DNA of 64,000 nt, taken from positions 2,198,001 to 2,262,000 of the forward strand of contig NZ_AP022810.1 of assembly GCF_009731355.2 (NCBI RefSeq), read 5' to 3'. The notes beneath the pieces are model-generated. The model was not told the origin of the DNA. It did not search any database and worked only from the letters and a program-made list of their open reading frames with translations. Within the stretch, counting starts at the first letter, position 1. Each line of letters starts with the position of its first letter. Source of the stretch: Desulfuromonas sp. AOP6 (lineage in GTDB: Bacteria > Desulfobacterota > Desulfuromonadia > Desulfuromonadales > SZUA-540). This document shows positions 1 through 64,000 of this stretch, one piece after another. The position numbers and the translations under genes were made by a program.

Positions 1-2
1 AA

Positions 3-497
3 ATCGAGACCCGGCTGAAGGCGCTGTTGGGATTCAACCACTTTTTATGGTTGGAAAACGGTTATCTTGCAGGCGACGACACCGACTCGCACATCGACAC
101 CCTGGCTCGACTCTGCCCCGACGATACCATCGTCTACGTAACCTGCGACGATCCCGTCGATGAGCATTTCGAGGCCCTCAAGAAAATGGAGGCCGAGCTG
201 CAAACCTTCCGTACGCGGGACGGCGCGCCCTACCGCCTGCTCCCCCTGCCCTGGCCGCGGGCCGCCTACGACGAGGACGGTGAGCGTCTGCCCGCCACTT
301 ACGCCAATTTCCTGGTCATCAACGGAGCCGTGCTGGTACCGACCTATGAGGATGCCCGGGATGAACAGGCGCTGCAGGTCATCGCCGAGGCCTTCCCCGG
401 CCGCGAAATCATCGGCGTCAACTGCCTGCCGCTGATTCTGCAGCACGGTTCCCTGCACTGCGTCACCATGCAGTTTCCCGAAGGAGTTCTGCCATGA
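3..497 (+). CDS. aguA: agmatine deiminase, C-terminal part (5' end outside window)
   Basis: This is the C-terminal 164 codons of an agmatine deiminase, which hydrolyses agmatine to N-carbamoylputrescine and ammonia in putrescine synthesis. The frame is open from the window edge, so the gene is cut by the window and not by mutation. The GDDTDSHIDTLAR segment matches the family's acidic/His substrate-binding motif. The HGSLHC segment near the end carries the expected catalytic cysteine (codon 459-461). The stop overlaps the start of the next gene by four bases (ATGA), which implies translational coupling with the enzyme for the following step. The family assignment is firm because both the motifs and the neighbour agree. 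Confidence 0.9.
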   Translation: METRLKALLGFNHFLWLENGYLAGDDTDSHIDTLARLCPDDTIVYVTCDDPVDEHFEALKKMEAELQTFRTRDGAPYRLLPLPWPRAAYDEDGERLPATYANFLVINGAVLVPTYEDARDEQALQVIAEAFPGREIIGVNCLPLILQHGSLHCVTMQFPEGVLP

Positions 498-1375
498 AAA
501 ATCTCACCGTCGGACTGGTTCAGCAGTCCTGCAGCGCCGACCGCGAGGCCAACGTGCGCGCCAGTATGGAGGGGATCCGCCGCGCCGCCGATCAGGGTGC
601 CGAGCTCGTCGTGCTGCAGGAGCTGCACACGGGGCTGTACTTCTGCCAGAGCGAGGACACCGCCTGCTTCGATCAGGCCGAGACCATTCCGGGTCCGTCG
701 ACGGAAGAATTAGGCGCCCTGGCCAGAGAGCTGGGCATCGTGCTGGTGACTTCTCTTTTTGAAAAGCGAGCGCCGGGACTCTATCACAACACAGCGGTGG
801 TGCTGGAGAAGGACGGCTCCATCGCCGGCATCTACCGAAAAATGCACATCCCCGATGACCCCGGCTACTACGAAAAATTCTACTTCACCCCCGGGGATCT
901 GGGCTTTACCCCCATCGATACGTCCGTCGGTCGTCTGGGTGTACTCGTCTGCTGGGATCAGTGGTATCCGGAAGCTGCCCGCCTCATGGCCATGGCCGGC
1001 GCCGACCTGCTGATCTACCCCACAGCCATCGGCTGGGATCCCCGTGATGACCAGGAGGAACAGCAGCGGCAGCTGCAGGCCTGGGTCACCATTCAACGCA
1101 GCCACGCCGTGGCCAACGGCATCCCCGTCATCAGCGTCAACCGTGTTGGCTTCGAGTCCGCTCCAGAAGAGACAGGTGCCGGCGCCCAGTTCTGGGGACA
1201 CAGCTTTGTGGCCGGCTGTCAGGGAGAAATCATCGTGCAGGCGGGTGAGCGGGAAGAAGTTTTGCTGGCCGACCTGGACAGGGAACGCAGTGAGTCAGTG
1301 CGGCGCATCTGGCCTTTTCTGCGGGATCGGCGCATTGACGCCTACGCTGAGTTGACCAGGCGCTACCGGGACTAA
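494..1375 (+). CDS. aguB: N-carbamoylputrescine amidase
   Basis: A 293-residue nitrilase-superfamily amidase that converts N-carbamoylputrescine to putrescine, CO2 and ammonia. The Glu-Lys-Cys triad is visible: E43 in VVLQELHTG, K116 in YRKMHIP and C153 in LVCWDQWYPE. Its length matches bacterial and plant AguB proteins. The ATG overlaps the agmatine deiminase stop, so the two genes form an arginine-decarboxylase-dependent polyamine operon. The decarboxylase itself is not in the window. No terminator is obvious between this gene and the convergent gene that ends 30 bases downstream. Confidence 0.92.
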   Translation: MKNLTVGLVQQSCSADREANVRASMEGIRRAADQGAELVVLQELHTGLYFCQSEDTACFDQAETIPGPSTEELGALARELGIVLVTSLFEKRAPGLYHNTAVVLEKDGSIAGIYRKMHIPDDPGYYEKFYFTPGDLGFTPIDTSVGRLGVLVCWDQWYPEAARLMAMAGADLLIYPTAIGWDPRDDQEEQQRQLQAWVTIQRSHAVANGIPVISVNRVGFESAPEETGAGAQFWGHSFVAGCQGEIIVQAGEREEVLLADLDRERSESVRRIWPFLRDRRIDAYAELTRRYRD

Positions 1376-1405
1376 GGCATCAGTTTTTCAGAAAACAGGG
1401 GATTT

Positions 1406-2371
1406 TCAATATCGGAAAACCAGCCCCAGATTCAGGGCAAGGGAGGTCCAGCAGACCTCGTGAAGGCGCGTGGAGGCGACAGTGCCATCGGTGAGATAGA
1501 TGAGATCCGTGCCATCCTCGGCGCGCCAGTCACCGTAGGCCAGGACCAGCTCCAACCCCCAACGCGAATCCAGGGCGTATTTCCCCGTTACTTCGCCAAC
1601 CAGGCCATATCCCGTCGCCTCCTGGACAAAGCTTTTGGGATGCTGCATATCGCTGCGAAGATTCCAGTTCGCTTCGGCCCGGAAGTCGACCAGATGGAGT
1701 TCCAAACGCCCGGCAAGAGAGAAGCGCTCTACGGGGGAAAAGACCATTTCCACGCCCGTCCAGGGTCCGTGCCACTGGGTCTCATAGGTGCTGTCCAACC
1801 CAGGAAAAGGGCCGAGGGCAGGGACAGTCACCTCCCCTGCCCCGAAAAACTGGTCAGCAAGATCCTGTTCGGAAAGGACCTGCACTCCATCGTGCAGGGT
1901 CAGGTTCTGCGCGTGGTAGGAATAGCCGAGCAACGGCGTGATACGTAAGCGCCCACTGGCCAGAGGAAACTGCGGGCCACCGGCCAGAGACAGATCAAAC
2001 ACCTCGCCCTTATCCGCCGCGTTCTCGGAGCGGGACCACTCGTCCCCGCGGTCCGGGCCGGCATAATCCGAGTCGCGATTCTCCCCATCGATAATCCAGC
2101 CGTAGCCGGCGCTGGCCCGCAAAGCAACGTCAAAAGCTCCGCGCGGACGCTTCCATACGTAATGGCCATATCCCTGCACCTGAAAAATCTCAAGATCATT
2201 CCAGTGTAGCTCAGAAAGCACATCCAGCCCCCCGCCGCCAATACTCCAGCGCAGGTCGTCCTGGCGCAACCCTGAACGCAGTCCGAAGTCTGCCTCGCCT
2301 GACCACACGGACGTCGTCGGGAGCAAAGCGAGAATCGTCACGACAACAGCAGAAAGCAGCCTGAGTTTCAT
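1406..2371 (-). CDS. omptin-like outer-membrane beta-barrel protein
   Basis: A predicted 321-residue secreted beta-barrel. I place the start at the ATG at 2371 because it follows a GGAGAGG ribosome-binding site and opens a typical signal peptide (MKLRLLSAVVVTILALLP). A longer in-frame extension upstream would bury that signal. The rest alternates polar and aromatic residues and ends in FRY, as outer-membrane barrels do. By eye it resembles the omptin protease fold. DSDY (residues 100-103) sits where OmpT has its DQDW aspartates, and VFDLSLAG and LLGYSYHAQNLTLHDG follow in the same order as in OmpT. The later Asp-His pair needed for omptin proteolysis is not seen, so protease activity is doubtful. 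Function unknown. Confidence 0.7.
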   Translation of the reverse strand: MKLRLLSAVVVTILALLPTTSVWSGEADFGLRSGLRQDDLRWSIGGGGLDVLSELHWNDLEIFQVQGYGHYVWKRPRGAFDVALRASAGYGWIIDGENRDSDYAGPDRGDEWSRSENAADKGEVFDLSLAGGPQFPLASGRLRITPLLGYSYHAQNLTLHDGVQVLSEQDLADQFFGAGEVTVPALGPFPGLDSTYETQWHGPWTGVEMVFSPVERFSLAGRLELHLVDFRAEANWNLRSDMQHPKSFVQEATGYGLVGEVTGKYALDSRWGLELVLAYGDWRAEDGTDLIYLTDGTVASTRLHEVCWTSLALNLGLVFRY

Positions 2372-2459
2372 CAAGATAAAACCTCTCCGGCTTGGGATTC
2401 TCTTTTTATAGTAACCCAAAGAAGTATGCAGACAACTGACGATTTTTCGTTGGAAACAT

Positions 2460-2490
2460 TTGACAATACCCCCCGGATATGGTTTTTCTA
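2460..2490 (+). promoter_or_regulatory. possible promoter of the YitT-family gene
   Basis: A perfect TTGACA -35 box lies at 2460-2465 in the 140-base divergent gap. The best -10 candidate is a T-rich stretch ending in TTTCTA at 2485-2490, a 19-base spacing, so this is a weak prediction. Confidence 0.3.
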
Positions 2491-2511
2491 GGGCCGCAAA
2501 GGAGTTTTGAC

Positions 2512-3375
2512 ATGTCACCTAAAAAATCACTGATTAGCTATTCTATCTTCTGGAACTGCGGTCTCATCCTTATCGGCTCCTTCATTCAGGCTATCGGCTT
2601 TAAAGCCCTGGGTGAGCCGCAAGGCTTCGTTCCCGGGGGACTGTTCGGCATCTCAACCCTGATCTACTACAAAACAGGTTTTTCCAATACCGGCCTTATC
2701 TATCTCGTTCTCAATGTTCCCATGTTTATTTTGGGATATATCTTTATTTCCAAACGTTTTCTGAGCTACAGTTTTCTTTCCATGCTCACCCTGTCCCTGT
2801 CTTTCATGGTGATCGATTTTCAGATCAACTTGACGGACCAACTCTATGCCGCCGTGACCTTCGGCGTCATCGTTGGGGCGGGGGCCGGCATAGTCCTGCG
2901 TTCACTCGGCTCGAACGGCGGCCTCGATGTGGTGGGAGTCATCCTCAATCAGAGATTCAACCTCGGTCTGGGCAAGTTCTATTTCTTCTTCAACTGCGCC
3001 CTTTTTACCTTCAGTTTCGCCGCCCTGGATAACGATCTGGTCATCGCCTCGATGATCGCCGTCTTCATCACCTCGGTGACCGTCGACTACTGCCTTTCCC
3101 TCTTCAACCAGCGCAAGCTGGCGCTGATTATTTCAGAAAAGCCTCAGGAGATCGCCGATCAGGTCATGTCGCACATGAAAATAGGGGCGACCTTCCTGCC
3201 CGCCATCGGCGCCTATCATCGCAAGGAAAAAACCGTGCTGATGGTGGTCATCAACAACATTCAACTCAAACGATTAGAGGAGATCGTCTTCACCAGCGAT
3301 CCCTACTCCATGTTCATTGTGGAAAACACCTTCAATGTGCTGGGCTCGACTTTTTCAAAGCGCAAAATCTACTAG
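2512..3375 (+). CDS. YitT family membrane protein (DUF161-DUF2179)
   Basis: A 287-residue inner-membrane protein of the YitT family. The N-terminal two thirds hold about five to six hydrophobic segments, with glycine-rich GVIVGAGAGIVLRSLGSNGG in the middle. The last 80-90 residues form a soluble DUF2179-type domain (KTVLMVVINNIQLKRLEEIV...DPYSMFIVENTFNVLGSTF). I start it at the ATG at 2512 because AAAGGAG lies just upstream. The substrate of the family is not established. It is transcribed divergently from the outer-membrane protein gene, and its stop abuts the convergent CBS-domain gene. Confidence 0.85.
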   Translation: MSPKKSLISYSIFWNCGLILIGSFIQAIGFKALGEPQGFVPGGLFGISTLIYYKTGFSNTGLIYLVLNVPMFILGYIFISKRFLSYSFLSMLTLSLSFMVIDFQINLTDQLYAAVTFGVIVGAGAGIVLRSLGSNGGLDVVGVILNQRFNLGLGKFYFFFNCALFTFSFAALDNDLVIASMIAVFITSVTVDYCLSLFNQRKLALIISEKPQEIADQVMSHMKIGATFLPAIGAYHRKEKTVLMVVINNIQLKRLEEIVFTSDPYSMFIVENTFNVLGSTFSKRKIY

Positions 3376-3377
3376 AG

Positions 3378-4817
3378 TCAGCGCAACAGGTCGACACGAA
3401 AGCGCAGACGAAGAAATTCCAGGAAATTTTTGACTTCTTCCAGGGCCAGCCGGAACCGACCGCGCTCCATGCGGTTGAGGTCTTCAAGGGAGATATAGTT
3501 GGTCGGCGTCTCTCCCCGGCGAATGGACGCGACCTGACCGCGAAGTCGCTGGAACACGAGATAATTGAAACTGGCTTCGATATCGGCGGCCATCCTGGAA
3601 TCGAGAACACCCGCTGCCACAAGGGCGTTGATACGGTCGCGAGTGCCGCCATCAAGTATCCCAGCCTGCAGGGAAAGCACTTTCACGCCTTCGGTGAGGG
3701 CAAATATCCCAGCTTTTTTCACATCCACCAGCCCTTGATGCGGTCCTTTTTTTTCAACCTTGATCCGCCCGAACCACCCAAAGGGTGGACGAAACCCCTG
3801 CACATTCAGCGCGGCTCGCGCCAAAAAGACTTCATTTTTGCGGATATTGTTGAAAATATGTTCTTTCAGAGCCTTTTCCAGAGAGGGATCACCATAGAGT
3901 GTGCGCAGATCGAAAAACATGCTCCCCTTGAGAATGTTTTCTGAGCTTATGTTACCCAGCCAGCCGTCGAGTTCCTGCCGCCATGCCTGCAGGCTTCGAC
4001 GCCAGGGGGGATTTTTGGCCATAATGCCTCCCGGACAAGGAGGCACACCGGTCTCTATAAGGGCGTCGATAAGAACCTGGGAAAACTCCTCAAGCCGCCG
4101 CACCTGGTCATCAGAAAGATGGTCGGCATAAACGATGGCATTGTCCTGATCGGTGGTCAGAGTCTGTTCATGCCGCCCTTCGCTGCCCAGCACGATAAAG
4201 GCAAACTCCTGCGGGAGATCGGCGAATTGATCCCGGCGCAGCAACGCGATCAGACGCAGCAGGAGCTGATCGTTGAGCTGGGCGATAAGCCGCACCAGAT
4301 CGGGCGTCTTAACACCAGTGCCGGTAAGATGGACGACCAGTTCATTGATGCGGGACCGTAAAATACGCAGATCAGCCAGACTTTCGGCCTCCTCGATGTC
4401 GCGAACCATTTTGTGGGGAGAGCGCGTCTGCAATTGCAGAATGTCGGAATCGGTAAGGATCCCAATCAGGCGGCCGTTGGCATCAACGACTCCCAACCGA
4501 TGGATGCCCTGGCGGGACATACGGTAAAGGGCCTCAAAGAGCAACTCATCCTCTCCGATCACGATCAGCGGGCTGCTCATGATTTCTGACACCGAGAGCC
4601 TGTTCGGATCCACTCCACGCGAGACGACCTTGTTGCGCAAATCCCGGTCGGTGACAATCCCGACTGGCGCCTCGTCTGCCGTCACCACGATGCTGGAGAC
4701 ATTCTTCTTTCGCATGACGTCCACGGCACTTACCAGCGCGTCATCGGGCAGACAGGTCACAACTTCACGTTGGCAGACAGCCGCAATCGGCAGGAAGAAA
4801 ACGTTAGCCTCTGGCAT
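3378..4817 (-). CDS. CBS-pair / DUF294 putative nucleotidyltransferase
   Basis: A 479-residue cytoplasmic protein. Two CBS repeats (about residues 15-130) form a ligand-sensing pair, probably for an adenine nucleotide. A DUF294-type nucleotidyltransferase-like domain follows, with GSEGRHE (211-217) and TDQDNA (222-227), the pattern used by this fold to bind metal and NTP. A C-terminal helical domain common to the family ends the protein. Many relatives carry a cyclic-nucleotide-binding domain before the CBS pair. That domain is absent here, and the protein begins almost directly with CBS. AAAGGATCC precedes the ATG. The target of nucleotidylation, if any, is unknown; GlnD-like regulatory uridylylation is an analogy only. 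Confidence 0.85.
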   Translation of the reverse strand: MPEANVFFLPIAAVCQREVVTCLPDDALVSAVDVMRKKNVSSIVVTADEAPVGIVTDRDLRNKVVSRGVDPNRLSVSEIMSSPLIVIGEDELLFEALYRMSRQGIHRLGVVDANGRLIGILTDSDILQLQTRSPHKMVRDIEEAESLADLRILRSRINELVVHLTGTGVKTPDLVRLIAQLNDQLLLRLIALLRRDQFADLPQEFAFIVLGSEGRHEQTLTTDQDNAIVYADHLSDDQVRRLEEFSQVLIDALIETGVPPCPGGIMAKNPPWRRSLQAWRQELDGWLGNISSENILKGSMFFDLRTLYGDPSLEKALKEHIFNNIRKNEVFLARAALNVQGFRPPFGWFGRIKVEKKGPHQGLVDVKKAGIFALTEGVKVLSLQAGILDGGTRDRINALVAAGVLDSRMAADIEASFNYLVFQRLRGQVASIRRGETPTNYISLEDLNRMERGRFRLALEEVKNFLEFLRLRFRVDLLR

Positions 4818-4855
4818 GGCGGATCCTTTGTACGGACAAGGTGAAGAGACAGGCC

Positions 4856-5368
4856 TCAGTCGATTACAGTCACTTGCTTAATGACGATCGGCTCCTTGGG
4901 AACATCGTCATAACCAGCCATTTTGGTGGTCGCCTGCTGTTCGATCGTATAGACGACATCCATACCATCGACCACCTTGCCAAAAACGGCATAGCCGAAG
5001 TTGTCTGGGTCGGTGCCGGTGTTGTCGAGGAACTTGTTGTCATCGGTATTGATGAAGAACTGGGCCGTGGCGCTGTCCACTTCCTGTGTGCGCGCCATGG
5101 CGACAGTACCGGTTTTATTCTTGAGCTTGTTCCTGGCTTCGTTCACAATCGGTTCACGGGTGGGCTTTTCCTGCATTTCGGAGGTCAAGCCTCCTCCCTG
5201 CACCATAAAACCTTTGATAACACGGTGAAAAATGGTGCCGTCATAGTGACCAGCCTGGGCATAGGTGATAAAGTTCTCGACGGACACAGGGGCTTTTTCG
5301 ATGTCCAGTTCGAGGATGATTTCACCAAGGGATGTTTCCATCTGAATAAGAGGGTTAGACTGACTCAC
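4856..5368 (-). CDS. ppiB: cyclophilin-type peptidyl-prolyl isomerase
   Basis: A 170-residue cyclophilin without a signal peptide, so a cytoplasmic prolyl isomerase. Family signatures are FHRVIKGFMVQGGG, MARTQEVDSATAQFFIN and FGYAVFGKVVDGMDVV, covering the active-site Arg, Phe, Met and Gln. The frame starts with GTG at 5368, with AAGGAG eight bases upstream. There is no in-frame ATG before the conserved core except the one at residue 10, which would remove the first beta strand. It lies 38 bases behind the CBS-DUF294 gene on the same strand and could be cotranscribed with it. Confidence 0.92.
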   Translation of the reverse strand: MSQSNPLIQMETSLGEIILELDIEKAPVSVENFITYAQAGHYDGTIFHRVIKGFMVQGGGLTSEMQEKPTREPIVNEARNKLKNKTGTVAMARTQEVDSATAQFFINTDDNKFLDNTGTDPDNFGYAVFGKVVDGMDVVYTIEQQATTKMAGYDDVPKEPIVIKQVTVID

Positions 5369-5459
5369 GGGATGACTCCTTCAGTTTTAGTGTGTTCTGT
5401 CGGGAAAGTATAGGTAAAGCATCGCGCTGAGGCAAGCGGTTAGAGGAGAATAGTCGGCG

Positions 5460-6287
5460 ATGACTCCGGTTACAGGTTCTTTTCCAGCAGGAGGGGCGAC
5501 AAGGGCAGTCCTCCTGATCATCTGGCTCTTTTTGGCCGGCTGCATGCCGAATCGCGCTTTAACTCCGGCAGCAGGCGTGGGCACGACTCCATTCGAGGAC
5601 CCCATCGCAGGCATGTTGGACGGATTTCCTCCAGCCTCCCTAGGAACAATGGGTTACAGTATCCAGGTCGGCGCCTTTGCCAGCCTCGAGAATGCCGTGC
5701 GTCTTGAAGCAAACCTGACGGCCCAGGGGGTTGACGCCTACTACTTCCGCGACGAATCAGGCTTGTACAAGGTCCGTTTCGGCAATCACTCCCACTATGC
5801 CGAAGCGCGCGGCGAAGCAGAGCGCCTGCGCAATCGTGCTGTCATTAGCGATTTCTTCATCGTCATACCGGAAGACTATGCCCACAACCGTATCCAGCGC
5901 AGTGGCCAGGGGGATCTGGGAACCGAACTGGTCAGAACGGCTCAGCGCTTTATCGGAGTCCCTTATCGGTGGGGTGGTGAGGATCATGAAAATGGTTTCG
6001 ACTGCAGCGGGCTGACCATGGTCTGCTATCGTTTGAACGGTCTCAACCTGCCGCGTAACTCACGCAGTCAATACCAGGCGGGGGTACCGGTGCAGCGACA
6101 CGCGCTAAAGCAGGGCGACCTGGTCTTTTTCGCTACGCAGGGCGGCCAGCGGGTCACCCATGTAGGGCTCTACATCGGCGGAGGACAATTCATCCATGCC
6201 CCCCGCACCGGCAAGACCGTTCGCACCGAGAACCTTTCCAACAGCTTTTTTACCCGCACCTTTGTGGGTGGGCGCCGTTACTTCTGA
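5460..6287 (+). CDS. SPOR-domain NlpC/P60 cell-wall hydrolase, lipoprotein
   Basis: A 275-residue predicted lipoprotein. The signal peptide ends in the lipobox LAGC, giving lipidation at C28. Residues about 64-138 form a SPOR domain (YSIQVGAFASLENAVRLEANL), which in this family binds denuded glycan at division sites. Residues about 155-275 are an NlpC/P60 peptidase with the expected triad C182 (DCSGL), H234 (THVGLYIG) and H246 (FIHAPRTG). It should therefore cleave peptidoglycan stem peptides in the periplasm, probably at the septum. SPOR fused directly to NlpC/P60 is a less common order than SPOR with an amidase. AGGAG precedes the ATG, and a strong hairpin terminator follows. Confidence 0.9.
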   Translation: MTPVTGSFPAGGATRAVLLIIWLFLAGCMPNRALTPAAGVGTTPFEDPIAGMLDGFPPASLGTMGYSIQVGAFASLENAVRLEANLTAQGVDAYYFRDESGLYKVRFGNHSHYAEARGEAERLRNRAVISDFFIVIPEDYAHNRIQRSGQGDLGTELVRTAQRFIGVPYRWGGEDHENGFDCSGLTMVCYRLNGLNLPRNSRSQYQAGVPVQRHALKQGDLVFFATQGGQRVTHVGLYIGGGQFIHAPRTGKTVRTENLSNSFFTRTFVGGRRYF

Positions 6288-6320
6288 GTTACACCTCCCG
6301 ACCTCTTCAGAGCACCAATA

Positions 6321-6358
6321 ACAAAGCCCCTGCCGAAGGTTTCCGGCAGGGGCTTTGT
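6321..6358. terminator. bidirectional Rho-independent terminator
   Basis: ACAAAGCCCCTGCCG pairs with CGGCAGGGGCTTTGT across an 8-base loop. It lies between the convergent NlpC/P60 and acnB genes, with A and T runs at the stem ends, so it can serve both. Confidence 0.8.
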
Positions 6359-6383
6359 CGTGGTCCAAAAGAGTCCGGCAGAG

Positions 6384-8918
6384 TTATTTGCCGTATCCTT
6401 CCATTTCATCAAACTGCAGGTACTTGTAAACCTGATCAACCTTTGGAGCCACCTTCTCCTGGTAGACGGCCAGATACTCAGCCGGCGTGGGGAGCTTGCC
6501 CAGGTTGGTGATCACGGCGCCGAGTTCCGCGCTGCCGAGATACACCTTGGCACCATTGCCGATACGGTCATCAAAGTTACGGGTTGAGGTGGAGAACATG
6601 TTCACTCCATCAGGTACCCGGGCCTGGTTACCCATGCACAGGGAGCAGCCGGCGATCTCGATACGGGCGCCAATGGCACTGTAGATGGAGAAGAGCGCCT
6701 CGTCCTTGAGCTGCTGCTGATCCATGCGGGTCGGCGGGCAGATCCAGGTGCGGACAGCCGGGTTGAACTTCTGGCCGCGCCAGATTTCGGCAGCGGCGCG
6801 GAAGTGACCGATATTGGTCATGCAGGAACCGAGGAAGACATCCTGGATCGGTGTGCCGGCCACTTCGGAGAGGAGCTTGACATCATCGGGATCGTTGGGG
6901 CAAGCCAGGATCGGCTCGGTGATCTCGGCCAGATCGATTTCGATGACGGCAGCGTATTCGGCCTTGGCATCGGCCTTGAGCAGTTTGGGATTCTTGAGCC
7001 ATTCATTGACGGCGTCGATGCGGTTCTGCAGGGTCTGCGGATCCTGGTAGCCCTCTTCGATCATCTTCTTCATCAGGGCCACGTTGGAGCGCAGGTAAGC
7101 GCAGACGGAATCTTCGGAGAGCTGGATGCAACCGGCGGCGGCAGAGCGCTCGGCGGCGGCGTCGGTCAGTTCGAAAGCCTGTTCAACGGAGAGCTCAGGC
7201 AGACCTTCCATCTCGAGAATACGGCCATTGAAGATGTTCTTCTTGTTCTTCTTGGGCACGGTCAGCAGGCCCTGCTTGATGGCCCAGTAAGGGATGGCAT
7301 TGACAGCGTCACGCAGGGTGATGCCAGGGTTGAACTTGCCCTTGAAACGGACCAGCACGGACTCAGGCATGTCCAGAGGCATGAAGCCCATGGCGCCAGC
7401 GAAAGCCACCAGGCCGGAACCGGCCGGGAAGCTGATGCCAATGGGGAAGCGAGTGTGGGAATCGCCGCCGGTGCCGACGGTGTCAGGCAGCAGGAGGCGG
7501 TTCAGCCAGCTGTGGATGACGCCGTCACCGGGACGCAGCGCGACACCGGCACGCTCGGCGATAAACTGGGGCAGGGTCTTGTGCATCTTTACGTCCGCCG
7601 GCTTGGGATAAGCGGCAGTGTGGCAGAAGGACTGCATGAACATGGGGGACTGGAACCTGAGGCAGGCCAGTTCCTTGAGCTCATCAGCGGTCATGGGGCC
7701 GGTGGTGTCCTGGGAGCCGACCGTGGTCATTTTGGGCTCACAGGCGGTGCCGGGCAGTATCCCATCGACGCCGCAGGCCTTGCCGACCATTTTCTGGGCC
7801 AGGGAGTAGCCTTGGCCGGCCTTGGGGACAGGGTTCACCGGTTGTGTGAAGATGTCGGATTCGGGCATGCCGAGAGCGGCCCGGGCTTTAGCGGTCAGGG
7901 CGCGGCCAATGATCAGGGGAATGCGGCCCCCCGCGCGGAACTCATCGGGAACTGTGTTCGGCGTAATCTCGAAGGTCGTGATAACCTTGCCAGCCTCGTC
8001 AGTCACTTCACCCTTCTTGGTATTGATGACGATGACGTCGCCGGTGTTCATTTCCGTCACGTCCATCTTCAGCGGCAGGGCACCGGAATCCTGAGCGGTA
8101 TTAAAAAAGATCGGCGCAATGACGCTGCCGATGATGACACCACCGGTCTTCTTGTTGGGAACGGCAGGAATTTCGTTACCGATATGCCAGAGAACGCTGT
8201 TGCAGGCGGATTTACGGGAAGACCCGGTGCCCACCACGTCGCCGACAAAGGCAACTTGGAAACCTTCTTCACGGAACTTGGCGATGGTCTCCAGCCCACC
8301 GGGGAAGCGGGTCTTGCCCATGGCCAGAGCATGGAGAGGAATATCGGGGCGGCTCCAGGCATCACCAGCAGGCGAGAAATCGTCAGTATTGATCTCACCT
8401 TCCACCTTAAAAACTTTTACCTTGATGGTTTCAGGCATGGCCGGCTTGTTGGTAAACCACTCGGCTTTGGCCCAGGACTCCATGACTTTCTTGGCGGCGG
8501 CATTGGACTTGGCCAGTGCGGCGACTTCATCAGAGGCATCGTACACAAGGGTGATGCCGGACAGAGCTTTGGCCGCTTCGTCTGCGAGTTCGGCGTCTTT
8601 GAGGGCGTCAACGAGGGGCTTGACGTTGTAGCCGCCCATCATGGTGCCGAGAATACGGACGGCCTCTTTTTTATCGAAAAGAGGGGTTTTAGCCTGGCCT
8701 TTCAGAACTTTCGCCAAAAAGTCAGCCTTGACTTCGGCAGCGGGGTCCACGCCGGGAGAAATCCGCTCCGTAAACAAATGCTTAAGAAAATCCTCTTTAC
8801 CCTTAGGTGGATTCTGCAGCAGCTCACACAGTTGCTGGGTCTGCTCGGGATTCAGGGGAAGCGCGGGGATGCCCTGGGCATTCCGCTCGGCTTCATGCTT
8901 TAGATAAGCGTCGATCAT
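6384..8918 (-). CDS. acnB: aconitate hydratase B
   Basis: An 844-residue AcnB-type aconitase, interconverting citrate and isocitrate through a 4Fe-4S cluster. The start is the ATG at 8918 (MIDAYLKHEAE), preceded by GGAGGAG; the in-frame TTG further up lies inside that ribosome-binding site. Order: the AcnB-specific N-terminal HEAT-like and swivel domains (about 1-380), then the catalytic core. Cluster-binding cysteines are visible in GSCMTNIGHF and in GCSLCMGNQARV near the end. It is transcribed alone from a promoter carrying the 15-base element also found at icd. In this organism type it works in the oxidative TCA cycle for acetate oxidation. Confidence 0.95.
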   Translation of the reverse strand: MIDAYLKHEAERNAQGIPALPLNPEQTQQLCELLQNPPKGKEDFLKHLFTERISPGVDPAAEVKADFLAKVLKGQAKTPLFDKKEAVRILGTMMGGYNVKPLVDALKDAELADEAAKALSGITLVYDASDEVAALAKSNAAAKKVMESWAKAEWFTNKPAMPETIKVKVFKVEGEINTDDFSPAGDAWSRPDIPLHALAMGKTRFPGGLETIAKFREEGFQVAFVGDVVGTGSSRKSACNSVLWHIGNEIPAVPNKKTGGVIIGSVIAPIFFNTAQDSGALPLKMDVTEMNTGDVIVINTKKGEVTDEAGKVITTFEITPNTVPDEFRAGGRIPLIIGRALTAKARAALGMPESDIFTQPVNPVPKAGQGYSLAQKMVGKACGVDGILPGTACEPKMTTVGSQDTTGPMTADELKELACLRFQSPMFMQSFCHTAAYPKPADVKMHKTLPQFIAERAGVALRPGDGVIHSWLNRLLLPDTVGTGGDSHTRFPIGISFPAGSGLVAFAGAMGFMPLDMPESVLVRFKGKFNPGITLRDAVNAIPYWAIKQGLLTVPKKNKKNIFNGRILEMEGLPELSVEQAFELTDAAAERSAAAGCIQLSEDSVCAYLRSNVALMKKMIEEGYQDPQTLQNRIDAVNEWLKNPKLLKADAKAEYAAVIEIDLAEITEPILACPNDPDDVKLLSEVAGTPIQDVFLGSCMTNIGHFRAAAEIWRGQKFNPAVRTWICPPTRMDQQQLKDEALFSIYSAIGARIEIAGCSLCMGNQARVPDGVNMFSTSTRNFDDRIGNGAKVYLGSAELGAVITNLGKLPTPAEYLAVYQEKVAPKVDQVYKYLQFDEMEGYGK

Positions 8919-9042
8919 CTCTCTCCTCCTCAAATTATTGCGGCCTCTTTTCGCCAGTTGGCATAACCGCTATTCACACGGTGTCCCGGTTGCGAAGCCT
9001 GCGAATTCCAGCTTCATCCAGGCGCATTTTCCATACTAAAAC

Positions 9043-9057
9043 TTGCATACTGTATAC
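9043..9057 (-). promoter_or_regulatory. putative TCA operator, acnB copy
   Basis: On the minus strand this reads GTATACAGTATGCAA, identical over 15 bases to the site upstream of icd. It is an imperfect dyad (GTATAC-A-GTATGC) and covers the predicted acnB -10 box, as expected for a repressor site. An extra half-site, CATACT, lies at 9032-9037. Confidence 0.6.
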
Positions 9058-9078
9058 GATTTACAAAGCCCTTGTCAA
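9051..9078 (-). promoter_or_regulatory. predicted acnB promoter
   Basis: TTGACA (9073-9078, minus strand) and TATACA (9051-9056) are separated by 16 bases. The promoter would give an acnB leader of about 130 bases. Apart from this promoter and the operator, the 314-base stretch between acnB and the small gene at 9233 shows nothing I recognise. Confidence 0.6.
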
Positions 9079-9232
9079 CGTCCAACTCCGACAGCTGGCG
9101 TTACTTAAAATAGCTCACAACGCAACTCCCTACCATTTTTCCCTTTATTTTGGCCTGTGGTCCAGAATCTCGCAGTGCGACACATTCTGTCACGGAAATG
9201 ACCTAGTCTTTATTCAAATAAAGGAGGCCGTC

Positions 9233-9436
9233 ATGTTTGAAATACTCATGCTCATCGGTTTTTTTTCAGCGGTTTTGAGCACATTGATCAGTCATTCGCC
9301 CAAACAAGATCCCTTCGCTCAGAGGCCTGTGCGACCAAAAAAACAAAAAGCTCGTTCTCGAAAAAAGGCGAAAACTTCAAATCCACCCAACGCCGAAACA
9401 ATATTCCGACCACGTTTAAAAAAGGTGGCCTATTAA
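9233..9436 (+). CDS. small membrane-anchored basic protein, unknown
   Basis: A 67-residue protein supported by an excellent ribosome-binding site (AAAGGAGG, six bases before the ATG) and by a strong terminator just after its stop. Residues 2-19 (FEILMLIGFFSAVLSTLI) form one hydrophobic segment. The remainder is very basic (RPKKQKARSRKKAKT) and low in complexity. I recognise no family. It sits between acnB and korC on the opposite strand to both. It may be a single-pass inner-membrane peptide with a cationic cytoplasmic tail. Coding status is likely but not certain, because no homologue could be searched. Confidence 0.6.
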   Translation: MFEILMLIGFFSAVLSTLISHSPKQDPFAQRPVRPKKQKARSRKKAKTSNPPNAETIFRPRLKKVAY

Positions 9437-9438
9437 AA

Positions 9439-9475
9439 AAAAACGCCCGGAGGCATAAAGCCCCCGGGCGTTTTT
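9439..9475. terminator. bidirectional Rho-independent terminator
   Basis: AAAAACGCCCGG pairs with CCGGGCGTTTTT, with A and T runs outside the GC stem. It lies between the small plus-strand gene and the end of korC and can stop transcription from both sides. Confidence 0.8.
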
Positions 9476-9495
9476 AATGGGACAACAGCAAGAAT

Positions 9496-10044
9496 CTACT
9501 TCATGAGATCTTTGACTTTTTCATAGCCGAGAGCATAGGCTTTCTTGTTCAGATCAAGAAAAGCTTCAGGCACGCGAGCCAGAACAGCCTTTTCGCCGGC
9601 CTCGCGAGAGACCGCTCCCGTCAGGGCAATCATGGCACCAAGAGCCACCACGTTGGCGACGATTTCACGACCAAGATCCTCTTTGGCAGTGCGGGTAATG
9701 GGGAATTTGTAAATCTTGAAGTCCCCTTGGGGCTCGTTTTTAACAAAGTCCGAGTCGAGCAGCAGAACTCCGCCAGGCTTGATGCCATTGGCGTACTTGT
9801 CGGCAGACTCCTGCGTCATGGCCAGGCAGGCGTCGACAATGGTAGCCTTGGGGTAGTCAATGGGTCCGTCGGAGATAATAACCTCGGACTTGGAAGCGCC
9901 ACCACGGGCTTCCGGACCGTAGCTCTGGGACTGAACGGCGTGCTTGCCTTCGATGATGGAGGCCGCTTCAGCCAGAATGATACCGGCGGTGATCAGCCCC
10001 TGACCACCGGCGCCGGAAAATCGAATTTCAAATCTTTCAGACAT
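9496..10044 (-). CDS. korC: 2-oxoglutarate:ferredoxin oxidoreductase, gamma subunit
   Basis: A 182-residue gamma subunit of a 2-oxoacid:ferredoxin oxidoreductase. The GAGGQG motif (residues 11-16) and QSYGPEARGG are characteristic of this subunit and contribute to the CoA/TPP interface. AAGGAG precedes the ATG at 10044. It is the last gene of korDABC, 27 bases behind korB. The complex decarboxylates 2-oxoglutarate to succinyl-CoA while reducing ferredoxin, and can run in reverse. Choice of 2-oxoglutarate over other 2-oxoacids is inferred from the TCA-gene context. Confidence 0.9.
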   Translation of the reverse strand: MSERFEIRFSGAGGQGLITAGIILAEAASIIEGKHAVQSQSYGPEARGGASKSEVIISDGPIDYPKATIVDACLAMTQESADKYANGIKPGGVLLLDSDFVKNEPQGDFKIYKFPITRTAKEDLGREIVANVVALGAMIALTGAVSREAGEKAVLARVPEAFLDLNKKAYALGYEKVKDLMK

Positions 10045-10071
10045 CGATCCTTCTCCTTATTCGCTGGATAA

Positions 10072-10887
10072 TCAGGCGCCCTGCGCCTTGGCGATAACCT
10101 GGGCATACTGCTCGCAGTACTCGGGCTTTTCTTCTTTGTAGAGAACGCCGGTGAGTACTTTCCCTTCAAGCTGCTCCGCCGTCATCTTGCTGGCGGCCGC
10201 CACGGGAACGGCAATATCCTTGAGACGCTTCATCATATCGACGACGCTGCGGAATTTATTGCGGCGACCATAGGTAGTGGGGCAATCGTCGAGCACTTCG
10301 ATAACGGCCATCCCCTTATGCTTGATGCCTTCAGCGATCAGCTTGTCAATCTGGGTAGCATGAAAAGCGGTGGTACGGGCCACAAAGGTCGCACCAGCGC
10401 CGATAGCCAGTTTGCTGATGTCAAAAGTCGGGTCAGGGTTACCATAGACCGTAGTAGAAGCCTTGGCACCGGTCGGGGTGCAGGGAGAAAACTGGCCACC
10501 GGTCATGCCGTAAATGCTGTTGTTGAAAATGACATAGGTCATGTCGATATTACGGCGGCAGGCATGGATGAAGTGGTTCCCGCCGATGGCAGTACCATCG
10601 CCGTCACCGCCGACACAAATTACATTCATCTCAGGTTTGGCCATTTTAACGCCGGTAGCAAAGGCGGCAGCACGGCCGTGAGCGGTGTGCAAGGTGTTGA
10701 AGTCCACATAACCGGGGAGACGGCTGGCACAGCCAATACCGGAAACGATAGCGGTATTGTTCTTGTCGAGACCGCAAATGTCGATGGCCCGGATCAGGCC
10801 CTTCATGGCAATCCCGTGGCCGCAGCCGGGGCACCAGATGTGGGGCAATTTACCGGGGCGCAGATATTTATCGTAATCGAAAGCCAT
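10072..10887 (-). CDS. korB: 2-oxoglutarate:ferredoxin oxidoreductase, beta subunit
   Basis: A 271-residue TPP-binding beta subunit. WCPGCGHG near the N-terminus and GDGDGTAIGGNHF, followed by NNSIYGMTGGQ, form the TPP/Mg2+ signature. The ATG at 10887 is chosen because AAGGAGG ends nine bases before it; the ribosome-binding site lies inside the end of korA, and only one base separates the korA stop from this start. That arrangement favours coupled, stoichiometric translation of the alpha and beta subunits. The role is the same reaction as korA and korC. Confidence 0.93.
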   Translation of the reverse strand: MAFDYDKYLRPGKLPHIWCPGCGHGIAMKGLIRAIDICGLDKNNTAIVSGIGCASRLPGYVDFNTLHTAHGRAAAFATGVKMAKPEMNVICVGGDGDGTAIGGNHFIHACRRNIDMTYVIFNNSIYGMTGGQFSPCTPTGAKASTTVYGNPDPTFDISKLAIGAGATFVARTTAFHATQIDKLIAEGIKHKGMAVIEVLDDCPTTYGRRNKFRSVVDMMKRLKDIAVPVAAASKMTAEQLEGKVLTGVLYKEEKPEYCEQYAQVIAKAQGA

Positions 10888-10888
10888 G

Positions 10889-12022
10889 TTACTTAACCTC
10901 CTTGACTTTATCAATGATCTGGCCGGGGTTGATCGGCTCGCCGTCGACGCGACCTAGAAACCCAATCTCACAGGCCCCTTTGGCAACGCGCTCGACCTCA
11001 AGCACCATCTGGCCGAGGTTCATTTCAGGAACAATGATGGCTTTGGCCTGTTTGGCCAGCGCGGCAACCCGTTTTTCGGGGAAAGGCCACAAGGTTATGG
11101 GACGGAAGAGACCGGCCTTGATACCTTCCTTGCGCAGTTCGTTGACAGCGTAACGAGCCGAACGGCTGGTAGAGCCATAGGCGAAGATAACAATTTCTGC
11201 GTCTTCAGTCAGGTACTCTTCGTTCTTCTCGATGTCGGCCTGAGCCGCATCAACCTTGCGGATCTGGCGACGCTGCTCGTCATCCACCAGGCTGGCCTTA
11301 GTGGTCGGGAAGCCGTCCTGGGCTTTGTTCAGACCGGTAACATGGAAGCGATATCCTGTACCGAAAGCTGCCAAGGGAGGCACGTCACCGAAAGAGGTGT
11401 CAAAAGGCTTGTACTCCTCGGGGGGTACAGTCGGGCCCTGACGGTCAATCACTTCGAGATCACCCGGCTCGGGGAACTCGATACGCTCGCGGCTGTGGCC
11501 GACGATTTCGTCAAAGAGCACCTGCACAGGCATGCGGTATTTCTCGGCGAGATTGAAAGCCCGCACCGTCTCCGAGAAGATCTCCTGGCAGGAAGCAGGC
11601 ACCAGAGCAATGGCGGCATGGTCGCCGTGGGTACCCCATTTGGCCTGCTGAACATCAGACTGTCCGGGACCAGTCGGCATACCCGTGGAAGGACCACCGC
11701 GCATAACGTTGATGATGACACAGGGCACCTCGGCGATGCAGGCATAGCCGATGAGTTCCTGTTTCAAGGATACGCCGGGACCAGAAGTCGCGGTCAGGAC
11801 CTTGGCCCCAGTGAGGGAAGCGCCGATAACCGAGGCCATAGCCGCGATTTCGTCTTCCATTTGGATAAATTTCCCTCCGACCTTGGGAAGTTCAACAGAC
11901 ATGACTTCCGCAACCTCGGTAGAGGGGGTGATGGGGTAGCCGCCGAAGAATTTGCAACCGGCGTACAGAGCGCCTAGTGCACAAGCTTCGTTCCCCTGCA
12001 ACAGAGCAACTTTCTTAGCCAC
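10889..12022 (-). CDS. korA: 2-oxoglutarate:ferredoxin oxidoreductase, alpha subunit
   Basis: A 377-residue alpha subunit with the pyrimidine-binding domain of TPP enzymes (GYPITPSTEVAE, QMEDEIAAMASVIGAS, TSGPGVSLKQE, RGGPSTGMPT). It starts with GTG at 12022, after AGGAGGT. Starting at the upstream in-frame codon would add 25 residues unlike the family. It follows the small ferredoxin subunit gene by 26 bases. All four Kor subunits are separate polypeptides here, as is usual in Geobacter-like bacteria. Confidence 0.93.
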   Translation of the reverse strand: MAKKVALLQGNEACALGALYAGCKFFGGYPITPSTEVAEVMSVELPKVGGKFIQMEDEIAAMASVIGASLTGAKVLTATSGPGVSLKQELIGYACIAEVPCVIINVMRGGPSTGMPTGPGQSDVQQAKWGTHGDHAAIALVPASCQEIFSETVRAFNLAEKYRMPVQVLFDEIVGHSRERIEFPEPGDLEVIDRQGPTVPPEEYKPFDTSFGDVPPLAAFGTGYRFHVTGLNKAQDGFPTTKASLVDDEQRRQIRKVDAAQADIEKNEEYLTEDAEIVIFAYGSTSRSARYAVNELRKEGIKAGLFRPITLWPFPEKRVAALAKQAKAIIVPEMNLGQMVLEVERVAKGACEIGFLGRVDGEPINPGQIIDKVKEVK

Positions 12023-12048
12023 GTTAACCGACCTCCTAAAATTTGAAA

Positions 12049-12240
12049 TTAATCTTTGAAGACTTTGATAGCAAAGTCGGGGCACCGCAATTCGCACTGC
12101 ATGCAGGCGATGCAGGCCTCGGGCTTGGCAACCTTCACCAGAAAGGCATCCATTTCCAGGACCTTAGTGGGGCAGAACTCCACACAGATGCTGCACCCTT
12201 TGCAGTACCTTTCGATCACTTCCACTCTCGGACTGCTCAT
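12049..12240 (-). CDS. korD: 2-oxoglutarate:ferredoxin oxidoreductase, delta (ferredoxin-like) subunit
   Basis: A 63-residue protein carrying two 4Fe-4S motifs (CKGCSICVEFCP and CIACMQCELRCP), the electron-transfer subunit of the Kor complex. The ATG at 12240 has AAAGGAG ten bases upstream; an in-frame extension further up has no such site and lacks the family's compact N-terminus. It is the first gene of korDABC, behind a leader of about 170 bases and the promoter at 12418-12445. Confidence 0.92.
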   Translation of the reverse strand: MSSPRVEVIERYCKGCSICVEFCPTKVLEMDAFLVKVAKPEACIACMQCELRCPDFAIKVFKD

Positions 12241-12415
12241 TACCGCTTTTCTCCTTTGCGAGTTTTTACCGCGCATAACGCGGCCGGACAAAACGTTACC
12301 AGAATCTACAATGCCCTGAAATTGGATCAGGGACAAACCCACTGGATCATAATTCTTGAGAAATAATTTTAACTAGCAAAAGCAGGCAAACACTGTTTCC
12401 ACCCCAAAAACCGGT

Positions 12416-12430
12416 GCAGTATACACATTT
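12416..12430 (-). promoter_or_regulatory. possible TCA operator, kor copy (divergent form)
   Basis: The minus strand reads AAATGTGTATACTGC. It shares GTGTATAC with the icd site and TGTGTATAC as a core, but diverges from the acnB/icd copies after that. Like them, it lies on the predicted -10 box. Support is weaker than for the other two. Confidence 0.4.
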
Positions 12431-12445
12431 TATCCAATAATTCAA
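12418..12445 (-). promoter_or_regulatory. predicted korDABC promoter
   Basis: TTGAAT (12440-12445, minus strand) and TATACT (12418-12423) have 16-base spacing and a TG one base upstream of the -10. It begins three bases after the mdh terminator hairpin. Confidence 0.5.
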
Positions 12446-12447
12446 AT

Positions 12448-12485
12448 GCAAAAGAAGGGCAATGTTGCCATTGCCCTTCTTTTGC
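12448..12485 (-). terminator. Rho-independent terminator of mdh
   Basis: GCAAAAGAAGGGCAAT pairs perfectly with ATTGCCCTTCTTTTGC around a 6-base loop. The T-rich side lies downstream in the minus direction, 20 bases after the mdh stop. Confidence 0.8.
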
Positions 12486-12505
12486 AACAATCACTGGAAC
12501 TTGGA

Positions 12506-13528
<1,023 letters not shown>

Positions 13529-13535
13529 CTATGAA

Positions 13536-15776
<2,241 letters not shown>

Positions 15777-15934
15777 TTAGTTTTTATGCCAACATCGCCA
15801 GAGGATCACCAATATCGGCAGAATCAATCCGATCTCAAATTATCCATCAGGACACTCGACCGGCACCTGCACACAAACCCCTGGCACAACAAACAGTTAA
15901 CGAGTTGGACTGGATAAAACCTCCAGTCAATCGT

Positions 15935-15949
15935 GTATACAGTATGCAA
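15935..15949 (+). promoter_or_regulatory. putative TCA operator, icd copy
   Basis: GTATACAGTATGCAA, identical to the acnB copy but in the opposite orientation relative to its gene, as a near-palindromic operator allows. The site spans the predicted icd -10 box. Confidence 0.6.
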
Positions 15950-15967
15950 AAGACCGGGGAGTGTCAA
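15939..15967 (-). promoter_or_regulatory. predicted icd promoter
   Basis: A perfect TTGACA (15962-15967, minus strand) and TACTGT (15939-15944) are spaced by 17 bases. The leader would be about 165 bases long, and I see no riboswitch-like structure in it. Confidence 0.6.
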
Positions 15968-15986
15968 GAAAAAACATGTCGTTTAT

Positions 15987-16005
15987 TGGGGCCCTTAAGG
16001 CCCCA
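15987..16005 (-). repeat. hairpin after the LysM lipoprotein gene
   Basis: TGGGGCC-CTTAA-GGCCCCA. It lies 26 bases past the LysM gene stop and has a strong stem but no U-run, so it is a weak terminator candidate. Confidence 0.45.
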
Positions 16006-16030
16006 CAAAGCCCATTTTTACAACAGAAAA

Positions 16031-16738
16031 TCACTCAACTAAGCCCCTGTCTTTCAGCATGATGTCTACCGGGAATATATCAGATCGTCTGGCTTTTTCC
16101 CTCGCCTCATCCATTTGCTCGGCACTGAGATCCCTGGGAATGCTCAAAACCTGCCCAGGATAGATTTGGCGAGGATCCTTGATCTGGTCCCGGTTGGCTT
16201 TGTAAAGAAGAGGCCATAAAAGACTGTCGGCATAAACCTCCCCTTTCGCCGCTATAGACCAGAGGTTTTCGCCTCCCACAACGGTATAGTGTGGCGCCAG
16301 CGTCGGTGCCATTACTGTGGAATCCTTGCCGGAGACATCTCCCGCAGTGGGAGAATCCGACACCTTGGCCGCTGGTGGCTTAGAGGGTTTTTTTTTCGCG
16401 GGAGTGTTTACTGGCTGGGAACTCTTGTCGACGGACTGAGCGGCTTCCAGCTCGCGGAGACGGGCCGCCTCGTCGAGAGATCGGGATATCGCCCTGCGGG
16501 CATGGGCATGGGCCAAAGGAAGAATATGGCGAGCTTGCCGGTAGTCACCGTCATGAATGTATTTCTCCGCATCGGACAAGGCGGTACTGGCCGAGCGGTA
16601 TTCAAGGGGTGCAAGCTGCGGCGCCCCCACAGCATACGCCTGAGCAACGGATTCTCTGGCCACCTGAAGCTCCTGCCGGGGGAGTGAAGCACACCCCCCC
16701 AACAGAAACAGAAGCGTAAACACCAAAAACTTGTACAT
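16031..16738 (-). CDS. LysM-domain lipoprotein (DUF4398-like N-terminus)
   Basis: A 235-residue predicted lipoprotein with signal sequence MYKFLVFTLLFLLGGC, where the lipidated Cys is residue 16. A helical segment of about 80 residues (LEYRSASTALSDAEKYIHDG...ARRAISR) resembles DUF4398. A Pro/Lys/Ala-rich linker follows, then one LysM repeat (HYTVVGGENLWSIAAKGEVYAD...YPGQVLSIP) for binding peptidoglycan. The likely location is the inner leaflet of the outer membrane, facing the wall. AGGAAGG lies rather far (about 12 bases) from the ATG. It follows aspS by 78 bases on the same strand. Its exact role is unknown. Confidence 0.85.
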   Translation of the reverse strand: MYKFLVFTLLFLLGGCASLPRQELQVARESVAQAYAVGAPQLAPLEYRSASTALSDAEKYIHDGDYRQARHILPLAHAHARRAISRSLDEAARLRELEAAQSVDKSSQPVNTPAKKKPSKPPAAKVSDSPTAGDVSGKDSTVMAPTLAPHYTVVGGENLWSIAAKGEVYADSLLWPLLYKANRDQIKDPRQIYPGQVLSIPRDLSAEQMDEAREKARRSDIFPVDIMLKDRGLVE

Positions 16739-16816
16739 TTATTAAAAAACCTTCCTCACCCGAGAAATCAGAAGAGGATCACGCCGTCGCGAACAAACAG
16801 AGTACTGGGCGGTAGA

Positions 16817-18604
16817 CTATTTAGGGCGTGTTGCCAGGCGGATCGAGAGCTCCCGAAGCTGTTTTTCGTCTACCAGATTAGGCGCCTCAGACATCAGACA
16901 GGTTGCTTTCTGCGTCTTCGGGAAAGCGATTACGTCCCGGATCGAATCGGATCCGGTCAGAATCATGACAAGACGGTCCAGCCCGAAGGCGATTCCTCCG
17001 TGGGGAGGTGCGCCGAATTCGAGAGCGTCGAGCAGAAAGCCGAACTTCTCCCGGGCCTCTTCAAGCCCGATTCCCATGAGATCGAACATCTTGCTCTGGA
17101 TGGCCTGATCATGGATACGGATACTGCCACCACCGATCTCCGACCCATTGAGCACCAGGTCGTAGGCCTTGGCTCTGACCTTGCCGGGATCCCCATCGAG
17201 CATGGGCATATCTTCGTCCATTGGCGCCGTGAAGGGATGGTGCACAGCAACATGTCTCCGTGCCTCACCGTCCCACTCGAGGAGAGGGAAATCCGTGATC
17301 CATACGAACTTGAAATCGTTCTTGCTGGTCAGGCCAAGCTTGTGACCCAGGTGTCCACGCAGCCGGCCCAGCGCCTCGTTAGAGACCCGGTAGCTGTCGG
17401 CGACGAACAGCAGAAGGTCGCCAACCTGGGCATCCAGAACGCGATTGAGCGCGGCAAGTTCCTGCTCTGTAAAAAACTTGGCAATAGGAGACTGCCACCC
17501 TTCCTCAGTAACCTTGACGTAGGCGAGACCTTTGGCTCCATAGATTTTGGCAAACTCCGTGAGATCGTCAATCTCCTTGCGGGAGAAGGAGGCACACCCT
17601 TTGACGTTAAGTGCTTTGACGATCCCCCCCCCTTTGACCACTTCGGCAAAGACTTTAAAACCGGAATCCTTGACCAGGTTGGAAATCTCCACCAACTCCA
17701 GATCAAAGCGCAGATCAGGATTATCCACCCCGTAGCGCGCCAAGGCTTCTGCATAGGTCATGCGAGGCATGGGCAGGACCACTTCCACACCAATAGCCGC
17801 GCGGAAAACTTCGGCAATCATCCCTTCCATGATGGCAATCACGTCATCGCGATTGACAAAACTCATCTCGCAGTCGATCTGGGTGAACTCCGGTTGACGA
17901 TCAGCCCTCAAGTCTTCATCACGGAAACATTTGACAATCTGGCAATAGCGATCATAGCCGGAGACCATGAGGAGCTGTTTAAACAGCTGGGGAGACTGGG
18001 GCAACGCATAGAAAGTGCCTGGATTGACACGGCTGGGGACCAGATAATCGCGAGCGCCCTCGGGGGTGCTTTTGGTCAGCACCGGGGTTTCTATTTCGAG
18101 AAAGCCCTGATTGTCGAGATAGGTGCGGACCGTACGGGCGACGCGATGCCGCAGCATGAGATTGCTCTGAATCCCTGGGCGCCGCAGATCCAGATAGCGG
18201 TGCTTGAGGCGGATATTCTCGGCTACATCGGCATATTCGTCGATCATGAAGGGGGGGGTTTTGGCCGTGTTGAGAACGCGCAGTTCACGAACCTCCACCT
18301 CAACTTCCCCGGTGAACATCTTAGGGTTGACCGTTCCTTCTGGCCGTGGGGAAACGACCCCGCGCACAGCAACGACATATTCATTGCGAACCCGGTCGGC
18401 TTTAACATGTGCTTCGGGATCTCGATCGGGGTCGAGAGCCAACTGAACGATTCCTTCCCGATCCCGGAGATCAATAAAAATAAGACCCCCATGGTCGCGG
18501 CGCCTCTGCACCCATCCCATGAGACAAACGTCCTTGCCGATATCTGCAGCGGTAACACGTCCGCAATAATGGCTTCTTTTCCAGTCACCAAGAATGTCGT
18601 TCAC
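16817..18604 (-). CDS. aspS: aspartyl-tRNA synthetase
   Basis: A 595-residue class II synthetase charging tRNA-Asp. It starts with GTG at 18604 ([15 protein letters not shown]), preceded by TTGGAGG. Order: anticodon-binding OB fold ([21 protein letters not shown]), catalytic core with motif 2 ([18 protein letters not shown]), the bacterial GAD insertion, then motif 3 ([11 protein letters not shown]). Its length is typical of bacterial AspRS. Whether it also charges tRNA-Asn depends on gatCAB and asnS, which are not in the window. It lies 62 bases behind hisS and is likely cotranscribed. Confidence 0.96.
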
Positions 18605-18666
18605 GCCCTGTCCTCCAAAATGGTTAAATCGACCACCGAACCGTGGCCAAATCAAGCAAAAAGCGA

Positions 18667-19968
18667 TTATACAGAGCCTTTTTGCGTGCCGTCAAGACAA
18701 GATTCCTGGCGCGCGCGGAGCACTCTTTCACGCAGCTCTTCCTCAAGGCGGTCTAAGGCCACCTCTTCCTGGCTAGCGTTATCCATATCCTTGAGCTGGG
18801 CCACTTTCCGGGCCAACTCATCTTCCCCGACAATCACCACGAAACGGGCACCGAGTTTGCCCGCTCGCCGCATCTGCGCCTTGAGGCTCTTGCCGGAAAA
18901 ATCCATCTGCGCATGTACGCCATGACGCTGAAGCGCGGACATAAGAACAAACGCCTTTTGGCTGGCTTCTTCCCCCATGGCCGCCAGAAAGACATCCGCT
19001 CGCGAGGCACGCTCCCGATCTTCACCCTTCATCAGGACCAGTCGCTCCAGCCCCATGGCGAAGCCAATACCGGGCAGAGAGGGTCCTCCCAGGTCAGCGA
19101 TAAGACCGTCATAACGTCCACCGGCAGCCACTGCATTCTGGGAACCGAGGCGGGTGGTAACCATTTCAAAAGTGGTCTTGGTATAGTAGTCGAGCCCGCG
19201 CACCATGCGAGGGTTGATCGTGAAGGGGGTGTTCAGCAAACGCAGGTAACCCTGAACCTGGGAAAAATGATCGTCACAGCCTGAACACAGGTGATCCAAA
19301 ACCGACGGCGCCTGGGCGGTAGCCTCTTTACAGCCGGCGGCCTTACAATCCAAAACGCGCAACGGGTTGGTCTGATAACGCCGTCGGCAATCCTCGCAGA
19401 GCGCCTCAAGGCGCTGCTGCAGGAAGGCCACCAGCGTCTGACGGAACCCGGGACGACACTCCGCACACCCTAAGGAGTTCACCTGCAATTCGACATCGCC
19501 GATGCCGACCTCGTCAAAATAATGGATCAGCATGGCCAGCACCTGAGCGTCAACGCGGGGATCCTCCACGCCAATCACCTCGGCGCCAATCTGATGAAAC
19601 TGACGATAGCGGCCTTTCTGGGGGCGTTCGTAACGGAACATGGGTCCCAGGTAATAGAGTCTGGCTACCGGATCCTGCGCATACATTTTGTGCTCGATGT
19701 AGGAGCGCATGACCGGTGCGGTCCCTTCCGGTCGCAAGGTCAGAGAGTTTCCACTTTTATCGTCGAAGGTGTACATTTCTTTTTCAACGATATCAGTGGT
19801 CTCACCGATGGAGCGGCAGAACAGCTCCGTTTTCTCGACCACCGGAACCCGAATTTCAGCAAAGCCGTAGGCGCCGAAAACTTTTCGGGCACTGCTTTCC
19901 AGAAATTGCCAGGTTTCGACCTCACCCGGCAGAATATCGTTCATTCCCTTAATGCCTGCAATACTCAC
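18667..19968 (-). CDS. hisS: histidyl-tRNA synthetase
   Basis: A 433-residue class II synthetase charging tRNA-His. Motif 2 is [17 protein letters not shown], and the histidine-binding GGRYDGL and the C-terminal anticodon domain (about 335-425) are present. The start is GTG at 19968, with AAGGAA upstream; the only early alternative is the ATG at residue 9, which lacks a better site. It heads the hisS-aspS pair seen in Geobacter-like genomes. A small GC hairpin lies in its leader. Confidence 0.95.
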
Positions 19969-20029
19969 GGATCTATTCCTTTTTTAAGCTGTATTTTCTG
20001 CACACAGAACCGGACCGCCACAAGGCCAG

Positions 20030-20048
20030 CTGCGCCATCAAGGCGCAG
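20030..20048 (-). repeat. hairpin in the hisS leader
   Basis: CTGCGCC-ATCAA-GGCGCAG, a 7-bp stem about 60 bases upstream of the hisS GTG, without a U-run. It lacks T-box features. Nothing else is evident in the 196-base gap. Confidence 0.35.
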
Positions 20049-20164
20049 ACCCCCTTCAGGAAGAACAATCGACGGAGATTCCCTGTCATGGAGTAGGAGT
20101 GTAAAACGCAGACGGACGGTGCGGAGACACAAGTCGGCAGAAACAGACGGCGGGAATCCGTTGC

Positions 20165-21535
20165 TCAGGGCCTGATTTCCCAGGCCCCACGAATCACGTT
20201 ACGTGTTTTTTTCCCTTCGTACATCGCCCGGTCTGCCAGATCAACGATACTGTTGCGATCATCGGCATCGTCGGGAAAAATGGCACTCCCCACCGTGGCG
20301 GTCAGGCGACAGTTAATTCCCATCTCCTTGAGAAAAACATTCTCTTCTATGAGCTTGCGAATTCTCTCCGATACCAGGGCCGCCCCCTTGGCATCTGTCT
20401 CAATAAGAAGGGCGGTAAACTCATCTCCGCCGTAGCGAAACAGCGAATCGACCTCGCGAACGGCTTTGTGTAGAAGACTACCGACTTCCTTCAGCGCCGC
20501 ACTGCCGGCCAAATGCCCGTGGGTGTCATTGACTTCTTTGAAGTGGTCGATATCGATAAACACCAGAGCAAACTTAAAACCAAAGCGCTCTGCCCGTCGT
20601 ATCTCCTGCTCAAGCACGATCTGCAGATAACGATAATTGAAAAGTCCGGTAAGATCGTCGATATAAATAAGTTGTTGAACATCCTGATAACGTAATGAGT
20701 TTTCAAAGGCCAGCGCCGCCTGGTCCGACAGGAAGGCCAGATTCTCTTTGGGCAGCGGATGAGTAAGTTCCCCAGCCACCGGGTTGAAGACGACAATGGC
20801 GCCCTTCAACTCCCGGGAAAGAAAAAGAGGAAAAAGGCAGACTTCCTGGACATTGTCGGGCCACTCATCCTGTTTTCCCAGTTCAGAGCCTTTCAAAATG
20901 CGCACCGTTGTCAGGTCCGACAGATGAGCCCGTATGGATGTGGCCAATGAAAGGGCAGGAGACGAATCGACTCCCTCCAACCCAGCAAGACGTAAACGGT
21001 CTCCATCACACAGAAGCATGGCAAAGCCGCGGCCATTGCCAACCTCCTTCAGCAGGGTATTTACCGCTTGGGGTAAAAGCTTGTCTATCTCCAGGTAGGA
21101 CGCGAGGTTCTGGCCCTTCTGATAGAGGCGTATCTGGCTTTTCAGAAGGGTGTTTTCATCCAGAAGGCGGACCTGATCCAGGCAGGAACGAACGACATGC
21201 CGCAGCTCTTCAGGATTGAAAGGCTTGATGAGATAGTCCCGGGCGCCGCCTTTAAGGGCCTTGATAGCGGTCTCCAAGGTGGCATGCCCGGTGACCAGAA
21301 TGACTTCAGGTGGGTTTTCCATGTTGCGAACCAGGTGCAAAACCTCCAGCCCGCTGATATCCGGCATGACCATGTCGGTCAAAAGAATATCGACCCCTCC
21401 ACTGGCGACCCGCTCAAGGGCCGCATTACCGGATGCGTAAGATTCGACGTCGTAACCTTCCTCGCTCAGAAGCTCGGAATACATCCGGCGAAAAAAAAGC
21501 TCGTCGTCAACAACCAGTATTGTGGGTTTTTTCAT
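20165..21535 (-). CDS. PleD-like response regulator diguanylate cyclase
   Basis: A 456-residue protein with an intact receiver domain (D10, D11, phospho-acceptor D54, K in LIKPFN). A GAF-like middle region follows (about 150-280), then a GGDEF domain from about 290 with intact FRYGGDEF. REVD, five residues before GGDEF, is the RxxD inhibitory site, so product feedback by c-di-GMP is expected. It should make c-di-GMP from GTP when phosphorylated. The partner kinase is not adjacent. A promoter with TTGACA lies across the comEC stop codon, so the gene is probably transcribed apart from comEC. Confidence 0.92.
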   Translation of the reverse strand: MKKPTILVVDDELFFRRMYSELLSEEGYDVESYASGNAALERVASGGVDILLTDMVMPDISGLEVLHLVRNMENPPEVILVTGHATLETAIKALKGGARDYLIKPFNPEELRHVVRSCLDQVRLLDENTLLKSQIRLYQKGQNLASYLEIDKLLPQAVNTLLKEVGNGRGFAMLLCDGDRLRLAGLEGVDSSPALSLATSIRAHLSDLTTVRILKGSELGKQDEWPDNVQEVCLFPLFLSRELKGAIVVFNPVAGELTHPLPKENLAFLSDQAALAFENSLRYQDVQQLIYIDDLTGLFNYRYLQIVLEQEIRRAERFGFKFALVFIDIDHFKEVNDTHGHLAGSAALKEVGSLLHKAVREVDSLFRYGGDEFTALLIETDAKGAALVSERIRKLIEENVFLKEMGINCRLTATVGSAIFPDDADDRNSIVDLADRAMYEGKKTRNVIRGAWEIRP

Positions 21536-21564
21536 TCAAAAAGGTCCCCCTTGAGTACAGCCCG

Positions 21565-21593
21565 AAGCTAACAAAACCAGGGATTTCTGTCAA
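21565..21593 (-). promoter_or_regulatory. predicted promoter of the diguanylate cyclase gene
   Basis: TTGACA (21588-21593) and TAGCTT (21565-21570), 17-base spacing, minus strand. The -35 box contains the comEC stop codon. Confidence 0.45.
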
Positions 21594-23962
21594 CGGAAAA
21601 GCCTTGAGCGCCACTGATACACGCGCCATCCATCCCCTTCGCTGACAAACCGTAATGAACCGTTCCAATCCGTACGGTAAAACGAAACTTGCCGTGCCAC
21701 AAGCTCATTCACCACCGAGGAATGGGGAAAACCATAATGATTTCCCAGTCCAACAGAGGCAAAAGCGGCCTTGACCCCCAGGGAATCCACCAGAACTTCA
21801 GTCGATGAATGTCGACTGCCATGGTGAGGCAATTTCAAAAGGCTGATGGCCCCAAAAGGGAAATGGTCCAGCAATCCATTCACGCCAGCGGATTCCAAAT
21901 CACCAGTGAGCAGCAGGCTGTCTTGGCCAAAAGATGCGAATAGCACCACTGACCGTTCATTGATGTCGCCAACCTGGGGCGGCACATACAGACCCAATGT
22001 GGCTGAATGATCCAGATCTTCATGCGTCCACCCTTCAGGAAGCGTTTCCGGTGAGACCTCTGCCATGCGGAGAGAATCCAGAATCACCCTTGGCAAATCT
22101 TCCTTGGCGAGAGCTGAACGGAAGGTGCGCACGGGGAATCGGGCCAGGACCGCGCCCAGCCCCAGATAATGATCCGGGTGGGCGTGGGTCATGATGACGG
22201 AATCAAGTTCTGTTACGCCAAGATGAGCCAAGGCGGGCAACAGCAGGCGTTCACCCACATCAAATGTTTCACTGTAGAGCCCGCCTCCGTCGACCAGGTG
22301 GTGCTTGCCATCAGGCGTCGTCAGGAGCAGGGCGTCCCCCTGCCCTACGGAAAACACCGTCAAAGAGATCGCCGGTGATTCAGCCTGGGGAAGAAAGGTT
22401 AATAACAAGGCCACACAGGTCAGACCTGCACTAATCCAGTAAAATCTCCGCCAGAGCAAAAATACGACGACCAACAGAACAGATAGCGAGACAATGGCTA
22501 TCGGCGACAGAAAAATACTCATACTGTCGAGTACGGAAAAGGAAAGCAAAGACTGAACCACCATCAAGACGGCCGAAACGATGTCTCCGCAGGCGGCAAA
22601 GGTCAGATTCGCCAGTAAAGGGGAAATTGGTCCCAAAAGAGACCCCGCCAGCGCCAGGGGAACGGCGGCAAAACCGACTGCCGGAACCGCGACCAGGTTG
22701 GACAGAAGACCCGCCGGGGAAAACATGTGGAAATGCAGGGCAACTAGAGGTGCGGTCGCCAGCGTGGCGGCCAGAGTAGTCAGAAAAAGGAGGGTACCCC
22801 ATCGCAAAACCAGAGGCCAACGGTTGAGCTTCAAGGCCGTTCCCACATGCGGCACAACCACCATGATTCCCAGGACACCGGCAAAGGAAAGCTGAAAAGA
22901 AACCTCAAATAAAGACAAGGGACTGGCCAGCAAAAAAACAAAGGCGACTGTAGCCAGCAGATGAAGAGGGTGGCTGCGTCTTGAACTCAGACAGAACAGG
23001 GCCACGGCAACAGCCATGAGAAAAGCTCGCAACGTCGGGATGGCGCCACCGGTGAGAAGGAGATACCCGCCCAACAGGGGCAGAATAAGCGCCGGAAGAA
23101 GCCGGCGCGGCGGCGCCATCAGCAAAAAAGTCTCTGACCGACAATAAAAAAAACGGCCGATTCCATAGAAAAAGGAAGCGATTATACCCAGGTGCAATCC
23201 TGATATGGCGAAGAGATGTGACACACCGCCACGGGCCAGAAGGTCACGCTGTACAGGGAGGAGTGAGCTTTTTTCACCAACGGCAAGAGCCTTGACAAAG
23301 GGAGACAAATCCTCGGACACAGCCCCGTCGATGTGCCGAACCACCCTGTCCCGCTGCTGGGAAAAAAAACGTGCCAAGGAGAACCCTGCAGATTGCCGGA
23401 CCAGCACCAGATCCTCAAAGCGGTCCAGAGCAGCCGTCACATAAATGCCCTGACGGGCGAGGTGACGGGGAAAATCGAATTCCCCGGGAGTCCCGAAAGA
23501 ATGAGGCCTTTTCAGGCGGCCATAGAAGCGTACGATATCGCCAACACGGACAGACGATTCACCTGTCTCAATGAACACACGGACCTTGCCGCGGCAGACG
23601 ACCCCAATCCGGCGACTGTCGATTTGAGAAGCATCCATGTCGAGGGCAGTGCGGCCCAGCGAGCGGTTTTCTATTGAGGCTACCCTGCCCTGCACCGAAA
23701 CAGCCTCGCCGCCGGCAAAAGAACGGATATCTCCAGAATGCAAAGGGGGTGAGAGGTGGTGATAAAGAGAGAAGCCGAAACAGACGAGAGCGGCCGGCAG
23801 CAGAAAAAAAGCCCCGGCAAAACGGCGCGCCACCAGCCAGGCAGCTGCTAGAACGGCAGCAAGGGCAACAACGATAAGAGAAGGCTCCGCAAAGGAAGCC
23901 AACATTATCCCCGCTGACAGAAAGAACAGACAGCTAAAGGCATTGAAGCGTCCGGCTTTCAT
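21590..23962 (-). CDS. comEC: ComEC/Rec2 DNA-uptake channel
   Basis: A 790-residue inner-membrane protein of the ComEC/Rec2 family, which moves single-stranded DNA into the cytoplasm. Order: N-terminal membrane segments and a DUF4131 OB-like domain (about 1-210), the Competence domain with multiple helices (about 220-500; HLFAISGLHLGI is its signature), then a C-terminal metallo-beta-lactamase-like domain with HAHPDH and KLPHHGSRHSS. All metal ligands expected in that domain appear present. No other competence genes are nearby. Natural uptake in this organism is therefore possible but not shown. Confidence 0.92.
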   Translation of the reverse strand: MKAGRFNAFSCLFFLSAGIMLASFAEPSLIVVALAAVLAAAWLVARRFAGAFFLLPAALVCFGFSLYHHLSPPLHSGDIRSFAGGEAVSVQGRVASIENRSLGRTALDMDASQIDSRRIGVVCRGKVRVFIETGESSVRVGDIVRFYGRLKRPHSFGTPGEFDFPRHLARQGIYVTAALDRFEDLVLVRQSAGFSLARFFSQQRDRVVRHIDGAVSEDLSPFVKALAVGEKSSLLPVQRDLLARGGVSHLFAISGLHLGIIASFFYGIGRFFYCRSETFLLMAPPRRLLPALILPLLGGYLLLTGGAIPTLRAFLMAVAVALFCLSSRRSHPLHLLATVAFVFLLASPLSLFEVSFQLSFAGVLGIMVVVPHVGTALKLNRWPLVLRWGTLLFLTTLAATLATAPLVALHFHMFSPAGLLSNLVAVPAVGFAAVPLALAGSLLGPISPLLANLTFAACGDIVSAVLMVVQSLLSFSVLDSMSIFLSPIAIVSLSVLLVVVFLLWRRFYWISAGLTCVALLLTFLPQAESPAISLTVFSVGQGDALLLTTPDGKHHLVDGGGLYSETFDVGERLLLPALAHLGVTELDSVIMTHAHPDHYLGLGAVLARFPVRTFRSALAKEDLPRVILDSLRMAEVSPETLPEGWTHEDLDHSATLGLYVPPQVGDINERSVVLFASFGQDSLLLTGDLESAGVNGLLDHFPFGAISLLKLPHHGSRHSSTEVLVDSLGVKAAFASVGLGNHYGFPHSSVVNELVARQVSFYRTDWNGSLRFVSEGDGWRVYQWRSRLFR

Positions 23963-24065
23963 AGCGTGGCCGCCGGCAGTAAAAAGGAGATGGTATCCAC
24001 AGCGTCAGGGGGCTTTCGTGACAGGAGGCGATAGTCAGCCATACGCAAGATCGGAGAATTAAGTG

Positions 24066-25007
24066 TCACCCCTGGGTGCGAATGAGTTCTTCGGCCTTTG
24101 CCACATCCTCCTTACAGCCGATAAAGACCGGCGCCCGGTCGTCTATTTGGCGCGGCTGCAGATCCAGAATCCGCTGATGTCCGGTGGAGGCGGCTCCTCC
24201 CGCCTGTTCAATGAGGTATGACATGGGATTGAGTTCGTATAGAAGGCGAAGCTTGCCGTCGGGACTCCCCTTGAGATGGGGGTACATGAACACCCCTTTC
24301 CCCTTCATAAGAATCTGATTGATATCGGGGACAAAACCACCGCTGTAGCGCAGCTTGGCCCCATTTTCCTCCATGTAGCGGACAAAGTTTTCCGTACCGG
24401 GGGAGTAGAGATTGCGCTGACCGCCGGGAGAATAGATACTGCCCTTAGGCTGCATCTGGATATTTTCCCGCACCAGAGTGTATTCCATCAACTGGTTCAT
24501 GCCGAATTCATGCACGCCACGACCCGTGCTGTAGACGAGAGTCGTGCGGGGTCCGTACAGGATATACAGCGCCGCCACCTGATTTCTGCCCGGCTGCAGC
24601 AATTCGCCCCCTTCGTAGATGGAGACAATCGTCCCCACGGCCAGGTTCACATCGACGAGAGAAGACCCGTCCAGGGGGTCATAGGCCACAGAATAACGCC
24701 CCTCGAAGTCCGTCGAGATGGGAATAATGTCGCTGGTCTCCTCTGAGACAATATTGGCTACAACTCCGGAATGAAGCAGGCGTTTGCGCAGGATGCGGTC
24801 AGAAAGCACATCCAGTTCCAGCTGATCTTCGCCATAAAGATTGGAGGTTCCCGCTACGCCGAGATCACCGGTCCTGATGGAGTTGACGATATACTTGGAA
24901 GCATCGGCGATCTCGCAAATAAGCCGCGTCAGATTGCGATCCTCTTCCTGCTCGCGCAAATACCGTCGGAGATCCATCTGAAATTTGGTCTGTCCAGCCT
25001 GGCCCAT
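24066..25007 (-). CDS. fbp: fructose-1,6-bisphosphatase class I
   Basis: A 313-residue gluconeogenic phosphatase converting fructose-1,6-bisphosphate to fructose-6-phosphate. The metal site is visible as VAYDPLDGSSLVDVN, and the family signature NQILMKGKGVFMYPHLKG...RLLYELNPMSYLIEQAGG is complete. I use the ATG at 25007 (MGQAGQTKF) because GGGAGGT precedes it at good spacing. An earlier in-frame ATG adds 11 residues without a site. Growth on acetate requires this step. It has its own predicted promoter in the gap shared with the divergent coiled-coil gene. Confidence 0.94.
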   Translation of the reverse strand: MGQAGQTKFQMDLRRYLREQEEDRNLTRLICEIADASKYIVNSIRTGDLGVAGTSNLYGEDQLELDVLSDRILRKRLLHSGVVANIVSEETSDIIPISTDFEGRYSVAYDPLDGSSLVDVNLAVGTIVSIYEGGELLQPGRNQVAALYILYGPRTTLVYSTGRGVHEFGMNQLMEYTLVRENIQMQPKGSIYSPGGQRNLYSPGTENFVRYMEENGAKLRYSGGFVPDINQILMKGKGVFMYPHLKGSPDGKLRLLYELNPMSYLIEQAGGAASTGHQRILDLQPRQIDDRAPVFIGCKEDVAKAEELIRTQG

Positions 25008-25058
25008 CCACACACCTCCCATGCCATGAAATAAAAACATCTGTAAATTCGGTCATTC

Positions 25059-25087
25059 ATATTAGTCCAAACCCACCCTTCCAGCAA
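25059..25087 (-). promoter_or_regulatory. predicted fbp promoter
   Basis: TTGCTG (25082-25087) and TAATAT (25059-25064), 17-base spacing on the minus strand. Confidence 0.45.
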
Positions 25088-25115
25088 GCCCGCCACGGAA
25101 AAAAGCGCGGATATC

Positions 25116-25143
25116 TTGACTCGGGATATAAAACTGATATTTT
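25116..25143 (+). promoter_or_regulatory. predicted promoter of the 123-residue coiled-coil gene
   Basis: TTGACT (25116-25121) and TATTTT (25138-25143), 16-base spacing. ATATCTTGA occurs at 25111 and again about 40 bases further on, a short direct repeat that could be a regulator site. Confidence 0.4.
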
Positions 25144-25182
25144 TCACCCACAATATCTTGATTTTACAGAGGGAGGAAACCC

Positions 25183-25554
25183 ATGGCAGACGAAAAGACC
25201 TCGAACAGCCAGGTTAACAAGACTGAAAAAATCTGGGATGCTACCAAAAAGGGGCTCCATACCGCCGCTTTTAAAGCGACCCAGATGAAGCGTGTAGTTC
25301 AAAAGCGCATTGATCTGGCGGCCATTCACAAAAAGATTGGCAGCGCTCACACGGACCTGGGCAAACAGATCGATGACTGCCGAGAAGCAGGAGAGGCGGA
25401 TATCCTGAGAAATGCCGAAGTCGAAGTCATCTTTGCCCGGCTCGACCAATTGAAGCAGGATGCAGCGGCGCTGGAGGAAGAAATCGAAACCATCAAGGCA
25501 GAGGAACCGACCGAACCGGCGCCACAAAAAAACGACACACCTCCTCAAGCTTGA
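25183..25554 (+). CDS. small coiled-coil protein, unknown
   Basis: A 123-residue soluble, highly charged protein with a strong ribosome-binding site (GGGAGGAAACCC before ATG). Residues about 15-105 look continuously helical (KIWDATKKGLHTAAFKATQM, then a heptad-like stretch AEVEVIFARLDQLKQDAAAL), followed by a Pro/Glu-rich tail. I see no signal peptide or membrane segment and recognise no family. It has its own predicted promoter and ends at a strong terminator shared with the convergent acidic small gene. A structural or stress-related role is only a guess. Confidence 0.7.
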   Translation: MADEKTSNSQVNKTEKIWDATKKGLHTAAFKATQMKRVVQKRIDLAAIHKKIGSAHTDLGKQIDDCREAGEADILRNAEVEVIFARLDQLKQDAAALEEEIETIKAEEPTEPAPQKNDTPPQA

Positions 25555-25567
25555 GCGTTACCCACTT

Positions 25568-25614
25568 GAACAAGAAAAAGCCCCCGCAGCCACATCGGGG
25601 GCTTTTTCTTGTTC
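25568..25614. terminator. bidirectional Rho-independent terminator
   Basis: GAACAAGAAAAAGCCCCCG pairs with CGGGGGCTTTTTCTTGTTC, a perfect 19-bp stem around a 9-base loop, between two convergent small genes. Confidence 0.85.
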
Positions 25615-25630
25615 AAAACGATTTCAGCTT

Positions 25631-25849
25631 TTAGCGCACATGTTTACGGGGGCGAGGCACGCTGTGCAAATGCTCGTCCTTATATTCACGATCCCTTTTT
25701 TTGAGGGCCTCTCTCTCCTCTTCCTCCATGCTATCGAGTTCAGGGGAGTGTCTCTCCATGATTTCGAGCTCAGCATCCAGTCGTTCCAGGTTTTTGTCGA
25801 GACCAGGTTCCTTTTTTTCGTTTTCCACCGGGGTGTTTCGCTCGGCCAT
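25631..25849 (-). CDS. small acidic/charged protein, unknown
   Basis: A 72-residue very charged protein (MAERNTPVENEKKEPGLDKN...EEEEREALKKRDREYKDEH) with no hydrophobic segment. The ATG at 25849 follows AAGGAGG at six bases, which separates it from a longer in-frame reading that has no such site. A TTGCTA-TACAAT promoter lies about 105 bases upstream, and the shared terminator follows. It is probably a real but uncharacterised protein, perhaps disordered or helical. Confidence 0.6.
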   Translation of the reverse strand: MAERNTPVENEKKEPGLDKNLERLDAELEIMERHSPELDSMEEEEREALKKRDREYKDEHLHSVPRPRKHVR

Positions 25850-25953
25850 GATGCCTCCTTGCCACTTCTGGGACCTCTGCCCCATCAGGCCCTCTGCCCG
25901 AACGGAGCAGCCAGCGCCACTAAAGAATCTTGCGGCTGTTGCCATGCATTTCT

Positions 25954-25981
25954 ATTGTAGCGCTCAAGATCAGGATAGCAA
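25954..25981 (-). promoter_or_regulatory. predicted promoter of the small acidic gene
   Basis: TTGCTA (25976-25981) and TACAAT (25954-25959), 16-base spacing on the minus strand. Confidence 0.45.
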
Positions 25982-26003
25982 CAGGGCTGTCGGGAGGATC
26001 CTT

Positions 26004-26780
26004 TTATTCAGGTCTTTTTCCAGCTTTAAGGACTTCGATCATTTCATCATGAATATGGCCATTACTGGCCAGACATTCAACCCCGTAAATATCGAACAGA
26101 TCTCCGTCAAAATCACTGACTCTGCCACCGGCCTCGCAGACAATCAGCTGCCCGGCAGCGACGTCCCAAGGTTTGAGTTTCATCTCCCAATAGCCGTCCA
26201 GGCAACCGGCACCGACGTAGGCCAGGTCCAGGCTGGCGCTTCCCGGTCGGCGACAGGCCTGCGCCGCCTGCTGGAAATGAATGAAATGGTCATAATTATT
26301 GGCCGCGCTCTTTTTGCGGTCATAGGGAAATCCCGTCGCCAGTAAAGAATTGTCAAGCCGGCCTGTTTTGGAGACGCCTATCTGCACGTCATTGAGAAAA
26401 GCCCCTTTTCCCTTTTCTGCACAAAAGAGTTGGCGACTGAAGGGGTTGTAGACGACCCCCAGCGTCACTTCCCTTTCAACCTCCAGAGCAATGGAAACGG
26501 CAAACCAGGGGAATCCGTGGGCGTAATTGGTGGTACCATCCAGCGGATCGACAATCCAGCGGTAGCGGCTGCCACTGTCGACGTACTGCCCTTCTTCGGC
26601 CAGAATGTCATGCCGAGGAAAAGTTCCCCTCAGGATGGTTACAATCACCTCCTCTGAAGCCCGGTCCACTTCCGTGACGAGATCAACATCCCCCTTGTGT
26701 TCAACAGTCAGTGAGGTACCAAATCGCTGCATAAGCACCTTGCCCGCGGAAAGGGCAGCCTCAATGGCGATTTCTTTCAT
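26004..26780 (-). CDS. inositol-monophosphatase family phosphatase
   Basis: A 258-residue Mg2+-dependent phosphatase of the IMPase/SuhB family. AEEG, then DPLDGTTNYAHGFPWF, then WDVAAGQLIVCEAGG supply the metal ligands and substrate-binding residues in the normal order and spacing. AAGGAG precedes the ATG. Members act on inositol-1-phosphate, histidinol phosphate, PAP or fructose-1,6-bisphosphate, and the sequence alone does not settle which. It follows the EI24 membrane-protein gene by 69 bases and may be cotranscribed with it. In Geobacter-like organisms such genes are usually annotated suhB. Confidence 0.88.
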   Translation of the reverse strand: MKEIAIEAALSAGKVLMQRFGTSLTVEHKGDVDLVTEVDRASEEVIVTILRGTFPRHDILAEEGQYVDSGSRYRWIVDPLDGTTNYAHGFPWFAVSIALEVEREVTLGVVYNPFSRQLFCAEKGKGAFLNDVQIGVSKTGRLDNSLLATGFPYDRKKSAANNYDHFIHFQQAAQACRRPGSASLDLAYVGAGCLDGYWEMKLKPWDVAAGQLIVCEAGGRVSDFDGDLFDIYGVECLASNGHIHDEMIEVLKAGKRPE

Positions 26781-26849
26781 AAAGTCACTCCTTCAGGGCG
26801 ACATCCATCCTCTGCGTGAATAAAGAGAATGAACCCCGCAACGGCAAGT

Positions 26850-27626
26850 TTAGCGGTCGGTAGACAGATTCCCCTTCTCACAATACAGTCGCGTCGCCCC
26901 CACCACGGCGAGAGGAATACAGAGCAACTGCATAAGCGGAATAGCCAGAAGACAAAGCACCCCAACGGCGAAGCCAAGATGCAGGGAAATCTGTCCGAAA
27001 ACATAGCGGCGCTGCTGGGCAAAGGATAGCCTTTTTCGGCTGAGAACATAGCCGAGATACTCAACGGTGAGAAAAAAGAGGGTAAAGAGTATGGCGGCCA
27101 CCGAATAGAGTAGCTGGCCAAGAACCGGGATCAGGTTAAGCAGCAGCAGAGCCAGCATGCCGATAACGAAAAAGCTCATCTTCTTCCCTTCCACAATGAT
27201 AGCGCGCCAGGCATCGCCGCCAAAGGTTCTCCAGGAGAAGGGCTCGGCCGTGCCGACGCCGGTCACAATCTCTTCCGTGCGCTCGGAAAGAAGATCGTTA
27301 AAGGGCGAAGCAAGCAGATTCCCCACTACGGTAAAGCTGAAAAAAACGAGCAGAGCCGTCACAATCGAGGCGATCAGCCAGGCGAAAAAAGTCAGAAAGG
27401 CCCAATACCAAGCTTCACCGCTAGGAACATAACGGGCGACAATGTCCCCGAAGAAATCCAGCCCCAAAAATACGGCGCCCGAAAACACGACCAGGTTGAT
27501 CAAAAAAGGGATCAACACATATTTAAGTAATTTCGGGTTTCTATAGACGAAACGAAGACTTTGGAAGGGATAAAAAAAACCGCTGGCAAAACGGGACATG
27601 GGATTGTCTTTCAAAATATCCATCAT
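26850..27626 (-). CDS. EI24/CysZ-family membrane protein
   Basis: A roughly 258-residue inner-membrane protein with about five hydrophobic segments (YVLIPFLINLVVFSGAVFLG, FLTFFAWLIASIVTALLVFF, MLALLLLNLIPVLGQLLYS and others) and the family pattern GNLLASPFNDLLSERTEE. CysZ, the best known relative, takes up sulfate; no cys genes flank this one, so transport of sulfate is not implied. Three successive ATGs follow AAGGAG; I choose the second (27626, six-base spacing). Its 5' end abuts the remnant of an EAL gene reading the other way. Confidence 0.82.
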   Translation of the reverse strand: MMDILKDNPMSRFASGFFYPFQSLRFVYRNPKLLKYVLIPFLINLVVFSGAVFLGLDFFGDIVARYVPSGEAWYWAFLTFFAWLIASIVTALLVFFSFTVVGNLLASPFNDLLSERTEEIVTGVGTAEPFSWRTFGGDAWRAIIVEGKKMSFFVIGMLALLLLNLIPVLGQLLYSVAAILFTLFFLTVEYLGYVLSRKRLSFAQQRRYVFGQISLHLGFAVGVLCLLAIPLMQLLCIPLAVVGATRLYCEKGNLSTDR

Positions 27627-27640
27627 CATTTTCTCCTTCA

Positions 27641-28105
27641 CATCCGCCGTTAGGGCTCAAACTGGAGATCACCGAAAGTGCCATCATGGAGGATTTCGGC
27701 ACCGCCATGATGACCCTCATCGATCTCAAGGTTCGGGGAGTCCAGCTGGCCATCGATGATTTCGGCACCGGCTACTCTTCTCTAAGCTACCTGAAGCAGT
27801 TCCCGGTGGACAAATTGAAAATTGACCGTTCCTTTATCGGGGATGTACTGCACGATGAAAATGCTTCCGCCATCACTCTGGCCATCATGGCCCTGGGACG
27901 CGCCATGAATATGACGATCGTCGCCGAGGGAATCGAAAATGAAGCCCAGGTGGAGTTTCTCACCCAGAACAACTGTGCTATCGGCCAGGGCTTCTTTTAT
28001 GCCCGCCCCATGCCCGCATCGGCCTGCGAAGAGTTTTTTCGAAAAACGCAAGCTCGCGATTGGGCCGTTATCCCTCTGGCGAAAGCACGCCAAGCCACCG
28101 GGTAG
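27641..28105 (+). pseudogene. 5'-truncated EAL (c-di-GMP phosphodiesterase) remnant
   Basis: About 150 codons match the C-terminal two thirds of an EAL domain: LKLEITESAIM, IDDFGTGYSSLSYL, LKIDRSFI, IVAEGIE and QGFFYARP follow in the right order. The EAL signature motif itself and everything before it are missing. Homology begins near 27641, where the sequence runs straight into the upstream region of the oppositely oriented EI24 gene. No plausible ribosome-binding site precedes the first in-frame ATG (27686). With the early catalytic Glu lost it cannot be an active phosphodiesterase. It reads as a deletion or rearrangement scar. An expressed truncated c-di-GMP binder cannot be excluded. Confidence 0.8.
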
Positions 28106-28124
28106 CGTCAGTTCCCGCAAAAAA

Positions 28125-28146
28125 GGCCAGGGTTTTAGCCCTGGCC
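28125..28146 (-). terminator. Rho-independent terminator of valS
   Basis: GGCCAGGG-TTTTAG-CCCTGGCC, followed on the minus strand by a run of six T. It lies 11 bases past the valS stop. Confidence 0.75.
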
Positions 28147-28156
28147 CTATTTCGCC

Positions 28157-30817
28157 CTATCCTTTCAGCGCCTGAATCTTTCGCAGGCTTTCCTGCAAAA
28201 TCCCCAGCTTTTCCTCGGCTTCTCTCTGCTTGCCTCGGTCCTTCTCCAGCACCTCGGGAGGAGCATTGGCGACAAACTTCTCGTTAGAGAGTTTTTTGGC
28301 GAAGAACTCCACATCCTTCTGTACCTTGGCAATCTCCTTACCAAGACGCTTTTCTTCCTCGTCGATATTGACCAGACCCGCCAGGGGCAGCAGAATCTCG
28401 ACGTCACCGGCCACCTGGGTGGCGGCCTGATTGGGACGCTCGACGCCTACACCGTAGCTCAACTCACCGACACGAGCCAAGGCACGGATGTACCCTTCAC
28501 CGGCTGTCATCACGGTGACCGCCTCTTCTCCCTTGCAGTCAAGCACAGCGGCAATCTGTTTGGAGGGGGGAACATCCATCTCGCCGCGAATGTTGCGGAT
28601 GGCCTTGACGACATCCATGATCCATTCCATACGGCGGGCTCCGTCCAGGTTGACGGGCAAATCTTCTCCCGTGGGATAGTCGGCCAGCATGATGGAATCG
28701 ACGGGGCGGCGGCCAGGCAGCGCCTGCCAGATCTCCTCGGTAATAAAAGGCATGAAGGGGTGAAGCAGACGCAGCAATCGCTCGAGTACGGTGAAAAGTA
28801 CCACCTTGGCGCGGGCCTTGGACGCTCCGTCGTCACCATAGAGATCGTCCTTGCTGAGCTCGATATACCAGTCGCAGAACTCGTGCCAGGTGAAGGCATA
28901 GAGAATGGAGGCGCCTTCGTTGAAACGATACTCAGCGAGGGCCCGGCCTGTGTTCTGGGCCGCCTCGTTCAGACGGGTCAGAATCCACTGATCAGCCAGA
29001 GACAGGTCAAGCTGGGCCAGATCGATGGATGACGGATCAAAGTCATCAAAATTCATCAGCGCAAAGCGGCTGGCATTCCATAGCTTGTTGGCGAAGTTGC
29101 GGTAGCCGGCAATGCGCTCGGTGGAAAGCTTGACGTCACGCCCCTGGGCGGCAAAGGCAGCCAGCGTAAAGCGGAAGGCGTCGGTGCCGTATTCCTCGAT
29201 AACGGTGAGCGGGTCGATAACATTTCCCTTGCTCTTGCTCATCTTCTGTCCCTGAGCGTCGCGCACCAGGGCGTGGATGTAGACATCCTTGAAGGGGACC
29301 TGCCCCATGAACTTGATCCCCATCATCATCATGCGCGCCACCCAGAAAAAGAGGATGTCGAAGCCGGTAATAAGGCAGGAGGTGGGATAGAACTTCCGCA
29401 GGGTCTCGGTATTTTCCGGCCAGCCCATGGTGGAGAAAGGCCACAGAGCTGACGAGAACCAGGTATCGAGTACGTCTGTCTCCTGGCGGATGTTGCTGCT
29501 GCCGCAATGGGCGCAGCTCTGGGCGTCTTCCATAGCGACAGTGATCTGGTCGCAGTCGTCGCAGAACCAGGCGGGGATACGGTGTCCCCACCAGATCTGG
29601 CGACTGATGCACCAGTCCTGGATATTGTTCATCCACTCGAAATAGGTCTTCTCCCACTGCGACGGCACGATGCGTGTCTGACCGGTCTCGACGGCCTTGA
29701 TCGCCTCCTCGGCCAGGGGCCCGACCTTGACGTACCACTGTTTGCTCATGTAGGGCTCAATGACAGTGCGGCAGCGGTAGCATTCGCCGACAGCATTGGC
29801 GTAATCGTCGATGCGTTCGAGCAACCCCTGATTTTCCAGGTCGGCCACTACGTTGGCGCGGGCCTCGTAGCGTTCCTGCCCGGTATAAGAACCACCGTTT
29901 TCGTTCACCACACCCGAGGGGTCGAAAATATTGATGAATTCAAGGTCATGACGCTTGCCAAGCTCGAAGTCATTGAAATCATGGGCCGGGGTGATCTTGA
30001 CAGCACCGGAGCCGAATTCCTTGTCGACGTAGTCGTCGGCGACAATGGGGATTTCCCGGTTCATCAGTGGCAGCAGCACCTTCTTGCCGATCAGGTCCTG
30101 GTAACGACCATCTTCGGGGTTGACGGCCACGGCGGTGTCGCCGAGCATGGTCTCGGGCCGGGTGGTGGCCACGATGAGATAGCGGTCAGTGCCAATCACC
30201 GGATAACGTAGATGCCAGAGATGGCCTTTCTTGTCCTCGTGTTCGACCTCCAGGTCAGAGAGCGCTGTGTGACAACGCGGACACCAGTTGATGAGCCGAT
30301 TGTCGCGATAGATAAGACCCTCGGCATGGAGGCGTACAAAGACGGTGCGCACCGCCGTGGAGAGACCCTCGTCCATGGTGAAGCGCTCGCGCTCCCAGTC
30401 ACAGGAGGCGCCTAGGCGCTTGAGCTGATTAATGATCTGCCCACCGGACTGCTCGCGCCACTGCCAGACTCGCTCAACAAATTCTTCGCGGCCGAGGGCA
30501 TGACGGTCACGTCCTTCAGAAGCAAGCTGTTTCTCCACCACATTCTGGGTGGCGATGCCTGCGTGGTCGGTGCCGGGCATCCACAGCACTTCGTGACCTG
30601 TCATGCGCTTCCACCGCACCAGAATATCCTGCAGGGTATTGTTGAGAGCATGCCCCATATGCAGAACGCCGGTGACATTGGGGGGCGGGATGACAATGGA
30701 ATAATGGGGCTTGGAGGATTTTTCGTTGGCGTGGAAGTAACCTTTGTCCTCCCAAACCCTGTACCACTTATCTTCAACCTCTTTCGGCTCATACCCTTTG
30801 GGGAGCGATGCTTCCAT
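28157..30817 (-). CDS. valS: valyl-tRNA synthetase
   Basis: An 886-residue class I synthetase. The HIGH-type motif is in PPPNVTGVLHMGHALNN and the KMSKS motif in QKMSKSKGNVIDP. A CP1 editing domain lies between them, with a zinc-type CDDCD...CAHCG insertion. The anticodon domain follows, and the final 65 residues form the ValRS coiled-coil tRNA arm (EEEKRLGKEIAKVQKDVEFF). Length is normal. Its predicted promoter overlaps the terminator of the upstream response-regulator gene, leaving a leader of about 75 bases with no T-box-like structure that I can see. Confidence 0.96.
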   Translation of the reverse strand: MEASLPKGYEPKEVEDKWYRVWEDKGYFHANEKSSKPHYSIVIPPPNVTGVLHMGHALNNTLQDILVRWKRMTGHEVLWMPGTDHAGIATQNVVEKQLASEGRDRHALGREEFVERVWQWREQSGGQIINQLKRLGASCDWERERFTMDEGLSTAVRTVFVRLHAEGLIYRDNRLINWCPRCHTALSDLEVEHEDKKGHLWHLRYPVIGTDRYLIVATTRPETMLGDTAVAVNPEDGRYQDLIGKKVLLPLMNREIPIVADDYVDKEFGSGAVKITPAHDFNDFELGKRHDLEFINIFDPSGVVNENGGSYTGQERYEARANVVADLENQGLLERIDDYANAVGECYRCRTVIEPYMSKQWYVKVGPLAEEAIKAVETGQTRIVPSQWEKTYFEWMNNIQDWCISRQIWWGHRIPAWFCDDCDQITVAMEDAQSCAHCGSSNIRQETDVLDTWFSSALWPFSTMGWPENTETLRKFYPTSCLITGFDILFFWVARMMMMGIKFMGQVPFKDVYIHALVRDAQGQKMSKSKGNVIDPLTVIEEYGTDAFRFTLAAFAAQGRDVKLSTERIAGYRNFANKLWNASRFALMNFDDFDPSSIDLAQLDLSLADQWILTRLNEAAQNTGRALAEYRFNEGASILYAFTWHEFCDWYIELSKDDLYGDDGASKARAKVVLFTVLERLLRLLHPFMPFITEEIWQALPGRRPVDSIMLADYPTGEDLPVNLDGARRMEWIMDVVKAIRNIRGEMDVPPSKQIAAVLDCKGEEAVTVMTAGEGYIRALARVGELSYGVGVERPNQAATQVAGDVEILLPLAGLVNIDEEEKRLGKEIAKVQKDVEFFAKKLSNEKFVANAPPEVLEKDRGKQREAEEKLGILQESLRKIQALKG

Positions 30818-30889
30818 GAACTGATCCTTCCATCTCTATATGCTCAGGGCCAGACCAAGCGCCCTGGTGTTGGCAATCGTTTCAAAAAG

Positions 30890-30918
30890 GAAATGGGGAT
30901 TCTAGCAATCCCCATTTC
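30890..30918 (-). terminator. Rho-independent terminator of the response-regulator gene, overlapping the valS promoter
   Basis: GAAATGGGGATT and AATCCCCATTTC form a perfect 12-bp stem around a 5-base loop. On the minus strand CCTTTTT follows. The loop contains part of the valS -10 box. Confidence 0.75.
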
Positions 30919-30927
30919 TTCCGTCAA
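30899..30927 (-). promoter_or_regulatory. predicted valS promoter inside the terminator
   Basis: TTGACG (30922-30927) and TAGAAT (30899-30904), 17-base spacing. Initiation about seven bases downstream would leave out the first half of the hairpin, so valS transcripts would escape termination. Confidence 0.55.
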
Positions 30928-30961
30928 TATGTCACGCTGTCTGCCGCTTAAAGGATGATAG

Positions 30962-32449
30962 CTACAGGGCAGCCCCTTCCTTTATCTTGCGGATTTCTTC
31001 CTTGATCAGACTTTCCGCCAGGTCTGGAACGACCTCCCAGGCAATTTTTTCGAGAATGGTCCCCGCAAGACGTTCGACCACTTCAGCGGCAACCCGCTCG
31101 ACAATGCGAGACACTTCCGCTTCGGAGACAGCCGGCGCTTCTGCTGGGGCAGGGGTATAAGCAACAGGGACTTCCTGCGCGGGCTCCTCGAACAACGCCT
31201 CGGCAACAGTCGAAGCAGTTTCTTCGAAAACAATCGGTTCCTCATCAGCCGAAAAGGGTGTACCGAAACGGTCTTCCGGGCTTTCCTCCTCAACAGCAAT
31301 TTCAGAGGAGTCCTCATCGACAGACGCTGCGGAAGGCTCCGAAAGAAGATCCTCGTCCTCCCATCCTGCCAGATCCGCCTCCTCCAGGATATCCTCGTCG
31401 GACAAGGCCAGAATGTCCTCGATTTCCCCTTCCTCTTCCACGGACGCAGGCTCGGAAGCGGGCGTCTCGTAAGTCCCCCAGACATCCTCTTCCGCCTCGC
31501 TACTCATAAGGTCCAGGTCGGCGGTAGGCGGCTCAGGAGGGGCCTCAGGAGGGGCCTCAGGAATTCCCGGGCGGTCTGCTGTTCCCTCAAGCCCGTCCGT
31601 TTCATCACCCCACAGATCTTCGCTGGCTTCAGCGCTCATCAGATCCTCTTGGGCAGCCACCGAAGTCGAATATTCCTCGTCTTGCCAATCCTCCTCGCCT
31701 TCGACTTCGAATCCGAAATTCTCCAGGGTGGCCTCTTCTACCGGATGATCTGCCAGACTATCAGCGGCGTCTTCCTCTTCGCCAAAGGCCTCGGTCTCTT
31801 CATCCCACAGGTTTTCATCGGCCTTAATAGTCGCTGCTTCCTGCCCCAATTCCTCTTCGTCGAAAGAAACATCCGACCAGAGATCCTCATCGGACCCAGC
31901 ACCGCCGTCCCCAGATTTCGCCACAGGGGATTCGAGGGGTTGGACAGGTGCGGCGACGGCAGGCTCAAGTTCCTCCCACATGTCCGCTTCAATTTTTTCA
32001 CTCGGGACAGGCGCACTTGAAGGATCCAACAACGGTGCTTCGGCTTCTGCCATTTCGGAGATCTCGGCAGAGATATCTTCGGCGGCGGCCAGCAGCTCTT
32101 CGACTTTCCTGATGAGGGCCTGTGATTCAAAAGGCTTGGCAATCCAGCCATCCGCTCCACAGGCGCTGGCTTTATTTTCGTCAAAGGGTTCGAAGGTTCC
32201 GCTTAAAAGCAGAACGGGCACACCTTTAAGCCCCCCTTCCTGCTTGATAGCCGCGCAAAGCTCATAGCCGTTTTTCCCGGGCATGAACACATCGGCAAGT
32301 ACCAAATCGGGACGGCTGGTGCGGGCTTTTTCCAGAGCGGCGTCACCGTTGTCAACAACGACCAGGTCGTAATCTTCGCTGGCAAAGGTAATGCTTATGA
32401 CTTTCTGGATGGTAATACTGTCGTCGGCCAACAACAGTTTTTTGCTCAT
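30962..32449 (-). CDS. response regulator with long acidic region and C-terminal helices
   Basis: A 495-residue protein. Residues 1-125 form a complete receiver (D9, D10, phospho-acceptor D53 in LADVFMPG, AKPF). Residues about 130-430 are very acidic and low in complexity, with short recurring units (EDLWSD, ENLWDE, EDLWGD, EDVWGT) and a PEAPPEAPPEPP stretch. The last 55 residues return to amphipathic helix (RIVERVAAEVVERLAG, then EVVPDLAESLIKEEIRKI). No DNA-binding or enzymatic output domain is present. The layout of acidic linker plus short C-terminal helices recalls the polar organiser PopZ, but this is resemblance by eye. AAGGAGG precedes the ATG. Confidence 0.8.
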   Translation of the reverse strand: MSKKLLLADDSITIQKVISITFASEDYDLVVVDNGDAALEKARTSRPDLVLADVFMPGKNGYELCAAIKQEGGLKGVPVLLLSGTFEPFDENKASACGADGWIAKPFESQALIRKVEELLAAAEDISAEISEMAEAEAPLLDPSSAPVPSEKIEADMWEELEPAVAAPVQPLESPVAKSGDGGAGSDEDLWSDVSFDEEELGQEAATIKADENLWDEETEAFGEEEDAADSLADHPVEEATLENFGFEVEGEEDWQDEEYSTSVAAQEDLMSAEASEDLWGDETDGLEGTADRPGIPEAPPEAPPEPPTADLDLMSSEAEEDVWGTYETPASEPASVEEEGEIEDILALSDEDILEEADLAGWEDEDLLSEPSAASVDEDSSEIAVEEESPEDRFGTPFSADEEPIVFEETASTVAEALFEEPAQEVPVAYTPAPAEAPAVSEAEVSRIVERVAAEVVERLAGTILEKIAWEVVPDLAESLIKEEIRKIKEGAAL

Positions 32450-32624
32450 TCAAGCCTCCTTGGCACCCTTCGATAAAGGGGGCCGGCAAAATTCCGCGTA
32501 AAAAGCCGTATGGCATGGAATCAAAACAGCGTCAAGCCCTGGAGGGCGCATAACGACCAACTGGCCCGGGCCCATCCCGCCAAAACGGGGCTGAACCGCC
32601 GCCAACAGACGCAAAAACGTCATA

Positions 32625-32654
32625 AAATTAGCACAGGGAAATCAGGCTAGTCAA
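32625..32654 (-). promoter_or_regulatory. predicted promoter of the acidic response-regulator gene
   Basis: TTGACT (32649-32654) and TAATTT (32625-32630), 18-base spacing. A second weaker candidate (TTGACG at 32530-32535, CATACG at 32507-32512) lies nearer the gene. Confidence 0.4.
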
Positions 32655-32689
32655 GCTTTCTCCATCGGAAATTCAAAGAGTTAAGGCCA

Positions 32690-33730
32690 TTATAAAATCT
32701 TCCAGGGCTGGGGCAGAAAAAGCCGGTGATACAAATTGATGGCAAAGCGGTCCGTCATGCCCGCGATAAAATCGGCAACGGAAATCTCAAGAGGATCCCC
32801 GCAGAAACGATCACCTCCATGAGCCACCAGCGCCTCCTCGTTCTGCATGAAAAAGAGAAACAGTTCCCGTAGGATACGAGAAGCCTTGATGAAATCGTCA
32901 TGGACGGTTCTGACCTGATACACATGAACAAACAACCATTCTCGCAGAGCGTCAATGGCTTCAACAACAGCAGGAGACAGCGATATACCCCCTCCATCTA
33001 TACAGAGCGAGGCCTGGATCATGTCACAAACCATCGTGTTGATCCTCTGGGAGTGACTACACCCAAGAACATCTACAATGGCTGCCGGGACCTGTCCCTT
33101 ATGGATAAGGCCAGCACGAAGTGCGTCGTCAAGGTCATGATTGACATAGGCAACAATATCAGCCAACCGTACGATCTGACCTTCCAGGGTTTGCGCCCTT
33201 ACGGCAGGATCCTTGGCCAGAATAGGTCCTCTCCCCTTGGAGTGCTTGACGATACCGTCACGAACCTCTTCGGTCAGGTTAAGCCCCTGCCCCTCCTTTT
33301 CCAGGCAATCGACCACACGCAGACTTTGCAGAACATGATGAAAGCCACCTGTCACCAGTTCACTCAGCACCTTTTCGCCGGCATGACCAAAGGGCGTGTG
33401 GCCCAGGTCATGACCAAGCGCAATGGCCTCAGTCAAATCTTCATTCAGACGAAGAGCCTTTGATACAGTGCGGGCAATCTGGGCTACTTCGAGTGTGTGG
33501 GTCAGGCGAGTACGATAATGATCACCTTCCGGAGCCAAAAAAACCTGAGTCTTATGTTTAAGACGTCGAAACGATTTACAATGGAGTATGCGATCCCGGT
33601 CATGCTGAAAAGCAGTGCGTACGGCACAAGGGTCCTCCGGTTTTTTACGTTTACCACCATGACCGCTCAGACAGGCATGAGCTGACAGAGAAGTCTGTTC
33701 TTGTCGTTCGAGCTGTTCTCGGATAGTCAT
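32690..33730 (-). CDS. dgt: dGTPase-like HD-domain triphosphohydrolase
   Basis: A 346-residue HD-superfamily enzyme expected to cleave dNTPs, typically dGTP, to nucleoside and triphosphate. Metal ligands are seen in TRLTHTLEVAQIAR, ALGHDLGHTPFGHAGE and, later, DIVAYVNHDLDDA. FRRLKHKTQVF is the N-terminal family signature. The short form (about 350 residues) matches the dGTPase-like group and not E. coli Dgt (505 residues). The ribosome-binding site is weak (AAGG). A TATAAT box lies only 14 bases before the ATG, giving a very short leader. Confidence 0.88.
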   Translation of the reverse strand: MTIREQLERQEQTSLSAHACLSGHGGKRKKPEDPCAVRTAFQHDRDRILHCKSFRRLKHKTQVFLAPEGDHYRTRLTHTLEVAQIARTVSKALRLNEDLTEAIALGHDLGHTPFGHAGEKVLSELVTGGFHHVLQSLRVVDCLEKEGQGLNLTEEVRDGIVKHSKGRGPILAKDPAVRAQTLEGQIVRLADIVAYVNHDLDDALRAGLIHKGQVPAAIVDVLGCSHSQRINTMVCDMIQASLCIDGGGISLSPAVVEAIDALREWLFVHVYQVRTVHDDFIKASRILRELFLFFMQNEEALVAHGGDRFCGDPLEISVADFIAGMTDRFAINLYHRLFLPQPWKIL

Positions 33731-34119
33731 AAAAACCTTATAAATTATAGTTTATGTTTGTTAAAAAAGCTCCACTAGAATTGACTTAACCCCGTTGTCA
33801 TGGCAACACAAAAGTTACCCGCGGAAGTGAGACTTTTAAAAGATCAAAGGGATTCTAAAATCGTTTATGGCAACCATCCCACAGAAGACGCCCTTGTTTC
33901 GGTGTATGTTATGGCCTCGTCTTGAAAATTGTCACGAATTGAAACAAACCATCCCGTCTAAAACTAACACAGAGGCCTTTATCAGGAACAAGTTTAACAG
34001 TTATAAACAACTAAAATAATTTTTCCTCTTGATTTTAAAGCCAACAATTGTTCTATTATAGCTTTTTATCACCAATTGATATCACAATAAACCCCACATC
34101 AAACAGGAGGAAGATCCCC
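33731..34119. other. 389-base intergenic region between dgt and the MucR-type gene
   Basis: AT-richer than its surroundings. It holds the dgt -10 box at one end and the ribosome-binding site of the MucR-type gene (ACAGGAGG) at the other. A small inverted repeat, GTTG-TCATGG-CAAC, lies at about 33795-33808. A TTGATT (34029-34034) and TATTAT (34054-34059) pair has a 19-base spacer and is only a weak promoter for the regulator. I see no tRNA, coding frame with a ribosome-binding site, or riboswitch. The size and AT content would suit autoregulation by an AT-binding zinc-finger protein, which is inference. Confidence 0.5.
33744..33749 (-). promoter_or_regulatory. possible dgt -10 box
   Basis: A perfect TATAAT on the minus strand. 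The -35 region is poor (GAGCTT about 17 bases upstream). Confidence 0.3.
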
Positions 34120-34554
34120 ATGGCAACACTTCTCGAAATGGCTGCCGAAATTGTTGCGGCCCACGCATCGACCACGCCCATGTCCCGCGACGAACTGGTC
34201 GCCGAACTCAGCGAAATCCACAACGCTCTCAGCGCCCTTGAAAAAGGTGAAGCTATTGCAGCCGAAGCGGAAACCATCGAAGTGCCCGCTGTTTCACGCA
34301 AGAAAGCCTTCGGCAAGGATAAGGTTACCTGCATGATCTGCGGCAAAGAGATGAAGACACTGGCCCGTCACCTGCGTACGGCCCACGACATGAAACCCAG
34401 CGAATATCGCAAGCAGTTCGACATCCCCCGCACGCAGCCCCTGGCTGCCCGCTCCTATTCGGAAAGCCGGCGGCAAATGGCCGTCGACAGGGGTTTGGGC
34501 GAGAATCTCGCCAAAGCCCGGGCGGCCAAGAGCAAGACAAAAGCTAAAAAGTAA
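34120..34554 (+). CDS. MucR/Ros-family zinc-finger transcriptional regulator
   Basis: A 144-residue regulator with the prokaryotic Ros/MucR zinc finger: C71, C74, H84 and H89 in CMICGKEMKTLARHLRTAH, followed by the family's MKPSEYRKQFDIP. The N-terminal half (MATLLEMAAEIVAAHAS...) is the helical oligomerisation region, and the C-terminus is a Lys/Ala-rich basic tail. Family members bind AT-rich promoters in the minor groove and often repress many genes, including their own. The long AT-rich upstream gap fits that. AGGAGGAAGATCCCC precedes the ATG. Confidence 0.92.
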   Translation: MATLLEMAAEIVAAHASTTPMSRDELVAELSEIHNALSALEKGEAIAAEAETIEVPAVSRKKAFGKDKVTCMICGKEMKTLARHLRTAHDMKPSEYRKQFDIPRTQPLAARSYSESRRQMAVDRGLGENLAKARAAKSKTKAKK

Positions 34555-34582
34555 CAGGTTGCCATAGCAAAACACGATTCAC

Positions 34583-34613
34583 AAAAAAAGCGCCCTGGCG
34601 GGGCGCTTTTTTT
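34583..34613. terminator. bidirectional Rho-independent terminator
   Basis: AAAAAAAGCGCCC and GGGCGCTTTTTTT around a 5-base loop, between the convergent MucR-type gene and the DUF2914 gene. Confidence 0.85.
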
Positions 34614-34633
34614 GTAGAAACCAATGACTGACT

Positions 34634-35026
34634 TCAGTTCAGCGTAAAAGGAATGGTGCTGATGACTGTACCGTCCGCATCGAGCACATCCACTCGCCAA
34701 TCACCCACCCATTCAGGGAGAAGAGCTTTTAAAGACCAGGTTCTCCAATTGTTGGAGCGAACAGCAAGATCAACCCTGGCCATTTCTTCGTCCCCACGGT
34801 ACCAGACATGGGTCACCTGGCTGTCAGACTCAGCACCGACTATACGGGTAAAACAATACAGCTTTCCGACGTCAGCCGAATAACTGGTCAGAGAATCGAC
34901 AGGGTTACGATCACTGACTTGGGAGGTGATCACTCCTTCGGCCACTTCCAGGGCAAAAGCAGAGACAGGCAGACTGAGCCATGCCGCGAGCACAGCGACA
35001 AAGGCGATCACAGACAAGCGCTTCAT
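34634..35026 (-). CDS. DUF2914 domain exported protein
   Basis: A 130-residue protein with a clear Sec signal peptide (MKRLSVIAFVAVLAAWLSLPVSAFA), cut about residue 25. A single DUF2914 domain follows (LYCFTRIVGAESDSQVTHVWYRGDEEMARVDLAV, then WRTWSLKALLPEWVGDWRVDVLD). The domain has an immunoglobulin-like beta pattern and no known activity. It is probably periplasmic and monomeric, and it has no lipobox. It is divergent from the pseudo-receiver-PilZ gene. The shared gap carries two inverted repeats. Confidence 0.85.
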   Translation of the reverse strand: MKRLSVIAFVAVLAAWLSLPVSAFALEVAEGVITSQVSDRNPVDSLTSYSADVGKLYCFTRIVGAESDSQVTHVWYRGDEEMARVDLAVRSNNWRTWSLKALLPEWVGDWRVDVLDADGTVISTIPFTLN

Positions 35027-35084
35027 AGATTTTTCTCCTTTACAGATCGAATGATGTTGCCAATATGCTTAACTATATACCATA

Positions 35085-35101
35085 GGCGTTACCGGTACGC
35101 C
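35085..35101. repeat. inverted repeat in divergent gap (possible operator)
   Basis: GGCGT and ACGCC flank an ACCGGT core in a 17-base element midway between the DUF2914 and PilZ genes. Confidence 0.4.
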
Positions 35102-35110
35102 AGCCGAGGA

Positions 35111-35136
35111 GGGCATATTTTTAGCGGGAAATGCCC
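35111..35136. repeat. inverted repeat upstream of the pseudo-receiver-PilZ promoter
   Basis: GGGCAT and ATGCCC, 14 bases apart, ending 17 bases before the predicted -35 box. Confidence 0.35.
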
Positions 35137-35152
35137 TGGTGTTAAATTTCCC

Positions 35153-35182
35153 TTGACCCAGCACAAAACCCTGCTCTAGATT
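35153..35182 (+). promoter_or_regulatory. predicted promoter of the pseudo-receiver-PilZ gene
   Basis: TTGACC (35153-35158) and TAGATT (35177-35182), 18-base spacing, 30 bases before the ATG. Confidence 0.5.
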
Positions 35183-35211
35183 GTTTTGCCGCCACAAAAA
35201 GGATAATCGAT

Positions 35212-35985
35212 ATGAAACGCGTCATCGTCGGCGACAAGCGAGAAAAGGTTCTTACAACACTCGAAGTCATTCTCAAACATTGGGGATACAGGGTTGTGGT
35301 ATCTTCGCGTCCTGAGCAAATAGAGGCTTTTTTGCTGGAGACATCCCCGGACCTGCTGTTCATAGGGGCCCATTTCCTGCAAAACGACCACAGAAAACTT
35401 GCAAATGCCACTGGAGAAAAAGCAGCCGACAAAAATTGCCCCCTGGTGGTTCTTAAGGACAACGGCTTGCCGATTCCTGCCAACCTCCCATGCGAGAGCC
35501 TGGATGTCCCTATCGGACTGTTCGAACTCTACGCTATGATCCAGAAACACCTTGAAAAAACTCCGAGGAAAAACTTAAGGTTGGACCTCAAACTCCCTGG
35601 CGTTCTCTATCGCGATGGTTCTCCTCATCTGTCAGAAATCCTCAGCCTGAGCGAGCAGGGCCTTTTTATCCGCAGCGCCTTTCGCCTGGCACAAAATGAG
35701 CCGCTTCAGGTCATCTTTCCCCTGATGGGGATGAAAAAAGAACTGGAGATTGAGGGACGGGTTCTGTACAACGTTCTGCCCGCGCCAGAGAACAACTATC
35801 TGCAAGGCTCTGGCGTAGAATTCCTCCACCTGACCGCACAAGACCTACTTTGTCTGCAGCGTTTCATTGAAGGTTGCTTTCTCGGTGAAATGTCTCCGAG
35901 CGAAAGAAGCCTTATGGATCTGACGGAGGATCAGATTCAGGGCCTCGACCAGGAAGTTTCATTGAAACTTATCAGCAGTCACTGA
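35212..35985 (+). CDS. pseudo-receiver plus PilZ-domain protein
   Basis: A 257-residue protein. The first 120 residues fold like a receiver (MKRVIVGDKREKVLTTLEVI...PDLLFIGAHFL), but the aspartate normally found after the third beta strand is replaced in LLFIGAHF and only one acidic residue remains in the first pocket. It is unlikely to be phosphorylated. Residues about 125-235 resemble a PilZ domain (RKNLRLDLKLPGVLYRDG, EILSLSEQGLFIR), the c-di-GMP receptor fold, with the SLSEQG turn matching the DxSxxG motif loosely. It may read c-di-GMP and not phosphate. AAAGGA lies upstream of the ATG. Confidence 0.78.
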   Translation: MKRVIVGDKREKVLTTLEVILKHWGYRVVVSSRPEQIEAFLLETSPDLLFIGAHFLQNDHRKLANATGEKAADKNCPLVVLKDNGLPIPANLPCESLDVPIGLFELYAMIQKHLEKTPRKNLRLDLKLPGVLYRDGSPHLSEILSLSEQGLFIRSAFRLAQNEPLQVIFPLMGMKKELEIEGRVLYNVLPAPENNYLQGSGVEFLHLTAQDLLCLQRFIEGCFLGEMSPSERSLMDLTEDQIQGLDQEVSLKLISSH

Positions 35986-36001
35986 CACCAGAGCCTCTCT
36001 G

Positions 36002-37168
36002 TCAGAAAACGCTTTTTCCCGTGTCAAAGGACACGCCCAAAGCAACCGCCAACGTCGCCGCAACATCGGCGAAAGAGGTGCGCTCGCCGAGGTCCCTCCC
36101 CTTTTCCAATCCCCGATGCCAGATAAGTAGCGGCACAAACTCACGGGTATGATCTGTCCCGGGCATCGTCGGATCACAGCCATGATCGGCCGTGATCATC
36201 AGAAGATCCCGCGGCCCCATGGCCTGCTGGAGATGCGGCAGCCAAAAGTCAAACTCTTCGAGGGCCCGACCGAACCCTGCCGCATCCAGACGGTGGCCAT
36301 AAAGCATGTCAAAGTCTACCAGGTTCGTGAATATAAGGCCCCGACATACCACAGACAATGCCTCCAGGGTCTTGGCCATGCCATCGGCATTGCTCTCAGA
36401 GGAAACACTGTCGGTAACACCTTGGCCGGCAAAGATATCGCTGATTTTGCCCACAGCATACACCCGCATACCCGCCTCCTTGATCCGCTCAAGGATGGTC
36501 GTTTTGGGGGGAAGGAGGGAAAAATCATGCCGGCGTGAGGTCCGTCGAAAATCAGCGGCGCAAGTGCCGACAAAAGGCCTGGCAATCACCCTGCCAATGC
36601 GGTAGGGGTCTAGCAGGCGCCTCGTGATGCGGCAGAGCTCATAAAGGCGTTCCACAGGAATGACATCTTCGTGGGCGGCAATCTGAAAAACCGAGTCGGC
36701 ACTGGTATAGACAATGGGTCTGCCCGTGCGCAGATGCTCTTCGCCCAGCTCCTTAAGAATTTCGGTGCCGCTGGCGGCGACATTCCCTAGAGGCACCAAG
36801 CCTGTCTCGCGCTGGAAGGCCGCCATGATTTCAGCCGGAAATCCATCGGGATAGGTTGAAAAAGGTTCCTCCTGAACAATGCCGGCAAGTTCCCAGTGAC
36901 CGGTCGTGGTATCTTTGCCGGTGGATACTTCCCGCATACGGCCGTACAGACCCTCTGCCGCCGCCACCGGCGGCACCCCTTCCACGGGATGGATGTTCCC
37001 CAGACCGAGCTGTTGCAGGTTTGGCAGCCGCAGGCCGCCACAATAGCGAGCCACGTGACCGAGAGTGTCAGCCCCTTCGTCCCCGTAATCCCTGGCGTCT
37101 TTTTGGGCGCCAACACCAACGCCATCCAGGGTAATCAGCACCACCCGATCAAAGGCCGCCTTGTTCAT
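36002..37168 (-). CDS. deoB: phosphopentomutase
   Basis: A 388-residue alkaline-phosphatase-superfamily mutase interconverting (deoxy)ribose-1-phosphate and -5-phosphate. Metal-site segments are LITLDGVGVGAQKDARDYGD, GKDTTTGHWE (the phosphorylated Thr region), VDFDMLYGHR and MITADHGCDP...DHTRE. The ATG at 37168 overlaps the deoC stop by four bases; an upstream in-frame extension is unrelated sequence. With deoC it channels deoxyribonucleoside carbon to glyceraldehyde-3-phosphate and acetaldehyde. No nucleoside phosphorylase gene is in the window. Confidence 0.93.
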   Translation of the reverse strand: MNKAAFDRVVLITLDGVGVGAQKDARDYGDEGADTLGHVARYCGGLRLPNLQQLGLGNIHPVEGVPPVAAAEGLYGRMREVSTGKDTTTGHWELAGIVQEEPFSTYPDGFPAEIMAAFQRETGLVPLGNVAASGTEILKELGEEHLRTGRPIVYTSADSVFQIAAHEDVIPVERLYELCRITRRLLDPYRIGRVIARPFVGTCAADFRRTSRRHDFSLLPPKTTILERIKEAGMRVYAVGKISDIFAGQGVTDSVSSESNADGMAKTLEALSVVCRGLIFTNLVDFDMLYGHRLDAAGFGRALEEFDFWLPHLQQAMGPRDLLMITADHGCDPTMPGTDHTREFVPLLIWHRGLEKGRDLGERTSFADVAATLAVALGVSFDTGKSVF

Positions 37169-37836
37169 AGATCCCTCTGACGCCGCCACTGGTCGACAAT
37201 AGCCACCCCACCGCTTGTGCCGATGCGGGTCGCGCCCGCGACAAGCATACGATGACACGTTTCCCAGTTCCGTATACCGCCGGCGGCCTTGACACCGATA
37301 CGGCCAGCCACGACCCCGGCCAAAAGAGCAACATCAGCCTCTGTCGCACCGCCAGGACCAAAACCCGTCGATGTCTTGACATAGGCGGCCCCACCCTCCA
37401 CGACCAGCCGAGCCAGGTCGGTTTTGAGGGTATCCGCCAGGTAACAGCACTCCAGGATCACCTTGACCCTGGCACCATCAGCAGCGGTGACCACTTGACG
37501 GATATCGTTCAGAACCTCATCGTGGCGCCCCTCCAGTGCCGTGCCGACATGAATAACCATATCGATTTCAGCAGCCCCTTTTCTCACCGCGTCCTGAGCT
37601 TCGAACGCCTTCACCAGGGAGTTGGCATAACCGAGAGGAAAGCCGACCACCGTTCCCACAGCGACCTCCGAACCATAAAGAATATCGGCCGCCACCGCGA
37701 CATAGGAAGGCGGGATACAAACCGAGGCGAAACCGTACTCCACCGCTTCCTCACATAGTTGGCGAACCTGGTCCGAGCGGGCATCCGCCTTCAGAAGGGT
37801 GTGATCTATCAGGGCAGCAGGATTCTCAAAATGCAT
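37165..37836 (-). CDS. deoC: deoxyribose-phosphate aldolase
   Basis: A 223-residue class I aldolase splitting 2-deoxyribose-5-phosphate. The Schiff-base lysine is in YVKTSTGFGPGGAT, and DHTLLKADA near the N-terminus and CIPPSYV are family signatures. I start at the ATG at 37836, preceded by AAGAGG; 12 upstream in-frame residues do not resemble the family. The gene is directly coupled to deoB. The unit may be read from argJ upstream, although a hairpin lies between. Confidence 0.93.
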   Translation of the reverse strand: MHFENPAALIDHTLLKADARSDQVRQLCEEAVEYGFASVCIPPSYVAVAADILYGSEVAVGTVVGFPLGYANSLVKAFEAQDAVRKGAAEIDMVIHVGTALEGRHDEVLNDIRQVVTAADGARVKVILECCYLADTLKTDLARLVVEGGAAYVKTSTGFGPGGATEADVALLAGVVAGRIGVKAAGGIRNWETCHRMLVAGATRIGTSGGVAIVDQWRRQRDL

Positions 37837-37872
37837 GTCCAGCCTCTTGATTTGGCATGGGTCAAACAGCAA

Positions 37873-37896
37873 CGGGCCGCGAGAAAAAGCGGCCCG
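37873..37896 (-). terminator. hairpin after argJ, weak terminator
   Basis: CGGGCCGC-GAGAAAAA-GCGGCCCG. Only a broken T-rich stretch follows on the minus strand, so readthrough into deoC is possible. Confidence 0.45.
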
Positions 37897-37924
37897 CCTC
37901 CTTCTACAGATAAAGGCATGTGCC

Positions 37925-39124
37925 TCAGCTGCGGTAATCAGAGTTTATTTTCACATAATCGTAGGTCAGATCAGACGTATAGTAATCGCCAGCCCCTTCG
38001 CCCAGGCCCAGGTCCACGGTCACGGTAAATTCCGGTTTTTTGAGCACTGCGGTCGCCTTTGCCTCGAAGTCCTGGCCGGTGCTTAATCCCTCACGGACGA
38101 CGGGAACCTCGTCGAACAGAATGGAGACACGGTGGGGATCCACCTCCGCCCCGGAATAGCCAGCAGCGGCGATAATGCGCCCCCAATTGGCATCGGCACC
38201 GAAAAAGGCGGTTTTGACCAGGTTGGAGGTAGCGATGCTGCGAGCCACCGTTTTGGCCTCGACGGCATCGAGGGCCCCTTGCACATGAATGCGGACAACC
38301 TTGGTGGCCCCTTCACCGTCACGTACGATCATTTTGGCCAGATCCAGCAGAACGGCCTTCAAGGCCTGCAGAAAGGCAGCCCCTTCGGCTGTCCCTTCCT
38401 GGATAGGGGCATTGGCGGCCAGACCATTGGCCAGGATAAGGACCATATCGTTGGTGGACGTATCGCCATCCACGGTGATGCTGTTGAAGGATTCGCCAAC
38501 GGCCTCGCGCAGAGCATCTTTCAGGAAAGAGGGCTCCACCTCGGCGTCAGTCATCACAAAGCCGAGCATGGTCGCCATATTGGGATGAATCATGCCGGCG
38601 CCCTTGGCGATGCCCATCAGGGTATACTGTCCTTGCCCGCAGGGAACATGCACCGACGCCATCTTCGGAAAGGCGTCGGTGGTGCGGATGGCCTGGGCCA
38701 CATCCTGAGCGCCACCTTCGTTTAAAGCCGCGGGAAGCAGCGGAATGGCTCTTTCGAACTTGTCCAGCGGCAACGGCACCCCGATGACGCCGGTAGAAGA
38801 GACCGCGACCAACTCTTCTTCAATCCCCAGAACGCTGGCACAGAGCTCTCCGCAACGGCGGGCATCCTTGAGGCCCTGTTCTCCAGTACAGGCATTGGCA
38901 TTGCCACTATTGACGAGCACAGCCTGGCACCGGCCAAAAAGGATGCGGGGAGCGGTCACCTGTAAAGGAGCGGCAATTACCTTATTGGTAGTAAAGACAC
39001 CGGCGGCCCTCGCCGGCACTTCAGAGAAGATGAGCGCCAGATCGGGTTTTCCTGATTTTTTTATGCCCGCCGAAGCCGCGGCGAAACGAAACCCGTTGAC
39101 CTTTTCGGATATGGTCTCAGTCAT
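37925..39124 (-). CDS. argJ: bifunctional ornithine acetyltransferase / N-acetylglutamate synthase
   Basis: A 399-residue ArgJ of the arginine pathway. It transfers acetyl from N-acetylornithine to glutamate, recycling the acetyl group. The precursor self-cleaves before the threonine in KGAGMIHPNMATML, giving alpha and beta chains. The family landmarks NSGNANACTG and DGDTSTNDM are intact. Whether it also uses acetyl-CoA (the bifunctional form) cannot be told from sequence alone. It lies 75 bases behind secA on the same strand. Confidence 0.93.
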   Translation of the reverse strand: MTETISEKVNGFRFAAASAGIKKSGKPDLALIFSEVPARAAGVFTTNKVIAAPLQVTAPRILFGRCQAVLVNSGNANACTGEQGLKDARRCGELCASVLGIEEELVAVSSTGVIGVPLPLDKFERAIPLLPAALNEGGAQDVAQAIRTTDAFPKMASVHVPCGQGQYTLMGIAKGAGMIHPNMATMLGFVMTDAEVEPSFLKDALREAVGESFNSITVDGDTSTNDMVLILANGLAANAPIQEGTAEGAAFLQALKAVLLDLAKMIVRDGEGATKVVRIHVQGALDAVEAKTVARSIATSNLVKTAFFGADANWGRIIAAAGYSGAEVDPHRVSILFDEVPVVREGLSTGQDFEAKATAVLKKPEFTVTVDLGLGEGAGDYYTSDLTYDYVKINSDYRS

Positions 39125-39199
39125 AACAGATGCTCCAAAATCCTGACGTAATAGATGAGATAGGGCGTACGCCTGAACCCTGCGAAAGACGTCCTTCGC

Positions 39200-41890
<2,691 letters not shown>

Positions 41891-41977
41891 CAAAAGGCTC
41901 CTTACCGTTACAGTATTTGTTCAGCCTGCTCCGCACATCCCCCTGCAACAGGAGATCGGCAGCGCTGAAGACGCGGA

Positions 41978-42007
41978 ATCATAGCATAGCCCGGAGAATC
42001 CTCACAA
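41978..42007 (-). promoter_or_regulatory. predicted secA promoter
   Basis: TTGTGA (42002-42007) and TATGAT (41978-41983), 18-base spacing, with an extended-type TGC before the -10. Confidence 0.45.
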
Positions 42008-42054
42008 GGACTATGACACTCTCACACAGCCGCTTTTTGGCACGCTCAAAAAAC

Positions 42055-42079
42055 AAAACCCCGGGAATTCCGGGGTTTT
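42055..42079 (-). terminator. Rho-independent terminator of the M23 peptidase gene
   Basis: AAAACCCCGG-GAATT-CCGGGGTTTT, followed on the minus strand by GTTTTTTG. Confidence 0.8.
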
Positions 42080-42102
42080 TAGATCGAGAGGTGCGAGGTG
42101 CA

Positions 42103-42972
42103 CTAGATATATTTTTTCGGATTCAGCGGCACACCATTAAGGCGGACCTCATAATGCAGGTGGGTCCCCGTTGAAGTTCCTGTATTGCCTACAGCCGCGA
42201 CCTTATCCCCCCGCTTGACCCGTTGCCCGACCTTGACAAGAAGCTTGGAATTATGGGCGTAAAGGGTTTTGAACCCATAACCGTGGTCGATGACCACCAT
42301 TTTTCCGTAGCCAGGAGCTGTTTCCGCCCGGCTGACAATGCCGTCGGCGGTGGCAATCACGGCAGTACCGGTGCTGGCAGCGATATCAAGTCCTTCATGC
42401 ATTTTACGCTTGCCTGTGAAGGGAGAATTACGCATGCCAAAATTAGAAGTCACCCACCCTTTGACGGGCCAGCCATTGGGCTTGGCAGCCATAAGAGAGC
42501 GCTGGTCGTTGAGAAAACCCTGAACCTCCTCCTGACTTTCACGACGAAGCTCAATCGCCTCACGGATCTGGTCGATCTGCCGCTGCAGTTCGGAGAACTC
42601 CGTGGCCGCATCGTCCTCCGGAGCCCCCCCCATGCCATTCAGGGCATCGGGACGAGGACCGGAAAGCTGAGCCAACACCCGAACTTTCGCATCATTCTGG
42701 GCCAGAACCACCATTTCTTTGCGCAGGTCTTCGATGTTGGCACAAAGCCTTCCAATTTCCTGCTGCTGGGAACGGCTTTCAGCACGCAGGCGCTGCAACT
42801 CCTGACGATCGACGTGAGTTCTGACATAATCGAAAAGCAGAGCGCCCGTGCCTAGAAAAAGCAGGATAGAACAAGATATGGCCAGAGAGATCCAACGACG
42901 GGGCAACGTGAATCGTCGCACCCGGTGAGACCCTTCCGGAATGACAAGCAAAGTAAATCGTTTAGCGGACAA
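42103..42972 (-). CDS. M23-family murein peptidase, membrane-anchored
   Basis: A 289-residue protein with one N-terminal membrane anchor (about residues 29-48), a periplasmic coiled coil (about 50-150, LQRLRAESRSQQQEIGRL) and a C-terminal M23/LytM domain. Metal ligands are in HEGLDIAAS and HLHYEV, both intact, so it may be an active endopeptidase or an EnvC/NlpD-like activator. The start appears to be TTG at 42972, eight to nine bases after AGGAGG; the next ATG would lie far inside. It is a single gene with its own terminator. Confidence 0.88.
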   Translation of the reverse strand: MSAKRFTLLVIPEGSHRVRRFTLPRRWISLAISCSILLFLGTGALLFDYVRTHVDRQELQRLRAESRSQQQEIGRLCANIEDLRKEMVVLAQNDAKVRVLAQLSGPRPDALNGMGGAPEDDAATEFSELQRQIDQIREAIELRRESQEEVQGFLNDQRSLMAAKPNGWPVKGWVTSNFGMRNSPFTGKRKMHEGLDIAASTGTAVIATADGIVSRAETAPGYGKMVVIDHGYGFKTLYAHNSKLLVKVGQRVKRGDKVAAVGNTGTSTGTHLHYEVRLNGVPLNPKKYI

Positions 42973-43142
42973 ACGGTCCTCCTGGTTTTTTAATATCGCA
43001 CCATTCGAATGAATATGAATCCGCGACGCTCATTAATAAAAGAAGCCATCAAGCCTTGTCAAGCTATTTGGAACTCTGCCACCTATTCATGCGGCGCCTG
43101 TTGACGTTTTTGGGCTCACTTTGCCGTCATAGGGCAGAAAGG

Positions 43143-43592
43143 TCAGAGTTCGATGCTCAGGGCAATTTCATCGCACTCGGGAAACTTGGCGCATTTGATA
43201 CAGTCGCTCCAGATCTTGTGCGGCAATTCAGATTTTTCAATCAGGTGAAAACCCATCTTCTCAAAGAATCCGGGCTTATAGGTCAGGGCAAAGACTCTTT
43301 TAACTCCAAGCTGGCGCGCTTCTTCAAGGCAGGCCATGACGAGCTGACGACCAATACCTTTAAGACCGCAGGATTCTAAAACCGCCAGGGAACGCACTTC
43401 AGCCAGATCCTCCCAGCAGATATTTAGTGAAACCGTACCGACAACGTCTCCACCCTCCTCATAAACATAAAAATCACGAATGGTTTCATATATTTCCGAC
43501 AAGGAACGAGATAGCATCAGCCCGTCCTTGGCATAACCAATCAAAAGCTTGTGGATGGACTTGGCGTCCGGTATTCTGGCCCTGCGTATCAT
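43143..43592 (-). CDS. GNAT acetyltransferase, short N-acetylglutamate-synthase type
   Basis: A 149-residue single-domain GNAT protein. The acetyl-CoA motif region is AVLESCGLKGIGRQLVMACLEEA, and YKPGFFEKMGF matches the ArgA-like group. The C-terminal CIKCAKFPEC (C-x2-C-x5-C) is a possible metal site. In delta-proteobacteria such short GNAT proteins are often annotated as amino-acid N-acetyltransferases for arginine synthesis, and argJ lies nearby in the window, but the link is by family resemblance only. GGGAGAG precedes the ATG at 43592. It follows recN by 67 bases. Confidence 0.72.
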   Translation of the reverse strand: MIRRARIPDAKSIHKLLIGYAKDGLMLSRSLSEIYETIRDFYVYEEGGDVVGTVSLNICWEDLAEVRSLAVLESCGLKGIGRQLVMACLEEARQLGVKRVFALTYKPGFFEKMGFHLIEKSELPHKIWSDCIKCAKFPECDEIALSIEL

Positions 43593-43659
43593 AGCGTTGC
43601 TTCTCTCCCACGTGCAAAAAACGACCCGACACAACGAAAAAGCAGAAAAAAAGTCCGAC

Positions 43660-45327
43660 TCAACCCTTGGCAGAGGAGGTAATCATCTCCCGGGCATGGG
43701 CGAGGGTTTTTTCGGTCACTTGAGCCCCACCGAGCATCCGGGCCATCTCTCGAACTCTTTCTTCCCCTTCCAGGGGGACCAGTGCCGTGAAGGTTCGTCC
43801 ACTCTGCTGCATCTTTTCCACCCGATAATGTCTGTCACCAAAAGCAGCTACCTGGGGTAGATGGGTAATACAAAGTACTTGCAACCCCTGTGCCACTCTT
43901 CGCAGTTTTTCTCCGACTGCGGTGGCGGCCATACCCCCGACACCAGCATCGACTTCATCGAAGACGAGAGTGGAGACACCGTCACGCTCGGGCGCGACAC
44001 TCTTCAGGGCCAGCATGATGCGTGAAAGCTCCCCCCCTGAAGCAATCCAGGCCAGGGGTTTTGGCTCTTCACCGGGATTGGCGGAAATATAGAATTCCCC
44101 CCTCTCCAACCCTTTCGGGCCCGGCGCGGCAAGCGGAAAAAGGCGCATCTCGAAACGGGCTTTCTCCATGGCCAGTTCTTTCAGCTCTTTTTCAAGGGCT
44201 TCACGCAACTTTTCGCCGGCGGACCGACGGGCCTCGCTCAACTGCTGGCCTGCCTCCTGAAGGCGCGCACGGCTTGCGGTCAACTTTTTGTCCAATACTT
44301 CACGTGTGGCGTCAATATCTTTGAGAATTTCCACTTCATGATCGACTTTTTCTTTGAACGCCAGAATCTCATCGATATTGGTGCCGTATTTACGCTTGAG
44401 TCCGGCCAGCAAGGCCAGGCGTTGCTCCACCTGGTCCTGACGCCCTTCCTCATAACCTCCCTGGCCCGCGTGCTCACGGAGCTGAAGGGCGACGTCTTCA
44501 AGACCATAGAATGCGTTACGAACGGCCTCACCGAGGGTTCCCAGGCGGGGGTCCACTTCACGTAATCCTTCCAGCTGGTCAGCCAGCAACCCCAACTTTT
44601 CGCAGACAGATCCTTCCATGTCATAGAGGAGCTCATGCCCCCCTTCCGTAGCGGCGACCACCTTTTCAGCATGCTGCAGGCGCAACCTTTCGGAGGCCAG
44701 GCTTTCTTCTTCGCCGGGCTGCAACTGAGCCCTGTCAATCTCCCGACTCTGGAACGTCAGCAGATCGAGGCGCTGCTGCCGTTCCTTTTCGGCTTCTTCA
44801 AGCTTCTTCCGGTTGTGTTCAAGTTCCTGGGTCGCACGGTAAAGGTCGCGATAGCGGGCCACATCCTCCTGCAAATTGGCGTAGCGATCCAGAAGATCCA
44901 GATGCGTGTCGGACCGCTGCAGATTCTGGTGCTCATGCTGACCATAAATTGTCACCAGTTCAGAAGCCACTTCCTCCAACTGGGCCAGTTTGGCCAGGGA
45001 CCCATTGATATAAATCCTGTTTTTCCCCGACCGGCTCACCAGTCGCTTGATGATCAGCTCGTCCCCGGCCTCAAAGCCCTCGGCCTCCAGTCGCTGTATA
45101 ATCCCGGATCGGCCGGAAATGTTAAACATGGCCTCCACCTGGGCCTCGTCTTCTCCGGTTCGTATGACTTCCGGCCGAGCCCGATCACCCATGAGCAGGC
45201 CGACGGCGTCGATGATAATCGACTTCCCGGCTCCGGTTTCGCCCGTCAAGACATTAAAGCCGCCTTGGAAGGTCACATGTAAACGGTCGATAATCGCAAA
45301 GTTTTTGATAATGAGATCGGTCAGCAT
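43660..45327 (-). CDS. recN: DNA repair protein RecN
   Basis: A 555-residue SMC-like ATPase of double-strand-break repair. Walker A is TGETGAGKSIIIDA near residue 30. Long coiled coils occupy about 150-370. The C-terminal half of the ATPase site includes SGGELSRIMLALK (signature) and STLVFDEVDAGVGG (Walker B). I start at the ATG at 45327, since GAGGGG lies upstream and LTDLIIKNFAIID is the family's N-terminus. It follows nadK by 57 bases, an order shared by many bacteria. Confidence 0.95.
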   Translation of the reverse strand: MLTDLIIKNFAIIDRLHVTFQGGFNVLTGETGAGKSIIIDAVGLLMGDRARPEVIRTGEDEAQVEAMFNISGRSGIIQRLEAEGFEAGDELIIKRLVSRSGKNRIYINGSLAKLAQLEEVASELVTIYGQHEHQNLQRSDTHLDLLDRYANLQEDVARYRDLYRATQELEHNRKKLEEAEKERQQRLDLLTFQSREIDRAQLQPGEEESLASERLRLQHAEKVVAATEGGHELLYDMEGSVCEKLGLLADQLEGLREVDPRLGTLGEAVRNAFYGLEDVALQLREHAGQGGYEEGRQDQVEQRLALLAGLKRKYGTNIDEILAFKEKVDHEVEILKDIDATREVLDKKLTASRARLQEAGQQLSEARRSAGEKLREALEKELKELAMEKARFEMRLFPLAAPGPKGLERGEFYISANPGEEPKPLAWIASGGELSRIMLALKSVAPERDGVSTLVFDEVDAGVGGMAATAVGEKLRRVAQGLQVLCITHLPQVAAFGDRHYRVEKMQQSGRTFTALVPLEGEERVREMARMLGGAQVTEKTLAHAREMITSSAKG

Positions 45328-45383
45328 AAAGAAGCTCGTCCCCTCAAATTGTGCGTGAAATGCATTGTTCATTTAGACTGGGA

Positions 45384-46238
45384 TCAACGTTCCCCCCACT
45401 TCAATTTAGTGCGCAACACCTGAAAGAAGTCCTTGGAAGGACTTTTGACCAGCAGGGTACTGCTTTTAGAACGGCGGACCTCGACAATGTCACCGCCCTG
45501 CAGCGGCATCCCAACCTGTCCGTCCGCCGTGAAAACCACGTCCTCGTCCTGGAATTTGACCTCGATGCGGATAATCGATTCATCAGGAACGATAATCGGA
45601 CGATTGGTCAGCATATGGGGACAGATAGGAGATATGACGAGACAATGCAGGCCGGGGAACATGATGGGGCCGCCCGCAGCAAGATTGTAAGCCGTAGACC
45701 CGGTGGGGGTGGATATAATCAGACCATCCGCCTTGAAGGTTGTCAGGTAGACATCGTCGACCGAAGCCTCCATATCGATGATGCGGGCCAGGGCGCCCTT
45801 GTTGATGACGACATCGTTGAGGACCCTGAAGCGCCCGGCTTTCTGCCCCTGGCGCAGGACAACAGCGTCCATCATCATGCGATCGCTGACGGTAAAGTCG
45901 CCCTGAATGACGCGCTCCAGCACGGGATAGAGTTCATCGAGGGTGACTTCGGTAAGAAAGCCAAGGCTGCCCAAGTTGACCCCGAGAATAGGAGTTTTAA
46001 GGTCGCCGACCTGACGGGCCACGGAGATGAGGGTGCCGTCTCCGCCAAGAACAAGGATGAGGTTGACCATGGCGGGGATCGAGCGACCAGGATAACCCTG
46101 GGCACCCCCCAGTTCCTCCGCAAGACCTTCCTCGAAAAAGACCTCTATCCCCCGCTGTGCCAACCAGGTGTTGACTTCGCGTGCAACCTGCACCGCTGTG
46201 GGGTTTTTGCGTTTGATGTAGATACCGATTCGCTTCAT
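45384..46238 (-). CDS. nadK: NAD kinase
   Basis: A 284-residue kinase that makes NADP from NAD. The GGDGTLISVAR motif and NLGSLGFLTE are diagnostic, and TPTGSTAYNLAAGGPI carries the second conserved region. The ATG at 46238 (MKRIGIYIK) is chosen over an upstream in-frame start because it begins the family's first beta strand and has GAGG upstream. It leads the nadK-recN unit and is divergent from rarA. Confidence 0.94.
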   Translation of the reverse strand: MKRIGIYIKRKNPTAVQVAREVNTWLAQRGIEVFFEEGLAEELGGAQGYPGRSIPAMVNLILVLGGDGTLISVARQVGDLKTPILGVNLGSLGFLTEVTLDELYPVLERVIQGDFTVSDRMMMDAVVLRQGQKAGRFRVLNDVVINKGALARIIDMEASVDDVYLTTFKADGLIISTPTGSTAYNLAAGGPIMFPGLHCLVISPICPHMLTNRPIIVPDESIIRIEVKFQDEDVVFTADGQVGMPLQGGDIVEVRRSKSSTLLVKSPSKDFFQVLRTKLKWGER

Positions 46239-46326
46239 GGCAGACCTCACGGAAATACAGACGCTAAAAACTATCACACACCTGGGGCAAAGTCCATCGC
46301 TTTCAAGAACTTAGACTGACAGGCTC

Positions 46327-46355
46327 TTGTGACGGCCGATGTTCTGTGGTAGTTT
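46327..46355 (+). promoter_or_regulatory. predicted rarA promoter
   Basis: TTGTGA (46327-46332) and TAGTTT (46350-46355), 17-base spacing, 36 bases before the ATG. Confidence 0.4.
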
Positions 46356-46391
46356 TCCCAAGGTAGCCACAGGGCTGCGGAGAGGAAGATT

Positions 46392-47762
46392 ATGGATCTA
46401 TTTACCCATGATGCCAAGAGCGCCCCCCTGGCCGAACGACTGCGTCCGCGCACCCTGGCTGAGATGGTCGGACAAGAACACCTGATCGGCGAAGGAAAGA
46501 TACTGCGCAAGCTCATCGAGGCGGACCAGGCGGCGTCTATCATCTTCTGGGGCCCGCCTGGCACGGGAAAGACGACCTTGGCTCAGGTCATCGCCAACAC
46601 GACCCGAAGCCGCTTTGTCTTCTTTTCCGCCGTGATGCAGGGCATCAAGGATGTGCGGGAGATCGTGCAGAAAGCCCGGGAAGAAAAGGCCTACCACGGG
46701 CGCAAAACCCTGCTTTTCGTTGATGAGATCCATCGCTTCAACAAGGCCCAGCAAGACGCCTTTCTGCCTCACGTAGAGAAAGGCGACATCATTCTCATCG
46801 GCGCCACCACCGAAAATCCGTCCTTCGAAGTGAATTCGGCGTTGTTATCGCGCTCGCGCGTTTTTGTTCTGCAGACACTAAGTCCTGACGATATTCGCCT
46901 GCTGTTGACGCGCGCCCTGCAGGACGACCGCTGGCCAGAGGGACGCGGTCTACAGGTCGACCCTGACGCTCTTGATTTTCTCGCTGGACAGGCGCAGGGT
47001 GATGCGCGGGTGGCCCTTAACACGCTTGAACTGGCGGCGTCAACAGCGGGAGCCGACAAACGGATTACCCTGCAGATTCTGCAGGACGTTCTGCAGAAGA
47101 AGCCCCTCCTCTACGACAAAGGAGCCGAGGAGCACTACAACGTCATATCGGCTTTCATCAAGAGCCTGCGAGGCTCCGATCCCGACGGGGCCCTCTACTG
47201 GCTGGCCCGCATGATTGAGGCGGGAGAAGACCCCCTCTTCATCGTGCGCAGGCTGGTCATTTTCGCCGCCGAAGATGTCGGCAACGCCGATCCACGCGGC
47301 CTTCAACTGGCCATTGCCACCATGCAGGCCCTGCAGTTCGTCGGCATGCCGGAAGGCCGTATCCCCCTGGCCCAGGCCGTCACCTATCTGGCCACGGCGC
47401 CAAAAAGCAACGCCTCGTACAGGGGCATCAATGAGGCGCTCGCCGAAGTACGCAAGAGCGGCTCCCTGCCGGTGCCGCTGCATATCCGCAATGCTCCGAC
47501 CGGCTTGATGAAAGAGCTTGGCTACGGCCAGGGATATCGCTACGCCCACGATTACGAAGAGGGTTTTGCGCCGCAGCAGCATTTGCCGGACCAACTGCAA
47601 GAGCGTCAATTTTACCGCCCCAATGACCGCGGCTACGAAAAGATCATCAAGGAAAGAATGAGCCACTGGGCGAACCTTGCCCATCCTTTACCAAGGGGGC
47701 CAAAAGAAACGGCGCAGGACGACGAAGGGAAGTCCCACCAGCAAGACACCCATGAAAGTTAA
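46392..47762 (+). CDS. rarA: replication-associated recombination protein A (AAA+ ATPase)
   Basis: A 456-residue RarA/MgsA, the clamp-loader-like AAA+ protein that acts at stalled forks. Walker A is WGPPGTGKTTLAQV, Walker B LLFVDEIHRFNK, then the sensor region IGATTENPSFEVNSALLSRSR. The C-terminal tetramerisation domain ends in PRGYEKII-type sequence (NDRGYEKIIKERM). A polar tail of about 30 residues beyond it is variable in the family. GGAAGATT precedes the ATG. It is transcribed alone or with the PilZ gene 190 bases downstream. Confidence 0.94.
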   Translation: MDLFTHDAKSAPLAERLRPRTLAEMVGQEHLIGEGKILRKLIEADQAASIIFWGPPGTGKTTLAQVIANTTRSRFVFFSAVMQGIKDVREIVQKAREEKAYHGRKTLLFVDEIHRFNKAQQDAFLPHVEKGDIILIGATTENPSFEVNSALLSRSRVFVLQTLSPDDIRLLLTRALQDDRWPEGRGLQVDPDALDFLAGQAQGDARVALNTLELAASTAGADKRITLQILQDVLQKKPLLYDKGAEEHYNVISAFIKSLRGSDPDGALYWLARMIEAGEDPLFIVRRLVIFAAEDVGNADPRGLQLAIATMQALQFVGMPEGRIPLAQAVTYLATAPKSNASYRGINEALAEVRKSGSLPVPLHIRNAPTGLMKELGYGQGYRYAHDYEEGFAPQQHLPDQLQERQFYRPNDRGYEKIIKERMSHWANLAHPLPRGPKETAQDDEGKSHQQDTHES

Positions 47763-47781
47763 ACAGCTTGGACGTACATTG

Positions 47782-47794
47782 GTGCGGTCCGCAC
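47782..47794. repeat. 13-base palindrome upstream of the PilZ gene pair
   Basis: GTGCGG-T-CCGCAC, perfect with one central base, in the gap before the PilZ/acyltransferase-like gene; a possible operator. A second hairpin (GGGAACT...AGTTCCC) lies at 47813-47837, without a U-run. Confidence 0.4.
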
Positions 47795-47952
47795 AGGATA
47801 GTCGGAACATGAGGGAACTCTTCCTTCAGAAGTTCCCACGCCTTTGCGCCTCGCCTTTTTATTGTACAGCTCCTGAATAAAAATCCTTTCCGGTTGCGAA
47901 CTCACGCCACCCGAAGGAACCTGTCCTCCCCTAAATCATCTCAGAGAGGCCC

Positions 47953-49998
47953 ATGGAGAACTATCATCTTGCCAGAGCATTCCTGGATTCCATCACGGAA
48001 GAAAATTGCCGTGAAAAGGGCCGCGAAGTCAGCCAAAAAGCCCTGATCAACAAGCTCAACTCCATTAATTTTCATGGCGGTCATATTTTGATCACACTCT
48101 CGCACCGCCGCTATCCTCAGAAAATAACCCTGAAAGCGGCTCCCCAGCCCTGCTTCAATGCGCAGGCAGACTTTCTCTGGCTGGAACCTGAGGGTATCCG
48201 GGCCAAGCTCAAGGCCTACGAGTTCGATAACCTGATCATTGCCGACGGCCTCAAACTCATCGTGGTCAAGCCTGAGCTTGTCAATATGGCTTCACAAGGG
48301 ATGCGAATCTTGCTGCCAAAGATGGGCTGTGAAGTGCGTTCCAGAAAAACACAGCGTTTCCCCTGCCTACCCCTGCAGGTGGACGTCATACAGAACAGTG
48401 CCCATTTCAAAGGAGTCCTTCAGGACTTTACTGCCTGTTCTTTCGCCGTCAAATTGAGCACTGCCGCACCCCAGACCTTCAATTGGCTCAACCCCAATGA
48501 ACCCGTCATGGTTGTGCTGAGCAACGACACAACACCCCTTTTTGGCGGAGAGTGCCATATCGTCTATCAGAGCTGGGAACAGAAGACCCGTACCGTGGTT
48601 CTGCACATCCAGCGCCAGATGACTCCGCGCTTCAAAAGCAAGGAATTCAGAAGTCCGCGGCAGGAACTGGTTCCCTCCCCCAATATTCAGTTTCTGCACC
48701 CGCTGACAGAAAAGAAGATCGACCTTGGTGTCATCAACCTCTCCGGCACAGGGCTGGCCGTCGAAGAAGACCTGTCCCACTCCGTGCTGCTGCCGGGACT
48801 TATCATTCCCAAACTCCAGCTGATCTTTGCCACCAGCTTTACACTGACGTGCATGGCCCAGGTTATCTATCGGCGGCCTCGCAGTGATGACCCGGTAGAG
48901 ACCCGTGTAATTTGCGGGTTGGCCATACTCGACATGGAAATGGAGGAACATGTCAATCTGCTTTCACTCCTGCAGCAGGCCAATGACCCGCGTTCCTATC
49001 TCTGCAACCGGGTGGACCTGGATGCGCTGTGGCATTTCTTTTTTGAAACGGGCTTTATCTATCCGGAAAAGTATGCCCACATTCAGGCCAAAAAAGAAAA
49101 GTTCAAGAAGACCTACGAAAAACTCTACACCGAGAGCCCTCGGATTGCCCGTCACTTTATTTATCAGGACAAAGGCGTGATCATGGGGCACATGGCCATG
49201 CTGCGATTTTACAGCAAAACCTGGCTGATACACCACCACGCGGCAGACCGGACACTGTCACAGAAAGCGGGCCTGGTGGTCCTGGAACAGGCGGGCCAAT
49301 ACCTAAACGACTCCTACAACCTCCACTCATCTCATATGAATTTTGTCATGTGCTATTTCCGACCGGACAACAAGTTTCCTCGCCGTGTCTTTGGAGGTGT
49401 GGCGAAATACATCAGCAATCCCAAGGGATGCTCGATGGATGACTTTGCCTATTTCTATATTGAGCCTGAAAATGGATTGGAGCAGCGGGCCGACGAACCT
49501 TGGCATATGCAGCCTTTAACAGAGGAGGACCTCGTTGAGTTCGGCTACTTCTACGAGCACCTTTCCGGGGGGTTGATGATTCCGGCCATGGATCTGGAGC
49601 CGGGAATCGGAAGCGGGGATGAGCCCGATGAAGAATTTTTCAAGTTAGGGCTCAAAAGGCAGCGGTTTTGCTTCTCTTTAAAACAGGACGGTGAATTGCA
49701 GGCGGTGATCCTGATCAATCTCTCCGACGCGGGTCTCAACATGTCTGAGCTCACCAACTGCATCCAGGTTATCGTCCTTGACCAGGACAATCTCAACAGG
49801 GTCGATTTGATGGCCGCGCTGAAAAGACTGGGCAGGCAGTATTTCGAGGGGGATAAAATCCCGGCCATTTTATACCCGGTCAAATACGCCAAAGACCAGG
49901 AGATAAAATATGATAAGATTTACACAATGTGGATTTTGAATTGCCAGAATCTTGACCAATACTTCAAATTCTGCAACACTTTCCTGACACGCATATAA
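47953..49998 (+). CDS. PilZ-domain protein with acyltransferase-like C-terminal half
   Basis: A 681-residue cytoplasmic protein I cannot match to a named gene. Residues about 125-220 (RSRKTQRFPCLPLQVDV) and 230-335 (INLSGTGLAVEE) each look like a PilZ-type beta barrel; the first carries RxxxR and the second the N-x-S-x-x-G turn, so c-di-GMP binding could use one from each. Residues about 350-680 have an alternating alpha/beta pattern that recalls GNAT-like acyltransferases (DLDALWHFFFETGFIYPEKY, GHMAMLRFYSKTWLIHHHA, MNFVMCYFRPDN). AGAGAGG precedes the ATG. It stops nine bases before the HD-GYP gene, so the two form an operon. Confidence 0.7.
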   Translation: MENYHLARAFLDSITEENCREKGREVSQKALINKLNSINFHGGHILITLSHRRYPQKITLKAAPQPCFNAQADFLWLEPEGIRAKLKAYEFDNLIIADGLKLIVVKPELVNMASQGMRILLPKMGCEVRSRKTQRFPCLPLQVDVIQNSAHFKGVLQDFTACSFAVKLSTAAPQTFNWLNPNEPVMVVLSNDTTPLFGGECHIVYQSWEQKTRTVVLHIQRQMTPRFKSKEFRSPRQELVPSPNIQFLHPLTEKKIDLGVINLSGTGLAVEEDLSHSVLLPGLIIPKLQLIFATSFTLTCMAQVIYRRPRSDDPVETRVICGLAILDMEMEEHVNLLSLLQQANDPRSYLCNRVDLDALWHFFFETGFIYPEKYAHIQAKKEKFKKTYEKLYTESPRIARHFIYQDKGVIMGHMAMLRFYSKTWLIHHHAADRTLSQKAGLVVLEQAGQYLNDSYNLHSSHMNFVMCYFRPDNKFPRRVFGGVAKYISNPKGCSMDDFAYFYIEPENGLEQRADEPWHMQPLTEEDLVEFGYFYEHLSGGLMIPAMDLEPGIGSGDEPDEEFFKLGLKRQRFCFSLKQDGELQAVILINLSDAGLNMSELTNCIQVIVLDQDNLNRVDLMAALKRLGRQYFEGDKIPAILYPVKYAKDQEIKYDKIYTMWILNCQNLDQYFKFCNTFLTRI

Positions 49999-50007
49999 AA
50001 ACATCAT

Positions 50008-52347
50008 ATGACGAAACAGGGATGGGTGGCGCTATTGTCCAAAAACGACGAAAAAGTCCTCGCCGAAAAAAATCTTCCGCTGTATAACAGCCGAATCATT
50101 CACGCCTATCTCGCCCTTCTAAAAGACAAATACCCGCACATCGACGTCAATAAAATTCTGCGGCATGCCCACATGGATCCCTGCGAGGTCGCCGATCAGG
50201 GGCACTGGTTCAGTCAGGAACAGGTCGACCTGTTCTACGAAAAACTTGTTCAGCTCACTGGTGACGAATCGATCGCCCGGGAAGCGGGGCGGCACGCGGC
50301 TTCCCCCGAGGCGCTGGGCGCCATGCGTCAATATCTTCTTGGCCTCGTCGGCCCGGCCCGCGTTTTCAATCTGATCCAGAAAACTTCGGTTCAATTTACC
50401 CGTTCATCCGAGTACAGTTCCCGGGAGCTCGATTCCAACCGGGTCGAAATCACGGTCACCCCCCGCAGTGGCGTTCAGGAAAAAGAATTCCAGTGTGAAA
50501 ACCGGATGGGTTTTTTCGAAGCCATCATCATGATGTTCAATTTTCATCGCCCGGGCGTCACCCACCCTGAATGTCTTTTCAGGGGAGACCCCTGCTGCCG
50601 GTATGTTGTTTCCTGGGAAGACACCCTGGCCTCTCTCTGGGCCAAGATCAGGCTCAGGTCCATCCCCCTGTTCTTTCTCCTCGTTTTCGGGTCCCTGCTC
50701 TACGCCCCCGGGTTCACTCTAACCGTCATCCTCCCCGCTCTCACGATCATCCTCTTCGGCCTGACCGTCATCATGGATATTGCCGAAAAGAAGGAACTGC
50801 GTTCCAGCCTGAGCATCCTCATGGGCTCAACAGAAAAACTGGTGGACCAGATCAACATTAACCACGCCAATGCCAGCCTGACCAATGAAATCGGTCAGGC
50901 CCTCAGCCAGCAGACTGACATTGACAGCATTCTGGACAAGACAATCAAAATCCTGGAAAACTACCTGGATTACCAACGCGGCATGATTTTGCTGGCCAAT
51001 CCCGACCGCACCACATTGGAGTACAAGGGCGGATTCGGTTACACGGAAGAGCAGGAAGCTCTTTTAAAAAACACCAATTTCGATCTGACCCGGGCCGAAT
51101 CGGCCGGCATTTTTATCCGATCTTTCCGCGAAAAGCAGCCCTTTCTGATCAATGACCTTAAAGACATCGGCCAGCAACTCTCCGAGCGGAGCCTTAAATT
51201 CGCCAGTTTTCTTGGCGTGAAATCCTTCATTTGTTGCCCGATTATCAGCGAAGAAGAGACGGTAGGCATTCTGGCCGTGGATAATCTCAAGGCACCACGC
51301 CCCCTCGTACACAGTGACATGAGCCTTCTGATGGGCATCACCCCCTTCATCGGCATCAGCATGCATAACGTCAAGCTCATGAATGCCCGCGTAGAGCAGT
51401 TCAAATCGACCCTGCAGGTGTTGGCGGCCAGCATCGACGCGCGAGACCCCCTGACAGCGGGACATTCGGAAAAGGTCACCGAATACGCTCTGGGCATATG
51501 TCAGGAGATGGACCTGCCCCAGGACTTTACGGAAATGATCCGTGTGGCCGCTCTTTTACACGACTACGGTAAATTGGGTGTCCCCGATTCCATCCTCAAG
51601 AAGGAGGGCCGTCTGACCAGCGATGAATACGAAGCGGTCAAAACGCATTCCCTGAAGACGCGTACTATTCTCGAACAGATTAATTTTGAGGGAGTTATGG
51701 CTGAGGTACCCATCGTGGCCGGGGCCCATCATGAAAAATATGACGGCACCGGTTATCCCGAAGGGCTCATAGGAGAGCAAATTCCCCTGGGGGCCCGCAT
51801 CCTCGCTGTTGCCGACTTTTTCGAAGCGATCACTGCCAAAAGGCATTATCGCGAGCCAATGCCCCTAGATGTTGCCTTCGAACTGCTGCGAGAAGGGATT
51901 GGTCGTCATTTTGACGCCCGCGTCGTCATTGCCTTTATGGATTACTATACGCGGGCATACCTGGGGAAGCCAGCCACGGACCCCGGGCGCTCTTCTGTAA
52001 CCCGGAATGACCCGCGCGTCCCTATAAAGGTTCAGCTCTCTATAGAATTTTCTGGCGCTTCCTGGCCAGGCTATACGGTAGACATGGGTCCGGGAGGCCT
52101 CTATGCCACCAGTAACCAGACCGTCAGCTTGGGGCAACGACTGCATCTCAGCTTCGACCTCCCCGGCCCCACGACCACAACCATCCGGGTCCAGGGCAGG
52201 GTCGCCTGGGTCAACAACATGGACATCAGGCGAAAACCGTCCTATCCCTTGGGCTTCGGCATTGAATTCACGTTGATTTCAGACGCGGAAAAACGGGCCA
52301 TTGCCGATCACCTCAAAGCAGCCCCGTCCGCAGTGGCCCCTTATTGA
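50008..52347 (+). CDS. sensor-GAF-HD-GYP-PilZ c-di-GMP phosphodiesterase
   Basis: A 779-residue protein. Residues 25-205 form an N-terminal sensor-like domain ending in CLFRGDPCCRYVVSW, reminiscent of V4R-type ligand-binding domains. Two hydrophobic segments (219-232, 236-256) follow, then a GAF domain (about 290-460). An HD-GYP domain (470-655) has HDYGKLGVPD, AGAHHEKYDG and GYPEG intact, and should hydrolyse c-di-GMP. A C-terminal PilZ domain (665-775) has RxxxR at 666-670 and VDMGPGG. An HD-GYP enzyme carrying its own PilZ receptor is unusual. The ATG at 50008 lacks a clear ribosome-binding site; translation may be coupled to the gene before it, or start at a nearby GTG. Confidence 0.85.
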   Translation: MTKQGWVALLSKNDEKVLAEKNLPLYNSRIIHAYLALLKDKYPHIDVNKILRHAHMDPCEVADQGHWFSQEQVDLFYEKLVQLTGDESIAREAGRHAASPEALGAMRQYLLGLVGPARVFNLIQKTSVQFTRSSEYSSRELDSNRVEITVTPRSGVQEKEFQCENRMGFFEAIIMMFNFHRPGVTHPECLFRGDPCCRYVVSWEDTLASLWAKIRLRSIPLFFLLVFGSLLYAPGFTLTVILPALTIILFGLTVIMDIAEKKELRSSLSILMGSTEKLVDQININHANASLTNEIGQALSQQTDIDSILDKTIKILENYLDYQRGMILLANPDRTTLEYKGGFGYTEEQEALLKNTNFDLTRAESAGIFIRSFREKQPFLINDLKDIGQQLSERSLKFASFLGVKSFICCPIISEEETVGILAVDNLKAPRPLVHSDMSLLMGITPFIGISMHNVKLMNARVEQFKSTLQVLAASIDARDPLTAGHSEKVTEYALGICQEMDLPQDFTEMIRVAALLHDYGKLGVPDSILKKEGRLTSDEYEAVKTHSLKTRTILEQINFEGVMAEVPIVAGAHHEKYDGTGYPEGLIGEQIPLGARILAVADFFEAITAKRHYREPMPLDVAFELLREGIGRHFDARVVIAFMDYYTRAYLGKPATDPGRSSVTRNDPRVPIKVQLSIEFSGASWPGYTVDMGPGGLYATSNQTVSLGQRLHLSFDLPGPTTTTIRVQGRVAWVNNMDIRRKPSYPLGFGIEFTLISDAEKRAIADHLKAAPSAVAPY

Positions 52348-52353
52348 CCCCAT

Positions 52354-53163
52354 TTATTTCACGGGTTTCCTTCCACGACAAGCAATGAGCGGGGTATAAG
52401 TGAAGCGCCTCGGGTCTTTAAAACAGGCCATGAACTCCTCCCGAAACTCCTCGTATCCACCCGGATAATCCGAAAAAGGATATCCCGAGTTCTGGGCCGC
52501 GACTTCGACTTTCGTAGCCCAGTTAAAGGCATCGGTACTGCCGAGTTCACCATAGATCAGGTGGTGGGCCGACAGCTCAACCCGGATTTCCTCATAGCCC
52601 AGATCATAAAGGTAGGCATAGAGCTTTCGTCCCACGTAGGGATCGAAATCGGCGTTCTGCTCCAGCGTTTTCATCACACCACAGACCGTTTTTTCCAGGC
52701 GGACAGGGAGTCCGTAATGATTCAGGCAATTGTAGTCAAGATCTACCAGACACATGATGCCACCGGGGCTTAAAATATCCGTTAATCGCTGCACGATGGC
52801 AAAACTCTCCTGGCGGTGGTATTCCAGAAAAAACCGCGACCAGATAAAATCGAAGGGGCCCAGATCTTCAAGAGAGGCATAAACATTTCTACAGACAAAC
52901 GTGGCCCCCGAAGAAGATTGCGTCCTTTGGGCATGGGCGATGCGTTCCGCCGAGGCATCAACTCCCAGAGCACTCCCACCGGGTTGAACCAAGCCATGCA
53001 GAAACCCGGTAGTTTTGCCCGATCCGCAACCGATATCGGCGACTCGCATGCCAGGACGCAGCCCGGCCCAGAGAGCCTGTTCACTCAATCGCTCTCTATC
53101 CGTCTTCTGATCAAGCCGCAAAGCTTCCTTCTCGTTTTCCATAAGATATTTTGATTTGGACAA
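52354..53163 (-). CDS. class I SAM-dependent methyltransferase
   Basis: A 269-residue methyltransferase with SAM motif I (RVADIGCGSGKTTGFLHGL), motif II acidic residue in LGVDASAERI and a motif IV-like region (FDFIWSRFFLEY). The substrate is not apparent. It starts at TTG (53163), eight bases after AAGGAGG; an in-frame ATG seven codons later has no site of its own. It is divergent from the FadL-type porin gene and convergent with the HD-GYP gene, ending seven bases from it without a terminator I can see. Confidence 0.85.
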   Translation of the reverse strand: MSKSKYLMENEKEALRLDQKTDRERLSEQALWAGLRPGMRVADIGCGSGKTTGFLHGLVQPGGSALGVDASAERIAHAQRTQSSSGATFVCRNVYASLEDLGPFDFIWSRFFLEYHRQESFAIVQRLTDILSPGGIMCLVDLDYNCLNHYGLPVRLEKTVCGVMKTLEQNADFDPYVGRKLYAYLYDLGYEEIRVELSAHHLIYGELGSTDAFNWATKVEVAAQNSGYPFSDYPGGYEEFREEFMACFKDPRRFTYTPLIACRGRKPVK

Positions 53164-53200
53164 GGTGGTATCCTCCTTAGGTCATTTACCCTTTGAAGTT

Positions 53201-53230
53201 TTGACTCTCATTTCAGCCCCGGACTATAAA
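53201..53230 (+). promoter_or_regulatory. predicted promoter of the FadL-type gene
   Basis: TTGACT (53201-53206) and TATAAA (53225-53230), 18-base spacing. A second TTGACA at 53249-53254 lacks a good -10. Confidence 0.45.
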
Positions 53231-53321
53231 AACCATCGTCTGATGACATTGACATAAGTTGAAACTGTGGGAAAAATTCTAAACAGACTCATTTCTGATA
53301 CCCACGCAAAGGGAGATTACC

Positions 53322-54599
53322 ATGCTGAGCCCTCGTGACCTTCGTCCTTTGTTCCTGGCCATCCTGACTGGAGCTCTTCTTTTTCCCCAGACTATTTTGG
53401 CTTCCGGGTTCGGCATATTCACCCAGGGAGCCAGCGCGCTCGGGCAGGCCAATGCCACCGTCGCACACGCTGACGGCCCTTCGGCCCTGTACTTTAACCC
53501 TGCCCTGCTCACAGATTTGCCGGGAACGGCGATGGAACTGGGGACAACCCTGATATACCCCCGACGAGACTTCACCAGTGACACAACCGGCCGGAAAGAT
53601 TCCACCGACAGCACCCTTTACGCTCCCAGTACATTTTACCTGACGCACACATTCAACGAAAAATTCAGCGCCGGCGTTGGCCTATTCAACCCTTTCGGAT
53701 TGGGAACGGAGTGGGATGACAATTGGGAAGGACGCTATCTCGCCACCCGTTCGGAAATTGTCACCTACGCCTTTAACCCTGCGGTGGGCTACCGGCCGAC
53801 CTCCTGGCTGAGTATTGGCGCCGGCCTGAATCTTCTTTACCTTGACGCTACCCTGGAGAAGCAGGTTAAACTCTCCTTTATCGGACTCGACGATGGACAG
53901 CAAAAATTCACTGGGGACGGAACAGGAGTGGGATTCAATCTGGGCATTCTTCTTAAACTGAACCCGAAAATACAGTTTGGGGCAGGTTATCGAAGTCCCA
54001 TAAAGGTTGACATCGATGGTCGCGTCAACTTCACTCTTCCTGACCCGGGTCTAGCGGTTATACTGCCTGATACGACAGCACAAACGGATATCACCTTGCC
54101 CCAGCAATTGGTCGCCGGACTGGCCTTTTTCCCCACCGACAATCTTACCCTTGAGACGGGCATCCGCTGGGAAGACTGGTCTTCTTACGATGAGTTGCAC
54201 ATCACCTTCGCCCAACCAGTGGGCGGCTCGACCTTCGCCATTTACCCGAAAAACTGGCAGGCCACCTGGGCCTGGAACCTGGGCGGGAAATATCGCCTGA
54301 ACGAAAGGATCTCCCTGCTAGCCGGATATCTGTACGGCGAAGACGCCATTGGCGATGCCACTTTTGAGCCGTCCGTCCCCGATGCAGACTCCCACCTGTT
54401 CTGCCTCGGCACGACCCTGCACTTCGACCGGCTGGCCATATCGCTCAGTTACGGCTACCAACACCTTGAAGGCAGGCGCAAGAACAACAGCTTTCTGCCC
54501 GATGTCGATCCAGCAGTGTCAGACCCGGCCGACTACGCCAGGGGAAGCTACGAGTCAGAGCTCCACCTGCTTGGATTAAGTGCTGGATACCATTTTTGA
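53322..54599 (+). CDS. OmpP1/FadL/TodX-family outer-membrane transporter
   Basis: A 425-residue outer-membrane beta-barrel with a signal peptide (LFLAILTGALLFPQTILA). The mature N-terminus SGFGIFTQGASALGQANATVAHADGPSALYFNPALL is the family's hatch region with its NPA motif. The barrel ends in AGYHF, with a terminal aromatic as required for outer-membrane insertion. Members import long-chain fatty acids or other hydrophobic compounds; the substrate here is unknown. GGGAGAT precedes the ATG. No fatty-acid degradation genes are adjacent. Confidence 0.9.
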   Translation: MLSPRDLRPLFLAILTGALLFPQTILASGFGIFTQGASALGQANATVAHADGPSALYFNPALLTDLPGTAMELGTTLIYPRRDFTSDTTGRKDSTDSTLYAPSTFYLTHTFNEKFSAGVGLFNPFGLGTEWDDNWEGRYLATRSEIVTYAFNPAVGYRPTSWLSIGAGLNLLYLDATLEKQVKLSFIGLDDGQQKFTGDGTGVGFNLGILLKLNPKIQFGAGYRSPIKVDIDGRVNFTLPDPGLAVILPDTTAQTDITLPQQLVAGLAFFPTDNLTLETGIRWEDWSSYDELHITFAQPVGGSTFAIYPKNWQATWAWNLGGKYRLNERISLLAGYLYGEDAIGDATFEPSVPDADSHLFCLGTTLHFDRLAISLSYGYQHLEGRRKNNSFLPDVDPAVSDPADYARGSYESELHLLGLSAGYHF

Positions 54600-54706
54600 C
54601 ACGATCCTTGAAACAAGACCTAAAAGAGCGTTAGCCCTGTCGGAAAAAGCCAAGGTAGTGGAGGTCAGGCTGGGAGACTTGGTGATCGCCCCACATTGGC
54701 ACCTCT

Positions 54707-55720
54707 CTAGCGCCAGACACCTTCGAGGGGGGCCCCGCAGGCATCACATGCCCCACCAGCCAGATGGCTGGCATCAACACGATATCCCACCCGGGAAATA
54801 ACCTGCTTGCCACAGGCCGGGCAAAACGTATTTTCACCCCCCTCCCCGGGCACATTCCCCTCATAAACATATTTCAACCCCGCCTCCAGCCCTATCTGCC
54901 GGGCGCGCCGCAAGGTCTCCACGGGCGTAGGTGACACATTCAGCATCTTGTAGGTCGGATAAAAAGCGGTGACGTGCCAAGGGACCTGGGCACCGAGCTC
55001 GTTGCGGATGAATCCGGCCAGGGCGCGCAGCTCCTCATCGGTATCGTTGTGGCCGGGGATCAGCAGCGTAGTGACTTCCAGCCAGATTCCGAGTCGCCGG
55101 TAGTCCCGCAGAGTATCCAGCACCCCCTGCAGACGGGCTCCCGCCACCTCCCGGTAGAAATCATCCGTAAAGCCCTTGAGGTCGACATTGGCCGCATCGA
55201 GATAGGGAGCAATCCGTTCGAGCGCAGCGGTACCCGTATAGCCGTTGCTGACAAATACATTGCCAAGACCGGCTTCTTTAGCCAGGACGGCGGTGTCATA
55301 GGCATACTCGTAGAAGATGGTCGGTTCGGTATAGGTATAGGAAATGCTGCGGCATCCTGCCGCCAGAGCCCGCTGCACGATATGGGCAGGGGACACCTTC
55401 TCCCCCGGTATCGGGCCCCTGGAAGCGGTCCATTGGGATATGTCGTAATTCTGACAGTGCCGGCAGCGAAAATTGCAGCCAACGGTAGCCATGGAATAAC
55501 TGGTGGACCCTGGAAGATAGTGAAAAAGAGGTTTTTTCTCGATGTGGTCGACGTTCTCGGCAATCAGCTTTTCATAGACAAGAGAGTAGAGAATGCCGTC
55601 GCGATTTTCCCGCACACCGCAAAGGCCTCTCCTGCCGGAAGCAATCAGACACTGGTGACGACACAGCGTGCAAAGTGCCTTGTCTCCATCTTTTTTTTCC
55701 CAGAAGGCCGCTTCGTGCAT
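54707..55720 (-). CDS. amrS: AmmeMemoRadiSam-type radical SAM protein
   Basis: A 337-residue radical SAM enzyme. The cluster motif CNFRCRHC (CX3CX2C) follows the AmrS-type N-terminal region (ALCTLCRHQCLIASGRRGLCGVR), which adds further cysteines, and C-x2-C pairs close to the C-terminus (CPACGK, CDACG) suggest a zinc site. AmrS is usually encoded with AmmeMemo proteins (MEMO and AMMECR1 domains); neither partner is in this window. It ends the mre-mrd-rodA block on the same strand, 73 bases behind rodA, and may be cotranscribed. The reaction it catalyses cannot be told from sequence. Confidence 0.88.
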   Translation of the reverse strand: MHEAAFWEKKDGDKALCTLCRHQCLIASGRRGLCGVRENRDGILYSLVYEKLIAENVDHIEKKPLFHYLPGSTSYSMATVGCNFRCRHCQNYDISQWTASRGPIPGEKVSPAHIVQRALAAGCRSISYTYTEPTIFYEYAYDTAVLAKEAGLGNVFVSNGYTGTAALERIAPYLDAANVDLKGFTDDFYREVAGARLQGVLDTLRDYRRLGIWLEVTTLLIPGHNDTDEELRALAGFIRNELGAQVPWHVTAFYPTYKMLNVSPTPVETLRRARQIGLEAGLKYVYEGNVPGEGGENTFCPACGKQVISRVGYRVDASHLAGGACDACGAPLEGVWR

Positions 55721-55793
55721 GAGTCCCTCCCTGACAATTCCATCCTCTGCACGAAGTATAACAGAAGCGAAGAATATCGGGGCATCCCCGCCA

Positions 55794-56891
55794 TCAGAAT
55801 TTGAAGCGCCTCATGCTGACGTTTAGCAGCAGCCCGACCCCGATCATGGTTGTCACCATACTGGTGCCTCCGTAGGAAAAAAGAGGCAAAGGGACGCCGA
55901 CGACAGGAAGCAGACCAATGACCATCCCCAGATTCACCACCATATGCCAGAACAGCATGGCGACAACCCCCAGGGCCAAAAACATGCCGAATTTGTCTGC
56001 CGCACGTCGGGCAATGTAGAGACCCCAGATAATAATCAGCAGATAGAGCGCCAACAGACCAAAGCCGCCAACAAAACCCCACTCTTCAGCAAAGACGGAA
56101 AAAGCGAAATCGGTATGCCGTTCCGGCAAAAAAGAGAGCTGGGACTGGGTTCCCTTCATGAAGCCTTTGCCCCAGAAACCGCCACTGCCCACGGCTATTT
56201 TGGATTGGATGATGTGATACCCGGAACCCAGGGGATCTCGTTCGGGGTTAAGAAACGTATAGACCCTCTCTCGCTGGTAGTCATGCAGCAGGAACCAACC
56301 CCCGTACGCCCCCAGAAATCCCAGTACGGTCAACCCAATAAAAGTGAGCCTCTGTATGCCGGCAAAGAGGGCGACCGTCAGGCCGATAAAGACGACCATC
56401 ATCGACGTACCCAGGTCGGGTTGCTTCATGATCAGCAAAACGGGTATCGTCAGCAGCGAAAAAGGAGGGACCAGTTCCCTGAGGTTGTGGCCGAAAGCGT
56501 GTCCCTTTCGGCTGAAATGGCAGGCCAGCGTAATAATGATGACGATTTTCATGACTTCGCTCGGCTGCAGATTGAAAAAACCGAGGTCGAGCCAGCGTGT
56601 GGCCCCCATGGAGGTCTTCCCGACCAGAAGGACACCGACCAGCAGGAGCACGTTGAACCCGTAGAAAAAAAACCCCATATACTCAAGGTGACGATAATCG
56701 AACATGCAGACGATCAGGGCAATGACAATTCCCAAAGCAAACCAGTACATCTGTTTGACGTAGATGGGGGTTCCCCCCTGGGACCAGGGGGCGGAGGCGC
56801 TGTACAGGTTCATCATACCGATGGCGGCCACAAGGCAGACCAACCCCAGGAAAAACCAGTCGAAGTGTGTCAGTAAACGGCGGTCAAACAT
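55794..56891 (-). CDS. rodA: rod-shape peptidoglycan glycosyltransferase RodA
   Basis: A 365-residue SEDS-family membrane glycosyltransferase with about ten membrane segments. It polymerises lipid II during side-wall growth together with PBP2. Family marks are NLYSASAPW, GATRWLDLGFFNLQPSE, ERVYTFLNPERDPLGSGYHIIQS and GFMKGTQSQLSFLPERHTDF. The SEDS catalytic aspartate region (ERHTDF) is present. It begins five bases after the mrdA stop, giving the standard mrdA-rodA pair. Confidence 0.95.
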   Translation of the reverse strand: MFDRRLLTHFDWFFLGLVCLVAAIGMMNLYSASAPWSQGGTPIYVKQMYWFALGIVIALIVCMFDYRHLEYMGFFFYGFNVLLLVGVLLVGKTSMGATRWLDLGFFNLQPSEVMKIVIIITLACHFSRKGHAFGHNLRELVPPFSLLTIPVLLIMKQPDLGTSMMVVFIGLTVALFAGIQRLTFIGLTVLGFLGAYGGWFLLHDYQRERVYTFLNPERDPLGSGYHIIQSKIAVGSGGFWGKGFMKGTQSQLSFLPERHTDFAFSVFAEEWGFVGGFGLLALYLLIIIWGLYIARRAADKFGMFLALGVVAMLFWHMVVNLGMVIGLLPVVGVPLPLFSYGGTSMVTTMIGVGLLLNVSMRRFKF

Positions 56892-56896
56892 GGCAT

Positions 56897-58762
56897 TCAG
56901 TCTCCCGCATAGGGCACATGATCGGGCAGGGCACCAACGTCAACCCCGAAATAATTGGCCATCATTTTCATGGCAATCGGGGCGGCGACGCTGCTGCCAT
57001 GTCGACCATGTTCAACAACGACCGCAACGGCAACTTCGGGTGCGTCGGCCGGCGCATAAGCTACAAAAAGCGCGTGGTCCCGGAAACGGTAAGGAATCTT
57101 ATCCTCATCCTCCTCTTTGTCATCGTCGTCCTTGAGACGGACAACCTGAGCAGTTCCCGTCTTCCCAGCCACCTTCAAGCCGTCGAGCTTACGACTCCAG
57201 GCCGTTCCTCCCGGTTCGTTCACGGCAGCCACCAGCCCGGTATGGACCGCCGACAGATCTCTTGGAGAGAAGGGGGTTGATTTAATAATTTCGGGGGAAT
57301 GTTCCACCAGAACATTGCCGACAAGATCGACAATCTTCTTTACGACCTGAGGGCGATACACGGTACCGCCATTGGCCACCGTGGCCGTCATAACCGCCAA
57401 CTGCAGGGGCGTGGTCAACACATAGCCCTGTCCGATAGAGGCAATGACCGTTTCACCATCGTACCAGGGAGCGCCAAACCGCCGTCGTTTCCAGTCCCGG
57501 GTCGGTATCAGTCCCGACTTCTCCCCCTCCAGATCAATACCAAGGGGGCTGCCAAGACCCAGGTCCGAGGCAGTTTCGGAGAGCCTGTCGATACCGAGAT
57601 CCTGCGCAACCTGATAAAACCAGACATCACAGCTTTCTTTCAGGGCCTTTTTCAAATTCGTTTTGCCGTGCCCCGTTCTTTTCCAACAGCGGAATTCCCT
57701 GTCGCCCACCTCGAGCTTCCCGGTGCATTCAACGGATGTAGACGCGGTGATCAGTCCCGACTTCAAGGCAGCCAGTGCGGACACAATCTTGAATGTCGAC
57801 CCGGGAGGATACTGTCCCGTTAGAGCCTTATTCTGCAGCGGATGGCGTGAATCCTTCAGAAGGGAGATCCACTCTTCAGAACTTATGCCCTGCGCGAAAG
57901 CCTCCGGGTTGAAGGAAGGCCGACTGACCAGAGCCAGAACTTCACCTGAATGAACATCCAGCATCACGGCCGCCCCGGCATGATCTTCAAAAGCCACTTC
58001 GGCGGCCAACTGCAAATCCCGCTTGATGGTCAGGTAAACTCGATTTCCCGGAAAGGGGTCTCGGGTCTGGAGGCTGCGAAGAAGCTTGCCTCTGACGTCA
58101 ACCTCAAGTCGTTGCTGCCCTTCATGCCCGCGCAGGGTGTTTTCCAGTCGTTTTTCAACACCACTTTTACCGACAAATTCACCCGATCGGTATCCTGAAA
58201 AATCCTGACTCTGTAATTGCTGCTCGGTAATCTCGCCAAGATAACCAAACAGATGAGCACCACTTTCCTGGTACGGATAAGATCGGACGGGACGAACACC
58301 GGTGAGCAGACCGGGAAGATCAGAAGCATTTTCCTGGATGACTTCCATGCGATCCCTCCCGATATCTTCCGCCAAGGGAAGTGGCCGGTAGGCGGGTAAC
58401 CTTTTTCCCTTCTGATAGCGTTCGTGCAGAGTGACGGCATCCTCATCCAGGTAACCGGCAAGCGTTTCCAGAAGAAGATCACTATCTTCCACGTCCTGAC
58501 GCAACACAGAGACCCCGAAAGCCGGCCGGTTATCGACTAAAAGCAGGCCGTCACGATCATAGATGGAACCCCGCGGCGCTTCGACGGGAATATAACGCAA
58601 TCGATTCTTTTCTGAAAGCCGCAGATAGACATCGGCATTGATGACCTGCAGATACCACAGACGCATCAACAGTAGAAGAAAAACGACCGCTGCCGCCACA
58701 GACACCACAACAAAACGGGTTTTCAGGCCGGGAGTCTCCGACCAGCCGGCATTGAGTCCCAT
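56897..58762 (-). CDS. mrdA: penicillin-binding protein 2
   Basis: A 621-residue class B transpeptidase for rod elongation. One membrane anchor lies near residues 17-36 (FVVVSVAAAVVFLLLLMRLW), followed by the dimerisation domain (EAPRGSIYDRDGLLL). The transpeptidase domain has STFK (nucleophile Ser), SCD and KTGT in order. The ATG at 58762 is chosen because the upstream in-frame extension overlaps mreD. The mreD stop lies only six bases upstream. It partners RodA. Confidence 0.95.
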   Translation of the reverse strand: MGLNAGWSETPGLKTRFVVVSVAAAVVFLLLLMRLWYLQVINADVYLRLSEKNRLRYIPVEAPRGSIYDRDGLLLVDNRPAFGVSVLRQDVEDSDLLLETLAGYLDEDAVTLHERYQKGKRLPAYRPLPLAEDIGRDRMEVIQENASDLPGLLTGVRPVRSYPYQESGAHLFGYLGEITEQQLQSQDFSGYRSGEFVGKSGVEKRLENTLRGHEGQQRLEVDVRGKLLRSLQTRDPFPGNRVYLTIKRDLQLAAEVAFEDHAGAAVMLDVHSGEVLALVSRPSFNPEAFAQGISSEEWISLLKDSRHPLQNKALTGQYPPGSTFKIVSALAALKSGLITASTSVECTGKLEVGDREFRCWKRTGHGKTNLKKALKESCDVWFYQVAQDLGIDRLSETASDLGLGSPLGIDLEGEKSGLIPTRDWKRRRFGAPWYDGETVIASIGQGYVLTTPLQLAVMTATVANGGTVYRPQVVKKIVDLVGNVLVEHSPEIIKSTPFSPRDLSAVHTGLVAAVNEPGGTAWSRKLDGLKVAGKTGTAQVVRLKDDDDKEEDEDKIPYRFRDHALFVAYAPADAPEVAVAVVVEHGRHGSSVAAPIAMKMMANYFGVDVGALPDHVPYAGD

Positions 58763-58767
58763 AGCGG

Positions 58768-59292
58768 CTATCTCAGTTTCTGTAGCCCGGGAATGCTCCC
58801 GCGGGGAAAAAAGCGTTTTTGAATCAGCAGACACCCTGTCAGAAGGAGCCAGGTAGCCAGGAGATTGAGCATAGCTTGCGGCAACAAGCGCCATAGGATA
58901 AGCGCAGCAACAGAGCCGGCATGAGCGAAGAATTTCAGTGAAAAAACCAGAAGGCCGCCCTGGATGAACGTTCCGGCAAAGGCCATAAGGAGCAGAAGCA
59001 GAGAATTTTCCGTATTGAAGCGATTGACGGTTCCACGGACGAGAAGGAAAATAACCAGGAGAACAAAGCCATGAAGTCCAAGGTAATGCCCGGCAAAAAC
59101 ATCAAACAGGCACCCCAGGGCAAAGGCCAGCAGACTGCCGCGCACAAAATTTTCCAGCAGACCGACGTAGACGATAAGAATCAGGAGCAGGTCAGGCTGG
59201 AGCTTGAAGGGGAGCAGAACGGGCAGTAATGATGTCTGCAAAAGGATAAACAGGTAGCCGATAAAAAAATAAACATAAACAGCCCGGCTCAT
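58768..59292 (-). CDS. mreD: rod shape-determining protein MreD
   Basis: A 174-residue integral membrane protein of the elongasome with about five membrane segments and the family's F-x-L-Q-P-D-L pattern (FKLQPDLLLILIVYVGLL). The ATG overlaps the mreC stop (ATGA), so the two are translationally coupled. MreD sequences vary widely, and the position between mreC and mrdA is the strongest support. Confidence 0.92.
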   Translation of the reverse strand: MSRAVYVYFFIGYLFILLQTSLLPVLLPFKLQPDLLLILIVYVGLLENFVRGSLLAFALGCLFDVFAGHYLGLHGFVLLVIFLLVRGTVNRFNTENSLLLLLMAFAGTFIQGGLLVFSLKFFAHAGSVAALILWRLLPQAMLNLLATWLLLTGCLLIQKRFFPRGSIPGLQKLR

Positions 59293-60107
59293 GGGTTTTC
59301 CTTCAACAAAACAAGAACCTCTTCCAACTGGTCGAAATCGACGGCGGGGACTATCTCGACCTCCTGAAACATACGATAGCCTTCGCGAGCCACCTGGGTC
59401 ACGGTGCCGAGGACGATCCCCTTGGGAAATATCCCTCCCATCCCGGAACTGATCACGCGGTCACCAATGGCGACATCCTGGTCACGCAGGGCATATTCAA
59501 AGGACAGACTATCCCCGCGCCCGCGAGCCACACCGCGTGTGCGGCTTCTCTGAACCAGGGAGGCAACCGCCGAGGAGGGGTCGGTGACCAGCAGCACCCG
59601 GGCATGCCCCGGAGCAACCGCAATAATTCGACCAACGGCACCTTCGGGCACGACCACGGCGAGCCCTTCTGTGACCCCGTCAGCAGAGCCTCTGTCGATG
59701 ACGACCGTACGGAACCAGCCGGAAGCATCCTCACCGATGACACGGGCAGGGAGGGCGGGAAGCTGAGTATCTTCTCTAAAATTAAGAAGCTTGCGAAGCC
59801 GTTCGTTACTGAGACGGACTTCTTCAAGTTGGTCCAACTCTGCCTTGAGGCGCCTGTTTTCTTCGTGGAGTTCGCGATTGTCCTTTTCAGCACCCACAAG
59901 CCAAAGATAGCGACCCCAGGTATCGGCAACCGTAGTTACCATGACATCCATGCCCTGTTGCAGGGGGCCGGTAAGAATGAGAACCACCTTTTCAAAGAGA
60001 GTGGTCCGTTCCTGATGGCGGAGATGGGTCGAGTAAAAGAGCAGCGCCGAAAGAACGAAGGCGCAGAGAAGAAAAAGAGTCCTGTATTTTTTAAGCAGAT
60101 CCAGCAT
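59289..60107 (-). CDS. mreC: rod shape-determining protein MreC
   Basis: A 272-residue bitopic protein: one membrane anchor (LFLLCAFVLSALLFYS), a coiled coil (about 70-110, ENRRLKAELDQLEEV) and the periplasmic beta domains with GVARGRGDSLSFEY and GDRVISSGMGGIFPKGI. It links the Mre filament to PBP2. No clear ribosome-binding site precedes the ATG at 60107. A strong hairpin lies between this gene and mreB. The stop overlaps mreD. Confidence 0.94.
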   Translation of the reverse strand: MLDLLKKYRTLFLLCAFVLSALLFYSTHLRHQERTTLFEKVVLILTGPLQQGMDVMVTTVADTWGRYLWLVGAEKDNRELHEENRRLKAELDQLEEVRLSNERLRKLLNFREDTQLPALPARVIGEDASGWFRTVVIDRGSADGVTEGLAVVVPEGAVGRIIAVAPGHARVLLVTDPSSAVASLVQRSRTRGVARGRGDSLSFEYALRDQDVAIGDRVISSGMGGIFPKGIVLGTVTQVAREGYRMFQEVEIVPAVDFDQLEEVLVLLKENP

Positions 60108-60134
60108 GGAAGTCCGGACTCATGACAGGAAAGA

Positions 60135-60159
60135 CAAGGAGGGCCTATGGCCCTCCTTG
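60135..60159 (-). repeat. mreB-mreC intergenic hairpin
   Basis: CAAGGAGGGCC-TAT-GGCCCTCCTTG, a perfect 11-bp stem with a 3-base loop, about 48 bases after mreB. TCTTTCC follows and not a U-run, so it may limit or process readthrough and lower mreCD relative to mreB. Confidence 0.55.
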
Positions 60160-60206
60160 AGGACGGGAAATCGGGGTGAAGTCACGACCGCAGATGGCCC
60201 CTGCCT

Positions 60207-61361
<1,155 letters not shown>

Positions 61362-61364
61362 TTA

Positions 61365-61393
61365 TTGCATTTCGCCCCCTGATTGTCTAACAT
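61365..61393 (+). promoter_or_regulatory. predicted ppiD promoter
   Basis: TTGCAT (61365-61370) and TAACAT (61388-61393), 17-base spacing, 51 bases before the ATG. Confidence 0.45.
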
Positions 61394-61443
61394 GCGCCCT
61401 GTTCCTTAGACCTCATTAAACCGCTTAAAGGAGAGGTTCGTCA

Positions 61444-63381
61444 ATGCTTGATTTGATTCGCAAAAAAAAGAAGTCCGCCATCGTTAAACTCGTCTTCTGG
61501 GCGATTATCGCCACTTTCGTGGGAACCATCTTCCTTGTCTGGGGCAAAGGCGACGATGGCCGTGACGAGACTCCAACGATCGCCATCTCAGTTAATGGCA
61601 CGGATATCAGCTACACCGAGTACCAGAATGCCTATAACGATCTCTACCAGCTTTACCAGAACATCTATCGTGAGCAGTTTACTCCGGCCCTGGAAAAACA
61701 GCTCGGCATAAGGAAGCAGGTTGTCGATAGCCTGATCGACGAGACACTTCTTCTGCAGGAAGCCAAAAAACTCAAGATCGACGTGAGTCAAAAAGAGCTC
61801 ATCGATTCCATCGCGACCATCCCTGCCTTCCAGGACAATGGCGTCTTTAGCAAAAATCGCTATCTGCAGGTTCTTGCCTATCAGCGCCTCTCGCCTGAAG
61901 ATTTCGAAGCCTTGCAGAAACAGCAGCTGCTCATCGCCAAGGCTCAGGCTAAAATCCAGGAAGGTGTCAGCGTCTCCAATGAGGACATTGAGCAGGAATA
62001 CCGGGACCAGAACGAAAAGGTCAACCTGGTCTTTGCCAAATCACCTCCGGCCCTCTTTGAGCATAAAGTCGAAATTCGCGTCGAAGACCTTGAATCTTTC
62101 TTTGCCGACAATCGAGAAGAATTCCGCATTCCTGAATCAGTAGCCCTGCAGTACCTGCAGTTCGATCCCAGCCGGTACGCAGACCAGGTCATCTTTTCTG
62201 ACGAAGACCTGGAAAAATACTACCGACGGCATCTGGATCTTTTTGAAATCAATGAACAGGCGAAAATTTCACACATTCTGATCAAAGCAGCGGCGGGCAC
62301 CTCGACTGAATCGCTCGAGAAGAAGCGCCTGCTGGCACAGAAAATAGTGGAAGAGATTCGCGCCGGCAAAGATTTTGCTACCCTGGCCCGCAAGCACTCC
62401 GATGATGCCCGCACCGCAGCCAACGGCGGTGCGATGGGCTACGTCACCCGTGATCAGCTCAACAGGGAGGTGGCTGAGGCAGCTTTCGCTCTCAAGCCCG
62501 GTGATCTCAGCGAGGTCGTACAAACCTCTGAGGGTTTTCATATCATCCGCAGTGAAGGCTACATCGAGGCGGGCATAAAACCTTTTGCAGATGTGTTGGA
62601 CGAAATCAAAACCGGTCTGAGAGTTGAAAAGTCACAGCAGATGGCCATGGAAGCGGCCATGGATGCCTACAACATCAACCGCAAGAGCGGCGATCTATCT
62701 GCCGCCGCCGCTGCCAACAACCTTGTCCTGCAGGAAACCGGTTTCTTTTCTCGGCAGGAGGCTATCGAAGGACTCGGTACGGTCCCTGAGATTTCGGCCG
62801 TAGCCTTTGCCCTGGAAGAAAAGGAACTCGGCCGCCCTGTTGTTCTCCCTGGCAAGGTCATCCTCTATGGTGTCAAGGAGAGGCGCCCCTCCCGCCTGCC
62901 TGAATTGAGCGAAGTACAACGTCAGGTTGAGATGGCCTTCCGCCAAGAGAAAAGCCGCGAATTGGCACTGGAGGCCGCCAGAAAAGTGCTGAAAGGCATT
63001 GAGTCCGGTAAATCGTTATCATCCCAGGCGGCCCAGCAAGGGCTTCCCGTAGAAGAAACCGGCTTTTTCACCCGATCCTATGGGTCATTCGTTCCCCGTA
63101 TTGGCGACCTAGCTGAACTGTCTCAGGCCGCCTTCTCTCTCTCCAAAGAGAATCCGGCGGCTCCCGAGGTCTACACGTTCAACGGTCAGTACCTGGTCGC
63201 TGCCCTAAAAAACCGCCAAGAGGCTGACATGGAAGCCTTGACCCCCGCCATACGGGACACGCTTTCTGGAACGCTGCTGGCGCGAAAACAAGAGCAGAAA
63301 CTGGCAGAAACACTTAAAAACCTGCGGGAGCAATCGAAAATCACCATCGCTCCCACGATCCTTAGCGCCCTTAAAGATTAA
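61444..63381 (+). CDS. ppiD: PpiD-like membrane-anchored periplasmic folding factor
   Basis: A 645-residue protein with a cytoplasmic Lys-rich start and one membrane anchor (about residues 17-36, [20 protein letters not shown]). A SurA-N-like chaperone domain follows (about 45-200). A parvulin PPIase domain (about 275-375) has [18 protein letters not shown] and [13 protein letters not shown] second, degenerate parvulin-like segment lies toward the C-terminus. PpiD works next to the SecYEG exit on newly exported proteins. AAGGAGAGG precedes the ATG. Thirteen bases separate its stop from purC. Confidence 0.9.
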
Positions 63382-63394
63382 GAGGAGTAAGGCC

Positions 63395-64000
63395 ATGACG
63401 CCGGTCTTAATGCAAGCCAATTGCCCCGATCTCAAACTGGTAAATCGAGGCAAGGTCCGTGATATCTTCGACCTTGGTGAACATCTGCTGATTGTCACCA
63501 GCGACCGTATCTCCGCCTTCGATGTCATCATGAACGAAGGCATCCCCAACAAGGGATTTGTACTGACCCAGATTTCCAAGTTCTGGTTCGACCAGATGCA
63601 GGACATCATTCCCAATCATGTCATTGCCACCGACATGGATGATTTCCCAACGGAAACCCACAAATATCGCGACCAGCTCGAAGGGCGCAGCATGCTGGTC
63701 AAAAAGGCCAAGCCCCTGCCCGTCGAATGCATTGTGCGCGGCTACATTTCGGGTTCCGGCTGGAAGGAATACCAGAAGCAGGGGAGTATCTGCGGCATCC
63801 CCCTGCCGGCAGGAATGGTAGAAAGCCAGAAACTGCCTACTCCCATCTTCACGCCCTCCACCAAGGCTGAACTCGGCGAACACGATGAAAACATTGCCTT
63901 TGACAAGGTCGTAGAGCTTTGCGGTCTTGAGATGGCAGAGGCAGCCCGCCAAGCTACCCTGGCAATCTACGAAAGAGCACGCGACATTGCGGACGGTAAA
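63395..64000 (+). CDS. purC: SAICAR synthetase, N-terminal part (3' end outside window)
   Basis: The first 202 codons of phosphoribosylaminoimidazole-succinocarboxamide synthase, which joins aspartate to CAIR in purine synthesis. [30 protein letters not shown] and [17 protein letters not shown] are diagnostic. Only the window edge ends it, and the frame is open to base 64000. GAGGAGTAAGGCC precedes the ATG at 63395. It has the longer, about 295-residue type of N-terminus (RISAFDV), as in yeast Ade1, and not the short E. coli type. Confidence 0.94.

Follow-up and report, generated by a model that had tools for sequence, protein, structure and literature searches.

An acidic, tryptophan-dotted RomR orthologue upstream of valS in Desulfuromonas sp. 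AOP6 and its suggested common ancestry with PopZ

A bacterial protein in which a phospho-receiver is joined to a long acidic tail raises the question of what it serves, and whether its likeness to the polar organizer PopZ, proposed in an initial annotation, reflects membership of that family, common descent or chance. Such a protein is encoded in the window, the whole 64,000-nucleotide stretch of Desulfuromonas sp. AOP6 DNA (contig NZ_AP022810.1) analysed here. With a probability of about 0.88 it is RomR, the scaffold protein with a receiver in the MglA/MglB/MglC module of cell polarity; its receiver, its RomR-C residues and the finding that the genome encodes all three Mgl proteins support this identity. 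The locus comprises the following features.

30962..32449, minus strand: romR orthologue, 495 aa with an ATG start, made of receiver, acidic linker and RomR-C (open reading frame list; blastp to Myxococcus xanthus RomR, locus L064)
32087..32449, minus strand: receiver domain, residues 1-121 (PF00072; blastp against M. xanthus RomR)
32291-32293, minus strand: codon of the phospho-acceptor D53 (residue check)
31130..32086, minus strand: acidic, predicted disordered linker, residues 122-440 (pLDDT; D/E against K/R counts)
31469..31984, minus strand: span of four D[LIMVF]W units (W158, W191, W280, W324) with ENLW and EEDW variants (motif counts)
30968..31123, minus strand: C-terminal helix, residues 443-494 (AlphaFold2 model)
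30983..31051, minus strand: RomR-C core EKIAWEVVPDLAESLIKEEIRKI, residues 467-489, with E467, K468, W471, P475 and E479 (conservation)
28157..30817, minus strand: valS, 144 bp downstream of romR, a conserved neighbour (open reading frame list; comparison of loci)
32690..33730, minus strand: dgt-like HD phosphohydrolase, lying upstream of romR in some members of the order (Pfam HD and HD_assoc; tblastn in loci)

Three plus-strand frames in the surroundings were also observed. A short one at 27686-28105 aligns with no more of the EAL domain than its final 99 positions and resembles the remnant of a c-di-GMP phosphodiesterase gene. Another at 34048-34554 is by Pfam a ROS/MUCR regulator, a family best known from Alphaproteobacteria, and the frame at 35212-35985 encodes a stretch resembling a degenerate receiver followed by a PilZ domain; its protein had no meaningful match to the RomR receiver profile.

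The Pfam scan of the window protein bore out the intact phospho-receiver that had been claimed for it, as PF00072 matched residues 6-116 at E 1.7e-21 and the key residues D9, D10, D53, S83 and K105 are all kept. No other domain of the 495-residue protein exceeded the Pfam cut-off, and to that extent the earlier statement that a classical output domain is missing stands; the C-terminus, however, is the characterised domain RomR-C, which no Pfam entry of any name matched and whose profile found no match among solved structures at E<=10. In the AlphaFold2 model (37 sequences) the receiver is confident and the linker, in agreement with the disorder expected of it, is mostly predicted at pLDDT below 50, chiefly across residues 155-432. 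The sequence ends in IKEEIRKIKEGAAL as described, with the difference that the terminal helices are modelled as one long helix, residues 443-494, and not as several short ones.

Comparison by blastp with the M. xanthus protein (L064) revealed 68 of 121 identical residues in the receiver (56%, E 2e-44) and 15 of 25 at the C-terminus. RomR has been described as a receiver, an unstructured linker that varies by taxon and a RomR-C region with invariant Trp, Pro and conserved Glu, and the same account includes members from Geobacter and Pelobacter (PMC3441718). The window protein carries the motif EKIAWEVVPxLAE with the MglC-contacting residues, and its E467/K468/W471/E479 share the spacing of E390/K391/W394/E402 in M. 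xanthus, where residues 371-420 are reported to form a trimer and bind MglC, W394 is crucial for that binding, and E390, K391 and E402 touch MglC, on which K104 and R106 form the other side (PMC12719032). W471, P475, E467 and E479 occupy conserved columns, the invariant ones being judged over 56 sequences. RomR-C is present as a single copy in the genome, and this C-terminus was found in 56 of 58 relatives. The bacterial genome scan, from which 80 of 105 relatives were kept, among them the romR locus of M. xanthus strain AM003 (L064), used patterns of the window protein, so that the core motif is over-represented in it. Two RomR proteins (L142 and G069:C63) were seen to carry a tandem pair of RomR-C units. 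Separately, a record titled Comamonas sp. KCTC 72670 (L059) holds a Myxococcus-like romR-valS locus and is probably mislabelled.

Like RomR of M. xanthus (MXAN_4461), the window protein thus combines a D53 receiver, a disordered linker and a RomR-C with invariant Trp, Pro and Glu, with its gene directly upstream of valS and MglA/MglB/MglC as partners; the residues ahead of the EKIAW core differ, and so does the linker. About 300 acidic, low-complexity residues had been noted, and counts of 102 D/E against 5 K/R in the 315 residues 126-440 confirm them (32% D/E and 9% P), whereas the M. xanthus linker holds 3% D/E, 35% P and no Trp. As these linkers have no obvious likeness, their functions may differ. 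The recurring ED-L/V-W units are likewise real: four of the seven linker Trp stand in D[LIMVF]W, against a shuffle mean of 0.13, and none of 5000 shuffles of the same linker reached four. Across the 26 linkers of the same order with a readable receiver (within L001-L030), 55 such units were counted (shuffle mean 2.1, maximum 7 in 500 shuffles), with at least one in 21 of the 26, and Asp preceded Trp by two positions in 69 of 99 cases (background 10%). These counts are not independent, since the sequences are related, and more weight falls on the repetition inside a single protein. Part of the set shares a further conserved stretch, E-x-I-x2-L-x-E-x-D-I-L. Our guess is that some partner probably docks on these short D-[LIMVF]-W units, which would then provide a disordered scaffold of the pole with a defined docking motif open to test. 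Taken by itself, the protein is a RomR of the ordinary kind whose linker is acidic and dotted with Trp.

The partners expected of RomR are encoded in the same genome. An MglB-MglA pair (L111) is 66% and 79% identical to that of M. xanthus, MglA matching the solved MglA at 8e-104, and an MglC homologue (L113) matches the solved MglC at E 6.4e-24 with K104-G-R106 kept. Orthology, conservation on both sides of the RomR-MglC interface and the presence of all three partners are therefore observed directly in this analysis. Two further relatives of these partners were noticed: a second MglC-like roadblock protein (7.6e-11; L112:1480-1842), adjoining a gene that we take to be FtsY-like, and a second MglA-like GTPase (G000:C1:1098316-1098894), 56% identical to MglA and lying within a 337-aa frame.

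M. xanthus RomR is reported to localise to the pole and form trimers (PMC10329633, PMC12719032), and D53 substitutions alter reversals (PMC3441718). By analogy with it, RomR-C of the window protein would form oligomers (trimers in M. xanthus) and set the protein at the cell pole, the E467/K468/W471/E479 face would dock on an MglC dimer, and this dimer would recruit MglB, which acts as GAP on the small GTPase MglA. The system may then be biased by D53 phosphorylation, which would determine the pole at which active MglA and the machinery of surface motility (presumably type IV pili) are found; the long acidic linker would act as a flexible spacer. Oligomerisation, polar position and the effect of phosphorylation are here inferred from M. 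xanthus. The self-assembling, receiver-bearing scaffold that the initial annotation had suspected is accordingly supported through orthology to RomR, a self-associating polar scaffold.

The gene romR lies directly upstream of valS in Desulfuromonadales and Myxococcota, and the same order is found in M. xanthus (L064) and on a Holophagales contig (L084). Of 104 RomR-C loci, with some genomes counted twice, 95 had valS next, no more than 1 kb away and in the same orientation, 8 did not, and one was too short to tell; in the set found without motif patterns, valS followed romR in 30 of 30 loci. In A. tumefaciens and C. crescentus popZ is likewise reported to precede valS (PMC5686542), and it did so in three of the four plasmid-collection records taken (L118-L120, not L117). 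When the gene upstream of valS was read regardless of product, valS being recovered in 81 of 89 genomes, the closest 30 loci by ValS gave 18 upstream genes matching at least one of four profiles (E<=0.01 at Z 3000) and 12 matching none, although the genomes of at least four of the 18 (L173, L181, L184, L201) had also supplied sequences for the profiles. A G139 protein (L179, whole in L203) that is absent from all profiles scored 3.3e-8 with RomR-C and 1.8e-4 with the PopZ profile.

Desulfobacterota hold several forms of the gene, mostly at this position. The RomR-C profile matched 66 of 198 genomes of the phylum, and the 40 loci read fell into 21 of the Trp form, 17 without receiver and Trp, and 2 with a weak receiver without Trp; the receiver was recognisable in 20 of the 21 Trp-form loci, L138 being cut by the contig end. 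PF10691 (DUF2497), the PopZ model, gave 10 matches at E<=0.1 in the 198 genomes, none above the cut-off, and four of them (L163, L164, L168, L169) lie directly before valS, where chance would place about one gene in some thousands by our estimate. The RomR-C and PopZ profiles, both blind to position, thus lead to the same gene upstream of valS. The receiver-less proteins (L145-L154, L156, L157, L163, L164, L168, L169) share a RomR-C-like or PopZ-like C-terminus, an acidic middle and mostly the place before valS, and differ in having no receiver, no MglC-contact Trp and mostly [DE]xIIELTD near the N-terminus, with canonical MglA absent in the genomes tested. Between the forms stand L160, L162, L203 and L204, in which a domain resembling a receiver (E 3e-11 to 2e-18 with the RomR-receiver profile, Z 3000; above the Pfam cut-off in L203 only) is joined to a [DE]xIIEL motif or near form, an acidic middle, a C-terminal helix and an adjoining valS. 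L166 combines a receiver with an end resembling that of PopZ and does not lie near valS, and L171 is of the L164/L168 kind, with no valS on its 7-kb contig.

Several candidates were set aside. The PF10691 matches L165, L167, L170 and L172 were dropped as unrelated, being broken or frames of other protein types, presumably TetR-type and acyl-CoA dehydrogenase proteins; four Geobacteraceae frames with weak RomR-C scores (L044, L048, L050, L051) were dropped because their ends are, as we take them, like SecA. A second weak RomR-C match in G049 (L121), a frame with a EKISWEVGEALAES stretch, was taken as chance likeness, and none of 47 PopZ pattern matches in viral contigs was confirmed.

Canonical MglA, defined by E<=1e-100 to the MglA of the window genome, goes with the form that has both Trp and receiver and not with the others: it was found in 17 of 19 genomes with the former and in 0 of 25 with the latter (16 receiver-less, 4 pseudo-receiver, 5 found by PF10691), for a Fisher p of 2.5e-10 that ignores kinship. 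Among these 25, 11 hold a more distant MglA-like GTPase and 14 none; G161 and G120, which belong to neither class and have no match, were left out.

How the protein stands to PopZ can be weighed from these observations. Were it a genuine PopZ of this phylum, fused to a receiver and serving ParB and centromere anchoring instead of MglA, the common plan, linker composition and C-terminal likeness would be accounted for; like the window protein, PopZ of Alphaproteobacteria has an acidic, proline-rich disordered middle and a C-terminal helix with P-x3-E-x2-[LIV]-x2-E-[IV] spacing. PopZ, however, lacks a receiver, has its own N-terminal helix (EPSM[DE]EIL[AS]SI in L117, L119, L120) and passes DUF2497. 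The profile search proposed at the outset returned no PF10691 match for the window protein at E<=10 and none in its genome, while Caulobacter was matched in the control and L117 and L119 passed at 2.7e-25 and 1.5e-23. The client-binding helix H1 is absent, residues 6-116 being the receiver. For the oligomerising C-terminal helices H3-H4 of PopZ, likeness is seen between profiles but stays below significance for the family. With DUF2497 unmatched and the receiver in the place of the PopZ N-terminus, the protein is not PopZ by membership, and with the RomR-specific Trp and Pro present and canonical MglA, MglB and MglC in the genome, a fused-receiver PopZ is most improbable. Its C-terminal helix belongs to another characterised family, RomR-C, an outcome named beforehand as speaking against the PopZ reading. 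That part of the PopZ reading falls; what survives is a kinship that profiles, valS synteny and intermediates suggest, namely one ancestral gene.

We consider it likely that RomR and PopZ are branches of one ancient family, whose gene has stayed in front of valS and encodes a polar hub that is acidic and disordered and ends in an oligomerising helix. A receiver and a Trp that contacts MglC would distinguish the branch serving MglA. Where canonical MglA is lacking, the receiver would have decayed (L160, L162, L203, L204) or be missing, through decay or because it was never gained (L145-L157 and others); the outcome would be PopZ-like proteins in Desulfobacterota and, in Alphaproteobacteria, PopZ itself. 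A common origin of RomR-C and the PopZ C-terminus in a single gene is suggested by hhalign, which aligned RomR-C (56 sequences) with PopZ-C at probability 74.6 and score 25.2; none of 400 column shuffles reached this score, and 3 of 400 did when the hydrophobic pattern was preserved, although the PopZ profile is made of four sequences, two nearly identical and one provisional. On 9052 open reading frames this profile gave 75 matches at E<=10, of which 71 are RomR (of 104, many near-copies), and the best two non-RomR matches of the RomR-C profile were the PopZ ends of Sinorhizobium meliloti and Shinella (E 0.0055 and 0.009, Z 10000). When 24736 Pfam models were set against the 56 RomR-C sequences, DUF2497 came up more often than any other family (5 of 56, best E 0.041), the window protein itself not being among the five. 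Profile pairs linked RomR-C to the receiver-less set (98.3%, 0 of 100 shuffles), the receiver-less set to the PF10691-found set (96.6%, 2 of 100), the latter to PopZ (97.0%, 0 of 100) and RomR-C to the PF10691-found set (94.6%, 2 of 100), with odd shuffled-profile maxima of about 140 in two comparisons; the choice of sets helps the first and third of these pairs, and gives no help to the second, nor to the synteny.

Against common descent it counts that no protein in the 198 Desulfobacterota genomes passes the DUF2497 cut-off, that none of 10 receiver-less proteins scanned by Pfam matches it at E<=10, that the receiver-less set meets PopZ weakly (62%, 3 of 100 shuffles), that one set (mid2) was picked by its likeness to PopZ, and that 12 of the 30 valS loci lack a profile match. 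These unmet cut-offs could also speak for convergence, in which two unrelated amphipathic, Glu-rich oligomerising helices came to lie before valS by chance, and short low-complexity helices do reach similar scores, as in the 3 of 400 shuffles above and 2-3 of 100 in three of five pairs. Convergence leaves the position and strand common to both groups as coincidence, along with the intermediates at that very position, the 12 of 17 receiver-less genes found before valS and a second common motif ([DE]xII[DE]L[TV][DE] or a near form in 15 of 17 receiver-less proteins, with 4 of 5 intermediates and 2 of 4 PopZ), and it appears unlikely. Descent of RomR and PopZ from one family would explain why PopZ was seen in this protein, and it is compatible with its identity as RomR.

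In the open-access literature, preprints aside, works with both PopZ and RomR handle them, in the text retrieved, as separate or use PopZ as a tool, none was found with RomR together with valS, and none joined PopZ, MglA, evolution and polar organizing. Given this coverage, the link between RomR and PopZ is likely, though not certainly, unpublished.

If the common ancestry is true, two textbook polar hubs would share an ancestor, and the way PopZ assembles would be relevant to how RomR reaches the pole. The gene preceding valS would then serve as a landmark for polar organizers in genomes where none is known, including those that carry the receiver-less form.

Follow-up and report, generated by a model that had tools for sequence, protein, structure and literature searches.

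The 64,000-nt window of Desulfuromonas sp. AOP6 (NZ_AP022810.1), from whose first letter all coordinates are counted, contained a single uninterrupted open reading frame at 47953-49998 (+), as originally read. It encodes a 681-aa protein (P0001) that combines PilZ-like barrels with a C-terminal half of predicted acyltransferase fold, hereinafter referred to as PilZ-GNAT, and its gene was present as a single copy in the 3.27-Mb, one-contig genome. A gap of 9 bp separated it from a gene encoding an HD-GYP phosphodiesterase (50008-52347, +), in which Pfam recognized GAF, HD-GYP (HD_5, 147.9 bits), and PilZ domains. The catalytic signature HD...HHExxDGxGYP was present in this protein (HHEKYDGTGYP in the translation), confirming the c-di-GMP phosphodiesterase that had been proposed to lie directly downstream. 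Further, a gene for a class I SAM methyltransferase (Pfam Methyltransf_25/11) was located in convergent orientation at 52354-53163 (-), followed by a gene for an OmpP1/FadL/TodX-type outer-membrane transporter at 53322-54599 (+; Pfam Toluene_X, 223.8 bits). The central claim of the original prediction, PilZ domains fused to a GNAT-like C-terminal half and encoded beside an HD-GYP phosphodiesterase, was supported.

Residues 1 to about 230 of the HD-GYP protein comprised an N-terminal domain of about 200 aa without a library name, followed by hydrophobic segments; the domain gave only a weak match to Arabinose_bd (E = 0.0011). This N-terminal region was found in 62 of the 146 genomes sampled from the class, with up to five matches per genome, and 56 of these genomes also encoded PilZ-GNAT. 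The genome of Desulfuromonas sp. AOP6 contained 25 GGDEF matches and 14 PilZ matches above the cut-off, so c-di-GMP is very probably both made and sensed there. An Rfam scan of the window returned no riboswitch and no other Rfam family, and a c-di-GMP riboswitch upstream of the PilZ-GNAT gene was therefore rejected. Promoter-like sites in the scan equalled the shuffle mean, and the count of terminator-like sites (11, with a mean of 6.9 and sd of 2.6) was likewise uninformative.

The sole Pfam match of P0001 was PilZ at residues 236-340, whose 22.4 bits fell just short of the cut-off (22.5); among the family, PilZ matches (E ≤ 0.1) were obtained for 26 of 33 members, with a best E of 6.1e-11. 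P0001 had no matching PDB sequence, and searches of NCBIfam and PHROGs gave nothing convincing. The full-length AlphaFold model had a mean pLDDT of 48.5, and the strands at about residues 24-125 were better modelled (pLDDT about 70-87). A fold search with this model returned VCA0042, PP4397, and YcgR, proteins with a YcgR-N barrel and a PilZ domain, alongside GNATs. From these fold matches and a model that is only partial, we infer a layout of YcgR-N-like barrel, PilZ, PilZ, and C-terminal half. In this layout, the YcgR-N-like barrel, assigned from predicted strands and fold matches and devoid of a c-di-GMP motif, would span residues about 24-125 (48022-48327, +), the PilZ-like barrel 1, modelled with low confidence, residues about 127-225 (48331-48627, +), and PilZ barrel 2 residues about 226-344 (48628-48984, +). 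Two barrels had been expected; both PilZ-like barrels are present, but the total is probably three, with the extra motif-less barrel preceding RxxxR.

Motif conservation was counted over 53 aligned family members, with a mean column identity of 48%. The RxxxR noted earlier in the first PilZ-like barrel was located at residues 131-135, with R131 and R135 kept in all 53 members, and the NLSGTG of the second was located at residues 262-267, with the pattern [DN]xSxxG in 50 of 53. Since both are near-invariant at such a mean identity, they are not chance matches. The c-di-GMP motif had been described as split over the two barrels. Both of these halves are indeed conserved, but each barrel carried a counterpart of the other half in non-canonical form. 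In barrel 1, RxxxR was accompanied by a degenerate D-F-[STN]-A-x-S at residues 158-163 (DFSAxS in P0001), in which the final G was found in only one of 53 members. In barrel 2, the full [DN]xSxxG was accompanied by R233-x-x-R236 (53/53), in which the arginines are one residue closer than in RxxxR. In addition to the two arginines, G267 and G282 were invariant, and S264 was kept in 52 members.

The C-terminal half (residues 345-681) modelled alone reached a pLDDT of 61 and a pTM of 0.66. Both AlphaFold models were built from alignments of only five sequences, which accounts for their weakness. When the C-terminal half was compared with the PDB by Foldseek, the 18 best matches, with E from 4e-6 to 8e-4, were mostly tandem GNATs, namely Legionella VipF, a clostridial glucosamine N-acetyltransferase, and a clavulanate-pathway tandem GNAT; the other two kinds among these 18, 3frm (deposited as function unknown) and PamZ, are GNAT proteins as well, and the match at rank 19 was an uncharacterised protein. 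In the viral library, the named top matches were GNATs or N-myristoyltransferases. TM-scores of the models to GNATs were 0.2-0.44. At the sequence level, Pfam gave no GNAT match above the cut-off in the family, one member matching Acetyltransf_6 with an E of 0.0065. Comparisons of the C-terminal half with the Acetyltransf_6 and Acetyltransf_1 sets by hhalign, including one with a wider C-half alignment, were not above the reversed control, and PDB sequence searches with P0001, the C-terminal half, and the full profiles returned no GNAT match. Given the low TM-scores and the absence of a profile signal, the resemblance to GNATs is one of fold and of moderate strength, and the GNAT fold is supported by modest models.

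The GNAT-like character proposed for this half was matched by the fold search, but two GNAT units were predicted instead of one. Repeat 1 is predicted at residues about 345-501 (48985-49455, +) and contains the invariant H413, R418, W424, H428, H429, N473, S494, and D496. Repeat 2 is predicted at residues about 513-681 (49489-49995, +), with pLDDT mostly 75-89; in the C-half model, its elements at residues 517-680 followed the GNAT order (b-a-a-b-b-b-a-b-a-b). A CoA-loop-like QKAGLV was found after the HHHAA strand of repeat 1, with G440 at the CoA-loop position in 52 of 53 members. Of the Q/RxxGxG/A motif only a part was present here: position 437 varied, being R in 11/53, and the terminal G/A was missing. 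No CoA-loop motif was found in repeat 2. Among 59 aligned C-terminal halves, including one from a relative without PilZ domains, W424 and H428 were kept in all and N473 in 97%; R470, N473, K655, and Y657 were found in at least 95%, and this held for the most divergent sequences too. As judged from their conservation, these six residues have the look of an active site where the two GNAT repeats meet. By contrast, H413, D496, and P642, which were invariant elsewhere, were among the residues lost from the PilZ-less relative and from the most divergent members.

Relatives of PilZ-GNAT were identified in 59 of the 146 sampled genomes of the class, mostly with 35-50% identity over the full length, and the gene was present twice in most members of one genus. 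At the level of the phylum, a profile of the C-terminal half matched 44 of 395 genomes. The occurrence across the class and elsewhere in the phylum indicates a real and old family. A scan of viral contigs with the C-terminal half detected no relative. A contig labelled Nitrospira (L003) carried PilZ-GNAT, HD-GYP, methyltransferase, and FadL genes in the same order, with 52% identity, and is probably misbinned or the product of a recent transfer.

A search for region 350-681 in other contexts, which had been suggested earlier, was run and located it as a stand-alone protein (L075) and following more extended PilZ arrays (L076 and L077). In L075, the C-terminal half formed a 331-aa protein without any PilZ barrel. 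L076 and L077 each had two RxxxR motifs 222 residues apart, and L076 had a further N-terminal PilZ domain. No non-PilZ sensor type was seen ahead of region 345-681 among the relatives. One relative (L078:3175-6117) was extended at its N-terminus by about 290 residues, which gave a weak match to the nuclease-related NERD domain (E = 0.019). Near the PilZ-GNATs of L076 and L077, the most divergent of the relatives, and also near that of L038, there was a gene for a radical-SAM-like protein (about 540 aa), recognized by eye from its CxxxCxxC motif.

The neighbourhood was compared among 43 PilZ-GNAT loci. A member of the HD-GYP family was encoded nearby in 36 of them, and by gene-order count 28 loci had it as the next gene downstream in the same orientation. 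A methyltransferase of the 52354-53163 type was found nearby in 34 loci, and a FadL-type protein was linked in 15. Of the 146 class genomes, 59 encoded PilZ-GNAT, 56 the methyltransferase, 55 both (usually within 5 kb of each other), and 60 either; the Fisher p of this co-occurrence (3.6e-34) is overstated, because the test ignores the relatedness of genomes through shared ancestry. In L075, the PilZ-less GNAT gene was followed 3 bp later by a gene of the same methyltransferase family (36% identity, full length). A methyltransferase profile built without L075 gave 231 bits for the L075 copy and at least 280 bits for all other members, against 19 bits for an unrelated methyltransferase-like protein, indicating that the linked methyltransferases form one family. 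In the two-copy genus (L050 and L051), the second PilZ-GNAT copy lacked the methyltransferase and had response regulators and additional HD-GYP-cluster members as neighbours.

The original prediction had held that no named family has this layout, which proved wrong at the level of layout. PixB (MXAN_2604) of Myxococcus xanthus comprises two PilZ domains and a C-terminal GNAT acetyltransferase, and it binds c-di-GMP in vitro although the second motif is altered in both PilZ domains (PMC8316039). The motif arginines of PixB are needed for development, and its acetyltransferase part alone suffices in growing cells (PMC8316039). P0001 likewise has two PilZ domains and a C-terminal acetyltransferase-like part, a likeness of layout. 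The motif arginines are 102 residues apart in P0001 (R131 and R233), whereas they are 210 apart in PixB (R121 and R331), a spacing that suggests a barrel-PilZ-barrel-PilZ-GNAT order for PixB, closer to L076 and L077. The main text of the PixB report mentions no methyltransferase (PMC8316039), in contrast to the methyltransferase partner of the P0001 family. Another precedent is HfsK (CC3689) of Caulobacter crescentus, according to its abstract an N-acetyltransferase-family protein that binds c-di-GMP, requires a short C-terminal extension for this binding, and is dispersed and inactivated by c-di-GMP (PMC5362036). That abstract describes no PilZ domain, whereas P0001 has PilZ-like barrels.

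The sensor half of P0001 resembles YcgR, VCA0042, and PP4397, which apart from GNATs matched the fold of the full-length model best, in its succession of barrel, RxxxR linker, and PilZ barrel. Unlike P0001, these proteins have one PilZ domain only, canonical motifs, and no enzyme domain. The C-terminal half shares two GNAT repeats in one chain with its top fold matches, namely VipF, the glucosamine N-acetyltransferase, the clavulanate-pathway tandem GNAT, and mycothiol synthase. However, these tandem GNATs are without sensor domains and show about 7-12% identity to the C-terminal half where aligned, and P0001 largely lacks their CoA-loop motif. While the general layout is known from PixB, the pairing with a methyltransferase appears to be undescribed in the openly licensed literature.

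Taken as a c-di-GMP-switched enzyme, which is plausible, P0001 would act as an effector in which a YcgR-N-like and two PilZ-like barrels control a tandem-GNAT acyltransferase, in a pathway with the SAM methyltransferase and with a reset by the HD-GYP protein; we hold this reading with moderate confidence. In such a mechanism, the binding site for c-di-GMP would be one or both of the junctions between barrels, near R131/R135 and near R233/R236 with the [DN]LSGxG loop. Binding would reposition the barrels with respect to the two GNAT units and thereby switch access to the acyltransferase site, a step for which PixB is the precedent (PMC8316039). The active site would lie in repeat 1 (W424, H428, and N473), with K655 and Y657 contributed by repeat 2, and control would be by activation if P0001 behaves as PixB does. 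The HD-GYP phosphodiesterase from the same operon would lower c-di-GMP and so reset the switch. The co-inherited methyltransferase may act in the same pathway on a common substrate that is both acylated and methylated, a suggestion drawn from co-inheritance only.

A different reading of the sensor half, which we consider rather unlikely, is that the barrels no longer bind c-di-GMP and have a structural or protein-binding role like that of the YcgR-N barrel, leaving the GNAT pair constitutively active. Neither PilZ domain has both motif halves in canonical form, the GNAT part of L075 stands free of PilZ domains, and in PixB the acetyltransferase part without them is enough in growing cells (PMC8316039). 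On the other hand, PixB binds c-di-GMP despite its altered motifs, the usual neighbour of PilZ-GNAT is a c-di-GMP phosphodiesterase, and across relatives sharing only 33% identity the arginines and the second half of the motif vary hardly or not at all, as expected of a ligand site.

With regard to the C-terminal half, it is improbable that the tandem GNAT is catalytically dead and serves the PilZ sensor as an output domain that binds a ligand or a protein, for example to control the methyltransferase. The partial CoA-loop motif of repeat 1, its absence from repeat 2, and the lack of a Pfam or profile match to active GNATs would agree with such a role. However, in many true tandem GNATs the CoA loop is missing from one of the repeats, and the strong conservation of W424, H428, R470, N473, K655, and Y657, even in the PilZ-less member, suggests an active site. 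Still less probable, to the point of being very doubtful, is an unrelated alpha/beta fold that shallow models have misassigned. Low TM-scores, low model confidence, and a sequence-level GNAT signal not beyond the reversed control speak for it, but the full-length and C-half predictions, searched against two libraries, all returned GNATs, the order of elements in repeat 2 is that of GNATs, and one family member matches Acetyltransf_6. The conserved motifs, gene order, and co-occurrence stand as observed, and the c-di-GMP-switched acyltransferase remains our preferred reading.

FadL is a transporter for hydrophobic molecules, and the FadL-type neighbour, linked in only 15 of the 43 loci, is a hint of a lipid-like product. 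A broader and more tentative proposal, which we regard as possible but doubtful, is that Desulfuromonadia and related groups possess a widespread, undescribed c-di-GMP output pathway. In this pathway, a single lipid-like or surface molecule would be made or altered by the PilZ-controlled tandem GNAT together with its dedicated SAM methyltransferase. The HD-GYP protein would provide feedback, and in some lineages the product would have a FadL-type outer-membrane channel; the PilZ sensor would be a later addition to an older core formed by the two enzymes.

c-di-GMP is known mostly for the control of motility, polysaccharide synthesis, and transcription, and to our knowledge its direct control of an acyltransferase has been documented in only a handful of proteins, PixB and HfsK among them. 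The pairing of PilZ-GNAT with the methyltransferase points to an unstudied modification pathway, and a protein of the PixB kind that is conserved across a large bacterial group with a fixed methyltransferase partner would offer a concrete route to the substrate.
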